The notes below the pieces were generated by a model. The model saw only the letters and a list, made by a program, of their open reading frames with translations, made no database searches and was not told the origin of the DNA. A stretch of DNA of 64,000 bases. It comes from Methanoregulaceae archaeon PtaB.Bin056. Lineage in GTDB: Archaea; Halobacteriota; Methanomicrobia; Methanomicrobiales; Methanospirillaceae. Both the position numbers and the translations under genes were made by a program. The stretch covers positions 89,959 through 153,958 of the forward strand of contig MVQD01000038.1 in the NCBI GenBank assembly GCA_002067095.1, given 5' to 3'. Shown in pieces: positions 1-64,000 of this stretch (position 1 is its first letter; each line of letters begins with the position of its first letter).

Positions 1-287
1 CCAGCATGGAGATCATCAAAGGGAAAGGGGGAACGGTCTTTGGGCCCGCATACCACCTTGCCGGGCTGATCCAGGCAGTAGTCGAGGACCGCCGGAGCCC
101 AATTGCGTGCTCCTGTATCCTGGAAGGCGAATACGGGCTGGAACACTGCTCAATCGGTGTCCCGGCCGTGGTTGGCAGGGAAGGGATCTCCGAGATCCTG
201 GAGTGGAAGATGGATGACTGGGAGCAGTCGCATTTCCGAAACGCAGGCGATTTCGTGACCGGCCTCTGCAGGGATCTCGGGGTCTGA
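1..287 (+). CDS. mdh: Malate dehydrogenase (LDH/MDH family), C-terminal part
   Basis: Partial gene cut by the left window edge; the reading frame is open from base 3. The visible 94 residues match the C-terminal catalytic domain of the LDH/MDH family: a GKGGTVFGPAYH stretch, then SCILEGEYG and a closing helix. The enzyme interconverts oxaloacetate and malate with NAD(P)H in the cytosol. In methanogens this feeds the reductive TCA branch, whose later steps (fumarase, 2-oxoglutarate:ferredoxin oxidoreductase, succinyl-CoA synthetase) are encoded at the other end of this window. Active-site His/Asp and the Rossmann N-terminus lie outside the window, so malate versus lactate specificity cannot be read directly. 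PolB follows closely on the same strand. Confidence 0.85.
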   Translation, partial: SMEIIKGKGGTVFGPAYHLAGLIQAVVEDRRSPIACSCILEGEYGLEHCSIGVPAVVGREGISEILEWKMDDWEQSHFRNAGDFVTGLCRDLGV

Positions 288-365
288 ACTCCCATGGATC
301 CCGGCGGGCGGAACACGGAAACCCATACGCATGGACCCAACCACACGAGTTCTCACCCCGGAGAG

Positions 366-2765
366 ATGGCGATCTCCATTACCCAGGTCGAGTACTCGAA
401 CACGCCTGACGGTCCACTGGTCCACATATACGGGAGAGAACCTGGCGGGGCGGCGCGGCACCTGGAGGTGAAAGGGTTCCGGCCATACTTTTATGCCCCG
501 GTCGACCAGGTACGAAAGAGACCCCCGGCATCAAACGCTGTCCCCGACTGGGAATCTGTGCACACCTCGATCAAGGGGGACCGCGTGGTCCGCATCTACA
601 CGCAGCGCCCGACAGACGTGAGGGAGGCGAGAGACCAGTACCAGCACTTCGAGGCAGATATCCCGTTTGCGACCCGTTTCATGATAGACTGCGGCCTTAC
701 CGGGGGAGTAGTTGCGCCGGGAATGTCTGTCGATTACCGCGAGATCCGGCCCGCAGATGTCTATGCCCCGGCGCGGGTATGCCTGCTCGATATCGAGTGC
801 GAGGACCAGCGGGGGTTTCCTGAGCCCTCGCGGGATGCCATCATCTGCATCACGTGCTGGGACTCGTACCTTGACAGGTATTCGACCTTCTTCTTCCCTT
901 CTCCCGGGCAGGAGGAGGGCGCACCGCAACTGGGATCAGCGATGCCAAGACCTTCGGGCTGCTTTGACCCGTTGCGCCACGAGGTAAAGGTGTATTCCTC
1001 CGAGACAGAGATGCTGAAAGGCTTTGCCGCCCACATCAGGGAGACCGACCCCGATATCCTCTCGGGCTGGAACTTCCTTGAGTTCGACCTCCCTTACATC
1101 AAACGGAGGATGGAGGCGCTCTCGCTCTCCCCTGCTCTGCTCGCAAGGCTCGAGGGTGAGGTGGAGAGGCTTGCGGTCCGTGGCAGGGCCACGTTTGACC
1201 TTCTGCCTGCATACAGGAAGATGCACGCCACCCAGAAGGAGTCGTACCGGCTTGACGCGGTCGCTGAGGCAGAGGTGGGGGAGACGAAGATCAGGTATAC
1301 TGGCACGATCTCGGACCTCTGGAAGCGCGACCCCTGTCTTCTCGTGGAATATAATCACAAGGACGTCGAGCTCTGTGTCGCCATCAACGAGAAGAACAGG
1401 ATCATCGAGTTCTACCGGGAGATCGCGAGGTATGTGGGCTGCCCGCTCGAGAAGACCCTGAACTCATCGAACGTGATCGACATCTTCGTGCTCCGAAAAG
1501 CCCATGGCCGGTATGTCCTCCCCTCAAAGGGGTATGCCCCCGCGGAGGAGTTCGAAGGGGCGACGGTCTTTGACCCGAGCCGCGGAGTGAAGGAGAACGT
1601 CGTGGTCCTCGACCTCAAGTCGCTATACCCTATGGCAATGATGACCATCAATGCCTCACCCGAGACAAAGGATCCACAGGGGGAGCTCCGCGCCCCGAAC
1701 GGGGTGAGGTTTAAAAAATCCCCTGACGGCCTCACAAGGAGCATCATCAGTGACCTTCTCGTTGAGCGCGACGAGAAGAAGGCCATGAGGAACCGGTATA
1801 CGTTCGGGTCCCCTGAGTATGTCCTCTATGATATGCAGCAGAATGTCCTCAAAGTGATCATGAACACGTACTACGGGGTCAGCGGGTATACCCGGTTCCG
1901 GCTCTTTGACAGGGAGATCGGGGCTGCCATCACTTCCGTGGGGCGTGCAATCATCGAGCACACGAGAAGAGTAATCGAGTCTCTCGGATCGCATGTAATC
2001 TACGGGGACACCGACTCCTGCATGGTAGCGCTTCCCGGCCTCGACCGCGAGGCGACCATCAGGAGGGCGAGGGAGATCGAGGCAGTGCTAAACACAAGTT
2101 ATGCGGAATTCGCGCGGGTTGAACTGAACGCCGATACCCATTACTTCTCCATCAAGTTCGAGAAAGTGTACCAGCGGTTCTTCCAGGCCGGCAAGAAGAA
2201 ACGGTACGCGGGGCACCTGGTCTGGAAAGAGGGCGCAACAGTCGACGAGATCGATATTGTCGGCTTCGAGATACGGAGAAGCGACTACCCACTGGTCACG
2301 AAGGTCGTGCAGCGGAGGGTGATGGAGCTGATCCTCCGCGGCGAAGGGTACGACGCGGTCAAGAAGTACCTTGGGGAGGTGATCCGGGACTTCCGGGCAG
2401 GGAAATACACCCTTGACGAGATCGGTATCCCGGGCGGGATCGGAAAGGACCTTTCAGATTACCAGACGGACGACGCCCACGTCAGGGGCGCAAAGTACGC
2501 AAACCAGCACCTCGGGATGGAGTTTGCCAAGGGCAGCAAGCCAAAGCGGGTGTATATAAAAAACGTGACCTCGAAGTACCAGAAGACGGACGTCCTCTGC
2601 TTCGAATACGGGGACCAGGTGCCACCCGAGTTCCAGGTGGACTGGGAGATGATGATGGAGAAGACGGTGAAGCAGCCGATCTCACGGATCATCGAGGCGC
2701 TTGGGTGGGAGTGGGCCGACATCGACCCCTCGCGGACGACGCTTGCCCAGTGGGGTATCGGGTGA
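366..2765 (+). CDS. polB: DNA polymerase family B (PolB), replicative/repair polymerase
   Basis: Euryarchaeal family B DNA polymerase, about 799 aa from the chosen start. All hallmark motifs are present in order: Exo I DIECE (about residue 140), Exo II NFLEFDLPYI (about 236), Exo III YNHKD (about 329), polymerase motif A DLKSLYP (about 416), motif B KVIMNTYYGVSGY (about 496-508) and motif C YGDTDS (about 546). Both the 3'-5' exonuclease and polymerase sites look intact. The ATG at 366 begins MAISITQVEY, typical of the family N-terminus, and has GGAG just upstream. An upstream ATG at 294 would add 24 low-complexity residues and remains possible. There is no PIP-box-like tail that I can call with confidence, and no intein. 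Confidence 0.95.
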   Translation: MAISITQVEYSNTPDGPLVHIYGREPGGAARHLEVKGFRPYFYAPVDQVRKRPPASNAVPDWESVHTSIKGDRVVRIYTQRPTDVREARDQYQHFEADIPFATRFMIDCGLTGGVVAPGMSVDYREIRPADVYAPARVCLLDIECEDQRGFPEPSRDAIICITCWDSYLDRYSTFFFPSPGQEEGAPQLGSAMPRPSGCFDPLRHEVKVYSSETEMLKGFAAHIRETDPDILSGWNFLEFDLPYIKRRMEALSLSPALLARLEGEVERLAVRGRATFDLLPAYRKMHATQKESYRLDAVAEAEVGETKIRYTGTISDLWKRDPCLLVEYNHKDVELCVAINEKNRIIEFYREIARYVGCPLEKTLNSSNVIDIFVLRKAHGRYVLPSKGYAPAEEFEGATVFDPSRGVKENVVVLDLKSLYPMAMMTINASPETKDPQGELRAPNGVRFKKSPDGLTRSIISDLLVERDEKKAMRNRYTFGSPEYVLYDMQQNVLKVIMNTYYGVSGYTRFRLFDREIGAAITSVGRAIIEHTRRVIESLGSHVIYGDTDSCMVALPGLDREATIRRAREIEAVLNTSYAEFARVELNADTHYFSIKFEKVYQRFFQAGKKKRYAGHLVWKEGATVDEIDIVGFEIRRSDYPLVTKVVQRRVMELILRGEGYDAVKKYLGEVIRDFRAGKYTLDEIGIPGGIGKDLSDYQTDDAHVRGAKYANQHLGMEFAKGSKPKRVYIKNVTSKYQKTDVLCFEYGDQVPPEFQVDWEMMMEKTVKQPISRIIEALGWEWADIDPSRTTLAQWGIG

Positions 2766-3338
2766 TGCGGCTATGCACATCCCGGAGTCACATGAGTGGC
2801 CGGTTCGGGGGCCCCGATTCTCAACGCACTGTTTTCAAGTTCCCTGCCATCGGCTGAACGGATGACCGGGGTTGATGATATATTCAGATCGTGCTCTCCG
2901 GGGTTACCCGTATATGGTGTGACCTTCTGCAGTTACGCATGAGATCCCCCTGTCTTTCCGATCTATCAACACATTGCCGTCCTCGGCCACGCTCCCGCTT
3001 GCGATGCAGCTCTCCCACGTCACCGACCACAAGGACGAGATAGATGATGATACGGTCCACGAAACCCTCCATAATGCTCCTGAAAGAGACGTCCCTTTCA
3101 GGCAAGACCACATGCGAAACGCCTGGAGCGTGAAAGAGTGCGGCAGGGAGTGCAACACCCCAGGCTGCAAGAATGCCCCCTGTTCCCAGTATCGCCTTCT
3201 GCATCGTCGTCTTACTGCACGATCGTCCTGGATAAAGATGAAATTCAGCCTGGTTGCAAATATTTTCGCGCCTCTCGGGGCCTCCAGGAAGGAAGGACAC
3301 CTTTCAATACCCGGGAGGGCGATCTAACAGGGTGAGTG
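2766..3338. other. 570-bp stretch with no confident gene
   Basis: Between polB and cbiA, both on the plus strand. Short open frames exist on both strands but none has a clear ribosome binding site or family likeness. The most protein-like is a minus-strand frame listed separately. No repeat, tRNA or strong terminator was seen. The last bases before cbiA carry GGTGAG, a plausible ribosome binding site. Confidence 0.5.
2884..3204 (-). CDS. Doubtful small membrane-like ORF (possibly degraded)
   Basis: Unrecognised minus-strand frame, about 106 aa from the ATG at 3204. The first 75 residues look protein-like: a hydrophobic N-terminus (AILGTGGILAAWGVALPAAL) and a second hydrophobic run (IIIYLVLVVGDVGEL). 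The tail is unlike a real protein (Arg-rich). A neighbouring minus frame ending at 2904 gives a more natural continuation (GNVLIDRKDRGISCVTAEG), so a frameshift or decay product is possible. There is no clear ribosome binding site before the ATG. It may equally be a chance frame in GC-rich DNA. Confidence 0.2.
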   Translation of the reverse strand: MQKAILGTGGILAAWGVALPAALFHAPGVSHVVLPERDVSFRSIMEGFVDRIIIYLVLVVGDVGELHRKRERGRGRQCVDRSERQGDLMRNCRRSHHIRVTPESTI

Positions 3339-4676
3339 ATGATCCGGATACCGTCAATCCCGAGAATTGTCATTGCCGGGACCCACAGCGGGTGTGGGAA
3401 GACCACGGTCGCACGCGGGATAATGGAGGCGCTTACCCGCAGGGGATACGAGGTCCAGCCCTTCAAGGTGGGGCCTGACTTCATCGACCCGACGCACCAC
3501 TCGGCGATATGCAGGCGGGTTTCACGCAACCTCGATGCATTCATGATGGGGGAGGAAGGGGTACTGGAGACTTTCAGGCGTGCATCAGCAGGAGCGGACA
3601 TCGCGGTCATCGAGGGTGTGATGGGTATGTACGACGGCCTTGACGGGGGAGATGTCGCAAGCACCGCCCACGTGATGCGAATACTCTCTGCACCTGCACT
3701 CCTGGTCACGGATGCCCGGGGGATGTCACGGAGCGTCCATGCCCTTGTGAAAGGGTTCCTCGAGTTCGAGCGGGGGATGAGGATCGGGGGGGTGGTCTTC
3801 AACAGGATCGGGAGCCCGAGGCACCGCCAGTTGATCGACCGCGGCCGGACTGTCCCTGCCATCGGATATCTCCCAAGGACCCCCGGCCTCGAGATAGAGA
3901 GCCGCCACCTGGGCCTCGCGATGGCTCACGAGACCGCACCCACCGCGGGTCTCGGCGAGTTGATGGAGGAACATTGCGACATCGACCAGGTGATAAGGAT
4001 TGCAGGTGAAGCGCCGTTTCTTCCTGCAGGCAGTACAGAAGAGCAAAAGGGGAATGCCAGGGCAAGGATAGGTATCGCGAGGGACGAGGCGTTCTGTTTT
4101 TACTACCAGGACAACCTCGACCTCCTCGAACGTTCCGGGGCAAGGCTTGTACCATTCTCGCCGCAGAGAGACGAACTGCCTGAAGTGGATGCGATATACA
4201 TCGGAGGAGGCTACCCGGAACTCCATGCGGCTGCGCTCGAATCCTCATCCTTCAGGAGCCGGGTTGCGCAGGCCGCATCTGACGGAATGCCCGTCTATGC
4301 CGAGTGCGGGGGGCTCCTCTGCCTCTGCGAATCCCTTGAAACCGACAGGACATACCGGATGGCAGGGCTTCTGCCTGCGGATGCCCGGATGACGGGAACG
4401 GTTCAGGCCCTTGGATACTCAGACGGAGACTGGTTGGGAGGACCCGCCCTCGCGCCCACGTCAGGCCGGATCCTCGGTCACGAGTTCCATTATTCGCAGG
4501 TCGAATGCCGGCAGGACGCAAGGTTTGCCATCATATTGAGACGGGGCAGGGGAATTGAGAACGGAAAGGAGGGGCTGTATGCGGGGGAAACCCTCGCGGC
4601 GTACACCCATGCCTACTTTCAGGCGGAATTCGCCAGGTCGTTTGTGGAGGCGGCATCTGCCTATCGCAGGACCTGA
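3339..4676 (+). CDS. cbiA: Cobyrinate a,c-diamide synthase (CbiA family)
   Basis: ATP- and glutamine-dependent amidation of the a and c acetate side chains of a corrinoid ring. About 445 aa, usual for the family. The N-terminal P-loop reads GTHSGCGKTT (residues about 14-23), followed by the family signature KVGPDFIDPTHH. The C-terminal class I glutamine amidotransferase domain has the nucleophile elbow YAECGG (Cys about 323) and a final His-rich region (HEFHYS, YTHAYF). The start is ATG at 3339 behind GGTGAG; a GTG directly before it (3336) is an alternative. CfbB, which amidates Ni-sirohydrochlorin in coenzyme F430 synthesis, is a close relative in methanogens; I favour CbiA but cannot exclude CfbB by eye. 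Confidence 0.85.
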   Translation: MIRIPSIPRIVIAGTHSGCGKTTVARGIMEALTRRGYEVQPFKVGPDFIDPTHHSAICRRVSRNLDAFMMGEEGVLETFRRASAGADIAVIEGVMGMYDGLDGGDVASTAHVMRILSAPALLVTDARGMSRSVHALVKGFLEFERGMRIGGVVFNRIGSPRHRQLIDRGRTVPAIGYLPRTPGLEIESRHLGLAMAHETAPTAGLGELMEEHCDIDQVIRIAGEAPFLPAGSTEEQKGNARARIGIARDEAFCFYYQDNLDLLERSGARLVPFSPQRDELPEVDAIYIGGGYPELHAAALESSSFRSRVAQAASDGMPVYAECGGLLCLCESLETDRTYRMAGLLPADARMTGTVQALGYSDGDWLGGPALAPTSGRILGHEFHYSQVECRQDARFAIILRRGRGIENGKEGLYAGETLAAYTHAYFQAEFARSFVEAASAYRRT

Positions 4677-4756
4677 ATGAACTGTCTCCTTTTAATCCCC
4701 GGCGCCTCTCCCCTGATCGAAGAACGGCAGGCGGTGGGGATACGAGGTGCGCATTT

Positions 4757-4796
4757 GATTATACCTAAAGGTGGAAACTCATGCAGAGGTGATTAA
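4757..4796 (+). promoter_or_regulatory. Promoter and ribosome binding site of ilvD
   Basis: TATA-like GATTATAC at 4757-4764 lies 33-40 bp before the ilvD ATG, and GAGGTGAT at 4786-4793 is a strong Shine-Dalgarno 3 bp before it. This gives a short leader of roughly 10 nt, and fixes the start at 4797. Confidence 0.55.
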
Positions 4797-6461
4797 ATGA
4801 CGATGCAGCCATTACGCAGTGAGGAGGTGAAGAGAGGATACCAGAGGGCGCCGAACCGGGCGCTCCTCAGGTCCCTCGGCGTCACTGACCGGGAGATTGG
4901 ACTCCCCTACATAGGGATCGCAAATGCCTGGAACGATATTGTACCTGGCCATACCCACCTCCGGATGCTGGCCGGAAAGATCCGCGAGGGCATCGCAGCT
5001 GCCGGCGGAGTGCCGTTCGAGTTCGGCGTGATCGGCATATGCGACGGGGTGGCGATGGGCCACGAGGGGATGAGGTACTCCCTCCCCTCGCGCGAGAATA
5101 TCGCAGATGCCGTGGAGCTGATGGTGCAGGCGCACCGGTTCGACGGGATGGTCCTGCTTGGGACATGCGACAAGATCGTCCCCGGAATGCTGATGGCCGC
5201 CGCCCGCTGCAACATCCCTTCAATCGCGGTTACCGGCGGGGCCATGCTCCCGGGTTACCAGGAAGGCCGTGACCTCTCACTTATCGATGTGTTTGAGGGG
5301 GTGGGAAAGGTTGCGGCAGGCAGCATGAGCGAGGAGGATCTGGTGACCCTCGAATGCGCGGCAATGCCAGGCTGCGGGAGCTGCCAGGGACTGTACACTG
5401 CAAACACCATGGCCTGCATGACAGAAGCGATGGGAATGTCTCTTCCCGGCTGTGCCGCGTTGCCTGCGGTGGAAGCGGCAAAACTGAGAATCGCGAGGGA
5501 GTCCGGCGAACGGATACTGGACCTCGTGAATGAGGGGACCTGCCCCCGCGACATCATCACCCGCGCGAGCCTCGAGAACGCCATCCGCGTAGACATGGCC
5601 CTTGGAGGGTCGACCAACACGGTCCTCCACCTGATGGCCATCGCATCAGAAGCGGAGGTGGACCTTACACTCGACTCGTTCACAAGGATTGGGGAGGAGA
5701 TCCCCCATCTCTGCAACATGATGCCCGCCGGGCCGCATTCCATGCAGGCACTCCACAGGTCGGGGGGCATCCCCGCTGTCCTCAAGGCGATATATGACCA
5801 CCTTGAGGACTCCCCGACGGTTTCAGGCAGGCGGATCAGAGATATCGCGCGCGATGCAAAGGTGCCTTCCCAGAGTATCATCATGAGCACCAGAGATCCG
5901 GTCAATCCTGCCGGGGGATTGAGGATCCTCTTTGGGAGCCTCGCCCCGCAGGGTGCAGTCATCAAGTCGATCGCCGTGAACAGGGACATGTGGACGCATA
6001 CCGGCCCTGCAAGGGTATTTGACGGTGAGCAGGAGGCAATGAAGGCGATTCTCGCCCGGGAGATCCGCGAGGGGGACGTGATCGTGATCAGGTACGAGGG
6101 CCCGAAAGGGGCGCCCGGGATGCCGGAGATGCTCTCACCCACGTCGGCAATCGTGGGTCTCGGGTATTCGCGCGTCGCCCTCGTGACGGACGGCAGGTTC
6201 TCTGGCGGGACGCGCGGGCCGTGCATCGGCCACGTGGCACCAGAGGCTGCGGCCGGGGGGCCAATCGGGCTTGTCAGGGATGGAGACCTGATTGGAATCG
6301 ATCTCCATGCACGGACGCTGGACCTCCTCGTCGACGCATCAGAACTTGAAGAGCGGAAGAAAGGCTGGAGCCCGAAAGAGAGGTCCCTGAAAGGAGTGCT
6401 TGCGCGCTACGCTGCGATGGTGGGACAGGCCGACAGGGGTGCAGTGCTGGAGCGGCGGTGA
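4797..6461 (+). CDS. ilvD: Dihydroxy-acid dehydratase
   Basis: Dehydrates 2,3-dihydroxy-3-methylbutanoate and its isoleucine-pathway analogue to the 2-keto acids, a shared step of valine, leucine and isoleucine synthesis. It is 554 aa, the normal length. Iron-sulfur ligand regions are visible: [10 protein letters not shown] (Cys about 123) and [15 protein letters not shown] (about residues 190-204). The IlvD/Edd signatures [12 protein letters not shown] and [10 protein letters not shown] are intact. The start is set by GAGGTGAT and the family-typical opening [20 protein letters not shown]. The ppk2 ATG follows 7 bp after the stop, so the two may be co-transcribed, though no functional link is obvious. 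Confidence 0.97.
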
Positions 6462-6468
6462 GAAGGTG

Positions 6469-8007
6469 ATGGAACAGGGGAGCGGGGTTCCCGGCATCAC
6501 TCTCCCTGACCATATCTCATCCCACGAGCTGGACGATGACCAGTACCATGCCATCCATGATTCCCAGCGGACCAGGCTTGGAGCACTCCAGCGGCAGGCA
6601 TATGACCTTGGTCTCCCGGTCATCATCCTCTTCGAGGGGTGGTATGGATCTGGGATCTCCCAGATGGTGCATGACCTCAACAGGACGTTGGACCCGCGGG
6701 GTTTCTCGTACCATCCCATCGCAGCCCCCGGTCCACTCGCAAGGGAGCACCATTTTCTCTGGAGGTTCTGGATAAGGACTCCCGCAAAAGGACGGATTGC
6801 CATCTTTGACAGGGGCTGGTATGCACGGACCATCCTCGACCGTATGGACCCGAGGAAAGAGAGTCGAGTATCCGGTTCGCATGTCAAGGAGATTCTCGGC
6901 TTTGAGCGCACCCTTGCAGACAGCGGAGTCGCCCTCGTGAAGATGTTCCTGCACATCAGTAAAAAGGAGCAGAAGGAGAGACTTCGGAGGCTCAAAAAAG
7001 ACCCTCTGACGATGGGATACCTCGAAGGCGACCTGGACCGGTACATCAAATATCGCGAGTATCATTCGCTCGTAGAGGACCTCCTTAGCCGGACAAGCAC
7101 CGGCCAGTCACCCTGGCACGTGATCGATGCGGCAGAGAAGAGATATACCGCAGTGACCGTCTTTGACACGATAATCCGGCGGATGGAGAACGCAATCAAA
7201 GAGTCTGCACATGATTATGCCCAACCGGGAAAAACCCCGGTAAATCACGGTAAACATCGATCCCCGAAAGGATTCTCTCCACTTGGAAACGCCGATCTCA
7301 CCCTCTCACTCGACAGAACAGAATACGATTCCCGCATGAACTCGCTCGGGAATGCCCTTGCCGAGAGCCAGATAAGGCTTTACAAGGAGAAAGTCCCCCT
7401 CATTCTCCTCTTCGAAGGATGGGACGCGGCAGGGAAAGGTGGAAATATCATGAGGGTGACCCGCTCGCTCAATCCGAGGGGATATTCAGTGATGCCTGTC
7501 GGGCCACCGGATGCAGGCGAGCGCGCCCACCATTACCTCTGGCGGTTCTTCCCTGCACTCCCTGCACGGGGTCACATCACCATCTTCGATCGGAGCTGGT
7601 ACGGCCGGGTGCTCGTCGAGCGGATCGAAGGTCTCTGCACCGAGGACGAATGGAACAGGGCATACCGCGAGATACGGGAGTTCGAAGGCTCTCTCGTGGA
7701 TGACGGCGCGATTATCCGCAAGTTCTGGCTGCATATTGACAGGGACGAGCAGATCAGGCGTTTCAACGAGCGTATGGCCGATCAGGACAAACAGTGGAAG
7801 ATCACCGATGAAGACTGGAGAAACCGCGCACGCTGGGACGAGTATGAAGAAGCGGTGGACCAGATGATAGCCCAGACCAGCACTCCGGATGCCCCCTGGA
7901 CCATCGTGGAGGCAAACGACAAGTACTATTCCAGAGTAAAAACTCTCCAGGTCATTGTCGATGCGATCGACTGCTGCCTTGCTGACAGGTCCTGTTCACC
8001 TGCGTGA
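6469..8007 (+). CDS. ppk2: Two-domain polyphosphate kinase 2 (polyphosphate:AMP phosphotransferase type)
   Basis: Transfers phosphate between polyphosphate and nucleotides; two-domain PPK2 proteins are generally AMP-phosphorylating (class II). It is 512 aa from the ATG at 6469 behind GAGAAGGTG. The C-terminal domain (about 270-512) has a complete Walker A (FEGWDAAGKGG), Walker B (FDRSWYGRVLVER) and the lid region KQWKITDEDWRNR. The N-terminal domain (about 20-250) is a divergent copy: its P-loop is EGWYGSGIS, lacking the catalytic Lys, while FDRGWYART is kept. So the N-terminal lobe is probably structural, as known for this class. It may link polyphosphate stores to AMP/ADP recycling. Confidence 0.9.
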   Translation: MEQGSGVPGITLPDHISSHELDDDQYHAIHDSQRTRLGALQRQAYDLGLPVIILFEGWYGSGISQMVHDLNRTLDPRGFSYHPIAAPGPLAREHHFLWRFWIRTPAKGRIAIFDRGWYARTILDRMDPRKESRVSGSHVKEILGFERTLADSGVALVKMFLHISKKEQKERLRRLKKDPLTMGYLEGDLDRYIKYREYHSLVEDLLSRTSTGQSPWHVIDAAEKRYTAVTVFDTIIRRMENAIKESAHDYAQPGKTPVNHGKHRSPKGFSPLGNADLTLSLDRTEYDSRMNSLGNALAESQIRLYKEKVPLILLFEGWDAAGKGGNIMRVTRSLNPRGYSVMPVGPPDAGERAHHYLWRFFPALPARGHITIFDRSWYGRVLVERIEGLCTEDEWNRAYREIREFEGSLVDDGAIIRKFWLHIDRDEQIRRFNERMADQDKQWKITDEDWRNRARWDEYEEAVDQMIAQTSTPDAPWTIVEANDKYYSRVKTLQVIVDAIDCCLADRSCSPA

Positions 8008-8084
8008 GGAGACTGGCCACTTTCATCAGTTCTTATTCTGCGCATCACAAAAATACCCATGTTTTTCGAAAAATCAGCTCGCCA

Positions 8085-8118
8085 TGCCTCAAAAGGCATT
8101 TGCAAATGCTTTAATTTT
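8085..8118 (+). promoter_or_regulatory. Palindrome abutting TATA box of the mini zinc protein gene
   Basis: GCATTTGCAAATGC at 8096-8109 is a perfect 14-bp palindrome. It touches the TATA-like CTTTAATTTT (8109-8118). A second inverted repeat, TGCCT-CAAA-AGGCA (8085-8098), overlaps its left arm. The TATA centre is about 30 bp before the ATG at 8143, so the transcript should be leaderless or nearly so. The layout is that of an operator at the BRE/TATA site. Confidence 0.5.
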
Positions 8119-8142
8119 GTCCCTGTTGACATTACTCTGAGA

Positions 8143-8343
8143 ATGATGACCGACCAGGAACACCCGCGGTACGAGAAGGCCCGTTGCTGTCACTGCGAAG
8201 GGGCCGGATGCATCTATTGCGACAAGACAGGCTACGTGCTGGTGAGAACTCCACCCTGCCTCTGCAGGCATTGTAGCGGGGCCGGATGCATCTATTGCGG
8301 GTTCACAGGCTGGGCGGGGCTGAAAGGGAAATTCGACGAGTAG
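8143..8343 (+). CDS. 66-aa protein made of four DnaJ-type CxxCxGxG zinc motifs
   Basis: I do not recognise this as a named family. The protein contains four motifs of the DnaJ cysteine-rich type: C15-C18-EGAG, C23-C26-DKTG, C41-C44-SGAG (with C39 nearby) and C49-C52-GFTG, i.e. two copies of a 26-residue unit. That is the number of motifs in the zinc domain of DnaJ, where they form two zinc sites, but here with no J domain and no substrate-binding domain. Flanks are short and charged, with no membrane segment. Start: ATG at 8143 (a second ATG follows at 8146) about 30 bp after a TATA box, so no ribosome binding site is expected. It could be a zinc-dependent thiol/chaperone helper or a small regulator; function unknown. 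Confidence 0.75.
   Translation: MMTDQEHPRYEKARCCHCEGAGCIYCDKTGYVLVRTPPCLCRHCSGAGCIYCGFTGWAGLKGKFDE
8200..8299 (+). repeat. 22-bp exact direct repeat, 78-bp period
   Basis: The bases at 8200-8221 recur exactly at 8278-8299. They encode the GAGCIYC core of the two 26-residue units in the mini zinc protein. Such identity inside diverged flanks points to an internal duplication that kept, or reconverged on, its core. Confidence 0.8.
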
Positions 8344-8391
8344 ATACGCAGGCATACCTGCCGATTCCGGCGGAGAACCGTGTTATACTGA

Positions 8392-8398
8392 TTTTTTT
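8392..8398 (+). terminator. Oligo-T terminator after mini zinc gene
   Basis: Seven T residues about 49 bp after the stop at 8343, a typical archaeal oligo-T terminator position. The next gene is convergent. Confidence 0.4.
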
Positions 8399-8457
8399 GG
8401 GTATTCAGTTTCAGGAAGCAGGACCGCGTTCATCGGTTTTTGCCTCAATCAGACGTA

Positions 8458-10371
8458 TTAATCCCTGCACCTGACGATTACCAGCGTGATATCGTCGGAC
8501 TGCATCGCACCCCCGGCAAACTCTGTCACCCTCCTGTAGATGGTATCGAGTATCTCCCTGGCACTCATGTCCCTGGACGCACACACAGCATCCATGAGCC
8601 TCCCTTCCCCGAACTCCTCGTCATTCTGGTTGAATGCCTCAGTCACCCCGTCAGTATAGAGGACGAGGACGTCCCCTGTGTCAAGAGTGAGGTGGCCGAC
8701 CGAATAGCTCATGTCCGGCATCACTCCCATTGCCATCCCGGTGGGGAGAAGGCTGTGCAGCCGTTTCTCCTTCCGGCAGTAATGCAGCGGGGGGTTATGC
8801 CCGGCATTTACGTAACTGACTTTCCCAGTCTCTTTCTCAAGGGTGCAGTAAAAGAGCGTCACGAACATCCCTGCTGCAGCATCGGCAGCAATCAGGCTGT
8901 TTGATTCCTCTATCGTCTCTTCCACCCGATTGTCGGCGGTTGCAATCGCGCGGAGTATGGAGCGGGAGAGGGCCATGAAGAGCGCGGCAGGAATGCCCTT
9001 TCCTGCCACATCGGCGATGACCAGGCCAAGACTGCGCTCGTCCAGGGGAATGAAGTCGTAGAAGTCCCCACCCACTTCCTGCGCCGGGATATTCATGGCG
9101 GCAATCTCGAACCTCGCCGATTCCGGGATTTCTCTGGGAAGAAAGGTCCTCTGGATCTCGGCGGCGATCCTGATCTCTGCCTTCTCGCGTTCGATCTCCC
9201 GTGAAAACTGCTGTATCTTGCCGATCATCAGGTTGATGCTCTCCTCCAGGCGCCGAAATTCGGGGTTCGGCATGCTTCGGATGGTGTGGGTGAGATCGCC
9301 CTGTGCAATCCTGCTGACATCCTCAAGTATCTCGGTGATGGGTGTAGTGAGAAACCGGGCGATGACGTAGACCATGACGATCCCCATCACCACGGCAATG
9401 ACCCCGATGAGTGTGTAATAGAGGAGGATCTGTGAGAGTACTTTTCGAAGTGGTTCCTGGGTATAGGTTATCTCCGCGACAAGGCTCATATCTGACGCGG
9501 TGGATGACTCCTTGAGGTTGATATAGAGGTAGTGGAGGCGCCTGTCTCCATCCTGCTCCGAGATCTCAATGTCTCTTTCGGTCGTAAAGATCTCTTTAAT
9601 GAGCGTCTGGTTTACGGCCGTATGGGGGTTGACACCCCGTTCCAGGAGAAGATTTCCATTTACGTCAAAGATGCGTATCAGTTCGATCGATGGGTTCATC
9701 TCCTGTATCCGTCGCGTCACCTCAACGTAGGAGAGTTCCGACCGCTGGCTCTCGAATCCCTCCATGACCAGGCCCATCTCCAGGAGGTAGCGGTGATCAG
9801 GGGTCGGAAAATAGGCGAATTTCCGAAGTTGCCCGGAGACAGTGCCTTCCGTGGTGTTCACGACAGAGCGGACCACCCGGTCGGCTACGAATTCATTGCC
9901 TTCCCGGATACGGGTGATGGAACGGTAAAATTCGGGGTAATTTTTGAAGTCGAGGTACATTACTTCGGGGACCGTGGAGGCGACAATAACCCCGCTCTCG
10001 TTTATGATGTAGAGGTCAAGCTGCCCCCGAAAGTCGTCATCCAGGTCATCCCGCACAGCGGGCATGTCGATGCGGGTGATATCTCCTTCGGATGCGTGAT
10101 ATGCCGACAGGTACCCTGAAAACGCCTCCTCCATCCGGGAATCAAGCGTGCTGTCATAGAGGGAGAGTCCTCTATCGGCGAGAAGAACCGACTCTACCAG
10201 GTACATCTCGGTGAAAAGCGCCTGCTCGCGATCCTGCCGCACAGTCCATGAATAGGCCTGCGCATATGCGGCGGCCATCAGGAACATGATCACAATGAGG
10301 ATGATCGCCGTGATACACAATATGAGAGAAGAACGAAGGGAGAGCCTGGAGAACGGTGAGGACACTGCCAT
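8458..10371 (-). CDS. Membrane-anchored SpoIIE/RsbU-type PP2C phosphatase with HAMP and extracytoplasmic sensor
   Basis: 637 aa. TM1 at about 15-37, an extracytoplasmic Cache-like sensor region (about 40-310), TM2 about 314-340, HAMP about 338-392, a short coiled linker, then the PP2C_SIG domain (about 425-637). Metal-site motifs are complete: GGDFYD (434-439), DVAGKG (454-459), NAGHNPP (522-528), YTDG (572-575), SDD (625-627). The family dephosphorylates Ser/Thr on anti-sigma antagonist (STAS) proteins in bacteria. No STAS, RsbW kinase or sigma factor is encoded nearby, and archaea lack sigma factors, so the target here is unknown. Start: ATG at 10371 with GGTGAT six bases upstream. Confidence 0.9.
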   Translation of the reverse strand: MAVSSPFSRLSLRSSLILCITAIILIVIMFLMAAAYAQAYSWTVRQDREQALFTEMYLVESVLLADRGLSLYDSTLDSRMEEAFSGYLSAYHASEGDITRIDMPAVRDDLDDDFRGQLDLYIINESGVIVASTVPEVMYLDFKNYPEFYRSITRIREGNEFVADRVVRSVVNTTEGTVSGQLRKFAYFPTPDHRYLLEMGLVMEGFESQRSELSYVEVTRRIQEMNPSIELIRIFDVNGNLLLERGVNPHTAVNQTLIKEIFTTERDIEISEQDGDRRLHYLYINLKESSTASDMSLVAEITYTQEPLRKVLSQILLYYTLIGVIAVVMGIVMVYVIARFLTTPITEILEDVSRIAQGDLTHTIRSMPNPEFRRLEESINLMIGKIQQFSREIEREKAEIRIAAEIQRTFLPREIPESARFEIAAMNIPAQEVGGDFYDFIPLDERSLGLVIADVAGKGIPAALFMALSRSILRAIATADNRVEETIEESNSLIAADAAAGMFVTLFYCTLEKETGKVSYVNAGHNPPLHYCRKEKRLHSLLPTGMAMGVMPDMSYSVGHLTLDTGDVLVLYTDGVTEAFNQNDEEFGEGRLMDAVCASRDMSAREILDTIYRRVTEFAGGAMQSDDITLVIVRCRD

Positions 10372-10544
10372 GCGGTATCACCGGCCTGCGATGCGGGAAT
10401 ACCATCGTATCATTCTCACCGGTCCTCTCTCCTTCAGGGCCATCCCGCGCATACCCGTTAAAATTCCCGTGTTGCACCGCATACATTATACCGTGAAGCC
10501 TGCACTGAGTCCAGGCAGGGAGGTTGTGGCAGGGCCAATGAATG

Positions 10545-11183
10545 TTATGGGTTTTGCCGAAACATCAGTGTCCCTGCGATAATGTCGTGCAGTCCCTGCT
10601 TGTAGCGGGTGAAGGCCGGGATGATGAACCCCACGCAGAGAGTGAGGAACGAGAGCGACATCGCAAAGAAACGGAGCGTTCCCCGTGCAAAAGTGATCCG
10701 GCTCCCCTGCATATCGGTCACGGCAATACGTGCCACCAGTTTTCCGAGTGTTGCCTGGTTTCTTGAACTTTCAAGCCAGGCAAAGTAGATCCAGGGGATA
10801 AAAAGGAAGAGTACCCCGGCGGAGAACACGATCTGGGAGGGAAGGGCTGCTGTTATGACATTTCCGTATGCATCTGTGCGGGGGACATGACGGTAATACT
10901 GGTAGAGCATCACGATTGACTCGGAGAAAGGACACGGCCTCTGCAGGAACGCCGATATGACCGAGATCACGCCGACTGCAATCATGTCAAATAAAATGAG
11001 AAAAAGGATATCGATCAGACCGGATCCTATCCTTCTCCCAAGACCGGCATATTGTTCAGTGCTGATATCTCCGACTCTCTTCCGGAGGACAGCTTTTGGG
11101 GGCGCAACGCGCGTGTCCGCACCGCACCACTGGCAGAACCTCCCACCGCTCTCCGTCTCCCTTCCGCACTTGGGACAGTACAT
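10545..11183 (-). CDS. RDD-family membrane protein with N-terminal zinc ribbon
   Basis: 212 aa from the ATG at 11183, which follows GGAGCGGGAAGG; an upstream in-frame ATG at 11249 would add 22 residues with no family likeness. Residues 1-22 form a zinc ribbon (C3-C6...C17-C20, CPKCGRE/CQWCGAD). The rest is an RDD domain: GLGRRIGSGLIDILFLI, with membrane helices at about 55-75 and 105-130, and 165-195, including the RNQATLGKLVARIAVTD segment typical of the family. Function of RDD proteins is poorly defined (proposed transport or ion antiport roles in some). It shares orientation with the phosphatase gene downstream, separated by about 170 bp. Confidence 0.85.
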   Translation of the reverse strand: MYCPKCGRETESGGRFCQWCGADTRVAPPKAVLRKRVGDISTEQYAGLGRRIGSGLIDILFLILFDMIAVGVISVISAFLQRPCPFSESIVMLYQYYRHVPRTDAYGNVITAALPSQIVFSAGVLFLFIPWIYFAWLESSRNQATLGKLVARIAVTDMQGSRITFARGTLRFFAMSLSFLTLCVGFIIPAFTRYKQGLHDIIAGTLMFRQNP

Positions 11184-11338
11184 CCTTCCCGCTCCTTTTC
11201 CGTAATGGTAATAATCGATGCGAATGACTTCAATGTATCGAAATTTCATGTCTCAACAGGGAAAAAAGGCAAATTAAGTGCATATTGTCGTTTTTTCTTT
11301 TCGCGCCCCAAAATTGGAAGGAAAAATCCCGGGAGTGG

Positions 11339-12427
11339 CTACTCGCCCGGCACCCGCGTCGACACCCTCCCCGAATACAGGTGGGTGAGGACACCAAGTC
11401 CTCCGCAAAGGAGGAGAGTCCCCCCGAGAACACTCCAATGTGGTATCCCCGCCGATCCGGTTGAAAGCAGTGCAATGAGGTTCAGAGGGTTATTGGGAAA
11501 CGCGAGCACTGCGAGCATCAGTACTACGACAGCAGTGGAGAAGATGAACTGAGCCGCCGTCCTCTCCCTGTAATAGAGTGCCGTGAGGGCCCCGATCAGC
11601 ACAAGGACAAGAGAGAACGAGAGGACCTGGGCCAGTATCTGCGGGATGTTTGCGATCGGAATACGGTTGAGTGTCAGGAGGAGGAGCCACGTCCCGGTCT
11701 GGAGTGGGACAAGGACGATACAGGCTGCGATCTTTCCCCACACCACCTCCGCCATGGTCATCGGGGTGGAAAGGAGGGTCTCAATGGTGTGGTGCTGGAA
11801 CTCTTCGGTGATGAGGTCTATGATGAGCGCGGCAGAGATGATGGCCGGCATGAAGAGGAGGAGAGGGATGAGGAGGCCATAGATGAATTCATAGAAACCC
11901 GGGCCGGGCCGGCTCGCCGGGAACTCAAGGGAAACGGGGAGGAGGTCAAGCCTCTCCGAGCGCACACGGCGGAGCTCTTCTTCATAGTCCAAAAAGACCT
12001 CCTTCAACTTCACGTTGACAATGGTTGACTGGATATCATTCTGTATGCTGTAAAGGGTGATCTTGACGGGGTCTTTGGCATCCTTCAATGTCGGGGGCAC
12101 GTGGATGACCGCGGAGAGTTTACGCTCTCCAAGAGCTGTCACTGCGGTCGGAAGGTCCATAGGATAGACCCGGAACTGGCCGCTCTTTGCAAGGAGGCCC
12201 TCGAGGTCAGATGGCCCGCCGACGTACGCGACCTGGTATTTCACCCCAGAGAACCTGGCAAGTGATGACGGGTCGTACATCGAAGTGAGCCCGACCATCA
12301 GGAACGAGGAGAAGAGGGCGACGAAGAGCTGGAGAAGGATGGCAAGCATGATCGTCCGCTCTCTCCCCAGACCCCGGAGATCCTTCTTCATGATGAGGGC
12401 CACGTTTCTTGCCTTCACGAGAGCCAC
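11339..12427 (-). CDS. ABC-2 type transporter permease
   Basis: 362 aa. An N-terminal cytoplasmic stretch (MKKDLRGLGRERTIM), TM1 at about 27-48, a large extracytoplasmic domain (about 50-190) and five further hydrophobic helices (about 190-350), the usual ABC-2 layout. The cytoplasmic segment ITEEFQHHTIETLLSTPMTMAEVVWGK is the coupling helix type of Na+ efflux/ABC-2 permeases. Its start overlaps the end of the upstream permease-protease gene by 13 bp, so the two are translationally coupled and probably heterodimerise with the divergently transcribed ATPase at 14315. Substrate unknown. Confidence 0.9.
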   Translation of the reverse strand: MALVKARNVALIMKKDLRGLGRERTIMLAILLQLFVALFSSFLMVGLTSMYDPSSLARFSGVKYQVAYVGGPSDLEGLLAKSGQFRVYPMDLPTAVTALGERKLSAVIHVPPTLKDAKDPVKITLYSIQNDIQSTIVNVKLKEVFLDYEEELRRVRSERLDLLPVSLEFPASRPGPGFYEFIYGLLIPLLLFMPAIISAALIIDLITEEFQHHTIETLLSTPMTMAEVVWGKIAACIVLVPLQTGTWLLLLTLNRIPIANIPQILAQVLSFSLVLVLIGALTALYYRERTAAQFIFSTAVVVLMLAVLAFPNNPLNLIALLSTGSAGIPHWSVLGGTLLLCGGLGVLTHLYSGRVSTRVPGE

Positions 12428-14232
12428 CCCAGGATGAAATAGGCGTTATAGAGGGAGTGGACGAGGGTCGCGATCAGAATGCCGGGGATATAGCCCGCTG
12501 AACCCTTATGGCGGACGAGTCCCGCCACGCAGAGCACACCAGTGAAGTGGAGGAGGAAGGGGAAGACGAGGGCTCCTGTGGAGAGAAAGAGGATGCTCCC
12601 AAACACACTCTCGGTGACCTGCGCCATGGTGACCAGGAGGAGGAGTTTCTCTGCAAAGAGGAACGCGGCCGCGGTGACAGCAGAGCCGACTATCACCATC
12701 GCCCAGGACCACCGGGAGGGGGTATCAAGGAGAAAGGTGCAGATGCCCACAGACTTTGCAATCTCCTCGACAAATGCGGCGGAGACGATCAGGAGGACCA
12801 GGGAAAGCGGCATTGGCAGGTTGAAGAAGAGCACGAGAAGGAGCATCTGTACCATGAATACGAACGGCACGAGAAGGGCATTGACGCCAAAAAGGGAGGC
12901 CCATGGGTGCCGGGAAGAGAGTGATGTCGAGATGAACTCCCGCACGCGGTAAAAGATTCCAGCCTGTGAAAAGAGCCTCTCTTCGCGGAAATTTGCAATC
13001 CCGACGTAGAAGAGGACAGCGCTTGTAAGAAAGAAGAGGGAGGTGGAGAAGAAGTACTGGCTGATTGTGTAGGGCTCTCCCTGGAGCGAGAGGACGATCA
13101 GGGTCAGCGGAGAGACAAGGCTGATGACATGGACGTTTGCAAAGATGCTCGGGAAGAAGAGGTATGAGGTGGCGACAGTGGAGAAGAAGATTGAGATGAA
13201 GGAGAGCTCCTTGAAGCTCCTTGCGACCATCCCGATGATGAGGGCGTTTGCGAGAAAGAAGAGGATGACCGGCAGGAGGGGGAGGAGGATAACAAGGGGG
13301 GCAGAAAGCCAGAGCGCGATCCCGGCGGATATCGCCAGCATCCCGACGAAGTACGGAAGTGCCTTTCCGAAGATGATCGCCGGTGCCCCCGCAGGAGTAG
13401 AGAGGAGTACCTCCCCTCTCCTCTCCAGGCGTTCCTGCATGATGCTCATCATGGAAAACTGTGACATGAAGTACAGGGGGAATATGAAGAGGAATACAAG
13501 CAGTATTGAGTCAAACGGCAGAGGAGGGGAGAGCTGAGAGGGGGTCTTGAACGACCCGAACGGGCTTTCTGGCCCCACGAGATCAGAGTAACGTGCAAGC
13601 TGACTCTGTGGCTCTGAAGACGCGATGAGACCCTGACGAAGTTCTTCTGTCGAAAACGCCACGCCGGGTTCGGGGACGGGAACTTCTCCCACCGGTCCTT
13701 CTGGAACAGGGGGGGCAGTCGATGACGGTGCGATCGAGATCTGCATCCCAGACTGGGTGGCGGAGAAATCAAGCTCGCTCTTTACCTCCTGCAGGTCGAT
13801 CCAGAGGGGATAGGCGGCAAAGAGGTCCTGCTGCAGGCTGTAGACAGAGTCAAGATATTGCTGATAATCCCGCTCCAGTGTCTTGAGCGCTGATCTTCCG
13901 CGCTCGGTGTCCTGGACATAGACCTGCCCGCCGATGATAATGATATCATAGGCGGCTCTCTCCCGGAAGAGTGCTCTTTCGTCTCCGATAGAGATGCTGA
14001 ACCGTTCGTCGCCGGAAAAGATATCCCCTACGACTGCATCATCGGCACCAAGGCTATAGATGCCGTCCTGGAGGTGGAGTCCCCGCTCGGCTGCAAAGCC
14101 GGTTGCAGCAACGAGAAGCACGAAGAGGACGAATGCCATAGGGAGCATGCCTTTTCCCATGACTCCGAAGGCCCGCTTTACCTCCCACCGTGCAAGCGTC
14201 CCTATCCGGGAGAGAAATTGCAAAACGTTCAC
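12415..14232 (-). CDS. ABC-2 permease fused to a PrsW-type intramembrane protease domain
   Basis: 605 aa from GTG 14232, which has GAGG eight bases upstream; a longer open frame to 14340 would run into the divergent ATPase gene. Residues about 7-415 are an ABC-2 permease: TM1 about 30-48, a long extracytoplasmic domain with a Pro-rich linker (about 170-190), then helices from about 242 and the coupling segment RRGEVLLSTPAGAPAIIFGK. Residues about 440-605 carry all PrsW protease motifs: VEEIAKS (E489, E490, K493), FLFAEKL (E528), PFLLHF (H562) and VHSLYN (H592, N596). PrsW proteins are membrane metalloproteases. The fusion places a protease inside an export complex. The domain calls are firm; the role is inference. 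Confidence 0.8.
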   Translation of the reverse strand: MNVLQFLSRIGTLARWEVKRAFGVMGKGMLPMAFVLFVLLVAATGFAAERGLHLQDGIYSLGADDAVVGDIFSGDERFSISIGDERALFRERAAYDIIIIGGQVYVQDTERGRSALKTLERDYQQYLDSVYSLQQDLFAAYPLWIDLQEVKSELDFSATQSGMQISIAPSSTAPPVPEGPVGEVPVPEPGVAFSTEELRQGLIASSEPQSQLARYSDLVGPESPFGSFKTPSQLSPPLPFDSILLVFLFIFPLYFMSQFSMMSIMQERLERRGEVLLSTPAGAPAIIFGKALPYFVGMLAISAGIALWLSAPLVILLPLLPVILFFLANALIIGMVARSFKELSFISIFFSTVATSYLFFPSIFANVHVISLVSPLTLIVLSLQGEPYTISQYFFSTSLFFLTSAVLFYVGIANFREERLFSQAGIFYRVREFISTSLSSRHPWASLFGVNALLVPFVFMVQMLLLVLFFNLPMPLSLVLLIVSAAFVEEIAKSVGICTFLLDTPSRWSWAMVIVGSAVTAAAFLFAEKLLLLVTMAQVTESVFGSILFLSTGALVFPFLLHFTGVLCVAGLVRHKGSAGYIPGILIATLVHSLYNAYFILGWLS

Positions 14233-14314
14233 GCGTTGTGCCTCTTTTATGGTAGGTTCAGTACCTATAATATCTTGCAGGTCGAGGAATTGTGAGGAAT
14301 CGGATGTTAAATCC
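14233..14314. promoter_or_regulatory. Divergent promoter region of the ABC-2 system
   Basis: 82 bp between the permease start (minus) and the ATPase start (plus). TATA-like CCTATAATATC at 14264-14274 can serve the ATPase gene. An inverted repeat, TAGGT-TCAGT-ACCTA (14253-14267), overlaps its left side. GAGGAAT before the ATG is the ribosome binding site. The reverse complement of the same AT-rich tract (ATATTATAGG) may serve the permease gene. Confidence 0.4.
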
Positions 14315-15202
14315 ATGATCGCAGCCCGCAATCTCACCAAGTGCTATGGCACCACCCCTGCCCTTGACCACGTCAGTTTCGATCTTGACCGAGGGCAGAT
14401 ATTCGGGATTATAGGTCACAACGGGGCGGGAAAGACCACGCTTCTCAAGATCCTGGCGGGACTCATCGAGCCATCCGGCGGAGAGCTTGTCATTGATGGT
14501 GTCGATATCCTGCGTAATCCCGATGGGATGAAACAGATGATCGGCTACCTTCCGGAAGAGTCCCGCCTCTACGAAGCCATGAAGGTGGATGAGTACCTCG
14601 AGTTCTTCGGAGAGATCTACGGCATGGACCGGCCATCCATCAGGGCCAGGAGCAGGGAACTCCTTGACTGGCTCGCACTTGAGCCGGATGGAAAGAAGAT
14701 GGGTGAATTTTCAAAGGGGATGAAGCGCAAGGCTGCCATCGCCCGGTCCCTGATGCACGATCCCTCCCTTCTCATCTATGACGAGGCGACCTCGGGACTC
14801 GACCCGATGACCTCCCGGCACATCGTCGATTTTTTAAGGGAACTCCGGGACAGTGGCAAGACAATCGTCCTTTCTGCCCACAACCTCTACCAGGTTGAAG
14901 CGATCTGTGATCGGATCCTCATCCTCCGAAAGGGCGCGCGGGTCGCATTCGGCAGCATGCAGGAACTTCGGGAGATGTTTGGCTCGATCTTCTATTTCGT
15001 ATATTTCACCATTGGAGATATCTCGAAAGTTGAAGGACTTGCTTCGTATGTCAAGGACGGCGGGTATTTCCGGGCAAAGGCGACGAGTGTCGACGAGATG
15101 GGGAGGATCTCGAATGCGATCGTCTCCGCCGGGGGCGTGGTGGAACGGATCGAATCCCACTACCCGAGCCTCGAAGAGATGCTCGTACAGATCGGGGCAT
15201 AA
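14315..15202 (+). CDS. ABC transporter ATP-binding protein (ABC-2/NatA type)
   Basis: 295 aa from the ATG at 14315 (MIAARNLTKCYGTTPALDHVS). Walker A GHNGAGKTT (about 36-44), Q-loop IGYLPEES, signature FSKGMKRK, Walker B LLIYDEAT, D-loop SGLD and switch His SAHN are all present. The signature deviates from LSGGQ as usual in ABC-2 exporters. The C-terminal extension (about 225-295) is the NatA-type tail. It is divergent from the two permease genes with which it almost certainly forms one exporter; such ATPases are more often in the same operon as the permeases. Confidence 0.92.
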   Translation: MIAARNLTKCYGTTPALDHVSFDLDRGQIFGIIGHNGAGKTTLLKILAGLIEPSGGELVIDGVDILRNPDGMKQMIGYLPEESRLYEAMKVDEYLEFFGEIYGMDRPSIRARSRELLDWLALEPDGKKMGEFSKGMKRKAAIARSLMHDPSLLIYDEATSGLDPMTSRHIVDFLRELRDSGKTIVLSAHNLYQVEAICDRILILRKGARVAFGSMQELREMFGSIFYFVYFTIGDISKVEGLASYVKDGGYFRAKATSVDEMGRISNAIVSAGGVVERIESHYPSLEEMLVQIGA

Positions 15203-15310
15203 CCCTGTCCGGATCTCTTCTGACCCAAAACCAACTGGCGTTTCCCTCTTTCCATGCCCGAAATCCCTGGATATCTCAGCCGGGAATGGTTTCCCATAGA
15301 CACGCGTCTC

Positions 15311-15318
15311 TTTTTTTT
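15311..15318 (+). terminator. Oligo-T terminator after ABC ATPase gene
   Basis: Eight T residues about 108 bp after the stop, between convergent genes. Confidence 0.35.
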
Positions 15319-15351
15319 CATCCCTGGTAGACCGTTTTTCAGTGGAACCTT

Positions 15352-16179
15352 CTATCGTCGCATCAGTGCAACCGCGACCGCTAAAGCGGCAACCGCCACC
15401 ATGGTGGAAAGTGCCGTCCGGGTAGGGGCAGCCGTCTCTTCTGGCGTCATGCAGGCAGATTGCACCCCTGCGAGGTCCACGCTCGCGTTCGGAAGGCCGG
15501 GCCAGGGCATGTCGTAGTCGGATTTTATTGAGAGGGAATGCTCAAGCGACGCGATGGCGCCGGGGCAGTCTCCCATTCCTGCAAGTACTTTTCCCTTCAC
15601 GTGCCAGTAATGGGCGCCTCCCGGATCAAGGGCGAGGGCGGCATCGGCTGCGGCAAGTGCTCCTTGGTAGTCCCCCATTGCAAGGAGAGTCTCGGCTTTC
15701 AATCCGTGGCCGGAAGAGTAGGAAGAATTGAGCAGGATTGCCTGTTCTGCATCAGCAAGTGCTTCGCCAGTCTTTCCCATCGCGAGGAACGCGTATCCCC
15801 TGTTTGCATACCGTGCAGGTCTCGGGTCAAGCTGTACCGCAACGTTGAGAAGGTCCACGGCTTCCTGGAACCTTCCCATCTTCCTGAGCGCATACGCCTT
15901 CAGGCACATCAGTTCGGGCTCATCAGGATATATCGACAGCCCCTCGCTGGAAAGCGCGACAAGTCCGCTCCAGTCTCGCAAGGCCATCAACGACATGCCC
16001 TCCTGCTCGTATTCCGAAGCATTCATTCGATAATGATCTGAAGGGCTCGTCGAGATGGATGCGGTGATGGGGGCACCCGCTGCAGGGCTCATCAAGGAAA
16101 AGAAAAGGCAAATAACGATAAGAACCGCCAGAAATCTGGCGTTTCGCCGGGTTTGAGGGGGGTCTTGGCAACGGTTCAT
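15352..16179 (-). CDS. Secreted or membrane-anchored TPR-repeat protein
   Basis: 275 aa from the ATG at 16179. A TATA element (GTATAAATC, about 16207-16215) lies some 30 bp upstream, so the transcript is close to leaderless. Residues about 15-38 are a hydrophobic signal segment ending in AAGAPITAS. At least five TPR units follow (about 50-220), for example ELMCLKAYALRKMGRFQEAVDLL and ARYANRGYAFLAMGKTGEAL. The C-terminus (about 250-275) has a hydrophobic stretch, TMVAVAALAVAVALMRR, which looks like a membrane anchor. So the TPR domain is probably displayed outside the cell, held at one or both ends, as a scaffold for protein binding. Confidence 0.85.
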   Translation of the reverse strand: MNRCQDPPQTRRNARFLAVLIVICLFFSLMSPAAGAPITASISTSPSDHYRMNASEYEQEGMSLMALRDWSGLVALSSEGLSIYPDEPELMCLKAYALRKMGRFQEAVDLLNVAVQLDPRPARYANRGYAFLAMGKTGEALADAEQAILLNSSYSSGHGLKAETLLAMGDYQGALAAADAALALDPGGAHYWHVKGKVLAGMGDCPGAIASLEHSLSIKSDYDMPWPGLPNASVDLAGVQSACMTPEETAAPTRTALSTMVAVAALAVAVALMRR

Positions 16180-16292
16180 ACAGCATAACGCGATCGGTTT
16201 GCGAAGAGATTTATACTTGCGGTATTTCACGGAAATAGCCCGGCGATGTGTCGGCAAATAAAAATGTCCGAAGATTGCAATCTAAAAGAAAG

Positions 16293-16366
16293 CGGGCCTG
16301 AAGGGATTTGAACCCTTGACCTACGGATTAAGAGTCCGTCGCTCTTCCGAACTAAGCTACAAGCCC
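16293..16366 (-). tRNA. tRNA-Lys (anticodon CTT)
   Basis: Cloverleaf read by eye on the minus strand. Acceptor GGGCTTG pairs with CAGGCCC (one G-T pair), D stem GCTT/GAGC, anticodon stem ACGGA/TCCGT with loop CTCTTAA (anticodon CTT), T stem AAGGG/CCCTT with loop TTCAAAT. Discriminator G; CCA is not encoded. No intron. A T-rich run follows the 3' end. Confidence 0.95.
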
Positions 16367-16437
16367 ATGCCTGATCGGCCTATATTTATGATCACGGTTG
16401 AAGCATAAATGTTCCGTTCAGTAGAGAAAGCCCCAAA

Positions 16438-16495
16438 AACCCTTCCCACAGGGGTTAAACCTCGGGATCCAGGTTGTAACCTTAATATTATCCCA
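16438..16495 (+). promoter_or_regulatory. Promoter with two GGTT-n-AACC palindromes before the DHH gene
   Basis: GGTTAAACC (16453-16461) and GGTTGTAACC (16472-16481) are two copies of the same palindromic half sites, centres about 19.5 bp apart, close to two helical turns. The second runs into the TATA-like TTAATATTA (16482-16490). The ATG at 16511 is about 25 bp from the TATA centre, so the transcript should be leaderless. AACCC...GGGTT (16438-16456) is a further nested repeat. Confidence 0.5.
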
Positions 16496-16510
16496 AAGTG
16501 ACATTGTAGC

Positions 16511-17974
16511 ATGCCAGAGGCGGGTGCATATGGTACGGGAGAGAGGGTAAAATACGCGGTCCTCGGGTGCGGGAGCACAGGGTACCACGTGGCCACGGAA
16601 CTGTCCCGAAAAGAGGGCCGGGTCCTCGTACTGGACCGGGACGAGGGACGCGTGAAGGAACTTCGCGACCAGAACCTGGATGCCATGATCCGGGACATCA
16701 GCGAGCCGGGGTTCCTCTCGGGGCTCCCCGCGTGTGAGATCGCGTTCGTCCTCACCGGCAACCACCAGGCAAACCTCGCTGCAGTCAGGACGCTGCGTGA
16801 AAAACTCCCGCAGGTGCATATCGTTGCCAGGGCACTCGATCCCATCGGTGCAGGAATGCTCGAGTCTGCGGGGGCTGATTTTGTCCTCTATCCCCAGCAG
16901 GTGGTGGCAAGGGCCGCCATCAACCAGGTAAACCGTCTCCATGTGAGCAGGCTCTCGCAGAGGCTCCACGATCTTCTCGCCGGCTGGGAAGGGACGCTCG
17001 GGATCATCACGCACAAGAACCCCGACCCGGACGCAATCGGGAGCGCTATGGCCCTTGCAGCAATCGCGAAAAATGCAAATCCACAGAAACTCAGCTGCAG
17101 GATATTCTACGACGGCATCATCGGCCACCAGGAGAACCGGACCATGGTGAATCTTCTCGATATCAAGATGGAGAAGATGGAGCCGCAGACCATTCAGGAC
17201 TGCACGTACCTCGCCCTCGTCGACTGCCCTGCGCCCGGCATGAACAACACGCTCTCGCCGAGGACGCGGGTGCATATCGTGATCGATCACCACCAGGACG
17301 GGCACGGGCTGGAAGGTGCGGTGTTTGTTGACGTCCGCCCCGGGATTGGCGCCACCGCAAGCATCCTCTCACAGTACCTCCAGGAACTCGACATCCCTGT
17401 CGACAAGAACGTCGCGACAGGCCTCCTCTACGGCATCCGTTCTGACACGAGGGACTTCCGCCGGAATGTCACACCGCAGGATCTCTCGAATGCTGCATTC
17501 CTCCTGCCACTCACAGATTCCGATCTCCTCGACCAGATCATGTCCCCCTCCCTCTCTCAGGAGACCCTTGACGTGCTCGGCAACGCCATCCGCAACCGGC
17601 GTATCCAGAGCGGGTACCTCTTCGCAAATGTCGGCTATGTCCGGAACCGCGACTCTCTTCCCCAGGCGGCCGACCTCCTCATCTCCCTCGAAGGAGTGAA
17701 TACTGCCCTCGTGTACGGCATATCTGACGATGCCATCGTCATCTCATCACGGAACCGGGACATACGGCTGCACATAGGAAACGTCCTCGAGGAGGCATTT
17801 GGCGATATCGGGGACGCAGGGGGGCACCCCAACATGGCCGCCGCAACCATCCCTCTCTTCTATTTCCGCAGGGTGAAGAACAAGGAAGAGCTCCTCTCGC
17901 TTGTCATGGACCCGCTCCTGAAGAAGTTCACTGGCCTTGTGGGCCTGGACACCGAGGCCGGGAATGAACTTTGA
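16511..17974 (+). CDS. TrkA_N-DHH-DHHA1 phosphoesterase
   Basis: 487 aa, three domains. Residues about 13-130 are a Rossmann TrkA_N/RCK-type nucleotide-binding domain (GCGSTG 19-24, acidic LDRD about 41-44). Residues about 155-340 are the DHH phosphoesterase domain: THKNPDPDAIGS (167-178), LVDCP (D238), DHH (259-261), D312 in SDTRDF. The C-terminal DHHA1 domain carries GGHPNMAA (437-444). DHH-DHHA1 enzymes cleave oligonucleotides or cyclic dinucleotides (nanoRNase, c-di-AMP hydrolase); the N-terminal RCK-like domain suggests control by a nucleotide. Substrate is not decidable from sequence. It overlaps mptE by 11 bp, implying an operon. Confidence 0.9.
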   Translation: MPEAGAYGTGERVKYAVLGCGSTGYHVATELSRKEGRVLVLDRDEGRVKELRDQNLDAMIRDISEPGFLSGLPACEIAFVLTGNHQANLAAVRTLREKLPQVHIVARALDPIGAGMLESAGADFVLYPQQVVARAAINQVNRLHVSRLSQRLHDLLAGWEGTLGIITHKNPDPDAIGSAMALAAIAKNANPQKLSCRIFYDGIIGHQENRTMVNLLDIKMEKMEPQTIQDCTYLALVDCPAPGMNNTLSPRTRVHIVIDHHQDGHGLEGAVFVDVRPGIGATASILSQYLQELDIPVDKNVATGLLYGIRSDTRDFRRNVTPQDLSNAAFLLPLTDSDLLDQIMSPSLSQETLDVLGNAIRNRRIQSGYLFANVGYVRNRDSLPQAADLLISLEGVNTALVYGISDDAIVISSRNRDIRLHIGNVLEEAFGDIGDAGGHPNMAAATIPLFYFRRVKNKEELLSLVMDPLLKKFTGLVGLDTEAGNEL

Positions 17975-18578
17975 GGAGTGGGAGCCGATTTACCAAGAAA
18001 TTGTCGAGTATTTCGGGTTCGATCGGAAAGAAGATGAGCATGCGGCCGATATTCTCGAAGATCTCCTCCAGAGAGATGACCTCGACCTGCTTGAAGAGAC
18101 CTGCCGGGGCCATGACGTCTGCGTATGTGGAAATGCACCCTGCCTTGCAAAAGAGATCTCCCTGGTGAAAGGGACGGTCTTTGCAGCGGATGCAGCCTCG
18201 CTTGTCCTCCTCTCACACGGTATACGGCCTGACGCCATCTTCACGGATCTTGACGGGGCCACCGACGAATACATTGAGATGAACCGGGAGGGGACGGTTC
18301 TGGTCGTGCATGCGCATGGGGACAACATGCCGCTCCTCCGGCACTGGGTCCCGAGGTTCCCGGGGCCACTCGTGGGGACTACACAGAGCCGCCCCCTACC
18401 CCACGTCCATAACTTCGGCGGGTTTACTGACGGGGACCGGGCGGTCTTTGCGGCACATTCACTTGGGGCCTCCCGTATCAGGATCCTTGGATTTGACCTC
18501 GATGACTCCCGTGTTGACCACATGAAGCGGGCAAAGCTCCTCTGGGCCAAAAAGCTCCTCTCCCTCCTTGATCCATGA
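17964..18578 (+). CDS. mptE: 6-hydroxymethyl-7,8-dihydropterin pyrophosphokinase, archaeal MptE type
   Basis: 204 aa, DUF115 fold. MptE makes 6-hydroxymethyl-dihydropterin diphosphate, a precursor of tetrahydromethanopterin, the C1 carrier of methanogenesis. Family segments seen are VFAADAASLVLLSHGIRPD, FTDLDG (about residues 93-98) and VVHAHGDNM, the last two likely metal and nucleotide sites. The ATG at 17964 overlaps the end of the DHH gene by 11 bp, and its own end overlaps the next gene by 4 bp (ATGA). Confidence 0.88.
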   Translation: MNFEEWEPIYQEIVEYFGFDRKEDEHAADILEDLLQRDDLDLLEETCRGHDVCVCGNAPCLAKEISLVKGTVFAADAASLVLLSHGIRPDAIFTDLDGATDEYIEMNREGTVLVVHAHGDNMPLLRHWVPRFPGPLVGTTQSRPLPHVHNFGGFTDGDRAVFAAHSLGASRIRILGFDLDDSRVDHMKRAKLLWAKKLLSLLDP

Positions 18579-20245
18579 CCGGGAAATCCGCGTTCATTCT
18601 TGACGGGTACGTCGACGAGCCTGCATGTCTCGGTGTCCCGCCATACATCTCACCCTATATCAGGACCGTTGCCGGCGCCCTTTCCAGTCAGGGTTATTCA
18701 GCGAAGTACCTGACGATCGATCAGGTGAGGAAGGATGCGGGGCTCATTTCCGCGATGAAATCGTCAGACCTCGTGGTGATGATTGCGGGCGTGACGGTGC
18801 CGGGAAAGTACCTGGGAGGGACTCCCGCCACTCTCACCGAGATCCGCCTGATCGGCGCACAGCTCCGCGGGCCCGAAACATTCCTTGCCGGGCCAATAAC
18901 CTTTGGGTATGCCTCAGCCGGCGGCCGGAAGGCAGTGAAGGGCGAAGTATCCGGGTTTGATCACCTGCTTTCAGGCTCTCCTGCATCCGCACTCGACGGG
19001 TTCCTGCGGGAAGGAAAGACGCATGGGACATATGACTATCGCCGTGAAGATCCCTGGGCAGTTGCCGGGGCTTCAATTATTCGCGATCACCCGGCGTTCC
19101 CCTGGATCATGTGTGAGATCGAGACGGCAAGGGGGTGCTCCCGGGCACATTCCGGTGGGTGCTCGTTCTGCACTGAGCCGTTTTACGGGCCGCCCGTATT
19201 CCGTTCCATCGAGGGGGTTGCAAGGGAGGTCGAATCCCTCTGTGCGGCCGGCGCACGGCACTTCCGCCTGGGGAGGCAGCCCGACATCCTTGTCTACGGG
19301 TCATCGCCGGCAGAAGAGTACCCGGCGCCTGTCCCGGGGAGAATCGAGGATCTCTTCTCTTCGGTAAGGGAGGCTGCCCCCGGACTCCTCACGCTTCACA
19401 TTGACAATGTGAATCCAGGGACCATCGCCCGCCACCCCGACAAGAGCAGGGCAGCTTTTGACGCAATCGTTGCGTATCACACACCCGGCGATGTCGCGGC
19501 GTTCGGGATGGAGACTGCGGACCCCGAAGTCATCCAGAAGAACAACCTGAAGGCCAGCCCTGCCCAGGTGATGGAGGCCATACGGATTGTCAATGAAGCA
19601 GGCGGGGCGCGGGAAGATGGTATCCCCCACCTCCTTCCAGGTCTCAACTTCATCGCGGGACTTGCAGGTGAGACGCCCCGGACGTATGCCATGAACCGGC
19701 AATTCCTTGCAGGTGTGCTGGGATCAGGATATCTGGTCCGAAGGGTGAATATCAGGCAATTGATGCCTTTTTACGGGACAAAGGCATTCTCGGAGAACAC
19801 CCTTGGTATTCACCATGCGCAATTCCGCGCTTTCAAAGAACAGGTAAGGAAAGAATTTGACCTTCCCATGCTCCGCAGAGTATTTCCTGCCGGGACACTC
19901 TTTCGTTCGGTGATAATCGAGGAGGAGGGAATGCCCTCGTTTGGCCGCCAGATGGGTTCATACCCCGTGCTTGTCGGTGTGCCGTACCGCCTGAGGCCAA
20001 TGGCCATCAGAGATGTCGTCGTAGTAGACCATGGCATGAGATCGGTGACCGGGCTCCCTGTTCCGATTGAAGTCAACATGCTCCCCGTTGCGACGCTTTC
20101 CTGGATTCCCGGCGTGGGCAGGAAGATGGCGGGAAAGATCGCTGCACGGAGACCATTTTCGGACCTCCCTGAATTCCAGGCCCTGGTCGGGCCGACCCCC
20201 GTCGATGCCTGGCTCTCGTTCTCTATATCTCCTTCAACTCGATGA
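18575..20245 (+). CDS. Radical SAM protein with C-terminal helix-hairpin-helix (COG1031 type)
   Basis: 556 aa. An N-terminal B12-binding-like or Rossmann region (about 1-150), then a radical SAM core whose cluster motif is spaced C-x7-C-x2-C (GCSRAHSGGCSFCTEP, about residues 187-202) instead of the usual C-x3-C-x2-C. The core continues with FGMETADPEVIQKNNL and PGLNFIAGLAGET. The C-terminus has a helix-hairpin-helix (IPGVGRKMAGKIAARRPFSDL, about 510-530), a nucleic-acid-binding element. This combination is that of a euryarchaeal family of unknown reaction; the HhH suggests an RNA or DNA substrate. It overlaps mptE by 4 bp and the convergent M50 gene by 23 bp. Confidence 0.88.
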   Translation: MTGKSAFILDGYVDEPACLGVPPYISPYIRTVAGALSSQGYSAKYLTIDQVRKDAGLISAMKSSDLVVMIAGVTVPGKYLGGTPATLTEIRLIGAQLRGPETFLAGPITFGYASAGGRKAVKGEVSGFDHLLSGSPASALDGFLREGKTHGTYDYRREDPWAVAGASIIRDHPAFPWIMCEIETARGCSRAHSGGCSFCTEPFYGPPVFRSIEGVAREVESLCAAGARHFRLGRQPDILVYGSSPAEEYPAPVPGRIEDLFSSVREAAPGLLTLHIDNVNPGTIARHPDKSRAAFDAIVAYHTPGDVAAFGMETADPEVIQKNNLKASPAQVMEAIRIVNEAGGAREDGIPHLLPGLNFIAGLAGETPRTYAMNRQFLAGVLGSGYLVRRVNIRQLMPFYGTKAFSENTLGIHHAQFRAFKEQVRKEFDLPMLRRVFPAGTLFRSVIIEEEGMPSFGRQMGSYPVLVGVPYRLRPMAIRDVVVVDHGMRSVTGLPVPIEVNMLPVATLSWIPGVGRKMAGKIAARRPFSDLPEFQALVGPTPVDAWLSFSISPSTR

Positions 20246-21356
20246 CCTTCAGGATATCTGTCCGGGTGATGATACCGACGAGCCTGTCGTTGTCCATGAC
20301 CGGGATCCGCCCGATATTGTAGCGCGACATCAGCCGCAATCCGTCGATGACCGGCGATCGAGGGGCCAGTGCGATCACGTCCCGCGTCATGATATCCCGG
20401 ACCTGCATCGCCTCCCTGTCAAGCGGCGGGATCCTGTGCACATCAGCGAGGGTGATCATCCCGACCACGAAACCGCGGTCCACGACGGGGAACCCGAGGT
20501 GCTTCGTGGAGTACATGAGGTCGATCACTTCCCTGATCGGCATGGTGGGCGGAACCGTCATTACAGACCTTGCCATGATATCCTCGACGTTTACGTCTTT
20601 CAAGAGGAAATTGTATTTTATCGCGGTTGACTCCTGACCTGCCCCGATGTAGATGAAGAACGCGATGAGTATCAGGATAGGAGAGAAGAAGATGACGCCG
20701 AATATCCCAAAGATTACCGCAAAGACTCTCCCGATATCTGCAGCGATGCGGGTAGCGCGGTGAAGAGGCATCCTTCTTGCAAGGTATGCCCGAAGCACCC
20801 TTCCCCCGTCCATTGGGAAGGCCGGCAGGAGGTTGAAGGCGAACAGGAAGATGTTGAGGAGCCCCAGGTATGCGAAGATGAAGACGAGCAGCCCTGCAAG
20901 AGGGGGATCGGTTATTGTCGCCGAGAAAATGTAGAGCAGCACCGTACAGACGAGCCCGACCGCGAGGCTGGTGAGCGGTCCCACGAGTGCCATGGGAAGT
21001 TCCACTTTCGGATCAGGCGTAGACTCCTCCATGGATGAGACGCCTCCGAAGATGAGGAGCGTGATGCTGTTGATGGGGACGCCCATCCTTTTGGCAACCA
21101 GGCAGTGGGCAATCTCGTGAACGAGGACCCCTCCAAAGAGCCCGAGCGCGACGAATATCCCCAGTATGTAAGGGGTGTAGCCGGATACGAGGTATGTCTG
21201 GTCTATCGCGACGCGGAAGAGTTCCGAGAGGAGATCTGCGGTGAGGACGATCTGGCTCCCTATAATCCACGCAAAGAGGGGGATTATCACAAGGAAGGTC
21301 CAGTGCAGCTGGATGGGAATGCCGAATATGGAACCGATTTTGAACGACCCGTTCAT
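20223..21356 (-). CDS. Site-2 protease family (M50) zinc metalloprotease with two CBS domains
   Basis: 377 aa. Membrane helices at about 17-37, 60-80, 120-147, 152-178 and 205-230. The catalytic motif HEIAH (80-84) lies in a helix, and the third zinc ligand region reads NLLPAFPMDGGR (175-186, Asp in MDGG). Two CBS domains follow (about 250-377), ending at GIITRTDILKVIELKEI. CBS domains usually bind adenine nucleotides, so proteolysis may be energy-regulated. The substrate is unknown; bacterial relatives cleave membrane-bound regulators. The ATG at 21356 is about 30 bp from a TATA element and so probably leaderless. Confidence 0.93.
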   Translation of the reverse strand: MNGSFKIGSIFGIPIQLHWTFLVIIPLFAWIIGSQIVLTADLLSELFRVAIDQTYLVSGYTPYILGIFVALGLFGGVLVHEIAHCLVAKRMGVPINSITLLIFGGVSSMEESTPDPKVELPMALVGPLTSLAVGLVCTVLLYIFSATITDPPLAGLLVFIFAYLGLLNIFLFAFNLLPAFPMDGGRVLRAYLARRMPLHRATRIAADIGRVFAVIFGIFGVIFFSPILILIAFFIYIGAGQESTAIKYNFLLKDVNVEDIMARSVMTVPPTMPIREVIDLMYSTKHLGFPVVDRGFVVGMITLADVHRIPPLDREAMQVRDIMTRDVIALAPRSPVIDGLRLMSRYNIGRIPVMDNDRLVGIITRTDILKVIELKEI

Positions 21357-21396
21357 TAAAAGAGTATCTTTTTAACCATCATGGTATATATCTTCC
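21357..21396. promoter_or_regulatory. 40-bp back-to-back promoter with central palindrome
   Basis: ACCAT-C-ATGGT (21375-21385) is a perfect inverted repeat in the middle of the gap between two divergent genes. CTTTTTAA (21368-21375) is a TATA element 25 bp before the PRC-barrel ATG. On the other strand ATATATACC (21383-21391) is a TATA element about 30 bp before the M50 ATG. Both transcripts would be leaderless and both TATA boxes touch the palindrome. Confidence 0.55.
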
Positions 21397-21678
21397 ATGA
21401 TTAGGATGAGAACGCAGATAACGGAACTTTTCGGGCTGAATATTTACACGGAGAAGAGCGTGTTCGTTGGCGAGGTTGAAGACGTAATTCTCGATATCGA
21501 GGGAAAGAAGATGGAGTCCCTCGTGGTCGGCAAGCTCAACCAGGAACTGGTGGACATCAAGAATTACAAGGGATTGAAAGTACCCTTCCGTATCATCCGC
21601 AGCATCGGCGATATCGTCATCATCAGGCACCTTCCCGGCGCCTTCAAGTCGGGTGACTTCGGAGAGGCCGGAAAGTAA
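21397..21678 (+). CDS. PRC-barrel domain protein
   Basis: 93 aa, or 90 aa if the ATG at 21406 is used. The single PRC-barrel fold is recognisable: ELFGLNIYTEKSVFVGEVEDVILDIEGKK, then KVPFRIIRSIGDIVIIR. Small archaeal PRC-barrel proteins of this kind are widespread; some are linked to RNA metabolism or cell division (CdpB family), but this one cannot be assigned by sequence alone. It is divergent from the M50 protease gene and shares its control region. Confidence 0.88.
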   Translation: MIRMRTQITELFGLNIYTEKSVFVGEVEDVILDIEGKKMESLVVGKLNQELVDIKNYKGLKVPFRIIRSIGDIVIIRHLPGAFKSGDFGEAGK

Positions 21679-21733
21679 CGGCCGGTGTTCCTGGCAGGGT
21701 TTTCCTGCAAACCCGGATTTCCCTGATTTTTTC

Positions 21734-22465
21734 ATGAAACACAGAGAGCTCTTCAGCAACCTGGTGGCACTTCCCCCGATTTTCCTGCGCCTCGACGGCC
21801 GGACCTTCCACCGGATTGCCGAGGCCTGGCACCTTGAGAGGCCCTTTGACAGCCGGTTTGCGGAAGCCATGGCCCGCGTGTGCGCCCGTCTCATCTCCGA
21901 CAGCGGGCTTTCCCCTGATATCGCGTACACGTTCTCTGACGAGATCAACCTTTACTTCTCCCGCCTCCCTTTCAACGGGCGTGTGGAGAAACTCGATTCG
22001 GTATGTGCATCGTTTGCCGCAAGCGCCCTTTCCATCGAGATGGAGAGCACCGAGCCGATCTCTTTTGATGCCCGCATCATCCACGTCATCCCAGAGATGG
22101 CCCCGGAATACCTGATCCAGAGGCAGGGGGAAGCCTGGAGAAACCATCTGAACGCCTACTGCCAGTATGCACTGATGAAGGAGGGGATGAGCAGGAAGGA
22201 GGCAGCGGCATTCCTGAAGGGGCGTCCATCCCGGGAGATGCACGAGCTGGCTTTCGCGCGGGGCATCAACCTCGCTCACACTCCGGCATGGCAGAGACGG
22301 GGCATCCTCGTGCAGAAGAGAACCTACATGGTCAGTGGGTTCAATCCAAAATTGGGGAAGATGGCAGAGAGCGTGCGAAGCGAAGTGATCACGGGACGCG
22401 ATCTCCCCGTGTTTGCCTCACCTGAAGGCCGGGCCCTGCTCACCTCACTGCTCCGCAGCCCGTGA
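21734..22465 (+). CDS. thg1: Thg1-like 3'-5' nucleotide polymerase (tRNA(His) guanylyltransferase family)
   Basis: 243 aa from the ATG at 21734. Metal-binding motifs of the family are present: FLRLDGRTFHR (first Asp about residue 20) and YTFSDEINLYFSR (Asp-Glu pair about 68-69). The middle and C-terminus match archaeal Thg1-like proteins, for example HVIPEMAPEYLIQRQGEAWRNH. Archaeal members add nucleotides in the 3'-5' direction and repair truncated tRNA 5' ends or set G-1 of tRNA-His. No ribosome binding site is seen; an upstream in-frame ATG at 21653 would overlap the PRC gene and add 27 unrelated residues. The end overlaps convergent ileS by 21 bp. Confidence 0.88.
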   Translation: MKHRELFSNLVALPPIFLRLDGRTFHRIAEAWHLERPFDSRFAEAMARVCARLISDSGLSPDIAYTFSDEINLYFSRLPFNGRVEKLDSVCASFAASALSIEMESTEPISFDARIIHVIPEMAPEYLIQRQGEAWRNHLNAYCQYALMKEGMSRKEAAAFLKGRPSREMHELAFARGINLAHTPAWQRRGILVQKRTYMVSGFNPKLGKMAESVRSEVITGRDLPVFASPEGRALLTSLLRSP

Positions 22466-25400
22466 CAGGGAGAGGGTCATCCCCACACCCTCCACGTCCC
22501 ATTCCGTGGATATCTCGTATTGTATGCCTGCGAGGCAGTCCTGATCAGAGACCTCAAAATATGCAGCCCTGATCTCGTCCCTGATGGCGTCTCTCCATGA
22601 CTCGGCGACCATCCGGCAGATCCGGGGATCTGCAATGCATGCACGGGCAGTGATGAAATCCTCGACCCTGAGGTCCAGCTGCCTTCGCATCTCCTGGAAT
22701 CGCCGGATGATCTCGCGGGCGTACCCTTCGGCCTCGAGATCCGGGTCAAGTCCGGTATCCACGTACACTGTCCCCCCCTGCATGGGGGCAGAGAAGACTC
22801 CCTCCGGGAGCTGCTGCACGAACGTGACCTGTCCCGGGACGATCTCGAAGCGTTCCGCACCCTGGACCAGCACGAACGCCTCCCCCGCGTCAATGGCAGA
22901 TTTCATTGCATTTCCATCGGCATTCATGATGAGGTCCTTTACGAGGGGGGCCTTTCTCCCGAACGCAGGCCCAAGCGCCTTCATGACAGGCTCGGCCTTC
23001 CACCCGATCCGGTCCCAGGTTCCGCATATTGCGCGGACCACTTTTGCATTGGCCCTGTCCCGGCAGATATCGTTCAGGGATGAGATGGCGTCTGCGACCT
23101 CCCCGGAATCCGCCACGACAACGCACTCGCGGACCGGCCAGCGGAGCTTTCTTTTCCCTGCCTGGCGGGCATTTGCCTGTGCCTCATCAAACGACCTTAC
23201 CGTATCCATCGCCCGCTCCAGGGACTCGTCCCTGAGCGAATCATCTCCCTGGAACCAGTCAAGCATGTGCACGCTCTCGGGATCCCCCTCCAGCCGGAGG
23301 TTCCGGTACATTGCCTCGGTGATGTGTGGGATAAAGGGGGACGCGACGCCAAGGAGGATACGCAGAGCATAGTAAATCGTCTCATATGCACGGCTCTTTT
23401 CCGGAGCTTCCCCTTCGAGCCACATCCTCGGCCGTACCAGCTGCACGTACCAGCGCGAGAGGTCTTCCAGGATGAACCCGATGACTGCACGGGATGCCCG
23501 GTGGAGCTGGCACCCGGAGAGCTCCGCGTTCACCTGGCGCGCAAGGGAGTTGACGCGTGAGACAATCCATTTGTCCTCTGGCGCAAGCGCGGGGAAATTT
23601 CGCCGGATGAACCCGTCTTCCCACCTCCCACCGGGCGACTCGGGTAAAAACCCGTCCATGATCATGTAGGGGAGCGGGAACCGGTACACGTTCCAGAGGA
23701 TGTTCATCGCACGTGCAACGTTCTTCACGCCGTCCCAGTTGAACCTGAGATCGTCCCATGGAGCGTTCTGGGAGAGTACATAGAGTCGCAGGACGTCCAC
23801 TCCCTGGCTCTGGACAACCTCCTCAGGAGTGACGACATTTCCAAGGCTCTTTGACATCTTCCGGCCCTCTGCATCGAGTGCAAAGCCGTGCATCAGGACA
23901 CTTTTGTAGGGCGCCCGGCCGAACGCGATGGTGCTCGCCCCAAGCTGGCTGTAGAACCACCCTCTTGTCTGGTCCTGGCCCTCTGTGATAAAGTCGGCCG
24001 GCCAGAGCTTCTGGAGAGCCTCTCTCTTGGCGGGGAATCCGAGAGTGGCCCAGGAAGCAACTGCCGAGTCAAACCATACATCGAAGATATCCTCAACCCT
24101 GCGCATGGTCCCGCCGCAGGTGCAGGTGATCGCAAGCTCGTCCACCCATGGCCGGTGGGGGTCGGGGACCGGTGATCCACTCGCCTCTTCGAGCTCGGCG
24201 ATCGTGCCAATGACCCGGTGGCTTCCGCAGGACCCGCAGGTCCAGATTGGGATGGGGATACCCCAGTAACGCTGGCGCGAGATGCACCAGTCCCTTGCCT
24301 CCTTGATCCAGTCGTAGAAGCGTGCGCTCCCTGCCCACTCCGGGTACCAGGTGACCTCCCCGACCTCTTCGAGCATGCGATCCTTCAGGAGTGAGGCTTT
24401 CAGGAACCACTGTGAGGTTGCCCTATAGATGATCGGGGTCTTGCAGCGCCAGCAGTGTCCATACCGGTGGACAACGTAGTCGCTTGCGAGCAGGTGGTCC
24501 CCGAGCGCATCGAGGACAGCGGGGTCAGCGTCTTTGATGAACATTGCGTTGAGCATCCCCACGTCGCCGAAGAAGTGCCCCTGGGCATCAACCGGGCAGA
24601 TGATGGGGAGGTCCTCCCTGCATCCAAGAAGGTAGTCGTCCCAGCCGTGGCCTGGAGCGATGTGCACCATGCCCGTATTCTCCATGGCAACGAAATCCGC
24701 AGTGACCACCCGGTGGGAGATGGTTTCCTGGAGCGGCACCTGTTCGCGGAGGGGAGACTGGTATGTCATGCTGCACATCTCCCTCCCGGGACGTTTCTCC
24801 GTGATCGTATAGTCCTGGTACCTGCCCTTCCTGAGGACCGGCTCAACGAGGTCTTCTGCGATCCAGAGCACCTCCTTCATTCCTCCCTTGACCGCCTCCA
24901 CCCGGGCATAGGAAAACTCAGGGTGAACTGCAACGGCGACGTTTGCAGGCAGTGTCCATGGCGTGGTGGTCCAGATAACGAGGTACTCCCCTGGCGCCCC
25001 TTCCAGGGGGAACTTCACAAAGATGGAGGGATCGCGCTCGTCCCAGTATTCGACCTCCGCGTCGGCGATCGCAGTAGCACATCGGGGACACCAGTTCACC
25101 ACCCGGAAGCCACGTTCGAGCATCCCCTCTTCATCAGCCCGCTTCAGTGTCCACCACGCGGCCTCGATATACCCGGGGTGCATCGTCTGGTAGGGATCAT
25201 CGAAATCAAGCCACACTCCGAGGCGCATGAACTGTTCGCTCATGATGTCCTTGTTCCTGGCGGCAAACGTCCTGCACTGATCGATGAATTCGCCAATCCC
25301 GAATCGCTCGATATCCTTCTTCGATGAGAAACCGAGCGTCTGCTCTACACGGACCTCGATGGGGAGGCCATGCATGTCATACCCGGCCCTTGCAATCACG

Positions 25401-25630
25401 TTTCTTCCACACATCCGGTGGTAACGGAGCAGGCAGTCCTTGATGATCTTGTTCCAGGCAGTCCCGAGGTGAATGTGTCCGGTGGTGTAAGGGGGGCCGT
25501 CAACGAAGAAGAAATCCTTCCCCCCCTCACGCAATACCTTGACTTTTTCGTACGTATTCTCCTCTCTCCAGTATGACTGTACCGAGTCCTCGATCTCCTG
25601 GGCCTGATAACTGCTGCTCACTTCTTTCAA
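22445..25630 (-). CDS. ileS: Isoleucyl-tRNA synthetase
   Basis: 1061 aa from a TTG at 25630, preceded by GGGGGAAGTGAA. This start gives the family-typical opening KEVSSSYQAQEIEDSVQSYW. The frame is open further to 25813 but those 61 residues have no likeness to IleRS; GTG at 25621 is another option. Class I motifs: GHIHLGT (HIGH equivalent, about residues 51-57) and KMSKS (about 588-592). The CP1 editing domain lies between, and zinc-like clusters CWRCKTP and CGSCG...CTCGG are present. The long C-terminal tRNA-binding region is complete. Charges tRNA-Ile and edits valine. Confidence 0.96.
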   Translation of the reverse strand: MKEVSSSYQAQEIEDSVQSYWREENTYEKVKVLREGGKDFFFVDGPPYTTGHIHLGTAWNKIIKDCLLRYHRMCGRNVIARAGYDMHGLPIEVRVEQTLGFSSKKDIERFGIGEFIDQCRTFAARNKDIMSEQFMRLGVWLDFDDPYQTMHPGYIEAAWWTLKRADEEGMLERGFRVVNWCPRCATAIADAEVEYWDERDPSIFVKFPLEGAPGEYLVIWTTTPWTLPANVAVAVHPEFSYARVEAVKGGMKEVLWIAEDLVEPVLRKGRYQDYTITEKRPGREMCSMTYQSPLREQVPLQETISHRVVTADFVAMENTGMVHIAPGHGWDDYLLGCREDLPIICPVDAQGHFFGDVGMLNAMFIKDADPAVLDALGDHLLASDYVVHRYGHCWRCKTPIIYRATSQWFLKASLLKDRMLEEVGEVTWYPEWAGSARFYDWIKEARDWCISRQRYWGIPIPIWTCGSCGSHRVIGTIAELEEASGSPVPDPHRPWVDELAITCTCGGTMRRVEDIFDVWFDSAVASWATLGFPAKREALQKLWPADFITEGQDQTRGWFYSQLGASTIAFGRAPYKSVLMHGFALDAEGRKMSKSLGNVVTPEEVVQSQGVDVLRLYVLSQNAPWDDLRFNWDGVKNVARAMNILWNVYRFPLPYMIMDGFLPESPGGRWEDGFIRRNFPALAPEDKWIVSRVNSLARQVNAELSGCQLHRASRAVIGFILEDLSRWYVQLVRPRMWLEGEAPEKSRAYETIYYALRILLGVASPFIPHITEAMYRNLRLEGDPESVHMLDWFQGDDSLRDESLERAMDTVRSFDEAQANARQAGKRKLRWPVRECVVVADSGEVADAISSLNDICRDRANAKVVRAICGTWDRIGWKAEPVMKALGPAFGRKAPLVKDLIMNADGNAMKSAIDAGEAFVLVQGAERFEIVPGQVTFVQQLPEGVFSAPMQGGTVYVDTGLDPDLEAEGYAREIIRRFQEMRRQLDLRVEDFITARACIADPRICRMVAESWRDAIRDEIRAAYFEVSDQDCLAGIQYEISTEWDVEGVGMTLSLSRAAEQ

Positions 25631-25974
25631 TTCACTTCCCCCGTCCCTGTCATTTTCGCGGGTAAAGAGATGGACAGTCCTGTAATATGGGCTGTTCCTT
25701 CCAAAGTAGTTTGGGGAATCCCCGGATACACACGATCCGGCACGTACGTCCCCTCGTCCTGTTTTCGCCTCGTCGGCCGTCCTGTGAGTCCCCCACAGGG
25801 GCCAATACTGCACGCACGTTCAGAGAATAAAGCGATCTGTCATGGAATATCCCATCACGCAGGTAAATGTGGGAGAGGATCGTATAAAAAAGTGGGAGGT
25901 CTGTCCGCCAGCCCTGCATACCGATGAGGGGTCTTTTTCTTCCCCTGCGATGCAACCATTGTACCAGGAGCAGC
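25631..25974. promoter_or_regulatory. Structured region upstream of ileS, with promoters for both neighbours
   Basis: The gap separates divergent ileS and aldehyde dehydrogenase genes. Perfect inverted repeats: GGGG-AAT-CCCC (25713-25723), CCGGAT-n7-ATCCGG (25722-25740), ACGTACGT (25742-25749) and CCCC-ACA-GGGG (25791-25801). The first two share C722-C723, so in RNA they would exclude each other. A TATA-like tract on the minus strand (AGAATAAAGC read on plus, about 25829-25838) would give ileS a leader near 175 nt covering all of them; a nearer TATA (about 25682-25690) would exclude them. AGGAG precedes the aldehyde dehydrogenase start. Confidence 0.4.
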
Positions 25975-27435
25975 ATGCCAGCACATGGGAGCGACAAAAT
26001 CCCGGAATACGGTTGTATTATTGGGGGAGAAGAGCGGTTCTCAGGGGAGATCCTCGAGGTCAGGTTCCCCTACAACGGGGATCTGGTCGCAAGGGTTCAC
26101 CAGGCAACCCCCGGAGACCTCGAGGACGCCCTGGTCTTCGCACGGAATGGGTTTGAAAAGACAAGGGCGCTCTCTTCCGGTGACCGGTACCGCATCCTTT
26201 ACCGCCTTGCAGAGTTGGTGGAGTCGCGGTCAGGGGAACTCGCGGAGATGCTTGTCAATGAAGGAGGAAAGACCATCTCCTTTGCAAGGGCCGAGGTGCA
26301 GCGGGCGGCAGAAACCCTGCGGATATCGGCCGAAGAGGCGAAGCGGCTTGGCGGAGAGGTCATTGCCCTTGACTGGACTCCCGGAAACGAGGGGAGGTTT
26401 GCCATTACCCGGCGAATGCCAATCGGTGTGGTGCTTGGGATCGTCCCCTTCAACTTCCCCCTCAACCTGTCCTGCCACAAGTTGGGGCCCGCAGTCGCGT
26501 CAGGCAATTCCCTCATACTGAAACCGGCCTCCGCAACGCCCGTATCGGCGCTTCTCCTAGGGGAGATGCTCGTTTCGGCCGGTTTTCCGGAACGCGCGAT
26601 CAGCGTGGTCCCCTGCCCTGGCACACGTGCCGGCGCGCTTGCAGCCGATCCCAGGGTTGCCTTCGTCTCGTTCACCGGGAGCCCCGATGTCGGATGGGGC
26701 CTTCGGCAGACCGCAGGGAGAAAACCTGTCTCACTCGAGCTTGGCGGTATCGCACCGGTCATCGTCCACGACGATGCAAATCTCCCCTTTGCAGTCACGC
26801 GCATCCTCACCGGCGGGTTCACGAATGCCGGGCAGGTCTGCATCTCGGTCCAGCGTGTATACCTCCACCATGCAATCTACGATGAAGCGTGCCGCATGAT
26901 CTGCGAGGGCGCAGCAGCCATGGTTACCGGTGACCCCAGGAATCCAGGGACTTTTGTTGGACCCATGATCTCAAAGGATGCAGCAGACCGTGCGCTTGCG
27001 GTAGTACACGAGGCGCAGGCCCGTGGCGCACGCGTCCTTGTCGGTGGGCGTGCAGAGGGGACACTATTTTATCCGACCGTGATTGCCGGGACAGACCCCG
27101 AAATGGCGGTAAATTCCCGCGAGATCTTCGCCCCGGTCATCACGCTCACTCCCTATGAAACGCTGGACCAGGCGCTTGCTCTTGCCAACCAGGTCCCATA
27201 CGGGCTCCAGATGGGTATCTTCACACAGAATATCCAGCGAATAATCAACGTCCATTCTCTGGCAGAGTACGGGGGAGTCCAGGTCAATGATATCCCCACG
27301 TTCCGGGTGGACCACATGCCCTACGGAGGCGTGAAGGGATCCGGCCTCGGAAGGGAGGGGCCTAAGTATGCCATCGAAGAGATGACGGTGCCAAGAGTCC
27401 TTGCTTTCAACCCGGCAGGAGGTCAAGACAAATGA
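25975..27435 (+). CDS. Aldehyde dehydrogenase (lactaldehyde/GAPN-like)
   Basis: 486 aa from the ATG at 25975 with AGGAG four bases upstream. NAD(P)-dependent aldehyde dehydrogenase fold: GIVPFNFPLNLSCHK cofactor segment, FTGSPDVGWGL, catalytic Glu in LELGG (about 254) and catalytic Cys in NAGQVCIS (about 288), then IFAPVITL and GVKGSGLGREG. In methanogens relatives oxidise lactaldehyde to lactate for coenzyme F420 side-chain synthesis (CofA), or glyceraldehyde 3-phosphate (non-phosphorylating GAPN); I lean to the first on general likeness but cannot decide. Divergent from ileS; convergent with the moeA operon. Confidence 0.85.
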   Translation: MPAHGSDKIPEYGCIIGGEERFSGEILEVRFPYNGDLVARVHQATPGDLEDALVFARNGFEKTRALSSGDRYRILYRLAELVESRSGELAEMLVNEGGKTISFARAEVQRAAETLRISAEEAKRLGGEVIALDWTPGNEGRFAITRRMPIGVVLGIVPFNFPLNLSCHKLGPAVASGNSLILKPASATPVSALLLGEMLVSAGFPERAISVVPCPGTRAGALAADPRVAFVSFTGSPDVGWGLRQTAGRKPVSLELGGIAPVIVHDDANLPFAVTRILTGGFTNAGQVCISVQRVYLHHAIYDEACRMICEGAAAMVTGDPRNPGTFVGPMISKDAADRALAVVHEAQARGARVLVGGRAEGTLFYPTVIAGTDPEMAVNSREIFAPVITLTPYETLDQALALANQVPYGLQMGIFTQNIQRIINVHSLAEYGGVQVNDIPTFRVDHMPYGGVKGSGLGREGPKYAIEEMTVPRVLAFNPAGGQDK

Positions 27436-27508
27436 TCCCGCTGTCCGGCCTCAAGGCACAGGGAAATTGCGGGTATGGACCCCTCCAGGCTGCCGGAAGA
27501 AGCGGCGT

Positions 27509-29362
27509 TTACGGTACTCTCCGCATCATGCCCGTAATGGAGTCGTCGTAGCCCCCCAGCGCGTGCAGGATCTCGCGAAAACGGGGTGAGCGAATGGCGT
27601 CTAACAGCGCCCGCACCCGGGGGTCCTCTCCGAATTCCCTTCGGATGGCGAGTTCGTACCGCTCACTTGCAACCGGGACAAAGGAGAGACCAAGGGCCTT
27701 TGCTGCCGAATAGACGCACATCCCGGCCTCTGCTTCACCGGTCTTCACTGCAAGTGCCACACCTATATGGGTGGTCGCTTCCCGGTCGTAACCCGGGATA
27801 TCGTCGGGGGATATACCCCTTGAGCGGAGCTCGTGATCGAGGAGCATGCGGGTCCCCGATCCCTTCTGCCGGTTGATGAAGGGGGTTCCCGGAATGTCAT
27901 CGATCGTGATGCCGCTCCTTGACACGATCCCCTGCTCCCTCAAGGCAAGGCCCACGAGGTCAATCTCCTCGCGGGGCAGGTACTTCGCCAGGTAAGGGAC
28001 GTTGTAATCTCCGTTGGGCGCGAGCAGGTGGATGGGGGCCGCGTGGCAGTCGTTCCTCTTCAGTGCAATAATGCCCCCCATGCTGCCCACGTGGTTCGAA
28101 TGGATCTCAACATGGTCCTTCTTTGCAAGTTCCGCAAGGTGATCGAGGACCGGGTCGTGGCTGCCGGTCACGAGGACTGCTTCCTCTGCTTCTGCAGGGC
28201 TGACCGTCAGGCTTACCGGGACCACTTCCCCCGCTTCATATCCCTCGAGGGAGGAGATGACACGGAGATATGCATTGGACCGGACTGCGCTCATCTGTAC
28301 GCCTGAGCCCCGTGAAAGGGGTGTCGCAACCCAGGAGCTTCCGATGCGTCCGGCGGCAAGGAGAACGAACTCGTCGCTCCCGGCCTCGGAATGGAGGGTT
28401 GCGGTGAGCCTGGCAGGAATAATGGGATGATCAGGTACGGGGATCCCCGAGAGGCGGACGAGTGGGGTGACGATCTCGCGGAGGACGGTCAGCGCGGACA
28501 GGGGATATCCCGGCATGCCAATCACCGGTTTGTTCAGGACTCTCCCGATGATGACCGGTTTCCCCGGCTTGATTGCAACGCCATGGACGAGCACTTCCCC
28601 GAGACCTGCGATTGTTTCTGCGGTAAAGTCCCTGGTCCCGGCAGAGGACCCGGCCGAAACAAGAACCAGGTCGTTTTCGCTCGCTGCACGTGATATCGCG
28701 TCCCGAATCTTTTCAGGATCGTCGGGAGTGAGGGGATAACGCGTGCATCTTCCTCCGAGGCCGGATAGCCAGGCCAAAGCCATGCGGGTATTGCTCTCGA
28801 CCACCTGTCCGGGCCCCGGCCTTGTGCCTGGCGGGACGAGCTCGCTCCCCGTGGGGATGAGCCCGGCCCTGAACCCCAGGACCTCGATTGAGACGATGCC
28901 ATATGCGGCAAGCGCACCGATATCGGATGGCCGGATACGATGGTGCGAGGGAACGACCATCTCTGACTCGGCGATGTCTTCTCCCGCCGGCCGGACATGC
29001 TGCCAGGGGCTCGCCGGCTTCCTGACCGTAAACCGGTCTCCATCGACCCATACGTCCTCGATCATGATCACCGCGTCATACCCGGCAGGCACCACGTTCC
29101 CGGTATTGACACGGAGAGCGCTAGGAAGCGTGACCGGCGACTGCTCGCTTGCGCCGGTTGTATCGATGCTCCGGACCGCGATCCCGTCCATTGCGGCAAG
29201 GTGCACTTCGGGCACCGAGTAGGTGGCAAATACCGGCCGTGCGGTGATCCTTCCTACCGATGCTTCCAGAGGGATTGTCTCAGGAGAAAGAGGGACAGGA
29301 ACAGTCTCAAGGACTGAGAGTGCCTGCTCAAGCGAAATAACGGAGAGGTACCGTTTTACCAC
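27509..29362 (-). CDS. moeA: MoeA molybdopterin molybdenumtransferase fused to a substrate-binding (PBP-like) domain
   Basis: 617 aa. Residues about 1-400 are MoeA: MDGIAVRS, the GDE-type IPTGSELV and VSAGSSAGTRDF, KPGKPVIIGRVLNKPVIGMPGYP. Residues about 405-617 are a LysR-substrate/periplasmic-binding-protein-like domain (GSHDPVLDHLAEL, HVGSMGGIIALKRNDCHAA, FINRQKGSGTRMLLDHEL, GEAEAGMCVYSAAKALGL). MoeA inserts molybdenum or tungsten into adenylated molybdopterin; the extra domain, known from other prokaryotic MoeA fusions, could sense the oxyanion. No signal peptide, so it is cytosolic. GTG start at 29362 overlaps the upstream moeA by 7 bp. Confidence 0.93.
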   Translation of the reverse strand: MVKRYLSVISLEQALSVLETVPVPLSPETIPLEASVGRITARPVFATYSVPEVHLAAMDGIAVRSIDTTGASEQSPVTLPSALRVNTGNVVPAGYDAVIMIEDVWVDGDRFTVRKPASPWQHVRPAGEDIAESEMVVPSHHRIRPSDIGALAAYGIVSIEVLGFRAGLIPTGSELVPPGTRPGPGQVVESNTRMALAWLSGLGGRCTRYPLTPDDPEKIRDAISRAASENDLVLVSAGSSAGTRDFTAETIAGLGEVLVHGVAIKPGKPVIIGRVLNKPVIGMPGYPLSALTVLREIVTPLVRLSGIPVPDHPIIPARLTATLHSEAGSDEFVLLAAGRIGSSWVATPLSRGSGVQMSAVRSNAYLRVISSLEGYEAGEVVPVSLTVSPAEAEEAVLVTGSHDPVLDHLAELAKKDHVEIHSNHVGSMGGIIALKRNDCHAAPIHLLAPNGDYNVPYLAKYLPREEIDLVGLALREQGIVSRSGITIDDIPGTPFINRQKGSGTRMLLDHELRSRGISPDDIPGYDREATTHIGVALAVKTGEAEAGMCVYSAAKALGLSFVPVASERYELAIRREFGEDPRVRALLDAIRSPRFREILHALGGYDDSITGMMRRVP

Positions 29363-30561
29363 ATGATCACCTCCACGGTCTCACCCTTCTCGAGCCCCTC
29401 TCTCACCGCAGGGACGCGGATTAACCCGTCGCTCTGGACAAGGGTGTTCAGGAGGCCTGATTTGCCAAAGAGTGGGATCGCCCTGTCACCGTCCAGCCTT
29501 ACCCTGACATAGTCCTCACGGCCGCGCACCGATGGTATGTTCTGTGCAAGCTGTGCGTGACGGGTACACACCCTTTGGGCCTTCTCCCCGGTCATTGCCG
29601 CGAGGAGAGGCCTGCCGATCCTGTCCAGTACGACAAGCGCGGATGCCGGGTGGCCGGGAAGACCGAGGACCGGTTTTCCCTGGCACCTCCCTATGATCGT
29701 GGGCTTCCCGGGAGCGATCGCCACCCCGTGGACAAGCACTTCACCCAGCTGTCCGATAATATCCGCACAGAGGTCGCGGTCATCCTTTGAGCTTCCACCA
29801 GAGAGGATGACGGCCTCATTCCGGGAGAGCGCCTTCTCAAGGGCCTCCTGCAGTGATCTCCGGTCGTCGGGGATCACCCCGTAGAGGGTGGCCCTGCAGC
29901 CGGCAAGCCTCAGGTATGCGCCGATCATCACACTGTTGCTGTCCCTGATCTTGCTCCCGGTAGGGGTTTCACGTACCGGGATAAGCTCATTCCCCGTGGA
30001 GATCACGCCAATTGAGGGGCAGGTGAAGACCGGGACTGTATGACATCCCACCGCCGCAAGAACGCCAATATCCGGCGGCGTGAGGCGGCATCCCTGAAGC
30101 AGCACCGGGATCCCGCGGGCGAAGTCCTCCCCTTTCCTGATGAGGTTCTCCCCCGCAGCGACCGGTCGCTTCACCAGCACCTGGTCATCGATAATCTCGG
30201 AATGCTCTATCATCACCACTGCGTCAGCTCCTGCAGGGAGCGCACCGCCGGTGGGAATGTATGCGCATCCCCCGGCCCTGACAGTGAAATCCGGAGCCAC
30301 CCCCATCCTCACTGCCCCCGAAAGTGTCAGCAGCGAGGGGATTGCCTCTCCGGCGCCGGTGGTATCTCTCGCTCTCACTGCATACCCGTCAACGACAGAA
30401 CGGTCAAAGGCAGGGATATCGATATCGGCAGCAATGGGCTCTGCAAGTACCCTTCCCCCTGCTTCTTCGATCGGGACCTGTTCTTTTGCGGGTTGATACG
30501 CAAATCCAGTTGCAGCACGTATCGCCTCTTCGACCGGGACCGTGCGTAAAAACATGCTCAT
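29356..30561 (-). CDS. moeA: MoeA molybdopterin molybdenumtransferase (single-domain paralogue)
   Basis: 401 aa from the ATG at 30561, which overlaps the stop of the 58-aa gene (ATGA). Family motifs: FDRSVVDGYAVRARDT, GGALPAGADAVVMIEH, GVISTGNELIPV, ILSGGSSKDDRDL, KPTIIGRCQGKPVLGLPGHP. The C-terminal domain IV is present and ends at VEVIMW. Two MoeA paralogues in tandem are common in archaea and have been proposed to serve molybdenum versus tungsten; which is which cannot be read here. Methanogens need the cofactor for formylmethanofuran and formate dehydrogenases. Confidence 0.94.
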   Translation of the reverse strand: MSMFLRTVPVEEAIRAATGFAYQPAKEQVPIEEAGGRVLAEPIAADIDIPAFDRSVVDGYAVRARDTTGAGEAIPSLLTLSGAVRMGVAPDFTVRAGGCAYIPTGGALPAGADAVVMIEHSEIIDDQVLVKRPVAAGENLIRKGEDFARGIPVLLQGCRLTPPDIGVLAAVGCHTVPVFTCPSIGVISTGNELIPVRETPTGSKIRDSNSVMIGAYLRLAGCRATLYGVIPDDRRSLQEALEKALSRNEAVILSGGSSKDDRDLCADIIGQLGEVLVHGVAIAPGKPTIIGRCQGKPVLGLPGHPASALVVLDRIGRPLLAAMTGEKAQRVCTRHAQLAQNIPSVRGREDYVRVRLDGDRAIPLFGKSGLLNTLVQSDGLIRVPAVREGLEKGETVEVIMW

Positions 30562-30734
30562 TTGAAGCAGCCGAGCTGGCAGGCCCTGATCTTTACCCCG
30601 TGCGTATTGCAGTACCTTGCGATATCCATCTTGGCAATCCCGTATTTTTCTGATATGGCAAACGCCTGGGGGCACTTGATATCCTTCGTGATCCCTTCAG
30701 CCTCGAATGCATTGCGAATCTTCTCTTCGTCCAT
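30558..30734 (-). CDS. 58-aa conserved-looking protein heading the moeA operon
   Basis: Unrecognised small protein from the ATG at 30734: MDEEKIRNAFEAEG at the N-terminus, then KCPQAFAISEKYGI, DIARYCNTHGVKI, and a C-terminal RACQLGCFK. Three to four Cys (about residues 22, 46, 53, 57) and a helix-turn-helix-like central part are visible. Its stop overlaps the moeA start as ATGA, so the products are probably made together. A TATA element (CATTTAATACT read on minus, about 30763-30773) lies about 33 bp upstream, giving a very short leader. Conserved Cys and the context suggest a metal- or sulfur-handling or regulatory role in molybdenum cofactor formation; this is inference. Confidence 0.75.
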   Translation of the reverse strand: MDEEKIRNAFEAEGITKDIKCPQAFAISEKYGIAKMDIARYCNTHGVKIRACQLGCFK

Positions 30735-30876
30735 ACCAGATGATATGCGCGGTGAGAGTATTAAATGAGTTGACTTCACCCTGGTTGTTAAGCTGGCGGG
30801 TTGGATCAGGGCAGGGTGCGGTCTCCAGGATATCGGAGGATTTCCAGGTGGAGTAGCTGATACGAAAAGAAGAGAG

Positions 30877-31563
30877 TTATTCCTTCCTTGCCAGTGCAAG
30901 GAACCCGACAGCTGCCAGGGCAACAAGTGCAATGGCTGCAGGGACAGGAGATTTGGTGGGTGTCGGAGTGGGTGCGGGGTTCAGGGTTGCATACAGATCA
31001 ACGGTCTGCCCCTTGGCCGGGTAACTGGTTATCGGAGCCGTGTAGGGCAGGTATCCATCCATGGTGACCGTGTAGGTGCGATACGGTGTCCCCGTGGTGT
31101 AGACCTGGATTGTAAGGATACCATTCGTGATGACGCCCTGGTAGGTGTTGTCGAACATGACACTTGCGCCATTGACGTTGGCATGGACGGTGTACCACCC
31201 TATGTCACCGCCGATGACGGGCGGTTGTGTTGGCTGTGTGGGGTTGAGGGTCGCATAGAGGTCAAAGGTCTCCCCTTTCCCAGGGACGCCATCAATAGAG
31301 TCGCTGAAGGTGGTATAGCCTTCCTTCTGGACAGAGTAGGTCCGGTACGGTGTCCCCGTAGTATACGCCTCTACATACAGGACACCCCCCTGGATGTCGC
31401 CCTTGTAATCGCCGTCGAAGAAGACGCTCGCGCCATCTACGTTGCAGTGCACTGCATACCAGGCCCGGTCACCGCCGATGGGTGCCTGGGCGGCTGCCGG
31501 CAGGAGAGCCATGCAGCATCCTGTCACCATGAATACCAGGAGAACACGTAAAGAGATCTTCAT
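30877..31563 (-). CDS. Surface protein with two PEGA-type repeats and C-terminal membrane anchor
   Basis: 228 aa from the ATG at 31563; two further ATGs directly before it (31566, 31569) sit on the AAAGGTGAT ribosome binding site. Signal peptide at about 1-27 (LLVFMVTGCCMALLPAAAQA). Two homologous units of about 85 residues follow, each opening with IGGD..WY.VH..V.GA.V.FD and ending with DLYATLNP; both contain YTTGTPYRTY. This resembles the PEGA fold. A Thr-Pro-rich spacer (PTPTPTKSP) leads to a terminal membrane helix and a charged end, RKE. So the protein is exported and anchored in the membrane, with repeats exposed. Confidence 0.8.
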   Translation of the reverse strand: MKISLRVLLVFMVTGCCMALLPAAAQAPIGGDRAWYAVHCNVDGASVFFDGDYKGDIQGGVLYVEAYTTGTPYRTYSVQKEGYTTFSDSIDGVPGKGETFDLYATLNPTQPTQPPVIGGDIGWYTVHANVNGASVMFDNTYQGVITNGILTIQVYTTGTPYRTYTVTMDGYLPYTAPITSYPAKGQTVDLYATLNPAPTPTPTKSPVPAAIALVALAAVGFLALARKE

Positions 31564-31598
31564 CATCATCACCTTTCGTATTGCCACGGCAGTATTCG

Positions 31599-31619
31599 AT
31601 CCATTCGTTTAAAATGGAT
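31599..31619 (-). promoter_or_regulatory. Inverted repeat spanning the TATA box of the PEGA gene
   Basis: ATCCATT-CGTTTAA-AATGGAT, perfect 7-bp arms around a 7-nt centre. On the minus strand the centre and right arm contain the TATA element TTTTAAAC, about 45 bp before the start codon. A protein binding here would block TBP. Confidence 0.5.
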
Positions 31620-31717
31620 TCTATCAGTATGATACCTGGCAATTGCTGAAATTACAGTGAGAAACCCCCAAGGATGCAATAACCGGCCTTATCTAAAAAA
31701 CAGGGTTGGGAGTGGTT

Positions 31718-31965
31718 TCACGTCACCGTGATATAATTCACCCGTTCAATCGTCTTGGTGGCAGGTTTCCTGTCAGGGCCCATGGTCCAGACTGTGAGTT
31801 TGACCGTGTAGTTCCCCGGTCTTTGGTAGGTATGTGTCGGGTTCTGCTTCAGGGACATGAATCCGTCGCCAAAACTGTACTTCCAGAGGATAGGGGATGC
31901 CGTTGAGGTGCCAGTGAAAGTTACCTTGAGCGGTGCGGTGCCCACCAGCGGTGTTCCTGTGAAAT
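31718..31965 (-). repeat. PKD-coding DNA block, copy 1 of 2
   Basis: The final PKD-coding tract here is about 80 percent identical in DNA by eye to that at 34625-34870 and ends in the same place in both genes. The domain before it is repeated more distantly. Indicates gene duplication or exchange between the two neighbouring paralogues. Confidence 0.7.
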
Positions 31966-34393
31966 CAGCCTGCACTACAGGTTGGGGGGCTCTTTCCACT
32001 TTTATATAATTTACCCTGGTTGTAGTGGTATTCACGAGATTGTGCCCGTCCATCCTGTAAATTGTGAGGCTGACCGTATAATTCCCGGGTCTGAGATAGG
32101 TATGGGTGGGGTGGGGACTCATCGACGTAAAGCCATCACCGAACCGGTAGATGTGCCTGAATGGATTCCCCATGGAATGGTCCGTGAACCTGACAGTAAG
32201 AGGTGAGTAACCTGCCTCAGGTGTAGCATTGAAATCAGCGTGGAATGAGGGGGAAGGGTCCTGGATGTACGACCCGACCGGAGAGAGGAGGGGATAATGA
32301 TCGGTATTGTTCATCCAGACGGGATATGGCGCGGTCCCTATGCCATTTCCGCTGGTATCAGTTCCATTATACCAGTTCCAGTAGTTTCCAAGGTATCCCT
32401 TGTAGATCCGGCCCCCGTATGCGTAGAGGACCGGTTCTTCGGTGTTGAACGTGTTGTCTTTGTCCTGTTCCGAAACTGCCTCTCCCTCATGCGAAAATAG
32501 GGTTTCTGAACGTGGGAGTCCCCACAAGAGAGGGGATTGGAGATCTGAACTCTGGTTCCATTCCGCAGAAAGGGGATTTGCCGGTTGAGACGGTGGTGCC
32601 TCTGCAGAAACGAAATTGTTGAGATAGATAACATTGGAATAGACTTCGCTTTTATCGGCTGATGTGAAGAAGGCAGCCTTCTCTGCTGAAACCTCATTAT
32701 GCGTCACCCGGTTGAACCTTGCAGGTATTTCTTCCCCTATAATACCGGAAATAGGTGAGACCTGGAAACCGTACAGACACTCTTCCAGTGAGTTATTCTC
32801 AAGTATGTTCATTTCGCTTCCATAAATGAACACCCCCTCATACACGCTGGAGATATGGTTATCCCATGCATGGACATTCGCTGAATTCAGGAAATTGATG
32901 CCAAGATCCATATAATGAAGGTCGGGAGGGTTGCCTTCTATCTGGTTGCCTGTCACAGAGATCTCCCGGCCTTCTACATACTCAAAACTCAAACCGGCCA
33001 TGTTCTCTTCGAGGATGTTTTCAAGGAACCAGATATATTCACATGGTTTGCCTGCTGCTGCGAGACCTGCTATTTCGCTGCCGACCGCGTGGTTACCTGT
33101 CACGTTCACGAAGGATGATGCCAGGACTCCTGCACCGTATAACGCACCTTCAAGCCTGTTTCCGGTAATGTGTGCCCCTTCCACATAGCCGAGAAGGATG
33201 TTCTGGTAAAGGTTGTCTGAAATGGAATTGTTCGCGATGGTGATGTGATCACCGCCCCGGACAAGGATCCCAAAACCGTTCCGGGACGCCATCGTCACGT
33301 CATGCACGCTGATATCCTGGCACCCGATCAGGTAGATTGTTGCGTACCCCGAACCAGTGATCTCCCTGTCATGTACACCTTCCAGATACAGGATGGGCAG
33401 GCCATTGACAGTGTTTGAGAGCGTGACAGAATTTTCAGGTGGGAAGACCCACCCGTCATGATACGAGAAACCAGCGTAATTCTCTTCCAGGATGTTCCCA
33501 TCAACCAGGGTTTTTGACATTTCATCTATGAGAAGTCCAACTCCGCCGTTGTGGATGAAATGGTTGTTCCGGATTGTGACGTTCTCCAGCCCCTCGAAAT
33601 AGCCGCCCGCGCAATTGTAATCCCCCAGGCTCTCGAAATACACGTAGGTATTGTCCTCGATGAAGTTTTCCTCAATAATTGAATCTTCCAGACCGTTCAA
33701 TACACAGAGGCCAGTATTCTGGTTGTGCATGATCTCGTTATTTTGACAGTAAAAGTCTCTTGTCTTGTCCTCAGTCATGGTTCCAGAGGTCATGATTCCA
33801 AAGGAATTGTCATGCACGTAATTTCCAAAGCAGTGACTGAATTCTGAACTGACTAAAAAAATCCCATGGTTACTATTCTGATAGACTTCATTTCCTTCTA
33901 TTTTGAAGCCTGATGTGTTATTTCCAAATATCCCGACCTGGCAGTCGGTGATGATGCAGGACTTCACGACAACGTCCGACACGTCCGATGCACCAATGCC
34001 AAACCCCGGCCAGTTTTCCTCAACAGCATCAATCCGGATGCTCCCCTTCACCTGGATCCTTTCGAGCACCACTCCATCGGCATCAATAGTCACGACGTTG
34101 CCAGTGTAGTCGCCATGAATGACCGTCATGTTGGCATCCTCGCCGCTTACGGTAAGGGTCTTGTTCACCACAACGTGCTCATGGTATTCGCCTGCCATGA
34201 CCAGGATCGTGTCTCCATCGGAGGCTGCATTGATCGCGTCCTGGATGCGGGTAAAATTGCATCCGGATGGGCAGACTGTATAAGTTGCCGCTGACGCGGG
34301 GTTGCAGATGATCAGACACATTACCAATCCAACAAGAATTACGAAACGGACCTTCCAGTCCTTTGCATGCCTATGTGCCACCTTTTGATTCAT
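31718..34393 (-). CDS. Secreted parallel beta-helix (NosD-like) protein with two C-terminal PKD domains
   Basis: 891 aa. Signal peptide at about 16-36 (VILVGLVMCLIICNPASA). A right-handed beta-helix (about 36-650) opens with IQDAINAASDGDTILVMAGEYHEHV and repeats N-x-I/F/V turns such as VKSCIITDCQVGIFGNNTSG. The region about 655-725 is a linker rich in N and W. Two PKD domains end the protein (about 725-806 and 812-891), each with F.DGF.SM..PTHTY.RPGNYTV.LT. No terminal membrane helix or sorting tail is seen, so attachment, if any, must be through the PKD domains. GGAGAGG precedes the ATG. Paralogous to the 34625-37021 gene. Confidence 0.88.
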   Translation of the reverse strand: MNQKVAHRHAKDWKVRFVILVGLVMCLIICNPASAATYTVCPSGCNFTRIQDAINAASDGDTILVMAGEYHEHVVVNKTLTVSGEDANMTVIHGDYTGNVVTIDADGVVLERIQVKGSIRIDAVEENWPGFGIGASDVSDVVVKSCIITDCQVGIFGNNTSGFKIEGNEVYQNSNHGIFLVSSEFSHCFGNYVHDNSFGIMTSGTMTEDKTRDFYCQNNEIMHNQNTGLCVLNGLEDSIIEENFIEDNTYVYFESLGDYNCAGGYFEGLENVTIRNNHFIHNGGVGLLIDEMSKTLVDGNILEENYAGFSYHDGWVFPPENSVTLSNTVNGLPILYLEGVHDREITGSGYATIYLIGCQDISVHDVTMASRNGFGILVRGGDHITIANNSISDNLYQNILLGYVEGAHITGNRLEGALYGAGVLASSFVNVTGNHAVGSEIAGLAAAGKPCEYIWFLENILEENMAGLSFEYVEGREISVTGNQIEGNPPDLHYMDLGINFLNSANVHAWDNHISSVYEGVFIYGSEMNILENNSLEECLYGFQVSPISGIIGEEIPARFNRVTHNEVSAEKAAFFTSADKSEVYSNVIYLNNFVSAEAPPSQPANPLSAEWNQSSDLQSPLLWGLPRSETLFSHEGEAVSEQDKDNTFNTEEPVLYAYGGRIYKGYLGNYWNWYNGTDTSGNGIGTAPYPVWMNNTDHYPLLSPVGSYIQDPSPSFHADFNATPEAGYSPLTVRFTDHSMGNPFRHIYRFGDGFTSMSPHPTHTYLRPGNYTVSLTIYRMDGHNLVNTTTTRVNYIKVERAPQPVVQADFTGTPLVGTAPLKVTFTGTSTASPILWKYSFGDGFMSLKQNPTHTYQRPGNYTVKLTVWTMGPDRKPATKTIERVNYITVT

Positions 34394-34624
34394 TAATACC
34401 CTCTCCTACGCTGGGGAAAATGGATCATGCTTGAAATAAATTCGCGACTATATATATATTTTCCTGATATGAGTTTCGTTGGGAGAGAGGACGGGTTATC
34501 CCGTTAGCGTACCATATAAACACTCCATAATTCTCTTCGAGACGCACGTATTTGCACTCATAAAAATGGTGTGGCCATTTTTACTGGAGAGAGATCCTGT
34601 CTCTGGGGAAAAAAGGTGATTTGG

Positions 34625-34870
34625 TCACGTCACCGTGATATAATTCCCCCGTTCAACCGTCTCGGTCGCAAGTTTTCCGTCGGGCCTGATTGTCCAGACC
34701 GTGAGTTTCACCGTGTAGTTCCCCGGTCTCCGGTAGGTGTGTGTCGGGTTCTGCTGTGTGGACATGAACCCGTCGCCGAAACTGTACTTCCAGAGAATCG
34801 GGCTTCCCGTCGAAGTCCCGGTGAAGGCCACCTGGAGGGGTGCAGTGCCTGATAGCGGGGTAGCCGAGAA
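34625..34870 (-). repeat. PKD-coding DNA block, copy 2 of 2
   Basis: Partner of the block at 31718-31965; shared stretches include the stop-proximal GTCACCGTGATATAATTC and several runs of 12-18 identical bases. Confidence 0.7.
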
Positions 34871-37021
34871 ATTCGTCCTGACATCTGGTCCTGGTGCCCC
34901 TTCTACCCGGATATAATTCTCTTTTACCGTGGTCTTTGATAAGAGCGTCCTCCCGTCCATCTGCCAGATGGTCAGGCTTACCGTGTAATTCCCAGGTCGC
35001 CGGTAGGTATGGGCAGGGTCCGGACTCATCGATGAGAACCCATCCCCGAAGCGATAGAGGTATCGCATGATGTTTCCGTCAGAGGCATCGGTGAACTGCA
35101 CCGTGAGAGGTGGGTTCCCTGATACCGGGTTCGCAGCAAAGTCCGCGTAGAACGGGGGTTTTGTCCGGAGGTGCAGCGGGAGGTTGTCGACGTTGTTGTC
35201 ATCGATTACATACGCAGCGTTGCAGAACCCGTCGCCGCGATCCGGCGTTACCTGGGACCATCCGGTACCATCAGGGTTTGCCCAGTAGTTCCCACCGATA
35301 AAGGGGCCTTCGACGATGTTTGTCCCGGAGGTCTTGTGAATGTTCCACTCTGTGGCTGTCGCTCCCGGATCTGCCATGTCGACATTTTGGGTGTTGTTGA
35401 AATAATTATTGAAGATGATGCAGTCATTTATACCCATAATGCCAATCCCGGCTTCTACGTTGCCCGAAACCCGCATTCCCTGAATGAGAATATCCTCGCT
35501 GTTTATTCCAACAATACCAAGCTCGTTGTTCTCGTCTGACACCCCATCCCTGATGGCCAGGTGTTCGATACCATTGAACCAGATACCGTGATGACGGTTG
35601 TGAGAAGTCCGGGTCATTTCAAGGGTGATATCCCTTCCACCCTCAACGTCAATACCAGTTCCCTGAAGGATACCGGGACCTTCGTTATGGCTCGCACTGC
35701 TATTGGATACATGAACCGCGCTGCAGTCATGGAAGAGCATTCCTCTCATCGTATTGAAGCTCGCGCTGCTGTCTTCGATCGTCACATTTCCGCCATTCGA
35801 GATGAGAATTCCCATGCCGTCGTTTTCATTGCAATATACCCGGGAGAGGAGAACAGAATCGCATCCGCTCACAAAATTGATGCCCACGCCGTTCTCCCGG
35901 CAGGTCAGGTTCTCCAGGACAAGATGAGATGAGCCCCAGGAGAAAACGCCTGCTCCGTTCTTCTCCAGGGTCAAATCCCTCAATTGGACAGTATCGCAGT
36001 CTACAAGGTAGACAGTCCCCGGATCGTCGGGCTGTCCTATCACCCTGCCGGTTTCCTCAACAAGATAATATACCGGCTTGCCTTCAACAGTATTCGACGA
36101 ATCAACATCATGCAGGTACTGGTCCCTGCTCAATCCCTTTACAAAGAAGTTATAGCGATTTCCTCCAACAGTGTTTGTCCGCAGGAGGTTCCCGGTGGTT
36201 TGGGAAAGGACTAATCCGAACTCCCTGTTGTCCCTGACATCATTCTCATAGATCTCATTGTTATCGGACCCTGTCAGGATGAGAATTCCGTCATGGTTGC
36301 CTTCAATGCTGTTTCCGGAGACATGGTTGCCGGTGCAGGACATCTCGAGTTTGATGCCGCTTTCCAGGTTTCCGTGGATCGTATTGCTGGTGAATATATT
36401 TCCTGATGAAAAATCCCCTGCAAGGATCCCATGCCCTCCAAATTCAGATTCGTTACCCAAACCATTACAATTCAGGGTATTGTGTGCGAACACGTTTCGA
36501 TGGCTCTGTGCAATAACGAGCCCGGCTCCGTTCATCATCCCGTACATGACCTGCCCGCTCGCGTTGTTTTCATCCACCAGCAGGTCCTCGGTTTCAATGA
36601 GGGCGATTCCCCGTGCATTTTTTGTAAGGATATTCCTGCTGACGGCTCCCCCGTGAATCCGTGTGAAAGAGATACCGTCCGCAAAACCGCTGACAGAAAT
36701 ATTCGTCACTGTGACATTTGCGAGGAATTCCCCGATGGGAGCCCGGGCAGAGACACCTGTCGTGTAATCTTCAAAGACTCCCGAGATCAGGTGCGTTCTC
36801 CCATCGATCACCACATCGCTGCAGGTGATGTTGATGCAGACGGGTTCTCCGCATTCGAGGATGTCTCCAGCCAGGAAATAAGAACCCGGGTCCGATATCT
36901 CAATTGGTCCAATGATGGGTGTCCACCCAGGTTCATCAGCGATACCAATGCCTACGACATAGATGCAGATCGCAGAAAGAAGAAGAAACCTTCCGAGTAA
37001 TGAAACAGCCTTCATGCGCAT
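34625..37021 (-). CDS. Secreted parallel beta-helix protein with two C-terminal PKD domains (paralogue)
   Basis: 798 aa. Signal peptide at about 3-28. It opens with GPIEISDPGSYFLAGDI and then a beta-helix of NosD/copper-binding-like repeats (for example GNSIEGNHDGILILTGSDNNEIYENDV) to about residue 600. Two PKD domains follow (about 630-715 and 720-798), with the same FGDGF-S core as the neighbour. It ends in NYITVT with no anchor. AAAGGTGG lies three bases before the ATG at 37021 and nine before an in-frame ATG at 37015, so the second start is also possible. The TATA element (TACTTTAAATA, minus strand, about 37061-37072) gives a leader of about 20 nt. Confidence 0.88.
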   Translation of the reverse strand: MRMKAVSLLGRFLLLSAICIYVVGIGIADEPGWTPIIGPIEISDPGSYFLAGDILECGEPVCINITCSDVVIDGRTHLISGVFEDYTTGVSARAPIGEFLANVTVTNISVSGFADGISFTRIHGGAVSRNILTKNARGIALIETEDLLVDENNASGQVMYGMMNGAGLVIAQSHRNVFAHNTLNCNGLGNESEFGGHGILAGDFSSGNIFTSNTIHGNLESGIKLEMSCTGNHVSGNSIEGNHDGILILTGSDNNEIYENDVRDNREFGLVLSQTTGNLLRTNTVGGNRYNFFVKGLSRDQYLHDVDSSNTVEGKPVYYLVEETGRVIGQPDDPGTVYLVDCDTVQLRDLTLEKNGAGVFSWGSSHLVLENLTCRENGVGINFVSGCDSVLLSRVYCNENDGMGILISNGGNVTIEDSSASFNTMRGMLFHDCSAVHVSNSSASHNEGPGILQGTGIDVEGGRDITLEMTRTSHNRHHGIWFNGIEHLAIRDGVSDENNELGIVGINSEDILIQGMRVSGNVEAGIGIMGINDCIIFNNYFNNTQNVDMADPGATATEWNIHKTSGTNIVEGPFIGGNYWANPDGTGWSQVTPDRGDGFCNAAYVIDDNNVDNLPLHLRTKPPFYADFAANPVSGNPPLTVQFTDASDGNIMRYLYRFGDGFSSMSPDPAHTYRRPGNYTVSLTIWQMDGRTLLSKTTVKENYIRVEGAPGPDVRTNFSATPLSGTAPLQVAFTGTSTGSPILWKYSFGDGFMSTQQNPTHTYRRPGNYTVKLTVWTIRPDGKLATETVERGNYITVT

Positions 37022-37358
37022 GTGCCACCTTTCTTTTTACAAGTGAGATACTGTCCTGCCTATTTAAAGTATCCTGTAACCCTGGATGCCTCGTTACGTC
37101 CCCTCATGTTGAGGTCTTCCTGCGTTTTTTATGCGTGAATACCACAGGGCAATTGGTATGCATGTCTATCGTTTCGTGATGAAAAGCCGAATCTCGTTGT
37201 CGGAAAACAAGAGGTGCAGATTTCTGAACCCATCAGTCTTGGCCGTGGCTGGCGCCCCCTGTCACTCAGGATCGGTCCCATTGCCGGAGTATTATGAACA
37301 TGTTTTTTGGATCGTGTCCTTTTATAGAGACAAAATGGCATAGAATGGATGGTAACCA
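37022..37358. other. Divergent intergenic region, no gene
   Basis: Contains the promoter of the beta-helix gene (minus) near its left end and, near its right end, CCTTTTATAGAG (about 37318-37329) as the TATA element of dtdA, with GGATGGT as ribosome binding site. The middle 200 bp has only short open frames without features; I see nothing else in it. Confidence 0.5.
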
Positions 37359-38672
37359 ATGAAAATTGCCCTCGTCAGCTCCCATGCAGACCCAGGCGGC
37401 TTTACCATCCACGAGGCGCTCCTTTCGCTCCTTGCCACCCCCCACGAGCCCTATTCACTGGAAAGGCACGAACTCTTCCACCACAGGGTCAGGGGACGCT
37501 TGATCTACCAGGACCATCTCGACCGGGACATGGATGCTGACCTGATCATCTTTCTCTCAAGGCATTCCTCGGTGAACCCGGTACCTGTCCTGACCGTGCA
37601 TGTCACCGGGAATATCTCGGGCGCTGAATTCGGGGGCATGGAGCGTTCCCTGGCACCGGCGGCCCCTGCATGGATGCACGCAGTATTGAGAGGGTTGGCA
37701 GGGAACGCACCCCCGGGTTACCGCGTTGCGTACGAGGTCACCCACCACGGCCCGTCAGAACTCACAACGCCCTCGCTCTTTGTGGAGGTGGGCAGCACGG
37801 AGAAGGAGTGGCGGGACGAAACGGCCGGATTGGCTGTCGCAAGAAGTGTCCTCTCTGCAGATCCCGCGGACTGCATCCCCCTAATCGGGTTCGGCGGGAC
37901 ACACTATGCAGCCCGGCAGACTCATATTGCACTCAATTCGAGGGGAGCATTTGGGCACATCGCCCATACCCGCGAGGTGCCTTCTCTTGATGCCGGCATG
38001 GTCAGGCAGATGCTCGAGAAGACCGGAGCTGTTGCAGCGTATATCGATAAGAAAGCTATCCCCGGAAAAGACCTCTCCCACCTGGACGCGCTCCTCGCTG
38101 GATGCAACGTCATGACCCTTACAGAGGGTGACCTCAATCACTTCGGGGGACTCTCCTGGGAAACCTACCAGAAGATCCTTGCCCTCGCCCGCGAGTGTGT
38201 GCCTGGATGCAGCGTCACACTGCATGGACAGTGTCCCGAAGGAGAACCTGTTGTGATCAACGTGGACTCCGTCCTTCTCGATGAGGCATGGAAGTGCAAC
38301 CAGGGAGAGTTCCTCAAAAGACTGGACAGACTCCCGCTCGTCCGTCTCTCGACCCGGAAAAAGCCGGTATGGCCTTCTTTCATCACCATCGGTGAAAATA
38401 GCGGGAATGTACTGCATGATTTAATAAGCTTATGCGTAAACATCATACGTAGAGGGGAAATTACGTTCGTTGCGGGTGACCACCTGACCATCTGCAGGCA
38501 CAGGTTCGACCCCGACCGGGCACGTGACCTGGGAATACCTCCCGGCCCGCTGTACGGACAGCTGATGAACGGCTGCCCGGTACGGATTGGAGACCGGGAG
38601 ATCACTCCCGAGATGGTCCGGACCCGCAGCGAAAAGCGAATCCACATCCCGGCACTGGAGAAATTCCTATGA
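37359..38672 (+). CDS. dtdA: D-aminoacyl-tRNA deacylase DtdA with RNase Z-like C-terminal segment
   Basis: 437 aa. Residues about 1-270 are DtdA/GEK1: [48 protein letters not shown]. It hydrolyses D-amino acids from mischarged tRNA, depending on zinc. Residues about 275-437 form an extension; its end ([20 protein letters not shown], then [17 protein letters not shown]) resembles the end of RNase Z, which recognises tRNA, but no zinc-hydrolase motif (HxHxDH) is present. The extension may bind tRNA. The stop overlaps ftsZ by 4 bp, so the two are co-translated. Confidence 0.92.
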
Positions 38673-39760
38673 GGTCTATAGTCGAAGAAGCGCTGACCAG
38701 GGTGAGGGAGGACTCACCGGATATCTCGAAGAACAACGAGGATCTCGACCAGATCCTCAAGGAGTTGCGGACAGAGATCGCCGTGATCGGCTGCGGCGGA
38801 AGCGGCTCCAACACCATCACCCGCATGAAGGAGGAGGGGATTCACGGCGCACGCCTTGTCGCCATCAACACCGATGCCCAGCACCTCTCCCGCACGATCG
38901 CGGATCACCGTATCCTCATAGGCAGGCAGCGCACCCGGGGCCTCGGGGCCGGCTCCATCCCCCAGATCGGCGAAGAGGCTGCACTCGAGAACGAGGAGGA
39001 TATCAAGCGGGCGGTCAGCGGCTGCGACATGGTATTCATCACCGTAGGCCTCGGAGGGGGGACCGGCACCGGCGCAGCGCCCATCGTTGCCAAGTCCGCG
39101 CGGGAGGAAGGGGCCCTCACCATCGGCGTAGTCACGCTCCCCTTCACCGCAGAAGGCGTGATCCGTATGGAGAATGCAGAGGCAGGGCTCGAGCGCCTCC
39201 GAGACGTGGCAGACACCGTCATCGTGGTCCCAAACGACCGGCTCCTCGAGGTGGTCCCAAAACTCCCCCTGTACGCCGCGTTCAAGGTCGCCGACGAGGT
39301 GCTGATGCGTGCAGTCAAGGGGATCACCGAGCTTATCACCCTTCCCGGTCTCGTGAACCTCGACTTTGCAGATGTCCGGACCGTGATGGAGCGTGGTGGA
39401 GTGGCAATGATCGGCGTGGGAGAGAGCGAGAGCGAGGAGAAAGCCGCCGACTCGGTGAAGAAAGCAATCCGTTCACCTCTGCTTGACGTTGATATCTCTG
39501 GTGCAACCGCAGCCCTCGTCAACGTCATCGGGGGTCCGGACATGACCATGGAGGAGGCGGAGGGGGTGCTCCAGGAGGTCTATAACCGCATCGCCCCGGA
39601 TGCGCGGATCATCTGGGGAGCGCAGGTGGACCCCAATATGCAGAATAAAATGCGGACGATGCTGGTCGTAACAGGGGTGCGGTCGCCACAAATATATGGT
39701 AGGAATGAAAAAATTACCCCAAAAGTTCAGAAGCAATTCGAGATTGACTTTTTGAAGTGA
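38669..39760 (+). CDS. ftsZ: Cell division protein FtsZ
   Basis: 363 aa tubulin-like GTPase of the division ring. Nucleotide motifs: [10 protein letters not shown] (about 40-49), [10 protein letters not shown] (129-138, the tubulin signature), and [10 protein letters not shown]. The T7 loop reads [11 protein letters not shown] (about 230-240), needed for GTP hydrolysis on assembly. The N-terminal 35-residue acidic extension and overall form match euryarchaeal FtsZ1. The C-terminal tail after the core is short. It heads the ftsZ-secE-spt5-ribosomal protein run conserved in Euryarchaeota and overlaps dtdA by 4 bp. Confidence 0.96.
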
Positions 39761-39765
39761 GTGCT

Positions 39766-39960
39766 ATGGAAATTGCCAAGCCGGATGTGAAATTCAATAT
39801 CAACGAGGAGCTTTTCAGGAAGTACTGGAGGATCCTCAAACTTGCGAGGACCCCGAAGCGCGAGGAGTTCCAGAAGATCGCGCTCGTCGCCGCGGTCGGC
39901 GTCCTCATCGTGGGCCTCATCGGATTTGTGATCTATGAGCTGATGCTCCTACTCCCCTGA
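39766..39960 (+). CDS. secE: Protein translocase subunit SecE
   Basis: 64 aa from the ATG at 39766; a GTG at 39757 overlapping ftsZ is possible. The SecE/Sec61-gamma pattern is clear: an amphipathic helix (LFRKYWRILKLARTPKREEFQKIA) then one membrane helix (about 40-62, VAAVGVLIVGLIGFVIYELML). It clamps SecY in the membrane channel. Spt5 starts within its stop codon. Confidence 0.93.
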   Translation: MEIAKPDVKFNINEELFRKYWRILKLARTPKREEFQKIALVAAVGVLIVGLIGFVIYELMLLLP

Positions 39961-40439
39961 TGAACATGGAAGAGTTCCCCAACCGTATTTTTGCCATAAA
40001 GACGACCTCAAAGCAGGAGAGGACAGTTGCCGACAACATCAAGAAGGCGATTGAGACAGGAGCCACCGATGTCCAGGTGGTCGCGATCATCGTTCCGGAC
40101 GAATTGAAAGGCTATGTCCTCGTGGAAACCCCCGAGAGCCTCCCCCGCATCGAGCAGCTTGCGGAGAAGGTCGCCCACGCGCGCACTGTCGTCAGGGGTG
40201 AGACCAGCCTTTCAGAGGTCGCTCACTTCCTCGTGCCAAAACCTGTCGTCAGCGGCATCTCTGAGGGGACGATCGTTGAGCTTATCGCCGGACCTTTCAA
40301 GGGGGAAAAAGCCGTCGTCAAGCGGATCGACACTGGAAAAGAGGAGATAACTGTCGAGCTCTACGAGAGCGTGCTCCCCATCCCCATCACTGTCAGGGGC
40401 GACAATGTGCGCGTGGTGGACAAGGGAGATGGGAATTAG
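39960..40439 (+). CDS. spt5: Transcription elongation factor Spt5 (NusG homologue)
   Basis: 159 aa. NGN domain at about 5-90 (IFAIKTTSKQERTVADNI, KGYVLVETPESLP), KOW domain at about 97-155 (EGTIVELIAGPFKGEKAVVKRID). With Spt4 it forms the RNA polymerase clamp-closing processivity factor. The ATG at 39960 shares a base with the secE stop (TGATG); an ATG at 39966 also exists. Context is the canonical archaeal secE-spt5-rpl11 order. Confidence 0.95.
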   Translation: MNMEEFPNRIFAIKTTSKQERTVADNIKKAIETGATDVQVVAIIVPDELKGYVLVETPESLPRIEQLAEKVAHARTVVRGETSLSEVAHFLVPKPVVSGISEGTIVELIAGPFKGEKAVVKRIDTGKEEITVELYESVLPIPITVRGDNVRVVDKGDGN

Positions 40440-40468
40440 GGCTCGAAATCCACCACCTCTCCTGGTAT

Positions 40469-40541
40469 ACCTTTAAGTCTGCTGAGGTCAACCTTTCTTA
40501 CCCACGCTTGGTCCCACCCGGGACGGCATGGTGGTACAGAC
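40469..40541 (+). promoter_or_regulatory. Promoter and leader hairpin of the L11-L1-L10-L12 operon
   Basis: ACCTTTAAGT (about 40469-40478) is the TATA element. The leader of about 40 nt contains GTCCC-ACCC-GGGAC (40511-40524), a perfect 5-bp hairpin, about 10 nt after the expected start of transcription. GGTGGT is the ribosome binding site of L11. A structured leader on this operon may be a target for autoregulation. Confidence 0.45.
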
Positions 40542-41018
40542 ATGGCAGAAGTGGTCGAGGTATTAGTACCTGGAGGCAAGGCAACCGCAGGTCCCCCCCT
40601 GGGACCGGCCCTTGGGCCGCTCGGCATCAACGTGAAGGCAGTTGTCGACGAGATCAACGCAAAGACCGCAAGCTTCAACGGCATGCAGGTCCCGGTTCAG
40701 GTCGAAGTCGACGACAAGAAGAACTTCACGGTAAGCGTGGGCATCCCGCCCACCACCGCCCTCATCAAGAAGGAGGTCAATGTCGAGAAGGGATCTCCGG
40801 AACCAAACGTAAAGATCGTTGGTGACCTGCCTATCGAGGCCGCTGTCAGGATTGCCCGTATGAAGCAGGGCGACATGCTCTCCTATGACCTCAAGCACGG
40901 GGTCAAGGAGGTCGTCGGCACCTGTGTAAGTATGGGTATCACCGTCGATGGAAAGAAGCCAAAAGAGGCACTCTCAGCCATCGACGCTGGCACCTACGAC
41001 AAGCTCCTCGTGGAATAG
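40542..41018 (+). CDS. rpl11: Ribosomal protein uL11
   Basis: 158 aa. N-terminal [20 protein letters not shown] is the L11 signature; the C-terminal RNA-binding domain has [18 protein letters not shown]11 forms the GTPase-associated centre on 23S rRNA, at the base of the L10-L12 stalk encoded by the next genes. First gene of its transcript, behind a TATA element and hairpin leader. Confidence 0.97.
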
Positions 41019-41070
41019 ACGAGAGAGAACCATAGAAGATCAGTATGGTCGTGCACTATGGAGGAAATGA

Positions 41071-41715
41071 ATGGTTGAAAGGGCAAAAATTTTAGATGCC
41101 GTCAAGAAGGCCATCGAAAAGGCGCCTGAAAGGAAATTCTCTGAGAGCGTAGATATTACCGTCAATCTCAAGAATATTGACATGGCGCAGCCCAAAAATC
41201 GTATTGATGAGACGATACTCCTCCCCCATGGTACCGGCAGTAAGGTCGGCATTGCGGTCATTGGCAAGGGTGACATCACCACCCAGGCCAGGGAAGCGGG
41301 CGTGGACCTGGTGATCGGACCCGAAGAGGTAGAACGGCTGGGCGGGGCTCCAAGAGAGGCCCGCAGCGTTGCCAGCGCATACCGCTTCTTCTTGGCCGAG
41401 ACCAGCGTTATGCCGCAGGTGGGACGATTTCTCGGACCCCGCCTGGGGCCACGCGGGAGGATGCCTACACCGATTCCAGCCGGGACCGACATCAGGCCCA
41501 TGGTGGAACGTCTCCGAAATTCGGTGAAGATTCGCACAAAGGATAAGAAGACGTTCCACGTCAAGGTGGGATCCACCGGGATGCCGCCCGAGCAGATCGC
41601 CGAGAACATCGATGCGGTCCTGCGAAGGGTCGAATCCGTGCTGGAACAGGGCTCCATGAATATTCGGTCGGTCTATGTCAAGACCACCATGGGGCCCGCA
41701 GAGAGGCTGGTATAG
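41071..41715 (+). CDS. rpl1: Ribosomal protein uL1
   Basis: 214 aa. MVERAKILDAVKKAIEKAPERKFSESVDI opening; domain II spans about 65-155 and includes RFLGPRLGPRGRMPTPIP; FHVKVGSTGMP returns to domain I. GGAGGAAATGA lies directly before the ATG. L1 builds the mobile stalk at the E site; in Methanococcus the protein represses its own operon by binding its mRNA, and the same may hold here. Confidence 0.97.
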   Translation: MVERAKILDAVKKAIEKAPERKFSESVDITVNLKNIDMAQPKNRIDETILLPHGTGSKVGIAVIGKGDITTQAREAGVDLVIGPEEVERLGGAPREARSVASAYRFFLAETSVMPQVGRFLGPRLGPRGRMPTPIPAGTDIRPMVERLRNSVKIRTKDKKTFHVKVGSTGMPPEQIAENIDAVLRRVESVLEQGSMNIRSVYVKTTMGPAERLV

Positions 41716-42570
41716 ATGGCCCTGTATACTCATCACCTCCCCGCGTGGAAGAGGAGAGAGGTGGAAGAGATCAAGGCAGATGCCGGGAAGTACGCCCTGG
41801 TGGGCCTTGTCGACATGTACGGCATTCCCGCAAGCCAGCTCCAGCAGATCAGGCGGAACCTGAAGTCCACCGCAAAGATCAAGATGACACGGAACACGCT
41901 CATCCGCCACGCATTTGACGAGATGGGCGGGCCGATCGCCGCACTTTCCGGTCATCTCTCGGGGCAGTCGGCGCTCATCTTCACCAATGAAAACCCGTTC
42001 AGGCTTTACAAGACCCTGGAGAAGACCAAGACCAAGATGGCTGCAAAGCCTGGCGAGACTGCTCCGGAAGACATAGTGGTGGAGAAAGGCCCAACGAGTT
42101 TCAAACCCGGTCCAATCGTCGGTGAACTGCAGCAGGCAGGCATTCCCGCTGCCATCGAGGCCGGGAAGGTCAAGATACGGGAGACGCGGACCGTCGTAAA
42201 GAAGGGAGAGGTCATCGGCCCCAAGCTTGCGGATGTCCTTGCGAAACTGGACATCAAGCCCATGGACGTGGGGCTTATCCTGCAGGCCGCTCTCTTCGAG
42301 GGTGACGTGTACGAACCGTCGGTGCTGTCCATCGATGAGGACCTGATATACCGCCAGCTGACACTGGCAGCATCGCAGGCATTCAACCTCTCGGTGAACG
42401 CGGTGATCTTCACCAGGGAGACTGCGATCCCGCTGGTGGAGAAGGCTGCACGGGAGGCCCGTGGTCTGGCAATCGAAGCCGATGTCTATGCAAAAGACGT
42501 CATTGATGCGATTATTGGTAAAGCCTATCGAGAAAGTGCCGCCCTCCAGAGCATGGTAGGCGGAAAATAA
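41716..42570 (+). CDS. rpl10: Ribosomal protein uL10 (P0, stalk base)
   Basis: 284 aa. It starts directly after the L1 stop. The rRNA-binding N-terminal domain covers about 1-100 (HHLPAWKRREVEEIKADA, KMTRNTLIRHAF); the archaeal insertion and stalk spine with L12-binding helices follow (about 105-284). Length is at the short end for archaea (often near 330): the acidic Ala-rich tail with the shared stalk terminus found in many archaeal P0 proteins is absent, and the protein ends in SAALQSMVGGK. Confidence 0.95.
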   Translation: MALYTHHLPAWKRREVEEIKADAGKYALVGLVDMYGIPASQLQQIRRNLKSTAKIKMTRNTLIRHAFDEMGGPIAALSGHLSGQSALIFTNENPFRLYKTLEKTKTKMAAKPGETAPEDIVVEKGPTSFKPGPIVGELQQAGIPAAIEAGKVKIRETRTVVKKGEVIGPKLADVLAKLDIKPMDVGLILQAALFEGDVYEPSVLSIDEDLIYRQLTLAASQAFNLSVNAVIFTRETAIPLVEKAAREARGLAIEADVYAKDVIDAIIGKAYRESAALQSMVGGK

Positions 42571-42591
42571 GAGGAATTCGAGGTAATTGAG

Positions 42592-42906
42592 ATGGAGTAC
42601 ATCTATGCAGCCCTCCTCCTGCACAAGGCAGGAAAAGAGGTAAAGGAAGAGAATGTGAAGGCAGTCCTGACTGCTGCCGGTATCGCCGTTGACGACGCCA
42701 GGGTAAAGGCCATGGTCGCAGCCCTCGAGGGAATCAATATCGAGGACGCCATCAGCAAGGCCGCAGCCGCCCCGGTTGCCGTAGCCGCAGCTGCACCTGC
42801 TGCAGCCGCCGCAGCGGCACCCGCTGCTGCCGTGGAGCCGACAAAGGAAGAGAAGAAGGAAGAGGAAGAGAGCGGCATGGCAGGGCTCGGAGCCCTGTTC
42901 GGCTGA
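42592..42906 (+). CDS. rpl12: Ribosomal protein P1 (archaeal L12)
   Basis: 104 aa. N-terminal dimerisation domain [31 protein letters not shown], Ala-rich hinge (about 62-82), acidic Lys-Glu stretch and the conserved tail [10 protein letters not shown], which recruits elongation factors. Last gene of the operon, followed by an oligo-T run. Confidence 0.97.
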
Positions 42907-42913
42907 ACACTCC

Positions 42914-42921
42914 TTTTTTTT
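42914..42921 (+). terminator. Oligo-T terminator of the ribosomal stalk operon
   Basis: Eight T residues seven bases after the rpl12 stop. Confidence 0.6.
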
Positions 42922-43051
42922 CCAGTCACTCACAGGACCTATCCGCGGGAAAAGTCCTGAATTTCTCGTCTGAATCGCAACCGGGCCAGCGAAGGCGTTT
43001 CATTTTATCAACCACCTTATTGATATCTGATCTCCTCCTATCATCACTCTG

Positions 43052-44203
43052 ATGAGCCCGCTTGCTGCAATCCTCCTGCTCCTCATCACTGCAAAAGGAA
43101 TGGGGGAACTCATCGAGAGGCTTGGATTTCCCTCGGTGATCGGGGAGATTGCCGCGGGGGCACTCCTTGGGCCTGCAGTGCTTGGGTTCATCGAGCCCGG
43201 CGAACCAATCGAGATATTTGCCGATATCGGTCTCATTGTCCTCCTCTTCATGAGTGGGGCACAAATGAATTTGAGGACATTTGCAAAGACGGGAAAGGCT
43301 GGATCACTGGTCGCAGTGGCCGGAGTGGCTGTCCCACTCGCAGCAGGTACGGTGCTCGGCCTTGCATCTGGCTATGGCTCAATCCACGCGATCTTCATCG
43401 GGATTGCACTCTCCATCACCTCAATCGGGATCTCGGTGAGGACTCTCATCGACCTGCGGCAATTAAAGTCAGATATTGGGCTCCTGGTGGTCAGTTCCGC
43501 GGTGATAGATGATGTGATAGGCATCGTCATGCTGGGGGTGCTCGCAGCGCTCGTCGCAGGAGAGGGCTATGGTGCAGGTCTTCTCACCATTTTCGTCCTC
43601 TCGATCCTTTTCTTTGTACTGCTACTGACAGCAGGAAAGAGGGCGATCATCTGGGCGTTCCAGGCCTCTCACCGGGCGCATACGCACGAGATGCCCTATT
43701 CCGTCGCCCTCATCTGCGGCCTTCTCTGTGCCATTGCGGCCCACGAGGCCGGGCTCCATTACGCAATAGGTGCGTTCATCGCGGGGCTCATACTCGGTGA
43801 CAGCATCCGCAGCGACAGGTCGCTTTACGACAGCCTTTCCGACCTTGCGTTCGGGTTCTTCGTCACAATCTTCTTTGCCTATATCGGGCTCCTCTTCCCC
43901 CCTGCATTTGGCGATGTGCCGCTTCTCTTCCTTGCAGCGCTGATCATCGTGGCATTCGCCTCCAAGATAGCGGGGGGGTTCATCGGGGCTTATTGGACTC
44001 TGCGTAACTGGCGGAGATCGCTCGTCGTGGGCTATGGACTGGTTCCCAGGGGGGAGATGGCGCTGGTAGCCGGAAAGGTCTCGCTTTCCGCAGGTATTAT
44101 TACCGCTTCACTCTTCTCGGCCGCAACCATCATGATCGTCATCACGGTGTTCGCCGCACCATTCCTTTTGGTGAGGGGTTTTGCCTCGCTCGAGCGAGAC
44201 TAG
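43052..44203 (+). CDS. Cation:proton antiporter, CPA2 family
   Basis: 383 aa, almost wholly hydrophobic, about 12 membrane helices. Family marks: GFPSVIGEIAAGALLGPAVLG near the N-terminus, VIDDVIGIVML (paired Asp of the ion site, about 150-160), and LVPRGEMALVAGKV near the C-terminus. A DD pair is typical of electrogenic Na+/H+ antiporters, as opposed to ND. There is no C-terminal TrkA/RCK domain. It would exchange Na+ (or K+) for H+, relevant to a methanogen whose energy metabolism uses a Na+ gradient. TATA-like CATTTTATC lies about 50 bp upstream. Ends 4 bp into the convergent CBS gene. Confidence 0.9.
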   Translation: MSPLAAILLLLITAKGMGELIERLGFPSVIGEIAAGALLGPAVLGFIEPGEPIEIFADIGLIVLLFMSGAQMNLRTFAKTGKAGSLVAVAGVAVPLAAGTVLGLASGYGSIHAIFIGIALSITSIGISVRTLIDLRQLKSDIGLLVVSSAVIDDVIGIVMLGVLAALVAGEGYGAGLLTIFVLSILFFVLLLTAGKRAIIWAFQASHRAHTHEMPYSVALICGLLCAIAAHEAGLHYAIGAFIAGLILGDSIRSDRSLYDSLSDLAFGFFVTIFFAYIGLLFPPAFGDVPLLFLAALIIVAFASKIAGGFIGAYWTLRNWRRSLVVGYGLVPRGEMALVAGKVSLSAGIITASLFSAATIMIVITVFAAPFLLVRGFASLERD

Positions 44204-44709
44204 ATCCTCCCGCTCACCTTCAGGTGTGCAATGATGGTGCAGATCTCCACCACGCCGATGACAACACCCCCCCTGTCAACCACCACCAGGTCAGGGTGGT
44301 GGTACTTCTCGAGGAGCCTGAGCGCCTCTTCGACAGGGGTATCCTCGTACACGGTGATATGCTTCCTCGACATGATGTCCTCCGCAGTCGATGCATCACC
44401 CCTGATTATGCACTCGATGCACCCCGACTTCTTCCTGCTTCGCACGCCGATTGTGGGAATGAGCTGGGTGATGAGATCAACAGGGGTGACTATCCCGAGA
44501 AAACGGTCTTCCTGGTCGACGACCACCAGATCCCTGCAGCCTTTCTGTGAAAAATGTGTGATGCAATGGGCGATCGGCGTATCGGGGAGGATTCTTTCGA
44601 AGTCACCGGTCATCAGATCCGAGATGGTGATCTTGTCAACACCTTCACCTTTCCCCCTCTCCTTGAGGTCAGGGGTTTCATCCGACAGATGGGCATCTCT
44701 CTTGGCCAT
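44200..44709 (-). CDS. Two-CBS-domain protein
   Basis: 169 aa: an N-terminal charged tail (about 1-25), then a pair of CBS domains (about 28-90 with ISDLMTGDFERILPDTPI and FLGIVTPVDLI; about 108-165 with AEDIMSRKHITVYEDTPVEEAL and VVIGVVEICTII). CBS pairs bind adenine nucleotides and act as energy or ligand sensors. The tail-to-tail neighbour is an antiporter, which could be its target, but that is inference. GAGAGGAGGACTCC before the ATG is a strong ribosome binding site, and CTTTTATGG about 55 bp upstream is the TATA element. Confidence 0.92.
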   Translation of the reverse strand: MAKRDAHLSDETPDLKERGKGEGVDKITISDLMTGDFERILPDTPIAHCITHFSQKGCRDLVVVDQEDRFLGIVTPVDLITQLIPTIGVRSRKKSGCIECIIRGDASTAEDIMSRKHITVYEDTPVEEALRLLEKYHHPDLVVVDRGGVVIGVVEICTIIAHLKVSGRI

Positions 44710-44810
44710 GGAGTCCTCCTCTCAGCCACGCTCCGGGGAATGATGGTGACTGTCTCCCCATAAAAGGTTTGGGTTCCCTGAACAGGCAGCAGGCCAGGAA
44801 GGTCCCTCTC

Positions 44811-45341
44811 TCAGGAAAGGCGCTGAAGCTGCGCCTGGCAGGCGGGACAGAATGCCCGTTTCTGCCTCATGATATCCTCAAGGATAAGGGGGTTGTGCAT
44901 GATGCATTCCGGATAGGGGCAATGGGCAAGACCAAGGAGGTGTCCTACCTCGTGGGCTGACTCCTTTACAAGGCGATCAATGAGATCGCCGTCATCGGGT
45001 GGATACCCGTAATACTCGTTTCCGAGGCGGGCTGTCGAGACCACCGCATTGCCGGTGGAATGCCGTGAGAGCCCGAAGAGATACTCGTCCCCCTCTCTGC
45101 AGAGGTCCTCGGAGACGACAAGCAGGATGGGACCATTGACGCCAGAGCGCTTCTTATAGAGGTCAAGGGAATCAAGAAGAACGGCGGCATTGGTCTGCCG
45201 TCTTGCCGGCATGTATCCGGTCACGACGAAATGGCTCTCGCAGACCTTTGGGTCGAGGGGAAGAATATATTCGAGCTCCCTTGACAGCGCGGCCTGGATG
45301 CCGGCAGGAGCGCGATCATCCCAAAAAATAAGCAAATCCAT
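44811..45341 (-). CDS. amzA: Archaemetzincin (zinc metalloprotease family M54)
   Basis: 176 aa. The diagnostic motif is complete: HEVGHLLGLAHC (H130, E131, H134, H140, C141), followed by CIM (C146, M148) and a second zinc site completed by CPAC (C165, C168). Cytosolic, no signal peptide. The physiological substrate of archaeal members is not known. It lies 20 bp from the divergent UPF0146 gene, so the two share a promoter region. Confidence 0.95.
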   Translation of the reverse strand: MDLLIFWDDRAPAGIQAALSRELEYILPLDPKVCESHFVVTGYMPARRQTNAAVLLDSLDLYKKRSGVNGPILLVVSEDLCREGDEYLFGLSRHSTGNAVVSTARLGNEYYGYPPDDGDLIDRLVKESAHEVGHLLGLAHCPYPECIMHNPLILEDIMRQKRAFCPACQAQLQRLS

Positions 45342-45360
45342 CTCTTACCTATATGTGGGT

Positions 45361-45783
45361 ATGGCCGGGCTTAAACATATTGAGCGAAGTATCGCGTCGT
45401 ACATTTCGAAACATTACCGCAATGTGGCGGAAATAGGAGTCGGCAGGAACCCGGAGACCGCATTGGCCCTGAGGGATCGTGGAGTCAGGGTCTTCTGCAC
45501 GGACATTCGGCCGGTCCCGGCAATCCCGGGAGTCGATGTGGTGCACGATGATATCTTCGCACCGGACGTGGCGCTGTACAGGGACCTTGACCTCATCTAT
45601 TCATTGAGGCCCCATGAGGAGATGATGCCTGCCCTGCTTGCCCTCGCACGTGAAGTGGACTGCGACCTCCTGGTGTATCATCTCGGGTTCGAAGGGTTCC
45701 GTGATGGCGGCGAGCTGCTGGACTGCGGGGTTGTCCTCCACCGGTACTACCGCTGTCAGAACCCTTCGAAGAGAGTCTTTTGA
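45361..45783 (+). CDS. UPF0146 family protein
   Basis: 140 aa from the ATG at 45361. Rossmann-like, methyltransferase-type fold: VAEIGVGRNPETALALRDRGVRVFCTDIRP resembles motif I and its acidic follow-up, then VVHDDIFAPD and LIYSLRPHEEM. Function unknown in this archaeal family. A start further upstream in frame would run through the amzA gene and is unlikely. It overlaps convergent rfcL by 28 bp. Confidence 0.88.
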   Translation: MAGLKHIERSIASYISKHYRNVAEIGVGRNPETALALRDRGVRVFCTDIRPVPAIPGVDVVHDDIFAPDVALYRDLDLIYSLRPHEEMMPALLALAREVDCDLLVYHLGFEGFRDGGELLDCGVVLHRYYRCQNPSKRVF

Positions 45784-47156
45784 TCCTTCCGGGAAGACCG
45801 ATCCGCCGGTGTTTTTTGCGGAGGTGCTTCTTCTTTTTCTGCAGGGAGACCTGTCTGCACCCCATCTCCTCCTTCTCCCCGCTTTCTTCTGGTCTTCGTC
45901 TCTCTCTCTCTCTTTATTTCCTGATCCTTCTCTTCAGCAGCAAGGGTCCTATTGACCGAGGCTGCCCGGGACCGGTCATGGAGAAAGAGATCAAGCTCGT
46001 CTGCATCGAGCGAGAACTCCCTCGCATAGGTGAGAGGGTCTCGGTCGATGATCATGGTGAGCGGGGACATGTAGGTCTCAAGAAACGTCCTCTGTGGCAT
46101 GTGAAGCGAAGAGGCAACTTTCCTGAGCATCGATGACCGCACCGCCTTCTGCTTCTGGTAAGAAGACATCCTCTTCCAACGCTCAGGAGGGGTAATCCTG
46201 GCATGGAGTCCTCTTTTATCCGCAACACTCCCCACGCCAAGCACCATGAGGGAAGTCGCATACCTCCAGAGGGTATGGTACTGCTGCCGGTACGTGTAGC
46301 CCAGGTATTCATCAGCGCGGGACAGGCAGGAATACGCCGAGGCAAGGTCGTCGATCTCGGAGATGGCGGCAAGATTTGCCTCGATCCACTGTATGAGGGT
46401 GTCCGGAGTCTCGTCAACCTCGTAGGCAATTTTCATGAGGGAATCGGCAGGTGTGTTCCCATAAATGGCGGCGATAAGGTCAAAAACCGATGATCGATCG
46501 TCTTTTTCGGAAGGGAGGATCTCCTCTGAGAGGTACTCCCTTCCGGAGGCCGCTGCATAGAGCATGTTCACTGCCGCTCTCACGTCGCCATGGGCCGATT
46601 CCGCGATCTGGTGGAGGGCATGCTCGCTGCACGAGATCTTCTCTGCCGCACAGATATACCTGAGTCTGGGAGCGATGGAACGTGCCGGGAGGGCCTTGAA
46701 CTGCACGCCGTCGCACCTGCCCCGGATCTCTCCAGGAATTGCATAGAGATCGTTTGCAATGAGGAGGATTGGCTGGCGGGACCCTCTGATCAGATCGAGG
46801 ATGGCACGAGCCCCTCCACGGTCTGCGGTCCCGTGAAGATTATCGGCCTCGTCAATGATGATCAGCTTTCTTTGTGCACCGGTGAGGCTTGCGGTCGTGC
46901 TCCCGCTCACTGCGGTTCGCTCGATGGCTGCCCTGGTCCGCTGGTCGCTTGCATTGAGCTCGATCACTTCCCAGCCCATATCGGCTGCAAGGGCATGCGC
47001 ACTCGAGGTCTTCCCGGTTCCGGGTTTTCCATAGAGGATGAGCGGCTTTTTGTCCCGGCTCCACGTCCTGGCCCATTCCAGCATCTGGCGCAGCGCGGTG
47101 CTGTTTCCCACCACTTCGTCGAGGTGTGCAGGCCGATATTTCTCCGCCCAGTCCAT
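45756..47156 (-). CDS. rfcL: Replication factor C large subunit
   Basis: 466 aa clamp-loader subunit. MDWAEKYRPAHLDEVVGN opening, Walker A GKPGTGKTS (43-51), Walker B IIIDEADNLHG (about 99-109), sensor 1 LIANDLYAI, and the RFC collar domain (about 230-330). A charged C-terminal tail ends in QKTLFEGF, a PIP box for the sliding clamp PCNA. Works with RfcS (not in this window) to load PCNA. TATA element ATAATTTATTT (minus strand, about 47180-47190) gives a very short leader. Confidence 0.97.
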   Translation of the reverse strand: MDWAEKYRPAHLDEVVGNSTALRQMLEWARTWSRDKKPLILYGKPGTGKTSSAHALAADMGWEVIELNASDQRTRAAIERTAVSGSTTASLTGAQRKLIIIDEADNLHGTADRGGARAILDLIRGSRQPILLIANDLYAIPGEIRGRCDGVQFKALPARSIAPRLRYICAAEKISCSEHALHQIAESAHGDVRAAVNMLYAAASGREYLSEEILPSEKDDRSSVFDLIAAIYGNTPADSLMKIAYEVDETPDTLIQWIEANLAAISEIDDLASAYSCLSRADEYLGYTYRQQYHTLWRYATSLMVLGVGSVADKRGLHARITPPERWKRMSSYQKQKAVRSSMLRKVASSLHMPQRTFLETYMSPLTMIIDRDPLTYAREFSLDADELDLFLHDRSRAASVNRTLAAEEKDQEIKRERETKTRRKRGEGGDGVQTGLPAEKEEAPPQKTPADRSSRKDQKTLFEGF

Positions 47157-47238
47157 GCCTCTTGTTTCGACCCTGTATCAAATAAATTATCACTGATGAT
47201 GCTCCAATGAGATATAACAAACCGGCTCTGTTGTCTCT

Positions 47239-48252
47239 ATGGAATTAAACGGCGTATCTGTGGCAAAGATTGCATCGGTGGTGAGAGAATACGAAGGTGT
47301 CAGGCGAAAGCATGCCATCGGCGAGATGGTGAAGGCCCTCCGTATCGAGTCTCCCGGTGTGCTGGCCTCGTTCGGTGAGGATGCCGCGGTGATAGAACAC
47401 GGCGACGAGGCCCTTCTCCTGGCTGCAGACGGCATATGGAGCAGGTTGATGGAAGCAGACCCTTACTGGGCGGGATACTGCGCAGTCCTCGTCAATATCC
47501 ACGATATCGCAGCCATGGGTGGCCGCCCCCTCGCCATGGTTGATGTCTTTTCGATCTCTGACCCAGGCATCCAGACTCAGGTCATCGCCGGTATGCACGA
47601 TGCATCTGTCCAGTTCGGAGTCCCCATCGTCGGCGGGCACCTCCATCCCGATACACCCTACAGCGTGATCGATGTGGCAATCCTGGGAACAGCGCCAAAG
47701 GACTCGGTGATCTATTCCCACACCGCCAAGGAAGGAGACTGCGTTATTGTTGCAGTAGACCTCAACGGCAGGGTCCATCCGTCATGCATCCTTAACTGGG
47801 ACTCGGTGACGATGAAGTCCCCCAAAGAGGTGAGATCCCAGGTGAGGGTGCTTGAGGGTCTTGGAAGGGACCGGCTGGTCAGTGCCGGCAAAGACATCAG
47901 CAACCCGGGGGTTATCGGGACTCTCGGTATGCTCCTCGAGGTGAGCGGAAAGGGGGCTTCCATTGCCCTCGACAGGCTCCCGATGCCGGACCTTGCTTCA
48001 CATCAGATGACCTTCGAGCAGTGGGTCAGGATTTACCCCGGTATGGGGTTCGTCCTCACCGCCCCGGATCAGAACGTCCCCGAGATCTGCAGGCGCTTTG
48101 AGGATGTCGGAATGACCGCAAGAAACGTAGGACACGTCACTGACGACAGGATGCTCTGCCTGGTGCTTGGGGGCGACGCATCCCCCGTGTTTGATTTTGA
48201 TAAAAATGGCATCATGCGCCTCTTCTCTGACGATGGCTCATGCCTGAAGTGA
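47239..48252 (+). CDS. Methanogenesis marker protein 2 (AIR synthase-like)
   Basis: 337 aa. PurM/SelD/HypE/ThiL superfamily: [27 protein letters not shown] is the N-terminal ATP/metal region, [20 protein letters not shown] the central signature, then [18 protein letters not shown]. The adjacent marker-4 gene and the family form fit methanogenesis marker 2, found across methanogens; reaction unknown, probably an ATP-dependent activation. Alternative assignments (ThiL, SelD-like) are less likely. TATA-like GATATAACA (47211-47219) about 24 bp before the ATG implies a leaderless transcript. Overlaps the next gene by 13 bp. Confidence 0.85.
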
Positions 48253-48992
48253 AGATAGGGATCGGGGTCCTGGAAGAGAGCGGAAAGGTCGTCGCAAGTA
48301 TCCAGCGGTCTTGCTGTGCATCGAGTACTCTCCTTTATTGCCGTCCAGGCGGAATCCCACGGGCGGATGGCCTCGAGATCAGGGAAGATCCAAATCCGGG
48401 AGAAGCCCTTGTCCGCGACCTCTTCAATGGTACTCTCGACGCTGCCGTGAGGGGTACGCTCCCTTCCAACTCCACGCTCTCGGCGCTCAAGAGAGCGGCG
48501 GGTGTTGACAGCCTCGAGAGAGCCGCGGTGCTCGAGACCACGGACGGCATCAAATTCATCCTTGCACCCGTGGGAGTCGACGAAGGGTGGACTGTCCAGG
48601 AGAAGGTATCACTGGCCCGCAAAGCGGAAAAGCTCGCCCGGATACTATGTCTCAGGGAAGGCGTGGCCATACTCTCTGGGGGAAGACTTGGCGACGCAGG
48701 CAGACACCCGAGGGTGGACGAGAGCATGGCTCAGGCCGAACTCGTCGCACGCCTTGCAGGAGCACGCCATTATGAGATCCTGATCGAGGAGGCAGTGAAT
48801 GAATCAGGGGTGATTATTGCTCCTGATGGGATCTCAGGGAATTTGATCTTCCGTACGCTCACCTTTCTCGGAAAGGGTCACGGACATGGCGCACCTGCCT
48901 TAAATATCGATAGAATCTTTGTAGATACCTCGCGCGCCTCCCCGGATTTTGTCAATGCGCTCCATCTCGCAAATTTATTGGCCGATAGGTGA
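48240..48992 (+). CDS. mtxX: Methanogenesis marker protein 4 (MtxX-like)
   Basis: 250 aa. Related in form to phosphate acetyl/butyryltransferases: REDPNPGEALVRDLFNGTLDAAVRGTLPSNSTL, VAILSGGRLGDAGRHPRVDES, and the C-terminal PDGISGNLIFRTLTFLGKGHGHGAPALN. Named MtxX from association with methyltransferase genes in Methanosarcina; the reaction is not established. Overlap with the marker-2 gene argues that the two act in one pathway, possibly cofactor or coenzyme M-related assembly (inference). Confidence 0.85.
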   Translation: MPEVKIGIGVLEESGKVVASIQRSCCASSTLLYCRPGGIPRADGLEIREDPNPGEALVRDLFNGTLDAAVRGTLPSNSTLSALKRAAGVDSLERAAVLETTDGIKFILAPVGVDEGWTVQEKVSLARKAEKLARILCLREGVAILSGGRLGDAGRHPRVDESMAQAELVARLAGARHYEILIEEAVNESGVIIAPDGISGNLIFRTLTFLGKGHGHGAPALNIDRIFVDTSRASPDFVNALHLANLLADR

Positions 48993-49125
48993 AATGCCAG
49001 TTTCTACGTTTATTTTTCAGAAAGAGGCTGAAATTATCGAAGGGAATGAAAGAATAGCATGTTCTGCACCCACAGGGCACAATCCTTTCAGGGAGACGCG
49101 GAAATAGGCAACCGGCGACAAATTA

Positions 49126-49151
49126 CGCGAAAATCGCGAAATCTTTAAATA
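49126..49151 (+). promoter_or_regulatory. Histone promoter with adjacent inverted repeat
   Basis: CGCGA-AAA-TCGCG (49126-49138), a perfect 5-bp inverted repeat, ends four bases before the TATA element CTTTAAATA (49143-49151), i.e. over the BRE. The ATG at 49188 lies about 40 bp downstream behind GAGGTAA. Confidence 0.5.
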
Positions 49152-49187
49152 TTTCCTGATACATTTTTTGAATTGAGGTAAAATACA

Positions 49188-49394
49188 ATGGCAGATTTAC
49201 CTATTGCTGCAGTTGTGAGAATTGCGAAGAAGAATGGTGCTGAAAGAGTAGGCAGCGATGCGGCTGCCGCACTGGTTGCAAAGGCAGAAGAGTACATCGC
49301 AAACCTGACAAAGGAAGCCAACAGGCTTGCCCTTCACGCAGGGAGAAAGACGATCAAGGAAGAGGACGTGGAGCTTGCGGCAAAGTCCGCATAA
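49188..49394 (+). CDS. Archaeal histone (HMf family)
   Basis: 68 aa single histone fold: DLPIAAVVRIAKKNGAERVG, the long central helix, and HAGRKTIKEEDVELA, all nearly as in HMfA/HMfB. The conserved Arg of loop 1 region and the terminal RKTIK DNA-contact segment are present; no tail. Wraps DNA as dimers and larger assemblies. Expected to be highly expressed; strong TATA element and GAGGTAA ribosome binding site. Confidence 0.97.
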   Translation: MADLPIAAVVRIAKKNGAERVGSDAAAALVAKAEEYIANLTKEANRLALHAGRKTIKEEDVELAAKSA

Positions 49395-49630
49395 TCCTTA
49401 CCTTTTCCAAAAAAATCCGCTCTCAAAACTGGCCAGCAACACAACAATCAAGGTGGCATCAACCCTTTTCCCTGAATCCTCACAGAGCCCCTGCCATTCA
49501 TATTGGTCGCAAGATCCACCGAACGAATACTTAAAATTATGCTGTGCATAGCTGAATGGCATAAGGATTTTTACCCCTATGAGCCATCTTTCGTTACCTT
49601 CGAAAGAGGGCTTTTCACAGGGGGAGATTG

Positions 49631-49999
49631 ATGACAGGGCATCTGCTGGGTGTGGCAGGAAAGACCAGTCCGGACATTGTCCAGTCAATTGTGGAACTGG
49701 GGAAGAAAGGCCAGCCTGCGGTTGACTTTCTTCTCCTGGCATTACAGGACAGGGATAAACGCGTCAGAATAGCAGCAGCACATGCTCTCGGCGAGATCAG
49801 AGATACGCGGAGTGTTGAACCGCTCATTTCAATGCTTGCAGACTGCGACCGGGACATCCGGTTCATCAGCGCATCTGCACTGGGAATGATCGGCGACCCC
49901 CGGGCAATCGGACCACTCGCCAGCGCATGTGCAGACGAGAATTGTTTCGTACGCATTACCGCAAAGGAAGCACTCGCCAGGATTTCATTCCCGCGCTGA
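49631..49999 (+). CDS. Small HEAT-repeat protein
   Basis: 122 aa from the ATG at 49631 behind GGGGGAGATTG; a TTG directly before it is an alternative. About three HEAT/PBS-lyase-type repeats, e.g. DRDKRVRIAAAHALGEIRDTRSVEPLISML and DRDIRFISASALGMIGDPRAIGPL. These form an alpha solenoid for protein binding. No catalytic or membrane element. Partner unknown. Confidence 0.88.
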   Translation: MTGHLLGVAGKTSPDIVQSIVELGKKGQPAVDFLLLALQDRDKRVRIAAAHALGEIRDTRSVEPLISMLADCDRDIRFISASALGMIGDPRAIGPLASACADENCFVRITAKEALARISFPR

Positions 50000-50091
50000 A
50001 TGAGAAATCCCGGCGCTTATTCCCATTTCCGACAAGTTACTGGGCCTCTTCCAGGAACGGTTATACGTCGGTCTCGACGAGAATCATGTGA

Positions 50092-50100
50092 TTTTTTTTT
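50092..50100 (+). terminator. Oligo-T terminator after the HEAT gene
   Basis: Nine T residues about 92 bp after the stop, before convergent hisB. Confidence 0.5.
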
Positions 50101-50172
50101 GGATAAGGTCGAGGAACCATTTAAAAATACAAGAGTCCTCACAATTCCATGCGGCTGCTTCCTTCCTGATGA

Positions 50173-50754
50173 TCAGAGTGTTCCCTTGGTGCTTGGCACT
50201 TTCTCGATATTGGCTCCACGACGGGTCGCAGCGCCGATCGCAATCCCAAATGCCTTGAAGAGTGCCTCACACTTGTGGTGGTCGTTCTTTCCGTCAATGA
50301 CCAGGTGCGCGGTAATCCCTGCATGGATACAGAGGCTGTAGAAGAAGTGCTCGAATATCTCCCGTTCGATTCCTCCCACGCGGGGATGAAAGAATGTGCC
50401 CTTGAATACCAGGAACCCCCTGCCCCCACAGTCAAGTGCCGCGGTGGCAATGGACTCATCCATGGGGATGATCGCATGGGCAAACCTCACGATTCCCCTG
50501 CCGTCCGCGATCGCTTCTCTGAAAGCCTGGCCGAGGACAATGCCAGTGTCCTCGATGGTATGGTGCACATCCACTTCGAGGTCGCCCTTCGCCGAGCAGG
50601 AGAGGAAAAAACCCCCGTGCGTGGCCATTGCGGTGAGCATGTGGTCAAAAAATGCAATTCCGGTGGCGATCTCCCCTTCCTGCGGGGTATCAAGATCCAG
50701 GACGATGTCAATAGACGTCTCTTTTGTCTTCCTTGTTCGTTGTACGCGTCTCAT
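50173..50754 (-). CDS. hisB: Imidazoleglycerol-phosphate dehydratase
   Basis: 193 aa, the single-function archaeal form (no phosphatase domain). Two metal-site motifs: [15 protein letters not shown] and the later HHTIEDTG and [27 protein letters not shown]. Dehydrates imidazole glycerol phosphate to imidazole acetol phosphate in histidine synthesis. The ATG overlaps the hisA stop by 4 bp. Confidence 0.97.
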
Positions 50755-51461
50755 TCTGCCGCCTCCATGGCCTCCCGCAGGTGCAGCCTCCCGCTGTAGA
50801 GTGCAGACCCAAGCACCACCCCAAAAGACCCAAGCTGCTTGAGGACCCTGATGTCATCCACCGTGGTGACTCCCCCTGCTACCGTGACCGGCAGGCGGGT
50901 TCGCCGCAGCAACCGGGCAACCGGTTCCGGGTCGATACCGGACTGCAGCCCTTCAACATCCACATTGGTGAAGAGTAGTCCTCCAGCACCCATATCCTCA
51001 AATCGTTCTGCCCATACAAGATAGTCTCCCCCGCTCTTCTGCCAGCCCTCTATGGTGATCTCCCCTCCCCGCGCATCAACGCCTGCCATGATCCGGGCGC
51101 TCCCGAATTCGTCGCTCAACCGCTTCAGGACAGGGGGGTCCCTGGTCGCGAGAGTACCGAGGATTATCCTCTCAACACCTGTCCCGAGCCACGCCGCTGC
51201 GTCCTCAAACGATCGGATGCCACCTCCTAGCTCCACCTCGATCCCGGTCTCCTGTACGAGCTCCCTAATCTTCTGCGCGTTCGACCATGAATCTCCAAAC
51301 GCTCCATCGAGGTTCACGACATGCAGGCATGTCGCGCCGAGATCCATCCAGCGGTGGGCACAGGCCAGCGGTTCGCCAAAGACAGTTGCCGATTCCTTCT
51401 TTCCCTGTATCAGCTGGACGCATTCTCCTTTGAGGATATCAACGGCCGGAAATACGCGCAT
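50751..51461 (-). CDS. hisA: Phosphoribosylformimino-5-aminoimidazole carboxamide ribotide isomerase
   Basis: 236 aa TIM barrel. [15 protein letters not shown] (first catalytic Asp), [17 protein letters not shown] (second region), and the phosphate-binding [11 protein letters not shown] and [11 protein letters not shown]. Isomerises ProFAR to PRFAR. The ATG lies one base after the hisG stop; order hisG-hisA-hisB on the minus strand. Confidence 0.97.
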
Positions 51462-51462
51462 G

Positions 51463-52380
51463 TCAGGGGATCATCCGCTCTATGGGCATGACCAGGATAT
51501 CCCGCGCCCCGGACCGCTTGAGGAGGTGTATCAACTGGTAAACCCTCTCTTCTTCAACAACTGCGTGAATGGCGACCATATCCTGCCGCGAAGCGACTTC
51601 CATCACCGTCGGCCCGGAGAGACCGGGGAGGACAGAGGTGACCTGATCGACGCAGGCACGCCTCGCGTTCATCATCAGGTAGCACTGCCCCCTGGCCCTG
51701 ATCACGCTCTCGAGGGCAAGTACAATCTCTTCGATTTTTGTCCCTTTCGAAACCATTGAGCCGCGATTTGCGATCAGCATGGTGGTCGTATGAAGGACGG
51801 TATCAATGATACGGAGGCGGTTCGAACGGAGCGTGTTCCCCGAGCTTGAGAGATCGATGATCGCTTCGGCAATACCGAGGTATGGCGTGGCTTCGCAGGC
51901 CCCGCCGACCGGCACGAGTGTGACGTGAACCCCGGTCTCCTGGAAATATCGCCTTGATATGACAGGAAACTCGGTGGCCACTCTTGCGCCCTCAAGGTCT
52001 CTTGGTGATGAGAAAACCGCATCTTCCCTGACGGCAAGGACAAGAGATGCCGATCCAATCTTAAGGTCAAGGAGCTCGGATACCTCAGACTCGCGCTCGA
52101 GAACCATGTCATGGCCGGTGATCCCGAGATCTGCTGCACCGTTGGCCACGTATTCCGGGATATCCACCGGCCTTGCGAAGAGGATCTCCACGTGGGGATC
52201 GGGAGTGCGGGAGACGAGGCGACGTTCACCAATGTCAAGGAGGTGAAGGCCGCTCTTCTCCATAAGCTCGTTGACCGGCCCCGATATCCGTCCCTTGTTG
52301 GGGATGGCCAGTCGGACGACCTGGTTCCCTGAAGTCTGGAGAGGTGCCTTTTCCCTATCAGAACGTCTTGATCTCGCCAC
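51463..52380 (-). CDS. hisG: ATP phosphoribosyltransferase, long form
   Basis: 305 aa from GTG 52380, the only start codon ahead of the family opening VRLAIPNKGRISGPV; it lies inside the end of mat (23-bp overlap). Catalytic core with ADLGITGHDMV, the PRPP loop DLSSSGNTLRSNRL (about 195-208), and a C-terminal ACT-like regulatory domain (about 235-305), so it is the hexameric, histidine-inhibited form that needs no HisZ. First step of histidine synthesis. Confidence 0.94.
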   Translation of the reverse strand: MARSRRSDREKAPLQTSGNQVVRLAIPNKGRISGPVNELMEKSGLHLLDIGERRLVSRTPDPHVEILFARPVDIPEYVANGAADLGITGHDMVLERESEVSELLDLKIGSASLVLAVREDAVFSSPRDLEGARVATEFPVISRRYFQETGVHVTLVPVGGACEATPYLGIAEAIIDLSSSGNTLRSNRLRIIDTVLHTTTMLIANRGSMVSKGTKIEEIVLALESVIRARGQCYLMMNARRACVDQVTSVLPGLSGPTVMEVASRQDMVAIHAVVEEERVYQLIHLLKRSGARDILVMPIERMIP

Positions 52381-53560
52381 GGATAATCTTCTCGGTGATA
52401 CAGGTGATCCCGGCCAGGCCGTTGTCTATGATTGCCTCGATGTCAGGGCTGATTGTACTTACCTCGACGCCTGGCCCAGGGAGAACCTGCACGCTTGCGA
52501 CAAGTGGCTGATCTATCGGTTTTCCGATCTGGGAGAGGAGGCGAATGTAAATCTCCTCGATGCCGTCGACTTTTGCCACGCATTCCTGCGCGAGTTGCGT
52601 GGAGATGACGTTGTAAATCTTTCCTATGTGGTTGATGGGATTCTTTCCGCTGGTTGCCTCCATGCTCATCGGGCGGTTCGGGGTGATGAGACCGTTGCAG
52701 CGGTTCCCCCGCCCCACCGAACCGTCATCGCCCATCTCTGCAGATGTGCCAGTCACCGTCAAAAAGACGCTTCCCGTGTCGATATCATCTGCAGTGTTTA
52801 TGGCGGCAACTACTTTTCTCGAGGTGTGCTGGCGTGCGACTTTGAGGACATGCTCCCTTAAGAGTTCCTTATACTCAAGATACTCGGGAAGGCCGGAGCA
52901 GTAGCGATCAACCATTGCGCAGCCAAGGGTGAGGGTGATGGTGTCACCGTCACGAAGCCCCATGATCTTGATGTCCTGTCCCACCACGGGGTGCAGGGGC
53001 CTGAAGGTATGGTCGATGTAATCGGAGACTGCCTTGACGATGGTCTCGGTCTCGGAGAACGGCGCGTGCCCAACGCCAAACGAGGTATCATTGGCCCGTG
53101 GAGGGGTGTTCTGGCAGGGCTTGAAGACGTCCCTCAGGTCCGTTGAACCTGTTCCCAACCGACAGTCGACGATGATATCCCGTTCCATGTTGAGGTTGGT
53201 CAGGGTGTCCCGGAGGTATGCCCGGGCGGCTTCAACGGCTATTGCGTCGGTGGGAATGTTGATCCCGTTGAACTGCTTTGTTGCCCTGCCGTCGATCAGC
53301 ATGTAGATGGGCCTGATGACCTTCCCACCCCCGTATTTTGGCTGGGACTCGCCGGCCACGATCTCTCCCTGGTCAGTGTTGTGATGCAGGATTGCCCCGC
53401 ATTCCTCGAGGTATGCCTTCGAGAGAGCCCTGCTGATTGATTCTGCAATCCCATCGGCAAGGCTGTCTGGGTGGCCTATGCATTTACGCTCAACGAGTTC
53501 GATCTCCTGGCGTTCCAGCGGGATCTGGTGCAGTGCTTCGATCTTAATATTCCTTTTCAA
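52358..53560 (-). CDS. mat: S-adenosylmethionine synthetase, archaeal type
   Basis: 400 aa from TTG 53560 with GAGGG upstream and TATA element TTTTATTA (minus strand, about 53589-53596); this gives the archaeal opening KRNIKIEALHQIPLERQEIELVERK. The frame stays open to 53707 but those residues are not family-like. Characteristic segments: CIGHPDSLADGIAESIS, GYGG-type KYGGGKVIRPIYMLIDGRA, NTADDID, TGTSAEMGDDGSVGRGNR. Makes SAM from methionine and ATP. Feeds methyltransferases and the radical SAM enzyme at 18575. Confidence 0.95.
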   Translation of the reverse strand: MKRNIKIEALHQIPLERQEIELVERKCIGHPDSLADGIAESISRALSKAYLEECGAILHHNTDQGEIVAGESQPKYGGGKVIRPIYMLIDGRATKQFNGINIPTDAIAVEAARAYLRDTLTNLNMERDIIVDCRLGTGSTDLRDVFKPCQNTPPRANDTSFGVGHAPFSETETIVKAVSDYIDHTFRPLHPVVGQDIKIMGLRDGDTITLTLGCAMVDRYCSGLPEYLEYKELLREHVLKVARQHTSRKVVAAINTADDIDTGSVFLTVTGTSAEMGDDGSVGRGNRCNGLITPNRPMSMEATSGKNPINHIGKIYNVISTQLAQECVAKVDGIEEIYIRLLSQIGKPIDQPLVASVQVLPGPGVEVSTISPDIEAIIDNGLAGITCITEKIIRGEIKTF

Positions 53561-53849
53561 TGAAATCCCTCGATCACCGGACGCGTAATCATTAATAAAA
53601 CGACGGTAAGTAACATAATCATTCCTTTTGAATCCCGGCCTCTCCTGCAACGACACGCAGGGAATACGACGGGATGGACATGGATACACATTCAGGAACG
53701 AGCGCAATCATCTCCGGCCTCACCGGTCGGGCATAGCCCAGATTACCAGGTCCATGCCGCAGGCAGCCCGATGGGACCTTTCCCGTTCCATCTGCCATTC
53801 GTTTCATGGACTCGACTCCAGGTTGGCGGAGAGAGATGAAGAGGGATTC
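53561..53849. other. 289-bp gap, no gene seen
   Basis: Holds the promoter of mat at its left end. The remainder has short open frames on both strands, none with a ribosome binding site or family likeness. Confidence 0.5.
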
Positions 53850-54704
53850 CTACTTCCTCCGGAAGAGCCATCCCAGCACCCTCTTCTTCTCCTTTGTCTT
53901 GGCTCCCGGGGCTTCATCGATTAATTTTTTTGGCTGGACAGGCACGTGCGGAATTCCGGGCGCCTGTGCCTGGTGTATCCTCGTCCCGCAATAGGGACAG
54001 AAATTTGCATTCATCGGCAACCGGTGGCCGCAGTGATAGCAGAACTGTATCTGTGTGATTGCAGCGCCCTCTGCAGCGGTAACTCTCCCGGGCGGCTCGG
54101 GCTCCCTCTGCCGCGCCGGGACAAAAACGCCGCCACCCCTCTCTTCCCTCGTCTGCATTCCGGGTTGCGCGGAAATGGCGGAAAAGGGTTCCACCGTGGT
54201 CTTTTCAGGGTACACAATCGTCTCTGAGAGCGCCCTGGCCTCGGCCGATATCGCCGGGGTGGGAGGTGAGGATGCCCCGGGGATCGGGGCTTCCTTTTGC
54301 TTCGCCCGTACCTGGCCATGCCTGATCAGGTGCATCCACTCCTCAGCCTGCGGCAGGCGGTCTGCGCCCGTGTGCACAAATGTCATCTTCATGGTTCGGA
54401 CGTCATCGTCAGATGTGCGGATCGAGAGCACGAGGATTGGCTCCTGGGCAGGGGAATGTTCGAGGTAGGTATCGACTACTGACCCGATGGGGATCTCTTT
54501 TGCGGTGACGCCGGGGGTCTTCTCGGCCTGGTCGGTAAGAAAGAGCCGCGTGTCCGTGAGATAGGCATCGAACCTGAACTTCTTTATCTGGATATCCGGG
54601 GTATAGATAAGGAGTTCTTCGCCAGGCCTCAGGTACCGTTCGGGGCCCTGGGGCTCCTCCTCTCCGGTCATGGAATCGTAGCCGGGATATGAGTGATCGG
54701 TCAT
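53850..54704 (-). CDS. PH-like domain protein with C-terminal zinc ribbon
   Basis: 284 aa. Residues about 22-135 form a bacterial-PH-like beta domain (RPGEELLIYTPDIQIKKFRFDAYLTDTRLFLTDQA, IPIGSVVDTYLEHS). A long Pro/Ala-rich disordered region (about 140-225) follows, then a zinc ribbon CYHCGHRLPMNANFCPYCG (about 231-249) and a basic C-terminus (EKKRVLGWLFRRK). Soluble. Function unknown; the basic tail might contact membrane or nucleic acid. Confidence 0.75.
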   Translation of the reverse strand: MTDHSYPGYDSMTGEEEPQGPERYLRPGEELLIYTPDIQIKKFRFDAYLTDTRLFLTDQAEKTPGVTAKEIPIGSVVDTYLEHSPAQEPILVLSIRTSDDDVRTMKMTFVHTGADRLPQAEEWMHLIRHGQVRAKQKEAPIPGASSPPTPAISAEARALSETIVYPEKTTVEPFSAISAQPGMQTREERGGGVFVPARQREPEPPGRVTAAEGAAITQIQFCYHCGHRLPMNANFCPYCGTRIHQAQAPGIPHVPVQPKKLIDEAPGAKTKEKKRVLGWLFRRK

Positions 54705-54790
54705 CTTTCCTCCGAAAGAGAGTTATTAGTGAGGTACTCCGTGATGGGTTAAATGGTTTCCAGGTGAAGTGATCCAAAATCCGGGAGAGA

Positions 54791-55657
54791 TCAGAGGATC
54801 TCCCGGATCAGGCGCGGGACTTCAGAAGGCCGGGAGGCTACCGGCACACCCATCTGCCTGAGCCTTGCGATCTTCGAGCGGGCGTCTCCCTCGCCCCCCT
54901 CTATGATAGCCCCCGCATGCCCCATCCGCTTCTCTGGGGGTGCGGAGATGCCCGCGATGTACGCGGCGATGGGCAGGTCGGTTGCCCTTGCCCCTTCCTC
55001 CTCGAGCGACCCTCCCACCTCGCCGAGTATCACCACTGCCTTTGTCTGGTCGTCCTCTTCGAAGCGCCGGAGCACGTCCCGGAAAGTCTGGCCAATCACT
55101 GGGTCCCCCCCGATACCAACAATGGTGCTCTGCCCGAGCCCTGCTCGCGTGAGCTGGTCAACGATCTCGTAGGTGAGCGTGCCGCTCCTCGATATGACAC
55201 CTATGTGCCCGCGCGAGGAGAGATGGACCGGCATGATCCCCATCTTGATCTCACCAGGAGACAGGAGTCCCGGGCAATTGGGGCCAATCACGTCGCAGCC
55301 ATGAATCCTCGCATATGAGATTGCCTTCATGGTGTCGTGTACCGGGATATGCTCAGTGATTGCGACAACGAGAGAGAGCCCGGCGCTTGCAGCCTCCATG
55401 ATGGAGTCTCCTGCGGCAAAACCCGGGACGAAGAGAACGCTTGCGCTCGCGTCGTGCTCTTTCAGGGCCTCACGTATGCTGTTGTAGACCGGAACGCCTG
55501 CGACCTCCTGGCCCGCTTTCCCGGGCGTCACGCCGGCAACCACTCCCTTCCCGCCTACCTTGCGGGCATATTCATTCATGAGCGCGATATGGAAAGCTCC
55601 CTGTTTCCCCGTCGCACCGGTGACGATCACACCCGTATTCCTGTCTCCGTAGATCAC
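54791..55657 (-). CDS. sucD: Succinyl-CoA synthetase, alpha subunit
   Basis: 288 aa. CoA-binding Rossmann domain with VTGATGKQGAFH, VVAGVTPGKAGQEV, IGPNCPGLLSPG, and the phospho-His loop RMGHAGAIIEGGEG (His about 246). Joins succinate and CoA with ATP hydrolysis to give succinyl-CoA for the next step, 2-oxoglutarate synthesis. Last gene of the fum-kor-suc operon; its start overlaps sucC by 4 bp. Confidence 0.96.
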   Translation of the reverse strand: MIYGDRNTGVIVTGATGKQGAFHIALMNEYARKVGGKGVVAGVTPGKAGQEVAGVPVYNSIREALKEHDASASVLFVPGFAAGDSIMEAASAGLSLVVAITEHIPVHDTMKAISYARIHGCDVIGPNCPGLLSPGEIKMGIMPVHLSSRGHIGVISRSGTLTYEIVDQLTRAGLGQSTIVGIGGDPVIGQTFRDVLRRFEEDDQTKAVVILGEVGGSLEEEGARATDLPIAAYIAGISAPPEKRMGHAGAIIEGGEGDARSKIARLRQMGVPVASRPSEVPRLIREIL

Positions 55658-56739
55658 TGCACCGCCTCCACTGCCGCCTTCACTGCCTGCTCCATGCTCT
55701 CCATCATGCGGTACCCCCTGCCGTCAAGGATCTGCCGGCCCTCTGCCTCGTTAGTGCCGGCAAGCCTCACGATCACGGGCTGGACAACCCCCGCACTGAT
55801 GATGCCCCTCGCGACCTCGTCACACCTGGTGATCCCCCCGAGAAGGTTGACAACGATCACTTTCACGGACGGATCTGCGGCCACGAGCTTGACTGCATGC
55901 ATCACCCGCTCCTGGTCCGCTCCGCCTCCCACATCGAGGAAGTTCGCGGCCTTTCCGTCGTAATACTCTATAAGGTCGAGAGTGGCCATGGTGAGGCCGG
56001 CGCCGTTGCCGATCACCCCGATATCCCCTTTCAGTGGAACGTAGGAGAACCCGTGCTTCTCGGCTTCCCGCTCCCTCTCGGTGAGATCCCTGTTCAGGGT
56101 GATACCCTGGCGGGAGAGGGCGTTGTCATCGATGATCAGCTTTGCATCTGCGGCAAATATTCCGGAAGGTGTTACGACCAGGGGATTGATCTCTGCAAGC
56201 AGGGCGTCCTTTTCGCAGAATACCCGGAAGAGCTTGTTGAGTACGCTCCCGATCTCTTTAGGCGAAGAGCCGAGCAAATCCCTGATCATGAAAGGGGGGA
56301 TATCCCGCATAAGGAGGGGGAGCGATGCCTTTCGCAACGCATCAGGATTCTCCTTCGCCAGGGTCTCAATGTCCACACCTCCCTGGTCGGTAAAGAGAAT
56401 AAGTGCCTGTTTCGTGGAACGGTCGATGGCGATGCTTGCATAATATTCCTTCTGGATATCGAGATACTCTACGGCGAGCACTTCCCGTACTGGAATGCCC
56501 TTGATATCTTTTTTGAAGAGCTCCGCTGCAAGGCGCTCTCCATTCGAGGGACTGGCCACGACGATACCACCTGATTTTCCACGCCCACCGACTTCCACCT
56601 GTGCCTTCAGCACGAACCGGTCGCCCAGTTCCCCCATCCTGGGACCGAGCTCATCAGGGGAGCGGAGGAGGAATCCCTTCGGGACAGGGATCCCATGCTC
56701 CCCGAATATCTTCATGGCCTCATGTTCACGCAGTTTCAT
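55654..56739 (-). CDS. sucC: Succinyl-CoA synthetase, beta subunit
   Basis: 361 aa. ATP-grasp domain (KLREHEAMKIFGEHGIPVPKG, KAQVEVGGRGKSGGI) and C-terminal ligase domain (NGAGLTMATLDLIEYYDGKAANFLDVGGGA, VVNLLGGITRCDEVA). Overlaps korC by 4 bp and sucD by 4 bp. Confidence 0.96.
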   Translation of the reverse strand: MKLREHEAMKIFGEHGIPVPKGFLLRSPDELGPRMGELGDRFVLKAQVEVGGRGKSGGIVVASPSNGERLAAELFKKDIKGIPVREVLAVEYLDIQKEYYASIAIDRSTKQALILFTDQGGVDIETLAKENPDALRKASLPLLMRDIPPFMIRDLLGSSPKEIGSVLNKLFRVFCEKDALLAEINPLVVTPSGIFAADAKLIIDDNALSRQGITLNRDLTEREREAEKHGFSYVPLKGDIGVIGNGAGLTMATLDLIEYYDGKAANFLDVGGGADQERVMHAVKLVAADPSVKVIVVNLLGGITRCDEVARGIISAGVVQPVIVRLAGTNEAEGRQILDGRGYRMMESMEQAVKAAVEAVQ

Positions 56740-57275
56740 TGTATCATTCCTTTCTCTGCAAGTTCAAATCCGAGTTTCATGGCTTTCAGGTTCAGCGATT
56801 CGGTACCTTTTGGCACGGAGTCGAGGATCGCCTTCTCGATCGCCTCCTCTCTTACCACGCGGGTGGTCTTCACAAGCGCTCCCAGCATGATGATGTTGGC
56901 CACGATATCACGCCCAAGGGTCTGCTTCGCTTCGCGGGTCGCCGGGATCTCGATGTACCGGCAGCCGGGCCTGGAGTGCACAAGGGACGAGTCAAGGACC
57001 ATCACCGCATCGTTCCTGGCGTGAACACCATACTTCTCGTATCCTTCCTGGGACATGATCACGAAGATGTCGGGCTCGGTCACTTTTGGATAGAGGATCG
57101 GCTCGTCATCGATGATTACGGCACTCATGGAAGCCCCGCCCCGCGCTTCGGGCCCGTAGACCTGTGTCTGGACCGCATAATTACCGTCGTACATCACTGC
57201 GGCCCTGCCGAGGATCACAGCCGACAGGATGATCCCCTGGCCTCCGAACCCCGAGAACCGCACCTCGTGCCTCAT
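56736..57275 (-). CDS. korC: 2-oxoglutarate:ferredoxin oxidoreductase, gamma subunit
   Basis: 179 aa. RHEVRFSGFGGQGIILSAVILGRAA opening and YGPEARGGASMSAVIIDDEPILYP are diagnostic of the gamma domain. Helps bind CoA in the 2-oxoacid oxidoreductase. 4-bp overlaps on both sides. Confidence 0.95.
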   Translation of the reverse strand: MRHEVRFSGFGGQGIILSAVILGRAAVMYDGNYAVQTQVYGPEARGGASMSAVIIDDEPILYPKVTEPDIFVIMSQEGYEKYGVHARNDAVMVLDSSLVHSRPGCRYIEIPATREAKQTLGRDIVANIIMLGALVKTTRVVREEAIEKAILDSVPKGTESLNLKAMKLGFELAEKGMIQ

Positions 57276-58060
57276 CGCCTCACCCCCATGGCCGGCCGAT
57301 CGCGCCTGATCAGGTCGCCAAGGAGAATCGCGTCAGCGGGGATGGGGAGCCCCTCATCCCGGAGCCTGTGTGCCTTCTGCACCAGGATGCCGTGGGTCTT
57401 GAAATACTCGACCTGGTCCATCACCTGGCGGAACCTGTTCCTTCTCCCGTAATTGGTGGGGCACTGGACGAGCGCCTCGATAAAAGAGAACCCCGGTATT
57501 TTGAGCCCTTCATGGATGGACCGTGTCAGTTCCTTTACGTGAAACGAGGTCCATCGCGAGACAAAATTCGCCCCCGCTGCAGAGGCAAGTTCGCAGAGAT
57601 CGAAAGCAGGTTCCTGGGATCCATAGGGGGTGGTGGTCGAGAGCGCCCCATACGGGGTTGTCGGGCTTCCCTGCCCGCCGGTCATCCCGTATATCTGGTT
57701 GTTCATGCAGACCACGGTGAGATCGATATTCCTCCGGCAGGCATGGATGAAGTGGTTGCCCCCGATGGCCGCAAGGTCCCCATCCCCCGTGAAGACGATA
57801 ACATGCAGGTCCGGGTTCGCCATCTTTATGCCAGTCGCGAATGCGAGCGCCCTGCCATGGGTGGTGTGGAGCGAATCGGTCATGATATATCCCGGAGCGC
57901 GCGAGGAGCACCCGATCCCGGAGACAAAGACCGTCTCCTCCTTTTTCCAGCCCATCCGGTCAACGGCACTGAGGGTGCAGTTGATCACGGTCCCGTTCCC
58001 GCATCCTGCGCAATAGATGTGAGGGAGGCGGTCCGCCCGAAGCCAGTCGGAATACGTCAT
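57272..58060 (-). CDS. korB: 2-oxoglutarate:ferredoxin oxidoreductase, beta subunit
   Basis: 262 aa. TPP-binding domain: IYCAGCGNGTVIN, GIGCSSRAPGYI, FTGDGDLAAIGGNH (GDG motif), CMNNQIYGMTGGQ. Two Cys (CAGCG) suggest a 4Fe-4S ligand region. ATG at 58060 is preferred over ATG 58066: it restores the 4-bp ATGA overlap seen at every other junction of this operon and puts GGAGG seven bases upstream. Confidence 0.95.
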   Translation of the reverse strand: MTYSDWLRADRLPHIYCAGCGNGTVINCTLSAVDRMGWKKEETVFVSGIGCSSRAPGYIMTDSLHTTHGRALAFATGIKMANPDLHVIVFTGDGDLAAIGGNHFIHACRRNIDLTVVCMNNQIYGMTGGQGSPTTPYGALSTTTPYGSQEPAFDLCELASAAGANFVSRWTSFHVKELTRSIHEGLKIPGFSFIEALVQCPTNYGRRNRFRQVMDQVEYFKTHGILVQKAHRLRDEGLPIPADAILLGDLIRRDRPAMGVRR

Positions 58061-59157
58061 CGCCATGCCTCCACGGCCTTCTTGAGCTCGGCCGGGGTAT
58101 GGAGGGCTCCCCCGAATCTGGGGAGCGGGACCACGGGAATGCAGGTATGCCGTTCAATCTCCCTTGCCATCTGACCGAGGTTCTGCTCCGGCACGAGGAA
58201 GACCTTTGCATCCGGGAACTCTTCGAGGGCCTTCTCGGAAAACGGCCAGACCAGGCGGAACCTGAGGTGGCCGATTCGCTCATCCGGGTTGTCATGGAGC
58301 ACCTGCTCCACCGTCCTTGCGGGGGACCCGTAGGTAATGAAGACCACCTCGGCATCCGGGTTCGCGACACGGTAATCGGCGATATCGTGGCGTGCGGACT
58401 CGACCTTTGCAACCAGCCGCTTCACCAGGTCCTCGTGGAGGCTCGGGCTGGTGGCACAGGGGTAGCCCCGCTCGTCGTGGGTGAGGCCCGTCACGTGGAC
58501 GCCGTACCCCTTTCCGAACTGGGGAAATCCCGGGATCATGTCCTCACCGGCCCGGAAGGGGAGGGCGCCTGCAGTGAGGGGTTTTCGTTCTTCGCGCGGC
58601 ACGCTGTCCGGGATCTCGATCCTCTCCCTCATGTGACCGATGATCTCGTCGGCCATGAGGAACGCCGGTACGCGGAACCTCTCCGCGAGGTTGAACGCTT
58701 TCACCGTCAGCTCGAACATCTCCTGCACGCTCGCGGGCGAGAGGGCGATGATGCTGTAGTCGCCGTGGGATCCGAACCGGCACTGGAGCATGTCAGCCTG
58801 CGCAGACATGGTAGGTTGCCCTGTCGACGGGCCTCCCCGCTGGATGTTGACGAGGACGCAGGGGGTCTCGGTCATCACCGCAAACCCGATGTTCTCCATC
58901 ATCAGGGAGAATCCGGGACCGCTTGTTGCGGTCATTGCCCTCGCCCCTGTCCATGATGCTCCGATCACCGAGGCAATCCCGGCAATCTCATCCTCCATCT
59001 GGATAAACACTCCCCCTACCTTGGGGAGCTTTGCTGCCATGTGCTCGGCAATCTCGGTAGAGGGTGTGATAGGGTACCCTCCGAAGAAGCGGCACCCGGC
59101 TGCAAGCGCACCCTCTGCACAGGCCGTGTTGCCCTGCATGAAGTCAATTCTGGTCAA
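58057..59157 (-). CDS. korA: 2-oxoglutarate:ferredoxin oxidoreductase, alpha subunit
   Basis: 366 aa from TTG 59157, which overlaps the korD stop (TTGA); ATG at 59139 is an alternative. MQGNTACAEGALAAGCRFFGGYPITPSTEIAEHM, TSGPGFSLMMENIGFA, and VNIQRGGPSTGQPTMSAQADML mark the pyrimidine-binding alpha domain and its domain II. In autotrophs it carboxylates succinyl-CoA to 2-oxoglutarate using reduced ferredoxin, the source of glutamate. Confidence 0.95.
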   Translation of the reverse strand: MTRIDFMQGNTACAEGALAAGCRFFGGYPITPSTEIAEHMAAKLPKVGGVFIQMEDEIAGIASVIGASWTGARAMTATSGPGFSLMMENIGFAVMTETPCVLVNIQRGGPSTGQPTMSAQADMLQCRFGSHGDYSIIALSPASVQEMFELTVKAFNLAERFRVPAFLMADEIIGHMRERIEIPDSVPREERKPLTAGALPFRAGEDMIPGFPQFGKGYGVHVTGLTHDERGYPCATSPSLHEDLVKRLVAKVESARHDIADYRVANPDAEVVFITYGSPARTVEQVLHDNPDERIGHLRFRLVWPFSEKALEEFPDAKVFLVPEQNLGQMAREIERHTCIPVVPLPRFGGALHTPAELKKAVEAWR

Positions 59158-59426
59158 AACTCGATCGCCACCTTCCGGGCCTCGCCTGGCTTCTCTTCTA
59201 CCCACGAGATCGCCTGGTCCGGGCATATCATCTGGCACATCCCGCAGAGTGTGCGACCGTAGAGGGCCTGCAGGCGGCAGTTCGCGCAGCGTTCGGGGCG
59301 GTCAAGTTCGGGAACCACGATACCGCGGGCATTTGGTTTCGTTCCCGGTCGAAATATCCGGTACGGGCAGACCATCGTGCAGAGGTTGCACCCCTTGCAC
59401 CTCCTTTCATCGATCACCAGCCTCAT
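59154..59426 (-). CDS. korD: 2-oxoglutarate:ferredoxin oxidoreductase, delta (ferredoxin) subunit
   Basis: 90 aa, nine Cys. First cluster: C10-x2-C13-x2-C16-x3-C20-P, standard. Second: C47-x2-C50, then ten residues, C61-x2-C64-x3-C68-P; the loop between the Cys pairs is longer than in a plain 8-Fe ferredoxin and leaves one Cys spare. Transfers electrons between ferredoxin and the TPP subunits. Overlaps fumB by 4 bp. Confidence 0.9.
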   Translation of the reverse strand: MRLVIDERRCKGCNLCTMVCPYRIFRPGTKPNARGIVVPELDRPERCANCRLQALYGRTLCGMCQMICPDQAISWVEEKPGEARKVAIEF

Positions 59427-59989
59427 GCAGGAGTCTCCTTCTTTGGTGAGAACCTCTTTCTGAACTCTGCCTGTGCATTCCTGTGCACACCCTCAAAGAT
59501 ATCATTTCCGGCCGCATCAATCCCCACCACGAGGGGAAGGCGGTCGAGTTCGATGACCCAGACGGCTTCTGCCATCCCGAGGTCCTCGAAAAAAACTCCC
59601 TTCAGGGTCATCCTCGAGGCCGCAAGCGCAGCACAGCCGCCGGTGAACGCCAGGTACACCCCGCGGCCCTTCAGCTGGTCTGCCACCTGCCTGCTCATTC
59701 CCCCTTTCCCCACCAGGGCGCGGACACCTCTCTCTATCAGGAAGCCGGAGAGCGAGTTCATGCGGGCAGAAGTGGTGGGGCCCGCGGCAATCACCCTCTG
59801 CCCCTGGATAACCGGGCCGCAGTGGTAAATCACGGCTCCATGGGGGTCAAACGGGATACCCTCCTCAATCATCCTGAGATGCGCCTCGTCCCTTGCAGTA
59901 TACACTGTCCCCGAGAGGGTGACACGGTCACCTGCGCGGAGCATGAGCACTTCGTGGGAGAGGGGGGTGCAGAGGTCCATGATGCTCAA
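59423..59989 (-). CDS. fumB: Fumarate hydratase class I, beta subunit
   Basis: 188 aa from TTG 59989, with GGAGGTG five bases upstream and overlap with the fumA stop (TTGA); ATG at 59980 is the alternative. LCTPLSHEVLMLRAGDRVTLSGTVYTARDEAH, HCGPVI, GPTTSARMN, GKGGM, FTGGCAALAA and YFEDLGM-type FFEDLGMAEAVWV are the family segments. Forms the two-subunit 4Fe-4S fumarase with FumA. Confidence 0.93.
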   Translation of the reverse strand: MSIMDLCTPLSHEVLMLRAGDRVTLSGTVYTARDEAHLRMIEEGIPFDPHGAVIYHCGPVIQGQRVIAAGPTTSARMNSLSGFLIERGVRALVGKGGMSRQVADQLKGRGVYLAFTGGCAALAASRMTLKGVFFEDLGMAEAVWVIELDRLPLVVGIDAAGNDIFEGVHRNAQAEFRKRFSPKKETPA

Positions 59990-60822
59990 CACGGCACCTC
60001 CACCGTTGCCCGGCGGCATGCCCAGCACTGGACATTCACCGCGACAGGGAGAGATGCCGTATGGCACCCTGCGGTCTTCACCTTGACTGCGAGTGCGGTG
60101 GTCCTCCCCCCGACACCCATCGGCCCGATGCCGAGCGCATTTACCGCTGCCAGGATCTCCTTTTCGTAGGGTGTCATCGTGTCAATGGGCTCGAGCAGCG
60201 CCTCCTTTGCAAGTGCCGCGGCACCATCGAATGTCCCTCCAATCCCCACGCCGAGAACGACCGGCGGGCATGGCTTGCCTCCTGCGATCAGCATCGTCTC
60301 GGCCACGAACTTCGGAATCAGCCCACGCTCAGAGGGGAGCATCATCGCGATCCGGGACATGTTCTCTGCCCCTGCACCCTTGGGCAGTACCGTGATGGTG
60401 AGGCGGTCGCCCGGCCGCACATGAACGACGGGCATCCCTTCCCCGGTATTGTCCCCGGTATTTTCCCTGGTGAGAGGCCCGACCACGTTAGGGCGGAGCG
60501 GTATCTCTCTGGTCGCACTCCTCACCCCTTCTGCAATCGCTTCGTATATCCCGTTGTTGAGCGGGACATGTGGCGGCATGGTGAGGTAGATCACTGGGAC
60601 CCCCGTGTCCTGGCAGATGGGCACCGAGAGTGCCTCTGCCATCTCCAGGTTGGCAAGGATATTTGCAAGTTCTCCCCTGGCAACCTCGCTCGTCTCGTGC
60701 TCTTCTGCGGTCCGGATGGCCTGTTTCACGTCTGGAGGAAGGGTGATCTCTGCCTGCCGGAATGCCTCGCAGGTAGCACGGGTGATGGCTGCGAGGAGTG
60801 CGGGGTCCGGGGATGGGATCAT
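59986..60822 (-). CDS. fumA: Fumarate hydratase class I, alpha subunit
   Basis: 278 aa. Family segments: ICQDTGVPVIYLTMP (first cluster Cys), LRPNVVGPLTRENTGDN, PKGAGAENMSRIAMMLPSERG, GGKPCPPVVLGVGIGGTFD (second Cys region). Converts malate to fumarate. First gene of the eight-gene operon; a TATA element about 30 bp before the ATG suggests a leaderless mRNA for the operon head. Confidence 0.95.
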   Translation of the reverse strand: MIPSPDPALLAAITRATCEAFRQAEITLPPDVKQAIRTAEEHETSEVARGELANILANLEMAEALSVPICQDTGVPVIYLTMPPHVPLNNGIYEAIAEGVRSATREIPLRPNVVGPLTRENTGDNTGEGMPVVHVRPGDRLTITVLPKGAGAENMSRIAMMLPSERGLIPKFVAETMLIAGGKPCPPVVLGVGIGGTFDGAAALAKEALLEPIDTMTPYEKEILAAVNALGIGPMGVGGRTTALAVKVKTAGCHTASLPVAVNVQCWACRRATVEVPC

Positions 60823-60849
60823 ATTAAGATAAATTTTGGTCTAGACGGG

Positions 60850-60857
60850 AATATACA
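60850..60857 (-). promoter_or_regulatory. TATA box of the fum-kor-suc operon
   Basis: On the minus strand TGTATATT, centred about 31 bp before the fumA ATG. No ribosome binding site is present before the ATG, in keeping with a leaderless start. Confidence 0.45.
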
Positions 60858-61027
60858 TTGTGATACGACGTGATCAAAGAGAGATATCCTCGCCCGGACA
60901 CTATGACCTCTCTACTCATTGTGCACACATCATTGCCTCCCCCCATGCATGAGGAATATCCGGGGAGGTTCTCCTGTAACCTCTGCGGGAAAAATCGATA
61001 TAAAAAAGGGATGGTATCCGGAAAAAA

Positions 61028-61564
61028 TTATGCCTGCTGGGGTGCCGGGGATTCGGGGACCATCTTCTCTGATACGGTGATAAAGGATGGGGAGGGGAGT
61101 TTGTGACCGCCAGACCTGAGTGCAGTCTTCACCTGGGCAAGGTACTGCGGAGTGGTATAGACTGTAAAGATCTCCTGCCCGGGTGCGACCCGTGCGGCAG
61201 TCCCGACCGCTTTACCAAACGAGAGCCTCATTCCCTCTGAGACACGGTCCGCCCCCGCCCCTGTGGCCTGCTTGTTCTCACGCAGCACGTGGTGGGGGTA
61301 GACACGGAGCTTTAAGCGGTAGTTCATCCTTCCGAGGTCCTTTATCAGGTGACGGTTGATGGTGATGCGTGCAGCCTCAAGCGCGGTATGGCGGATCTGG
61401 CAGGCCTCCTCCACCGCGATACTGATAGCCATCGGGAACTCCTGGGAGAGGTTCCCCATGTCGAACTGCACCACTTTGCTGCCGGGCACCCCGCCCATGT
61501 ACTCCCTGCGGGTATAGGCTTTCTTTGAGATGTTCCTGTACATCTTCCCTGGTTTTCTTACCAT
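61028..61564 (-). CDS. rpl10e: Ribosomal protein uL16 (L10e)
   Basis: 178 aa. [25 protein letters not shown] opening, [55 protein letters not shown]. Binds near the tRNA acceptor site of the large subunit. Stand-alone in archaea, as here. The oxyanion-type importer lies upstream, about 50 bp away. Confidence 0.97.
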
Positions 61565-61617
61565 TTCTGAATACTCCTGATCCCTGTCTGTGCGTTATAA
61601 AATGGGGATGAATCTTC

Positions 61618-62382
61618 TTAAACCTTACTGGAAAAAGCAGTTTTTTCCACGTGATCCAGGACATAGCGCCGGATCCTGGCAAAATCCGTGCCCGTCCTCT
61701 CCCTTGGGCGCGGAAGATTGATCGGTACGATATCCCTAATAGTCCCGGGGCGTGCCGTGAGGACCACCACCCTGTCCGAGAGGAAGACTGCCTCGTCCAC
61801 GCTGTGAGTGACAAAAATGACGGTCTTCTTTGTCTTTTCCCAGATTTCCAGCAACTCCCGCTGGAGCATGTTCCTTGTCTGGGCATCAAGGGCACCGAAC
61901 GGTTCGTCCATCAGAAGGATCTGCGGATCAATTGCAAGGGCCCTCGCAACGGCAACCCGCTGGCGCATGCCGCCCGAGAGTTCGAAGGGATAGTTCTCCG
62001 CAAAATCGACGAGTCCCACCATTTCCAGGAACTCGAGAGCCTTCGCCCTCCTCCGTGGCTTCTCCATCCCCTTCATCTCGAGGCCAAACGCGATGTTGTC
62101 GAGCACCGTCCTCCAGGGATAGAGTGAGTATTCCTGGAATATCATGGCCATCCTTGGGCATGGGCCCTCAATCCTGTTCCCGTCAAGGAGAATGGATCCC
62201 CCCGTCGCGTGGTCGAGGCCGGCTATGATCCGCAGAAGGGTGGTCTTCCCGCATCCCGAAGGGCCGAGTATGGAGACGAACTCGCCGTCCGCCACTTCCA
62301 GGTTTATGTGGGAAAGGGCCTGCACCTCAGCCTTCCCTTCTCCCAGAAACGACTTGGAGATGCCCTTCAGCACGAGGCTCAC
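61618..62382 (-). CDS. ABC importer ATPase (nitrate/sulfonate/taurine class)
   Basis: 254 aa. Walker A GPSGCGKTT (about 40-48), Q-loop MIFQEYSLYPW, signature ELSGGMRQRVAVARAL, Walker B LLMDEPFGALD, switch THSVDEA. The tail (TARPGTIRDIVPINLPRPRERTGTDF) is typical of SsuB/TauB. Acts with the permease and binding protein encoded just upstream. Substrate cannot be read from the ATPase. Confidence 0.93.
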   Translation of the reverse strand: MSLVLKGISKSFLGEGKAEVQALSHINLEVADGEFVSILGPSGCGKTTLLRIIAGLDHATGGSILLDGNRIEGPCPRMAMIFQEYSLYPWRTVLDNIAFGLEMKGMEKPRRRAKALEFLEMVGLVDFAENYPFELSGGMRQRVAVARALAIDPQILLMDEPFGALDAQTRNMLQRELLEIWEKTKKTVIFVTHSVDEAVFLSDRVVVLTARPGTIRDIVPINLPRPRERTGTDFARIRRYVLDHVEKTAFSSKV

Positions 62383-62419
62383 CGGCCGTCACCTGCCTGT
62401 AAAGATTTCCTGATCTGTC

Positions 62420-63184
62420 TCATCGCTCAAGGCCCCTCCATGAGAACCACTTCTTCTCGACACGCTTGAAGACAAAGTCAATCAGGAGGCCAATAACGCC
62501 GATCACCACCATCCCGGCAATGATCAGGTTGGTCTGGCCGAAATTGTATGCATAAAGGATGAGGTATCCGAGCCCCTTTGAGATGCCCGGGAGCCATTCC
62601 GCGGCGACGACGCACATCCATGCAATTCCAAAACCTACCCGGAGACCCGTCCAGATGGTGGGAGCGGCCCCGGGGAGGACCACTTTTGTCATGATCTGCC
62701 GCTCCTTCGCCCCGAGCGTGGTCGCTACTTCAAGCCATGTCTTCTTGACCGATCTCACGCCGTCAACAGTGTTCAGAAGGATGGGGAAGAACGCACCGAT
62801 GAAGATGATGAATACGATTGAGGTGAGCCCGATCTTGAACCATGCAAGTGCCAGCGGTACCCAGGCAAGGGGAGGGATTGGCCTGAGAAGCTCGATGGTT
62901 GAGTCAAAGAAATCGTTGAGCAGGGGTGACCGCCCCATGAGGATGCCGATTGGTATTGCGACCGCTGCGGCGACGAGGAACCCCAGGCCCACGCGCTGGA
63001 TACTGATGGCTGCATTCTCCACCATGCTCCCTGTCCCAAGGGTGTACTCCGGGCTGAACGGATGCAGGAGAATGGGTATGACCGTCTCAAGCGAGGGAAC
63101 GATGAATGGATTGTTGACGACCCATGATACCAACTCCCACCCAATGAGAAGAAGAATGGGGAGGAGTAACCGGAGATACCTCAT
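62420..63184 (-). CDS. ABC importer permease (SsuC/TauC-like)
   Basis: 254 aa from the ATG at 63184 with AGGGGAT upstream. Six membrane helices (about 5-25, 63-85, 95-135, 175-200, 215-240). The EAA coupling loop reads EVATTLGAKERQIMTKVVLPGAAPTIWTGL (about 152-182). Twelve bases separate it from the upstream binding-protein gene. Confidence 0.93.
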   Translation of the reverse strand: MRYLRLLLPILLLIGWELVSWVVNNPFIVPSLETVIPILLHPFSPEYTLGTGSMVENAAISIQRVGLGFLVAAAVAIPIGILMGRSPLLNDFFDSTIELLRPIPPLAWVPLALAWFKIGLTSIVFIIFIGAFFPILLNTVDGVRSVKKTWLEVATTLGAKERQIMTKVVLPGAAPTIWTGLRVGFGIAWMCVVAAEWLPGISKGLGYLILYAYNFGQTNLIIAGMVVIGVIGLLIDFVFKRVEKKWFSWRGLER

Positions 63185-63196
63185 TATCCCCTAAGT

Positions 63197-64000
63197 TTAT
63201 CCTTCCTTGACTGATAAACCGCTTGCTTCCAGGGAGTAGCGGATCATGACGTCCTGGATCGACCCCTTGCCGGGAGCGGCGATCTTGAGCGGCTTTCCGG
63301 CAGCGGAGCGCTCCTTTGCCCATGCGACAAAACTGTTCCAGTCAGTGGCAGGAGAGTCCTCCGTCACCACGACGCCGGAACCTTCGAAATTGATCGCCAT
63401 GATGATCTTGACTGGCGTTCCCTTGTCTGCCGCAGAGATTGCGGGGGGGTTTCCTACCAGCGCAAACTGGATGTTGTCAGTTGCCATCAGCTGCATCAGC
63501 TGCGGGCCGGCATCCCCTGATATCAGTTTCAGCTCGGCAACCTTCTCTCCATTCACCATGAGATCCGCAGTATCGGGCCTTGATGCAGCAGGGTCCCTTG
63601 GCTTGAGGGCAATCCCGTATGTATCGTTGAAGTACTCCCACTTCTTGATGGCGACAAAGAGCGCGGCATGATGATCAGACATCAGGTAGCCCACGCCGAC
63701 TGCGCCCTCCACCGGAGTAGGTGTCGCGATCATCCCCTTGTCCACCATGGACTGCGCTGCGTCGTATGGGGTAGTGTCGAAGAGGAGTGCTTTTGAATCC
63801 GCGTCCGGCGAGTCCTTCAGTGACCCGGTGAGCACCTGGAGTTCTCTTAATGCATGGACGAATTCGATGTTTGAGTCCATCCACTGTTCCGTGGGCTCAT
63901 TTTCGAATTTCACCGTCGGGAAGGCTCGTTTGAGTACGTCTACCGATGAGACCGAGATATCGCCGTAGGTGAAATTGCCCTTCCCCGCCAGCCATTCTGC
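63197..64000 (-). CDS. ABC importer substrate-binding protein, 5' end outside window, lobes in unusual order
   Basis: The frame is open from the right edge to the stop at 63197 (267 aa visible). The first 90 visible residues look like the usual C-terminal part of an NMT1/SsuA-type binding protein (VSSVDVLKRAFPTVKFENEP, ELQVLTGSLKD, LLFDTTPYDAAQ). They are followed, not preceded, by what is normally the N-terminal lobe: GAVGVGYLMSDHHAALFVA, ISGDAGPQLMQLMATDNIQFALVGNPPAISAAD, then GKGSIQDVMIRYSLEASGLS, and the protein stops there. So it is either circularly permuted or a longer protein with a truncated second domain. The permease gene follows after 12 bp, leaving no room for a missing half. Confidence 0.8.
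   Translation of the reverse strand, partial: AEWLAGKGNFTYGDISVSSVDVLKRAFPTVKFENEPTEQWMDSNIEFVHALRELQVLTGSLKDSPDADSKALLFDTTPYDAAQSMVDKGMIATPTPVEGAVGVGYLMSDHHAALFVAIKKWEYFNDTYGIALKPRDPAASRPDTADLMVNGEKVAELKLISGDAGPQLMQLMATDNIQFALVGNPPAISAADKGTPVKIIMAINFEGSGVVVTEDSPATDWNSFVAWAKERSAAGKPLKIAAPGKGSIQDVMIRYSLEASGLSVKEG

Follow-up and report, generated by a model that had tools for sequence, protein, structure and literature searches.

The analyzed window is a 64,000-nucleotide stretch of the 2.24-Mb draft genome of Methanoregulaceae archaeon PtaB.Bin056 (G000; the window lies on the 188-kb contig C38), which comprises 106 contigs. The right end of the window holds genes of an ABC importer, all on the negative strand. 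The ATPase gene (61618..62382; PF00005) is SaoA/NtrCD/TauB-like, and the permease gene (62420..63184; PF00528) is TauC/SaoP/NtrB-like. The gene for their substrate-binding protein (SBP) is cut by the window end, so that positions 63197..64000 encode residues about 145 to 411 and the stop codon. This frame is open, with neither a stop nor a frameshift, and runs on past the window for another 432 bp, up to an ATG at L002:4391 (minus strand), giving a complete protein of 411 amino acids. Its stop codon is followed after 12 bp by the ATG of the permease at 63184. The permease and the ATPase, the cognate partners of the SBP, sit in its own operon. The conserved layout of this operon usually consists of a divergent HTH gene followed by the genes for the binding protein, the permease, and the ATPase; the regulator combines an HTH_3 domain with a weak PrpR_N-like part that scores below the cut-off.

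The 411-residue SBP begins with a signal peptide that ends in the lipobox LIAGC and is followed by a Pro/Thr-rich spacer. This lipoprotein signal, MKMSHACATIGVLLCAALIAGC, was read by eye, and homologues have similar starts. Then comes the half that is C-terminal in canonical proteins (in-window part, 63713..64000, negative strand), with the motif series GTDQIDGYIAWQPF, PPEGKWKDHPCC, and LLFDTTPYDAA. The last of these corresponds to the canonical C terminus and leads into a linker of about 15 residues. The old N-terminal half (residues 241 to 411; 63200..63712, negative strand) closes the protein with VGVGYLMSDHHA, GDAGPQLM, GNPPAI, GSGVVV, PGKGSIQDV, GLSVKEG, and the stop codon. It ends at about position 168 to 171 of the canonical profile, the point from which the half that opens the protein continues the profile. 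Canonical relatives end with the equivalent of LFDTTPYDAAQ (in L078, for example, ELFDVSFYEKARGE is followed by the stop codon), and their mature proteins begin with the equivalent of VGYLMSDHHAALFV. The uninterrupted frame, the order of the motifs, and the permease 12 bp away had all been described in a sequence-only reading of the window and were all seen here; the extension past the window that it called for yielded one intact protein with its own lipoprotein signal.

That reading had proposed a circular permutation, and profile comparisons bear this out. On the native SBP, PF13379 matched in two stretches of reversed order, profile positions 157 to 252 coming first at residues 46 to 149 (E = 6.7e-29; 101.9 bits, above the curated gathering cut-off of 24.7 bits). 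When the sequence was rotated, the same model matched in one stretch covering positions 11 to 252 of 252 (E = 2.9e-32; 112.9 bits). A collinear match was therefore absent from the native protein and appeared only upon rotation, and the E values of both searches exclude a chance match. TIGR01728 (SsuA_fam) also matched in two stretches, at 83.0 bits, below its curated cut-off of 163.5 bits; the canonical protein of L078 scored 188.7 bits with this model.

For an independent comparison, a canonical-order HMM was built from 24 canonical homologues and applied to native sequences and to doubled copies, which permit any rotation. The best match of the native SBP scored 103 bits, and that of the doubled copy 190 bits, as a single match over profile positions 36 to 334. 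Scores rose upon doubling in most of the 53 permuted (class I) proteins tested and in 0 of the 24 canonical ones. In a few permuted proteins with over-long predicted N termini or divergent sequence, the doubled copy failed to merge into one match. Conserved residues were retained on both sides of the cut: the canonical and permuted groups have in common G248, H254, G309, G327, P330, G351, G379, and Q393 in the old N-terminal half and P71, G82, C102, and C103 in the old C-terminal half.

Each part of the canonical profile was found once in the SBP, with none absent and none repeated. The domain is therefore whole and did not arise by a duplication plus truncation, and the one-and-a-half-domain protein suggested as an alternative in the sequence-only reading is not what the gene encodes. 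Duplication followed by truncation is the route usually assumed for permuted proteins, and suitable gene pairs exist, a canonical and a permuted gene adjoining in L094 and two permuted copies standing in tandem in L062. However, the full gene holds a signal, one C-terminal half, and one N-terminal half, with no part of the profile present twice, nor does it hold a complete binding protein upstream of a decayed tail. As the outcome behind the window gene, either arrangement is extremely unlikely, and duplication-truncation is ruled out by the full sequence. We conclude with high confidence that the product of the gene is a type II (SsuA/TauA/NMT1-like) substrate-binding lipoprotein with a natural circular permutation, which acts as the receptor for an ABC importer of three genes controlled by a divergent HTH regulator.

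We next consider how common this order is. Homologues at E ≤ 1e-15 were present in 120 of the 232 genomes of Methanomicrobiales, and all intact open reading frames in this order whose arrangement was checked were permuted. The closest named homologue, from a Methanolinea metagenome-assembled genome, is 93% identical to the window SBP. The permuted proteins fall into a close group (39 to 100% identity) and a paralogous one (about 30 to 35%). An error of assembly or binning could be suspected in a draft genome of 106 contigs, but the order of the halves, the breakpoint, and the operon are all alike in dozens of independent assemblies that span five Methanomicrobiales families. A number of the carriers are single-contig assemblies, so the arrangement is no assembly artefact; this recurrence rules out such an explanation, to which we give practically no credence.

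The search outside Methanomicrobiales turned up one permuted protein of the same group, hereafter PI; it is encoded in a Methanophagales genome (L008, which is contig G369:C58) and is the sole case among the 51 genomes of that family that were searched. A scan of viral contigs for further homologues found none, and matches in a plasmid collection covered at most 79% and fell into two pieces. The paralogous group (L063 to L075) has its own permease and ATPase. In several of its members the HPCC motif has been lost (for example, KWDNAAINV in L064), and the group probably binds a different ligand.

Some loci hold an additional gene. In L094, a canonical SBP-like protein without an evident signal peptide (2950-3828) is encoded directly upstream of the permuted SBP (3890-4939), both on the positive strand and in one operon. 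In L062, tandem permuted genes (6070-7296 and 7431-8642, negative strand) precede a single permease and ATPase.

A second clade of permuted proteins, PA, occurs in families f9 (which we take to be an Archaeoglobaceae-like family; e.g., the single-contig genome G330, which encodes a protein of about 340 amino acids at C1:577078-578082), f15, f16, f26, f28, f30, f31, and f36. These proteins are about 340 to 370 amino acids long, with the order of PI and a nearly identical cut. Canonical order is retained in many relatives from the same archaeal phylum (L076 to L078, L082, L102, and L107 to L124), some of them within the same archaeal order, and in the nearest bacterial relative (L010, Nitrospirota). 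The possibility, raised in the sequence-only reading, that the family normally has the permuted order thus holds for the immediate subfamily, which is always permuted, and fails for the wider SsuA/NMT1-like family, which is canonical in these relatives and in the PDB homologues whose match positions were listed.

To place the two clades, trees were computed from alignments rearranged back to canonical order. In the binding-protein tree, PI (Methanomicrobiales and L008) formed one clade (96/83) and PA another (100/99), and canonical L010 joined PI to the exclusion of PA (99/94). The L010 permease likewise grouped with PI in the permease tree (99/99), and three inserted segments are common to L010 and PI and absent from PA and from other canonical proteins. 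The breakpoints of PI and PA are nearly identical, as one ancient permutation behind both would predict, and AU tests of a single PI+PA clade did not reject it with the binding protein alone (p = 0.114) or the permease alone (p = 0.09). The concatenated data did (p = 0.007), a result that leans on L010, a long-branch canonical sequence and the only one of its kind in the trees. A single origin seems to us rather unlikely. We favor two permutations that arose independently and have almost the same cut, because of the placement of L010, the concatenated AU test, and the insertions that L010 and PI have in common.

In two further proteins, each from one draft genome, the cut lies at the interlobe hinge, giving the order signal, second lobe, first lobe. 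The SsuA-like SBP of L100 (2871-3956, positive strand; G266, f14) has retained its Tat-type lipoprotein signal and has a permease downstream; its counterpart in the congener G239 is 70 to 84% identical and canonical in order. The SBP of L101 (3433-4581, negative strand; G494, f10) has retained a PGF-CTERM-like C-terminal tail (TPGFTAI...), which now stands behind the old N-lobe; in the canonical sisters (L108 to L110 and L123), the same type of tail follows the second lobe. Both are possibly real, young permutation events, an assembly error being conceivable for each. A single origin of all permuted proteins, L100 and L101 included, was rejected (AU test, p = 2e-46). If these two proteins are real, neither shares an origin with PI and PA. 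We judge the case evenly balanced that permutation is recurrent in archaeal SsuA/NMT1-like SBPs, with at least two old, widespread events (PI and PA) and two young hinge cuts, up to four independent events within one family of one phylum, and is possibly favored by the mode of membrane anchoring.

The window SBP is best read, from its sequence and its operon, as a functional, lipid-anchored receptor for an importer of the sulfonate/taurine/nitrate type. Compared with canonical relatives, the chain is opened within the second lobe, where a surface segment follows the PGxGSIQD helix (canonical profile position about 170), and the linker of about 15 residues joins the former C and N termini. Since both halves have retained the conserved positions, the binding cleft is expected to be complete. 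The permuted chain is predicted to fold into a single, ordinary two-lobed periplasmic binding protein (PBP), whose cleft would bind a small anionic solute of the sulfonate/taurine/nitrate class, close, and dock on the permease as usual. If the fold is normal, the membrane anchor would sit on the second lobe rather than on the first. An AlphaFold model computed from an alignment of six sequences was poor (pLDDT of 58.5), and a Foldseek comparison of it with the PDB gave no PBP match; the model is given no weight here, and the single PBP fold is predicted from the sequence.

The halves might instead pair between two chains, as in a domain-swapped dimer, an arrangement with which the sequence is compatible. 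However, the old N and C termini lie near one another in type II PBPs, and the linker that joins them here is short. In addition, the crystal structure of the permuted SBP Tp0684 shows a bilobed fold like that of other ligand-binding proteins (PMC4990184). We therefore regard a swapped dimer as very unlikely and a single PBP formed within one chain as the better account.

On the Methanophagales contig L008, genes for ComA, ComB, and a ComDE-like thiamine pyrophosphate enzyme of coenzyme M biosynthesis (48-2565, positive strand) lie directly upstream of the permuted SBP, the permeases, and the ATPase. Coenzyme M genes precede the permuted gene in L008 only; the neighborhood may point to a ligand that is a sulfonate or is related to coenzyme M, and is taken here only as a lead. 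A literature search for a paper on SaoX, an NCBIfam name that matched weakly, gave nothing relevant.

Permuted receptors of this kind are widespread within one methanogen order and present in other archaea as well, yet annotation has missed their permuted nature, because the family models yield half-matches only. Repeated permutation alongside canonical sisters, such as the congener that is 70 to 84% identical, would allow its causes to be tested, including anchoring, export, folding order, and ligand range. Permuted SBPs are also ready-made scaffolds for the design of biosensors.

The window SBP is homologous over the whole canonical profile to SsuA/TauA/NMT1-like SBPs (PF13379, PF09084, and TIGR01728; PDB entries 6ssy [taurine], 2x26 [SsuA], 2g29 [NrtA], and 3un6), and its operon is like theirs, with an NtrB/TauC-type permease and an NtrD/TauB-type ATPase. 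The PDB homologues with listed match positions have the usual order, whereas the halves of the window SBP are swapped. The canonical HxCC-type NMT1-like proteins (L076 to L078, L082, L102, and L107 to L124; Nitrospirota L010 and L128) have the HxCC and GSIQD motifs and the same types of permease and ATPase as the window SBP, and differ from it in their canonical order.

Functional natural circular permutations that spread are uncommon, and among ABC-importer receptors we found a single described example, which belongs to a different structural class. No permuted NMT1/SsuA-like protein is described in the literature searched, which covers few subscription journals, and the sole relevant permuted binding protein in it is Tp0684 (MglB-2) from Treponema pallidum and its relatives. 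This "Type Ic / Cluster Bc" protein is a naturally permuted glucose receptor of an ABC importer and binds its ligand (PMC4990184). Tp0684 is a membrane-tethered lipoprotein, and its authors proposed a link between permutation and tethering (PMC4990184); by analogy, anchoring and permutation may be linked in archaeal SBPs as well. PDB sequence searches with the window SBP and with L079 gave no MglB-type homology; apart from one weak, unrelated match, all proteins listed were of the NMT1/SsuA/Nrt type. Tp0684 is a Type I (cluster B) sugar SBP that was cut in the first lobe, its first three strands having moved to the end (PMC4990184), whereas the window SBP is NMT1/SsuA-like and archaeal, with its main cut in the second lobe.
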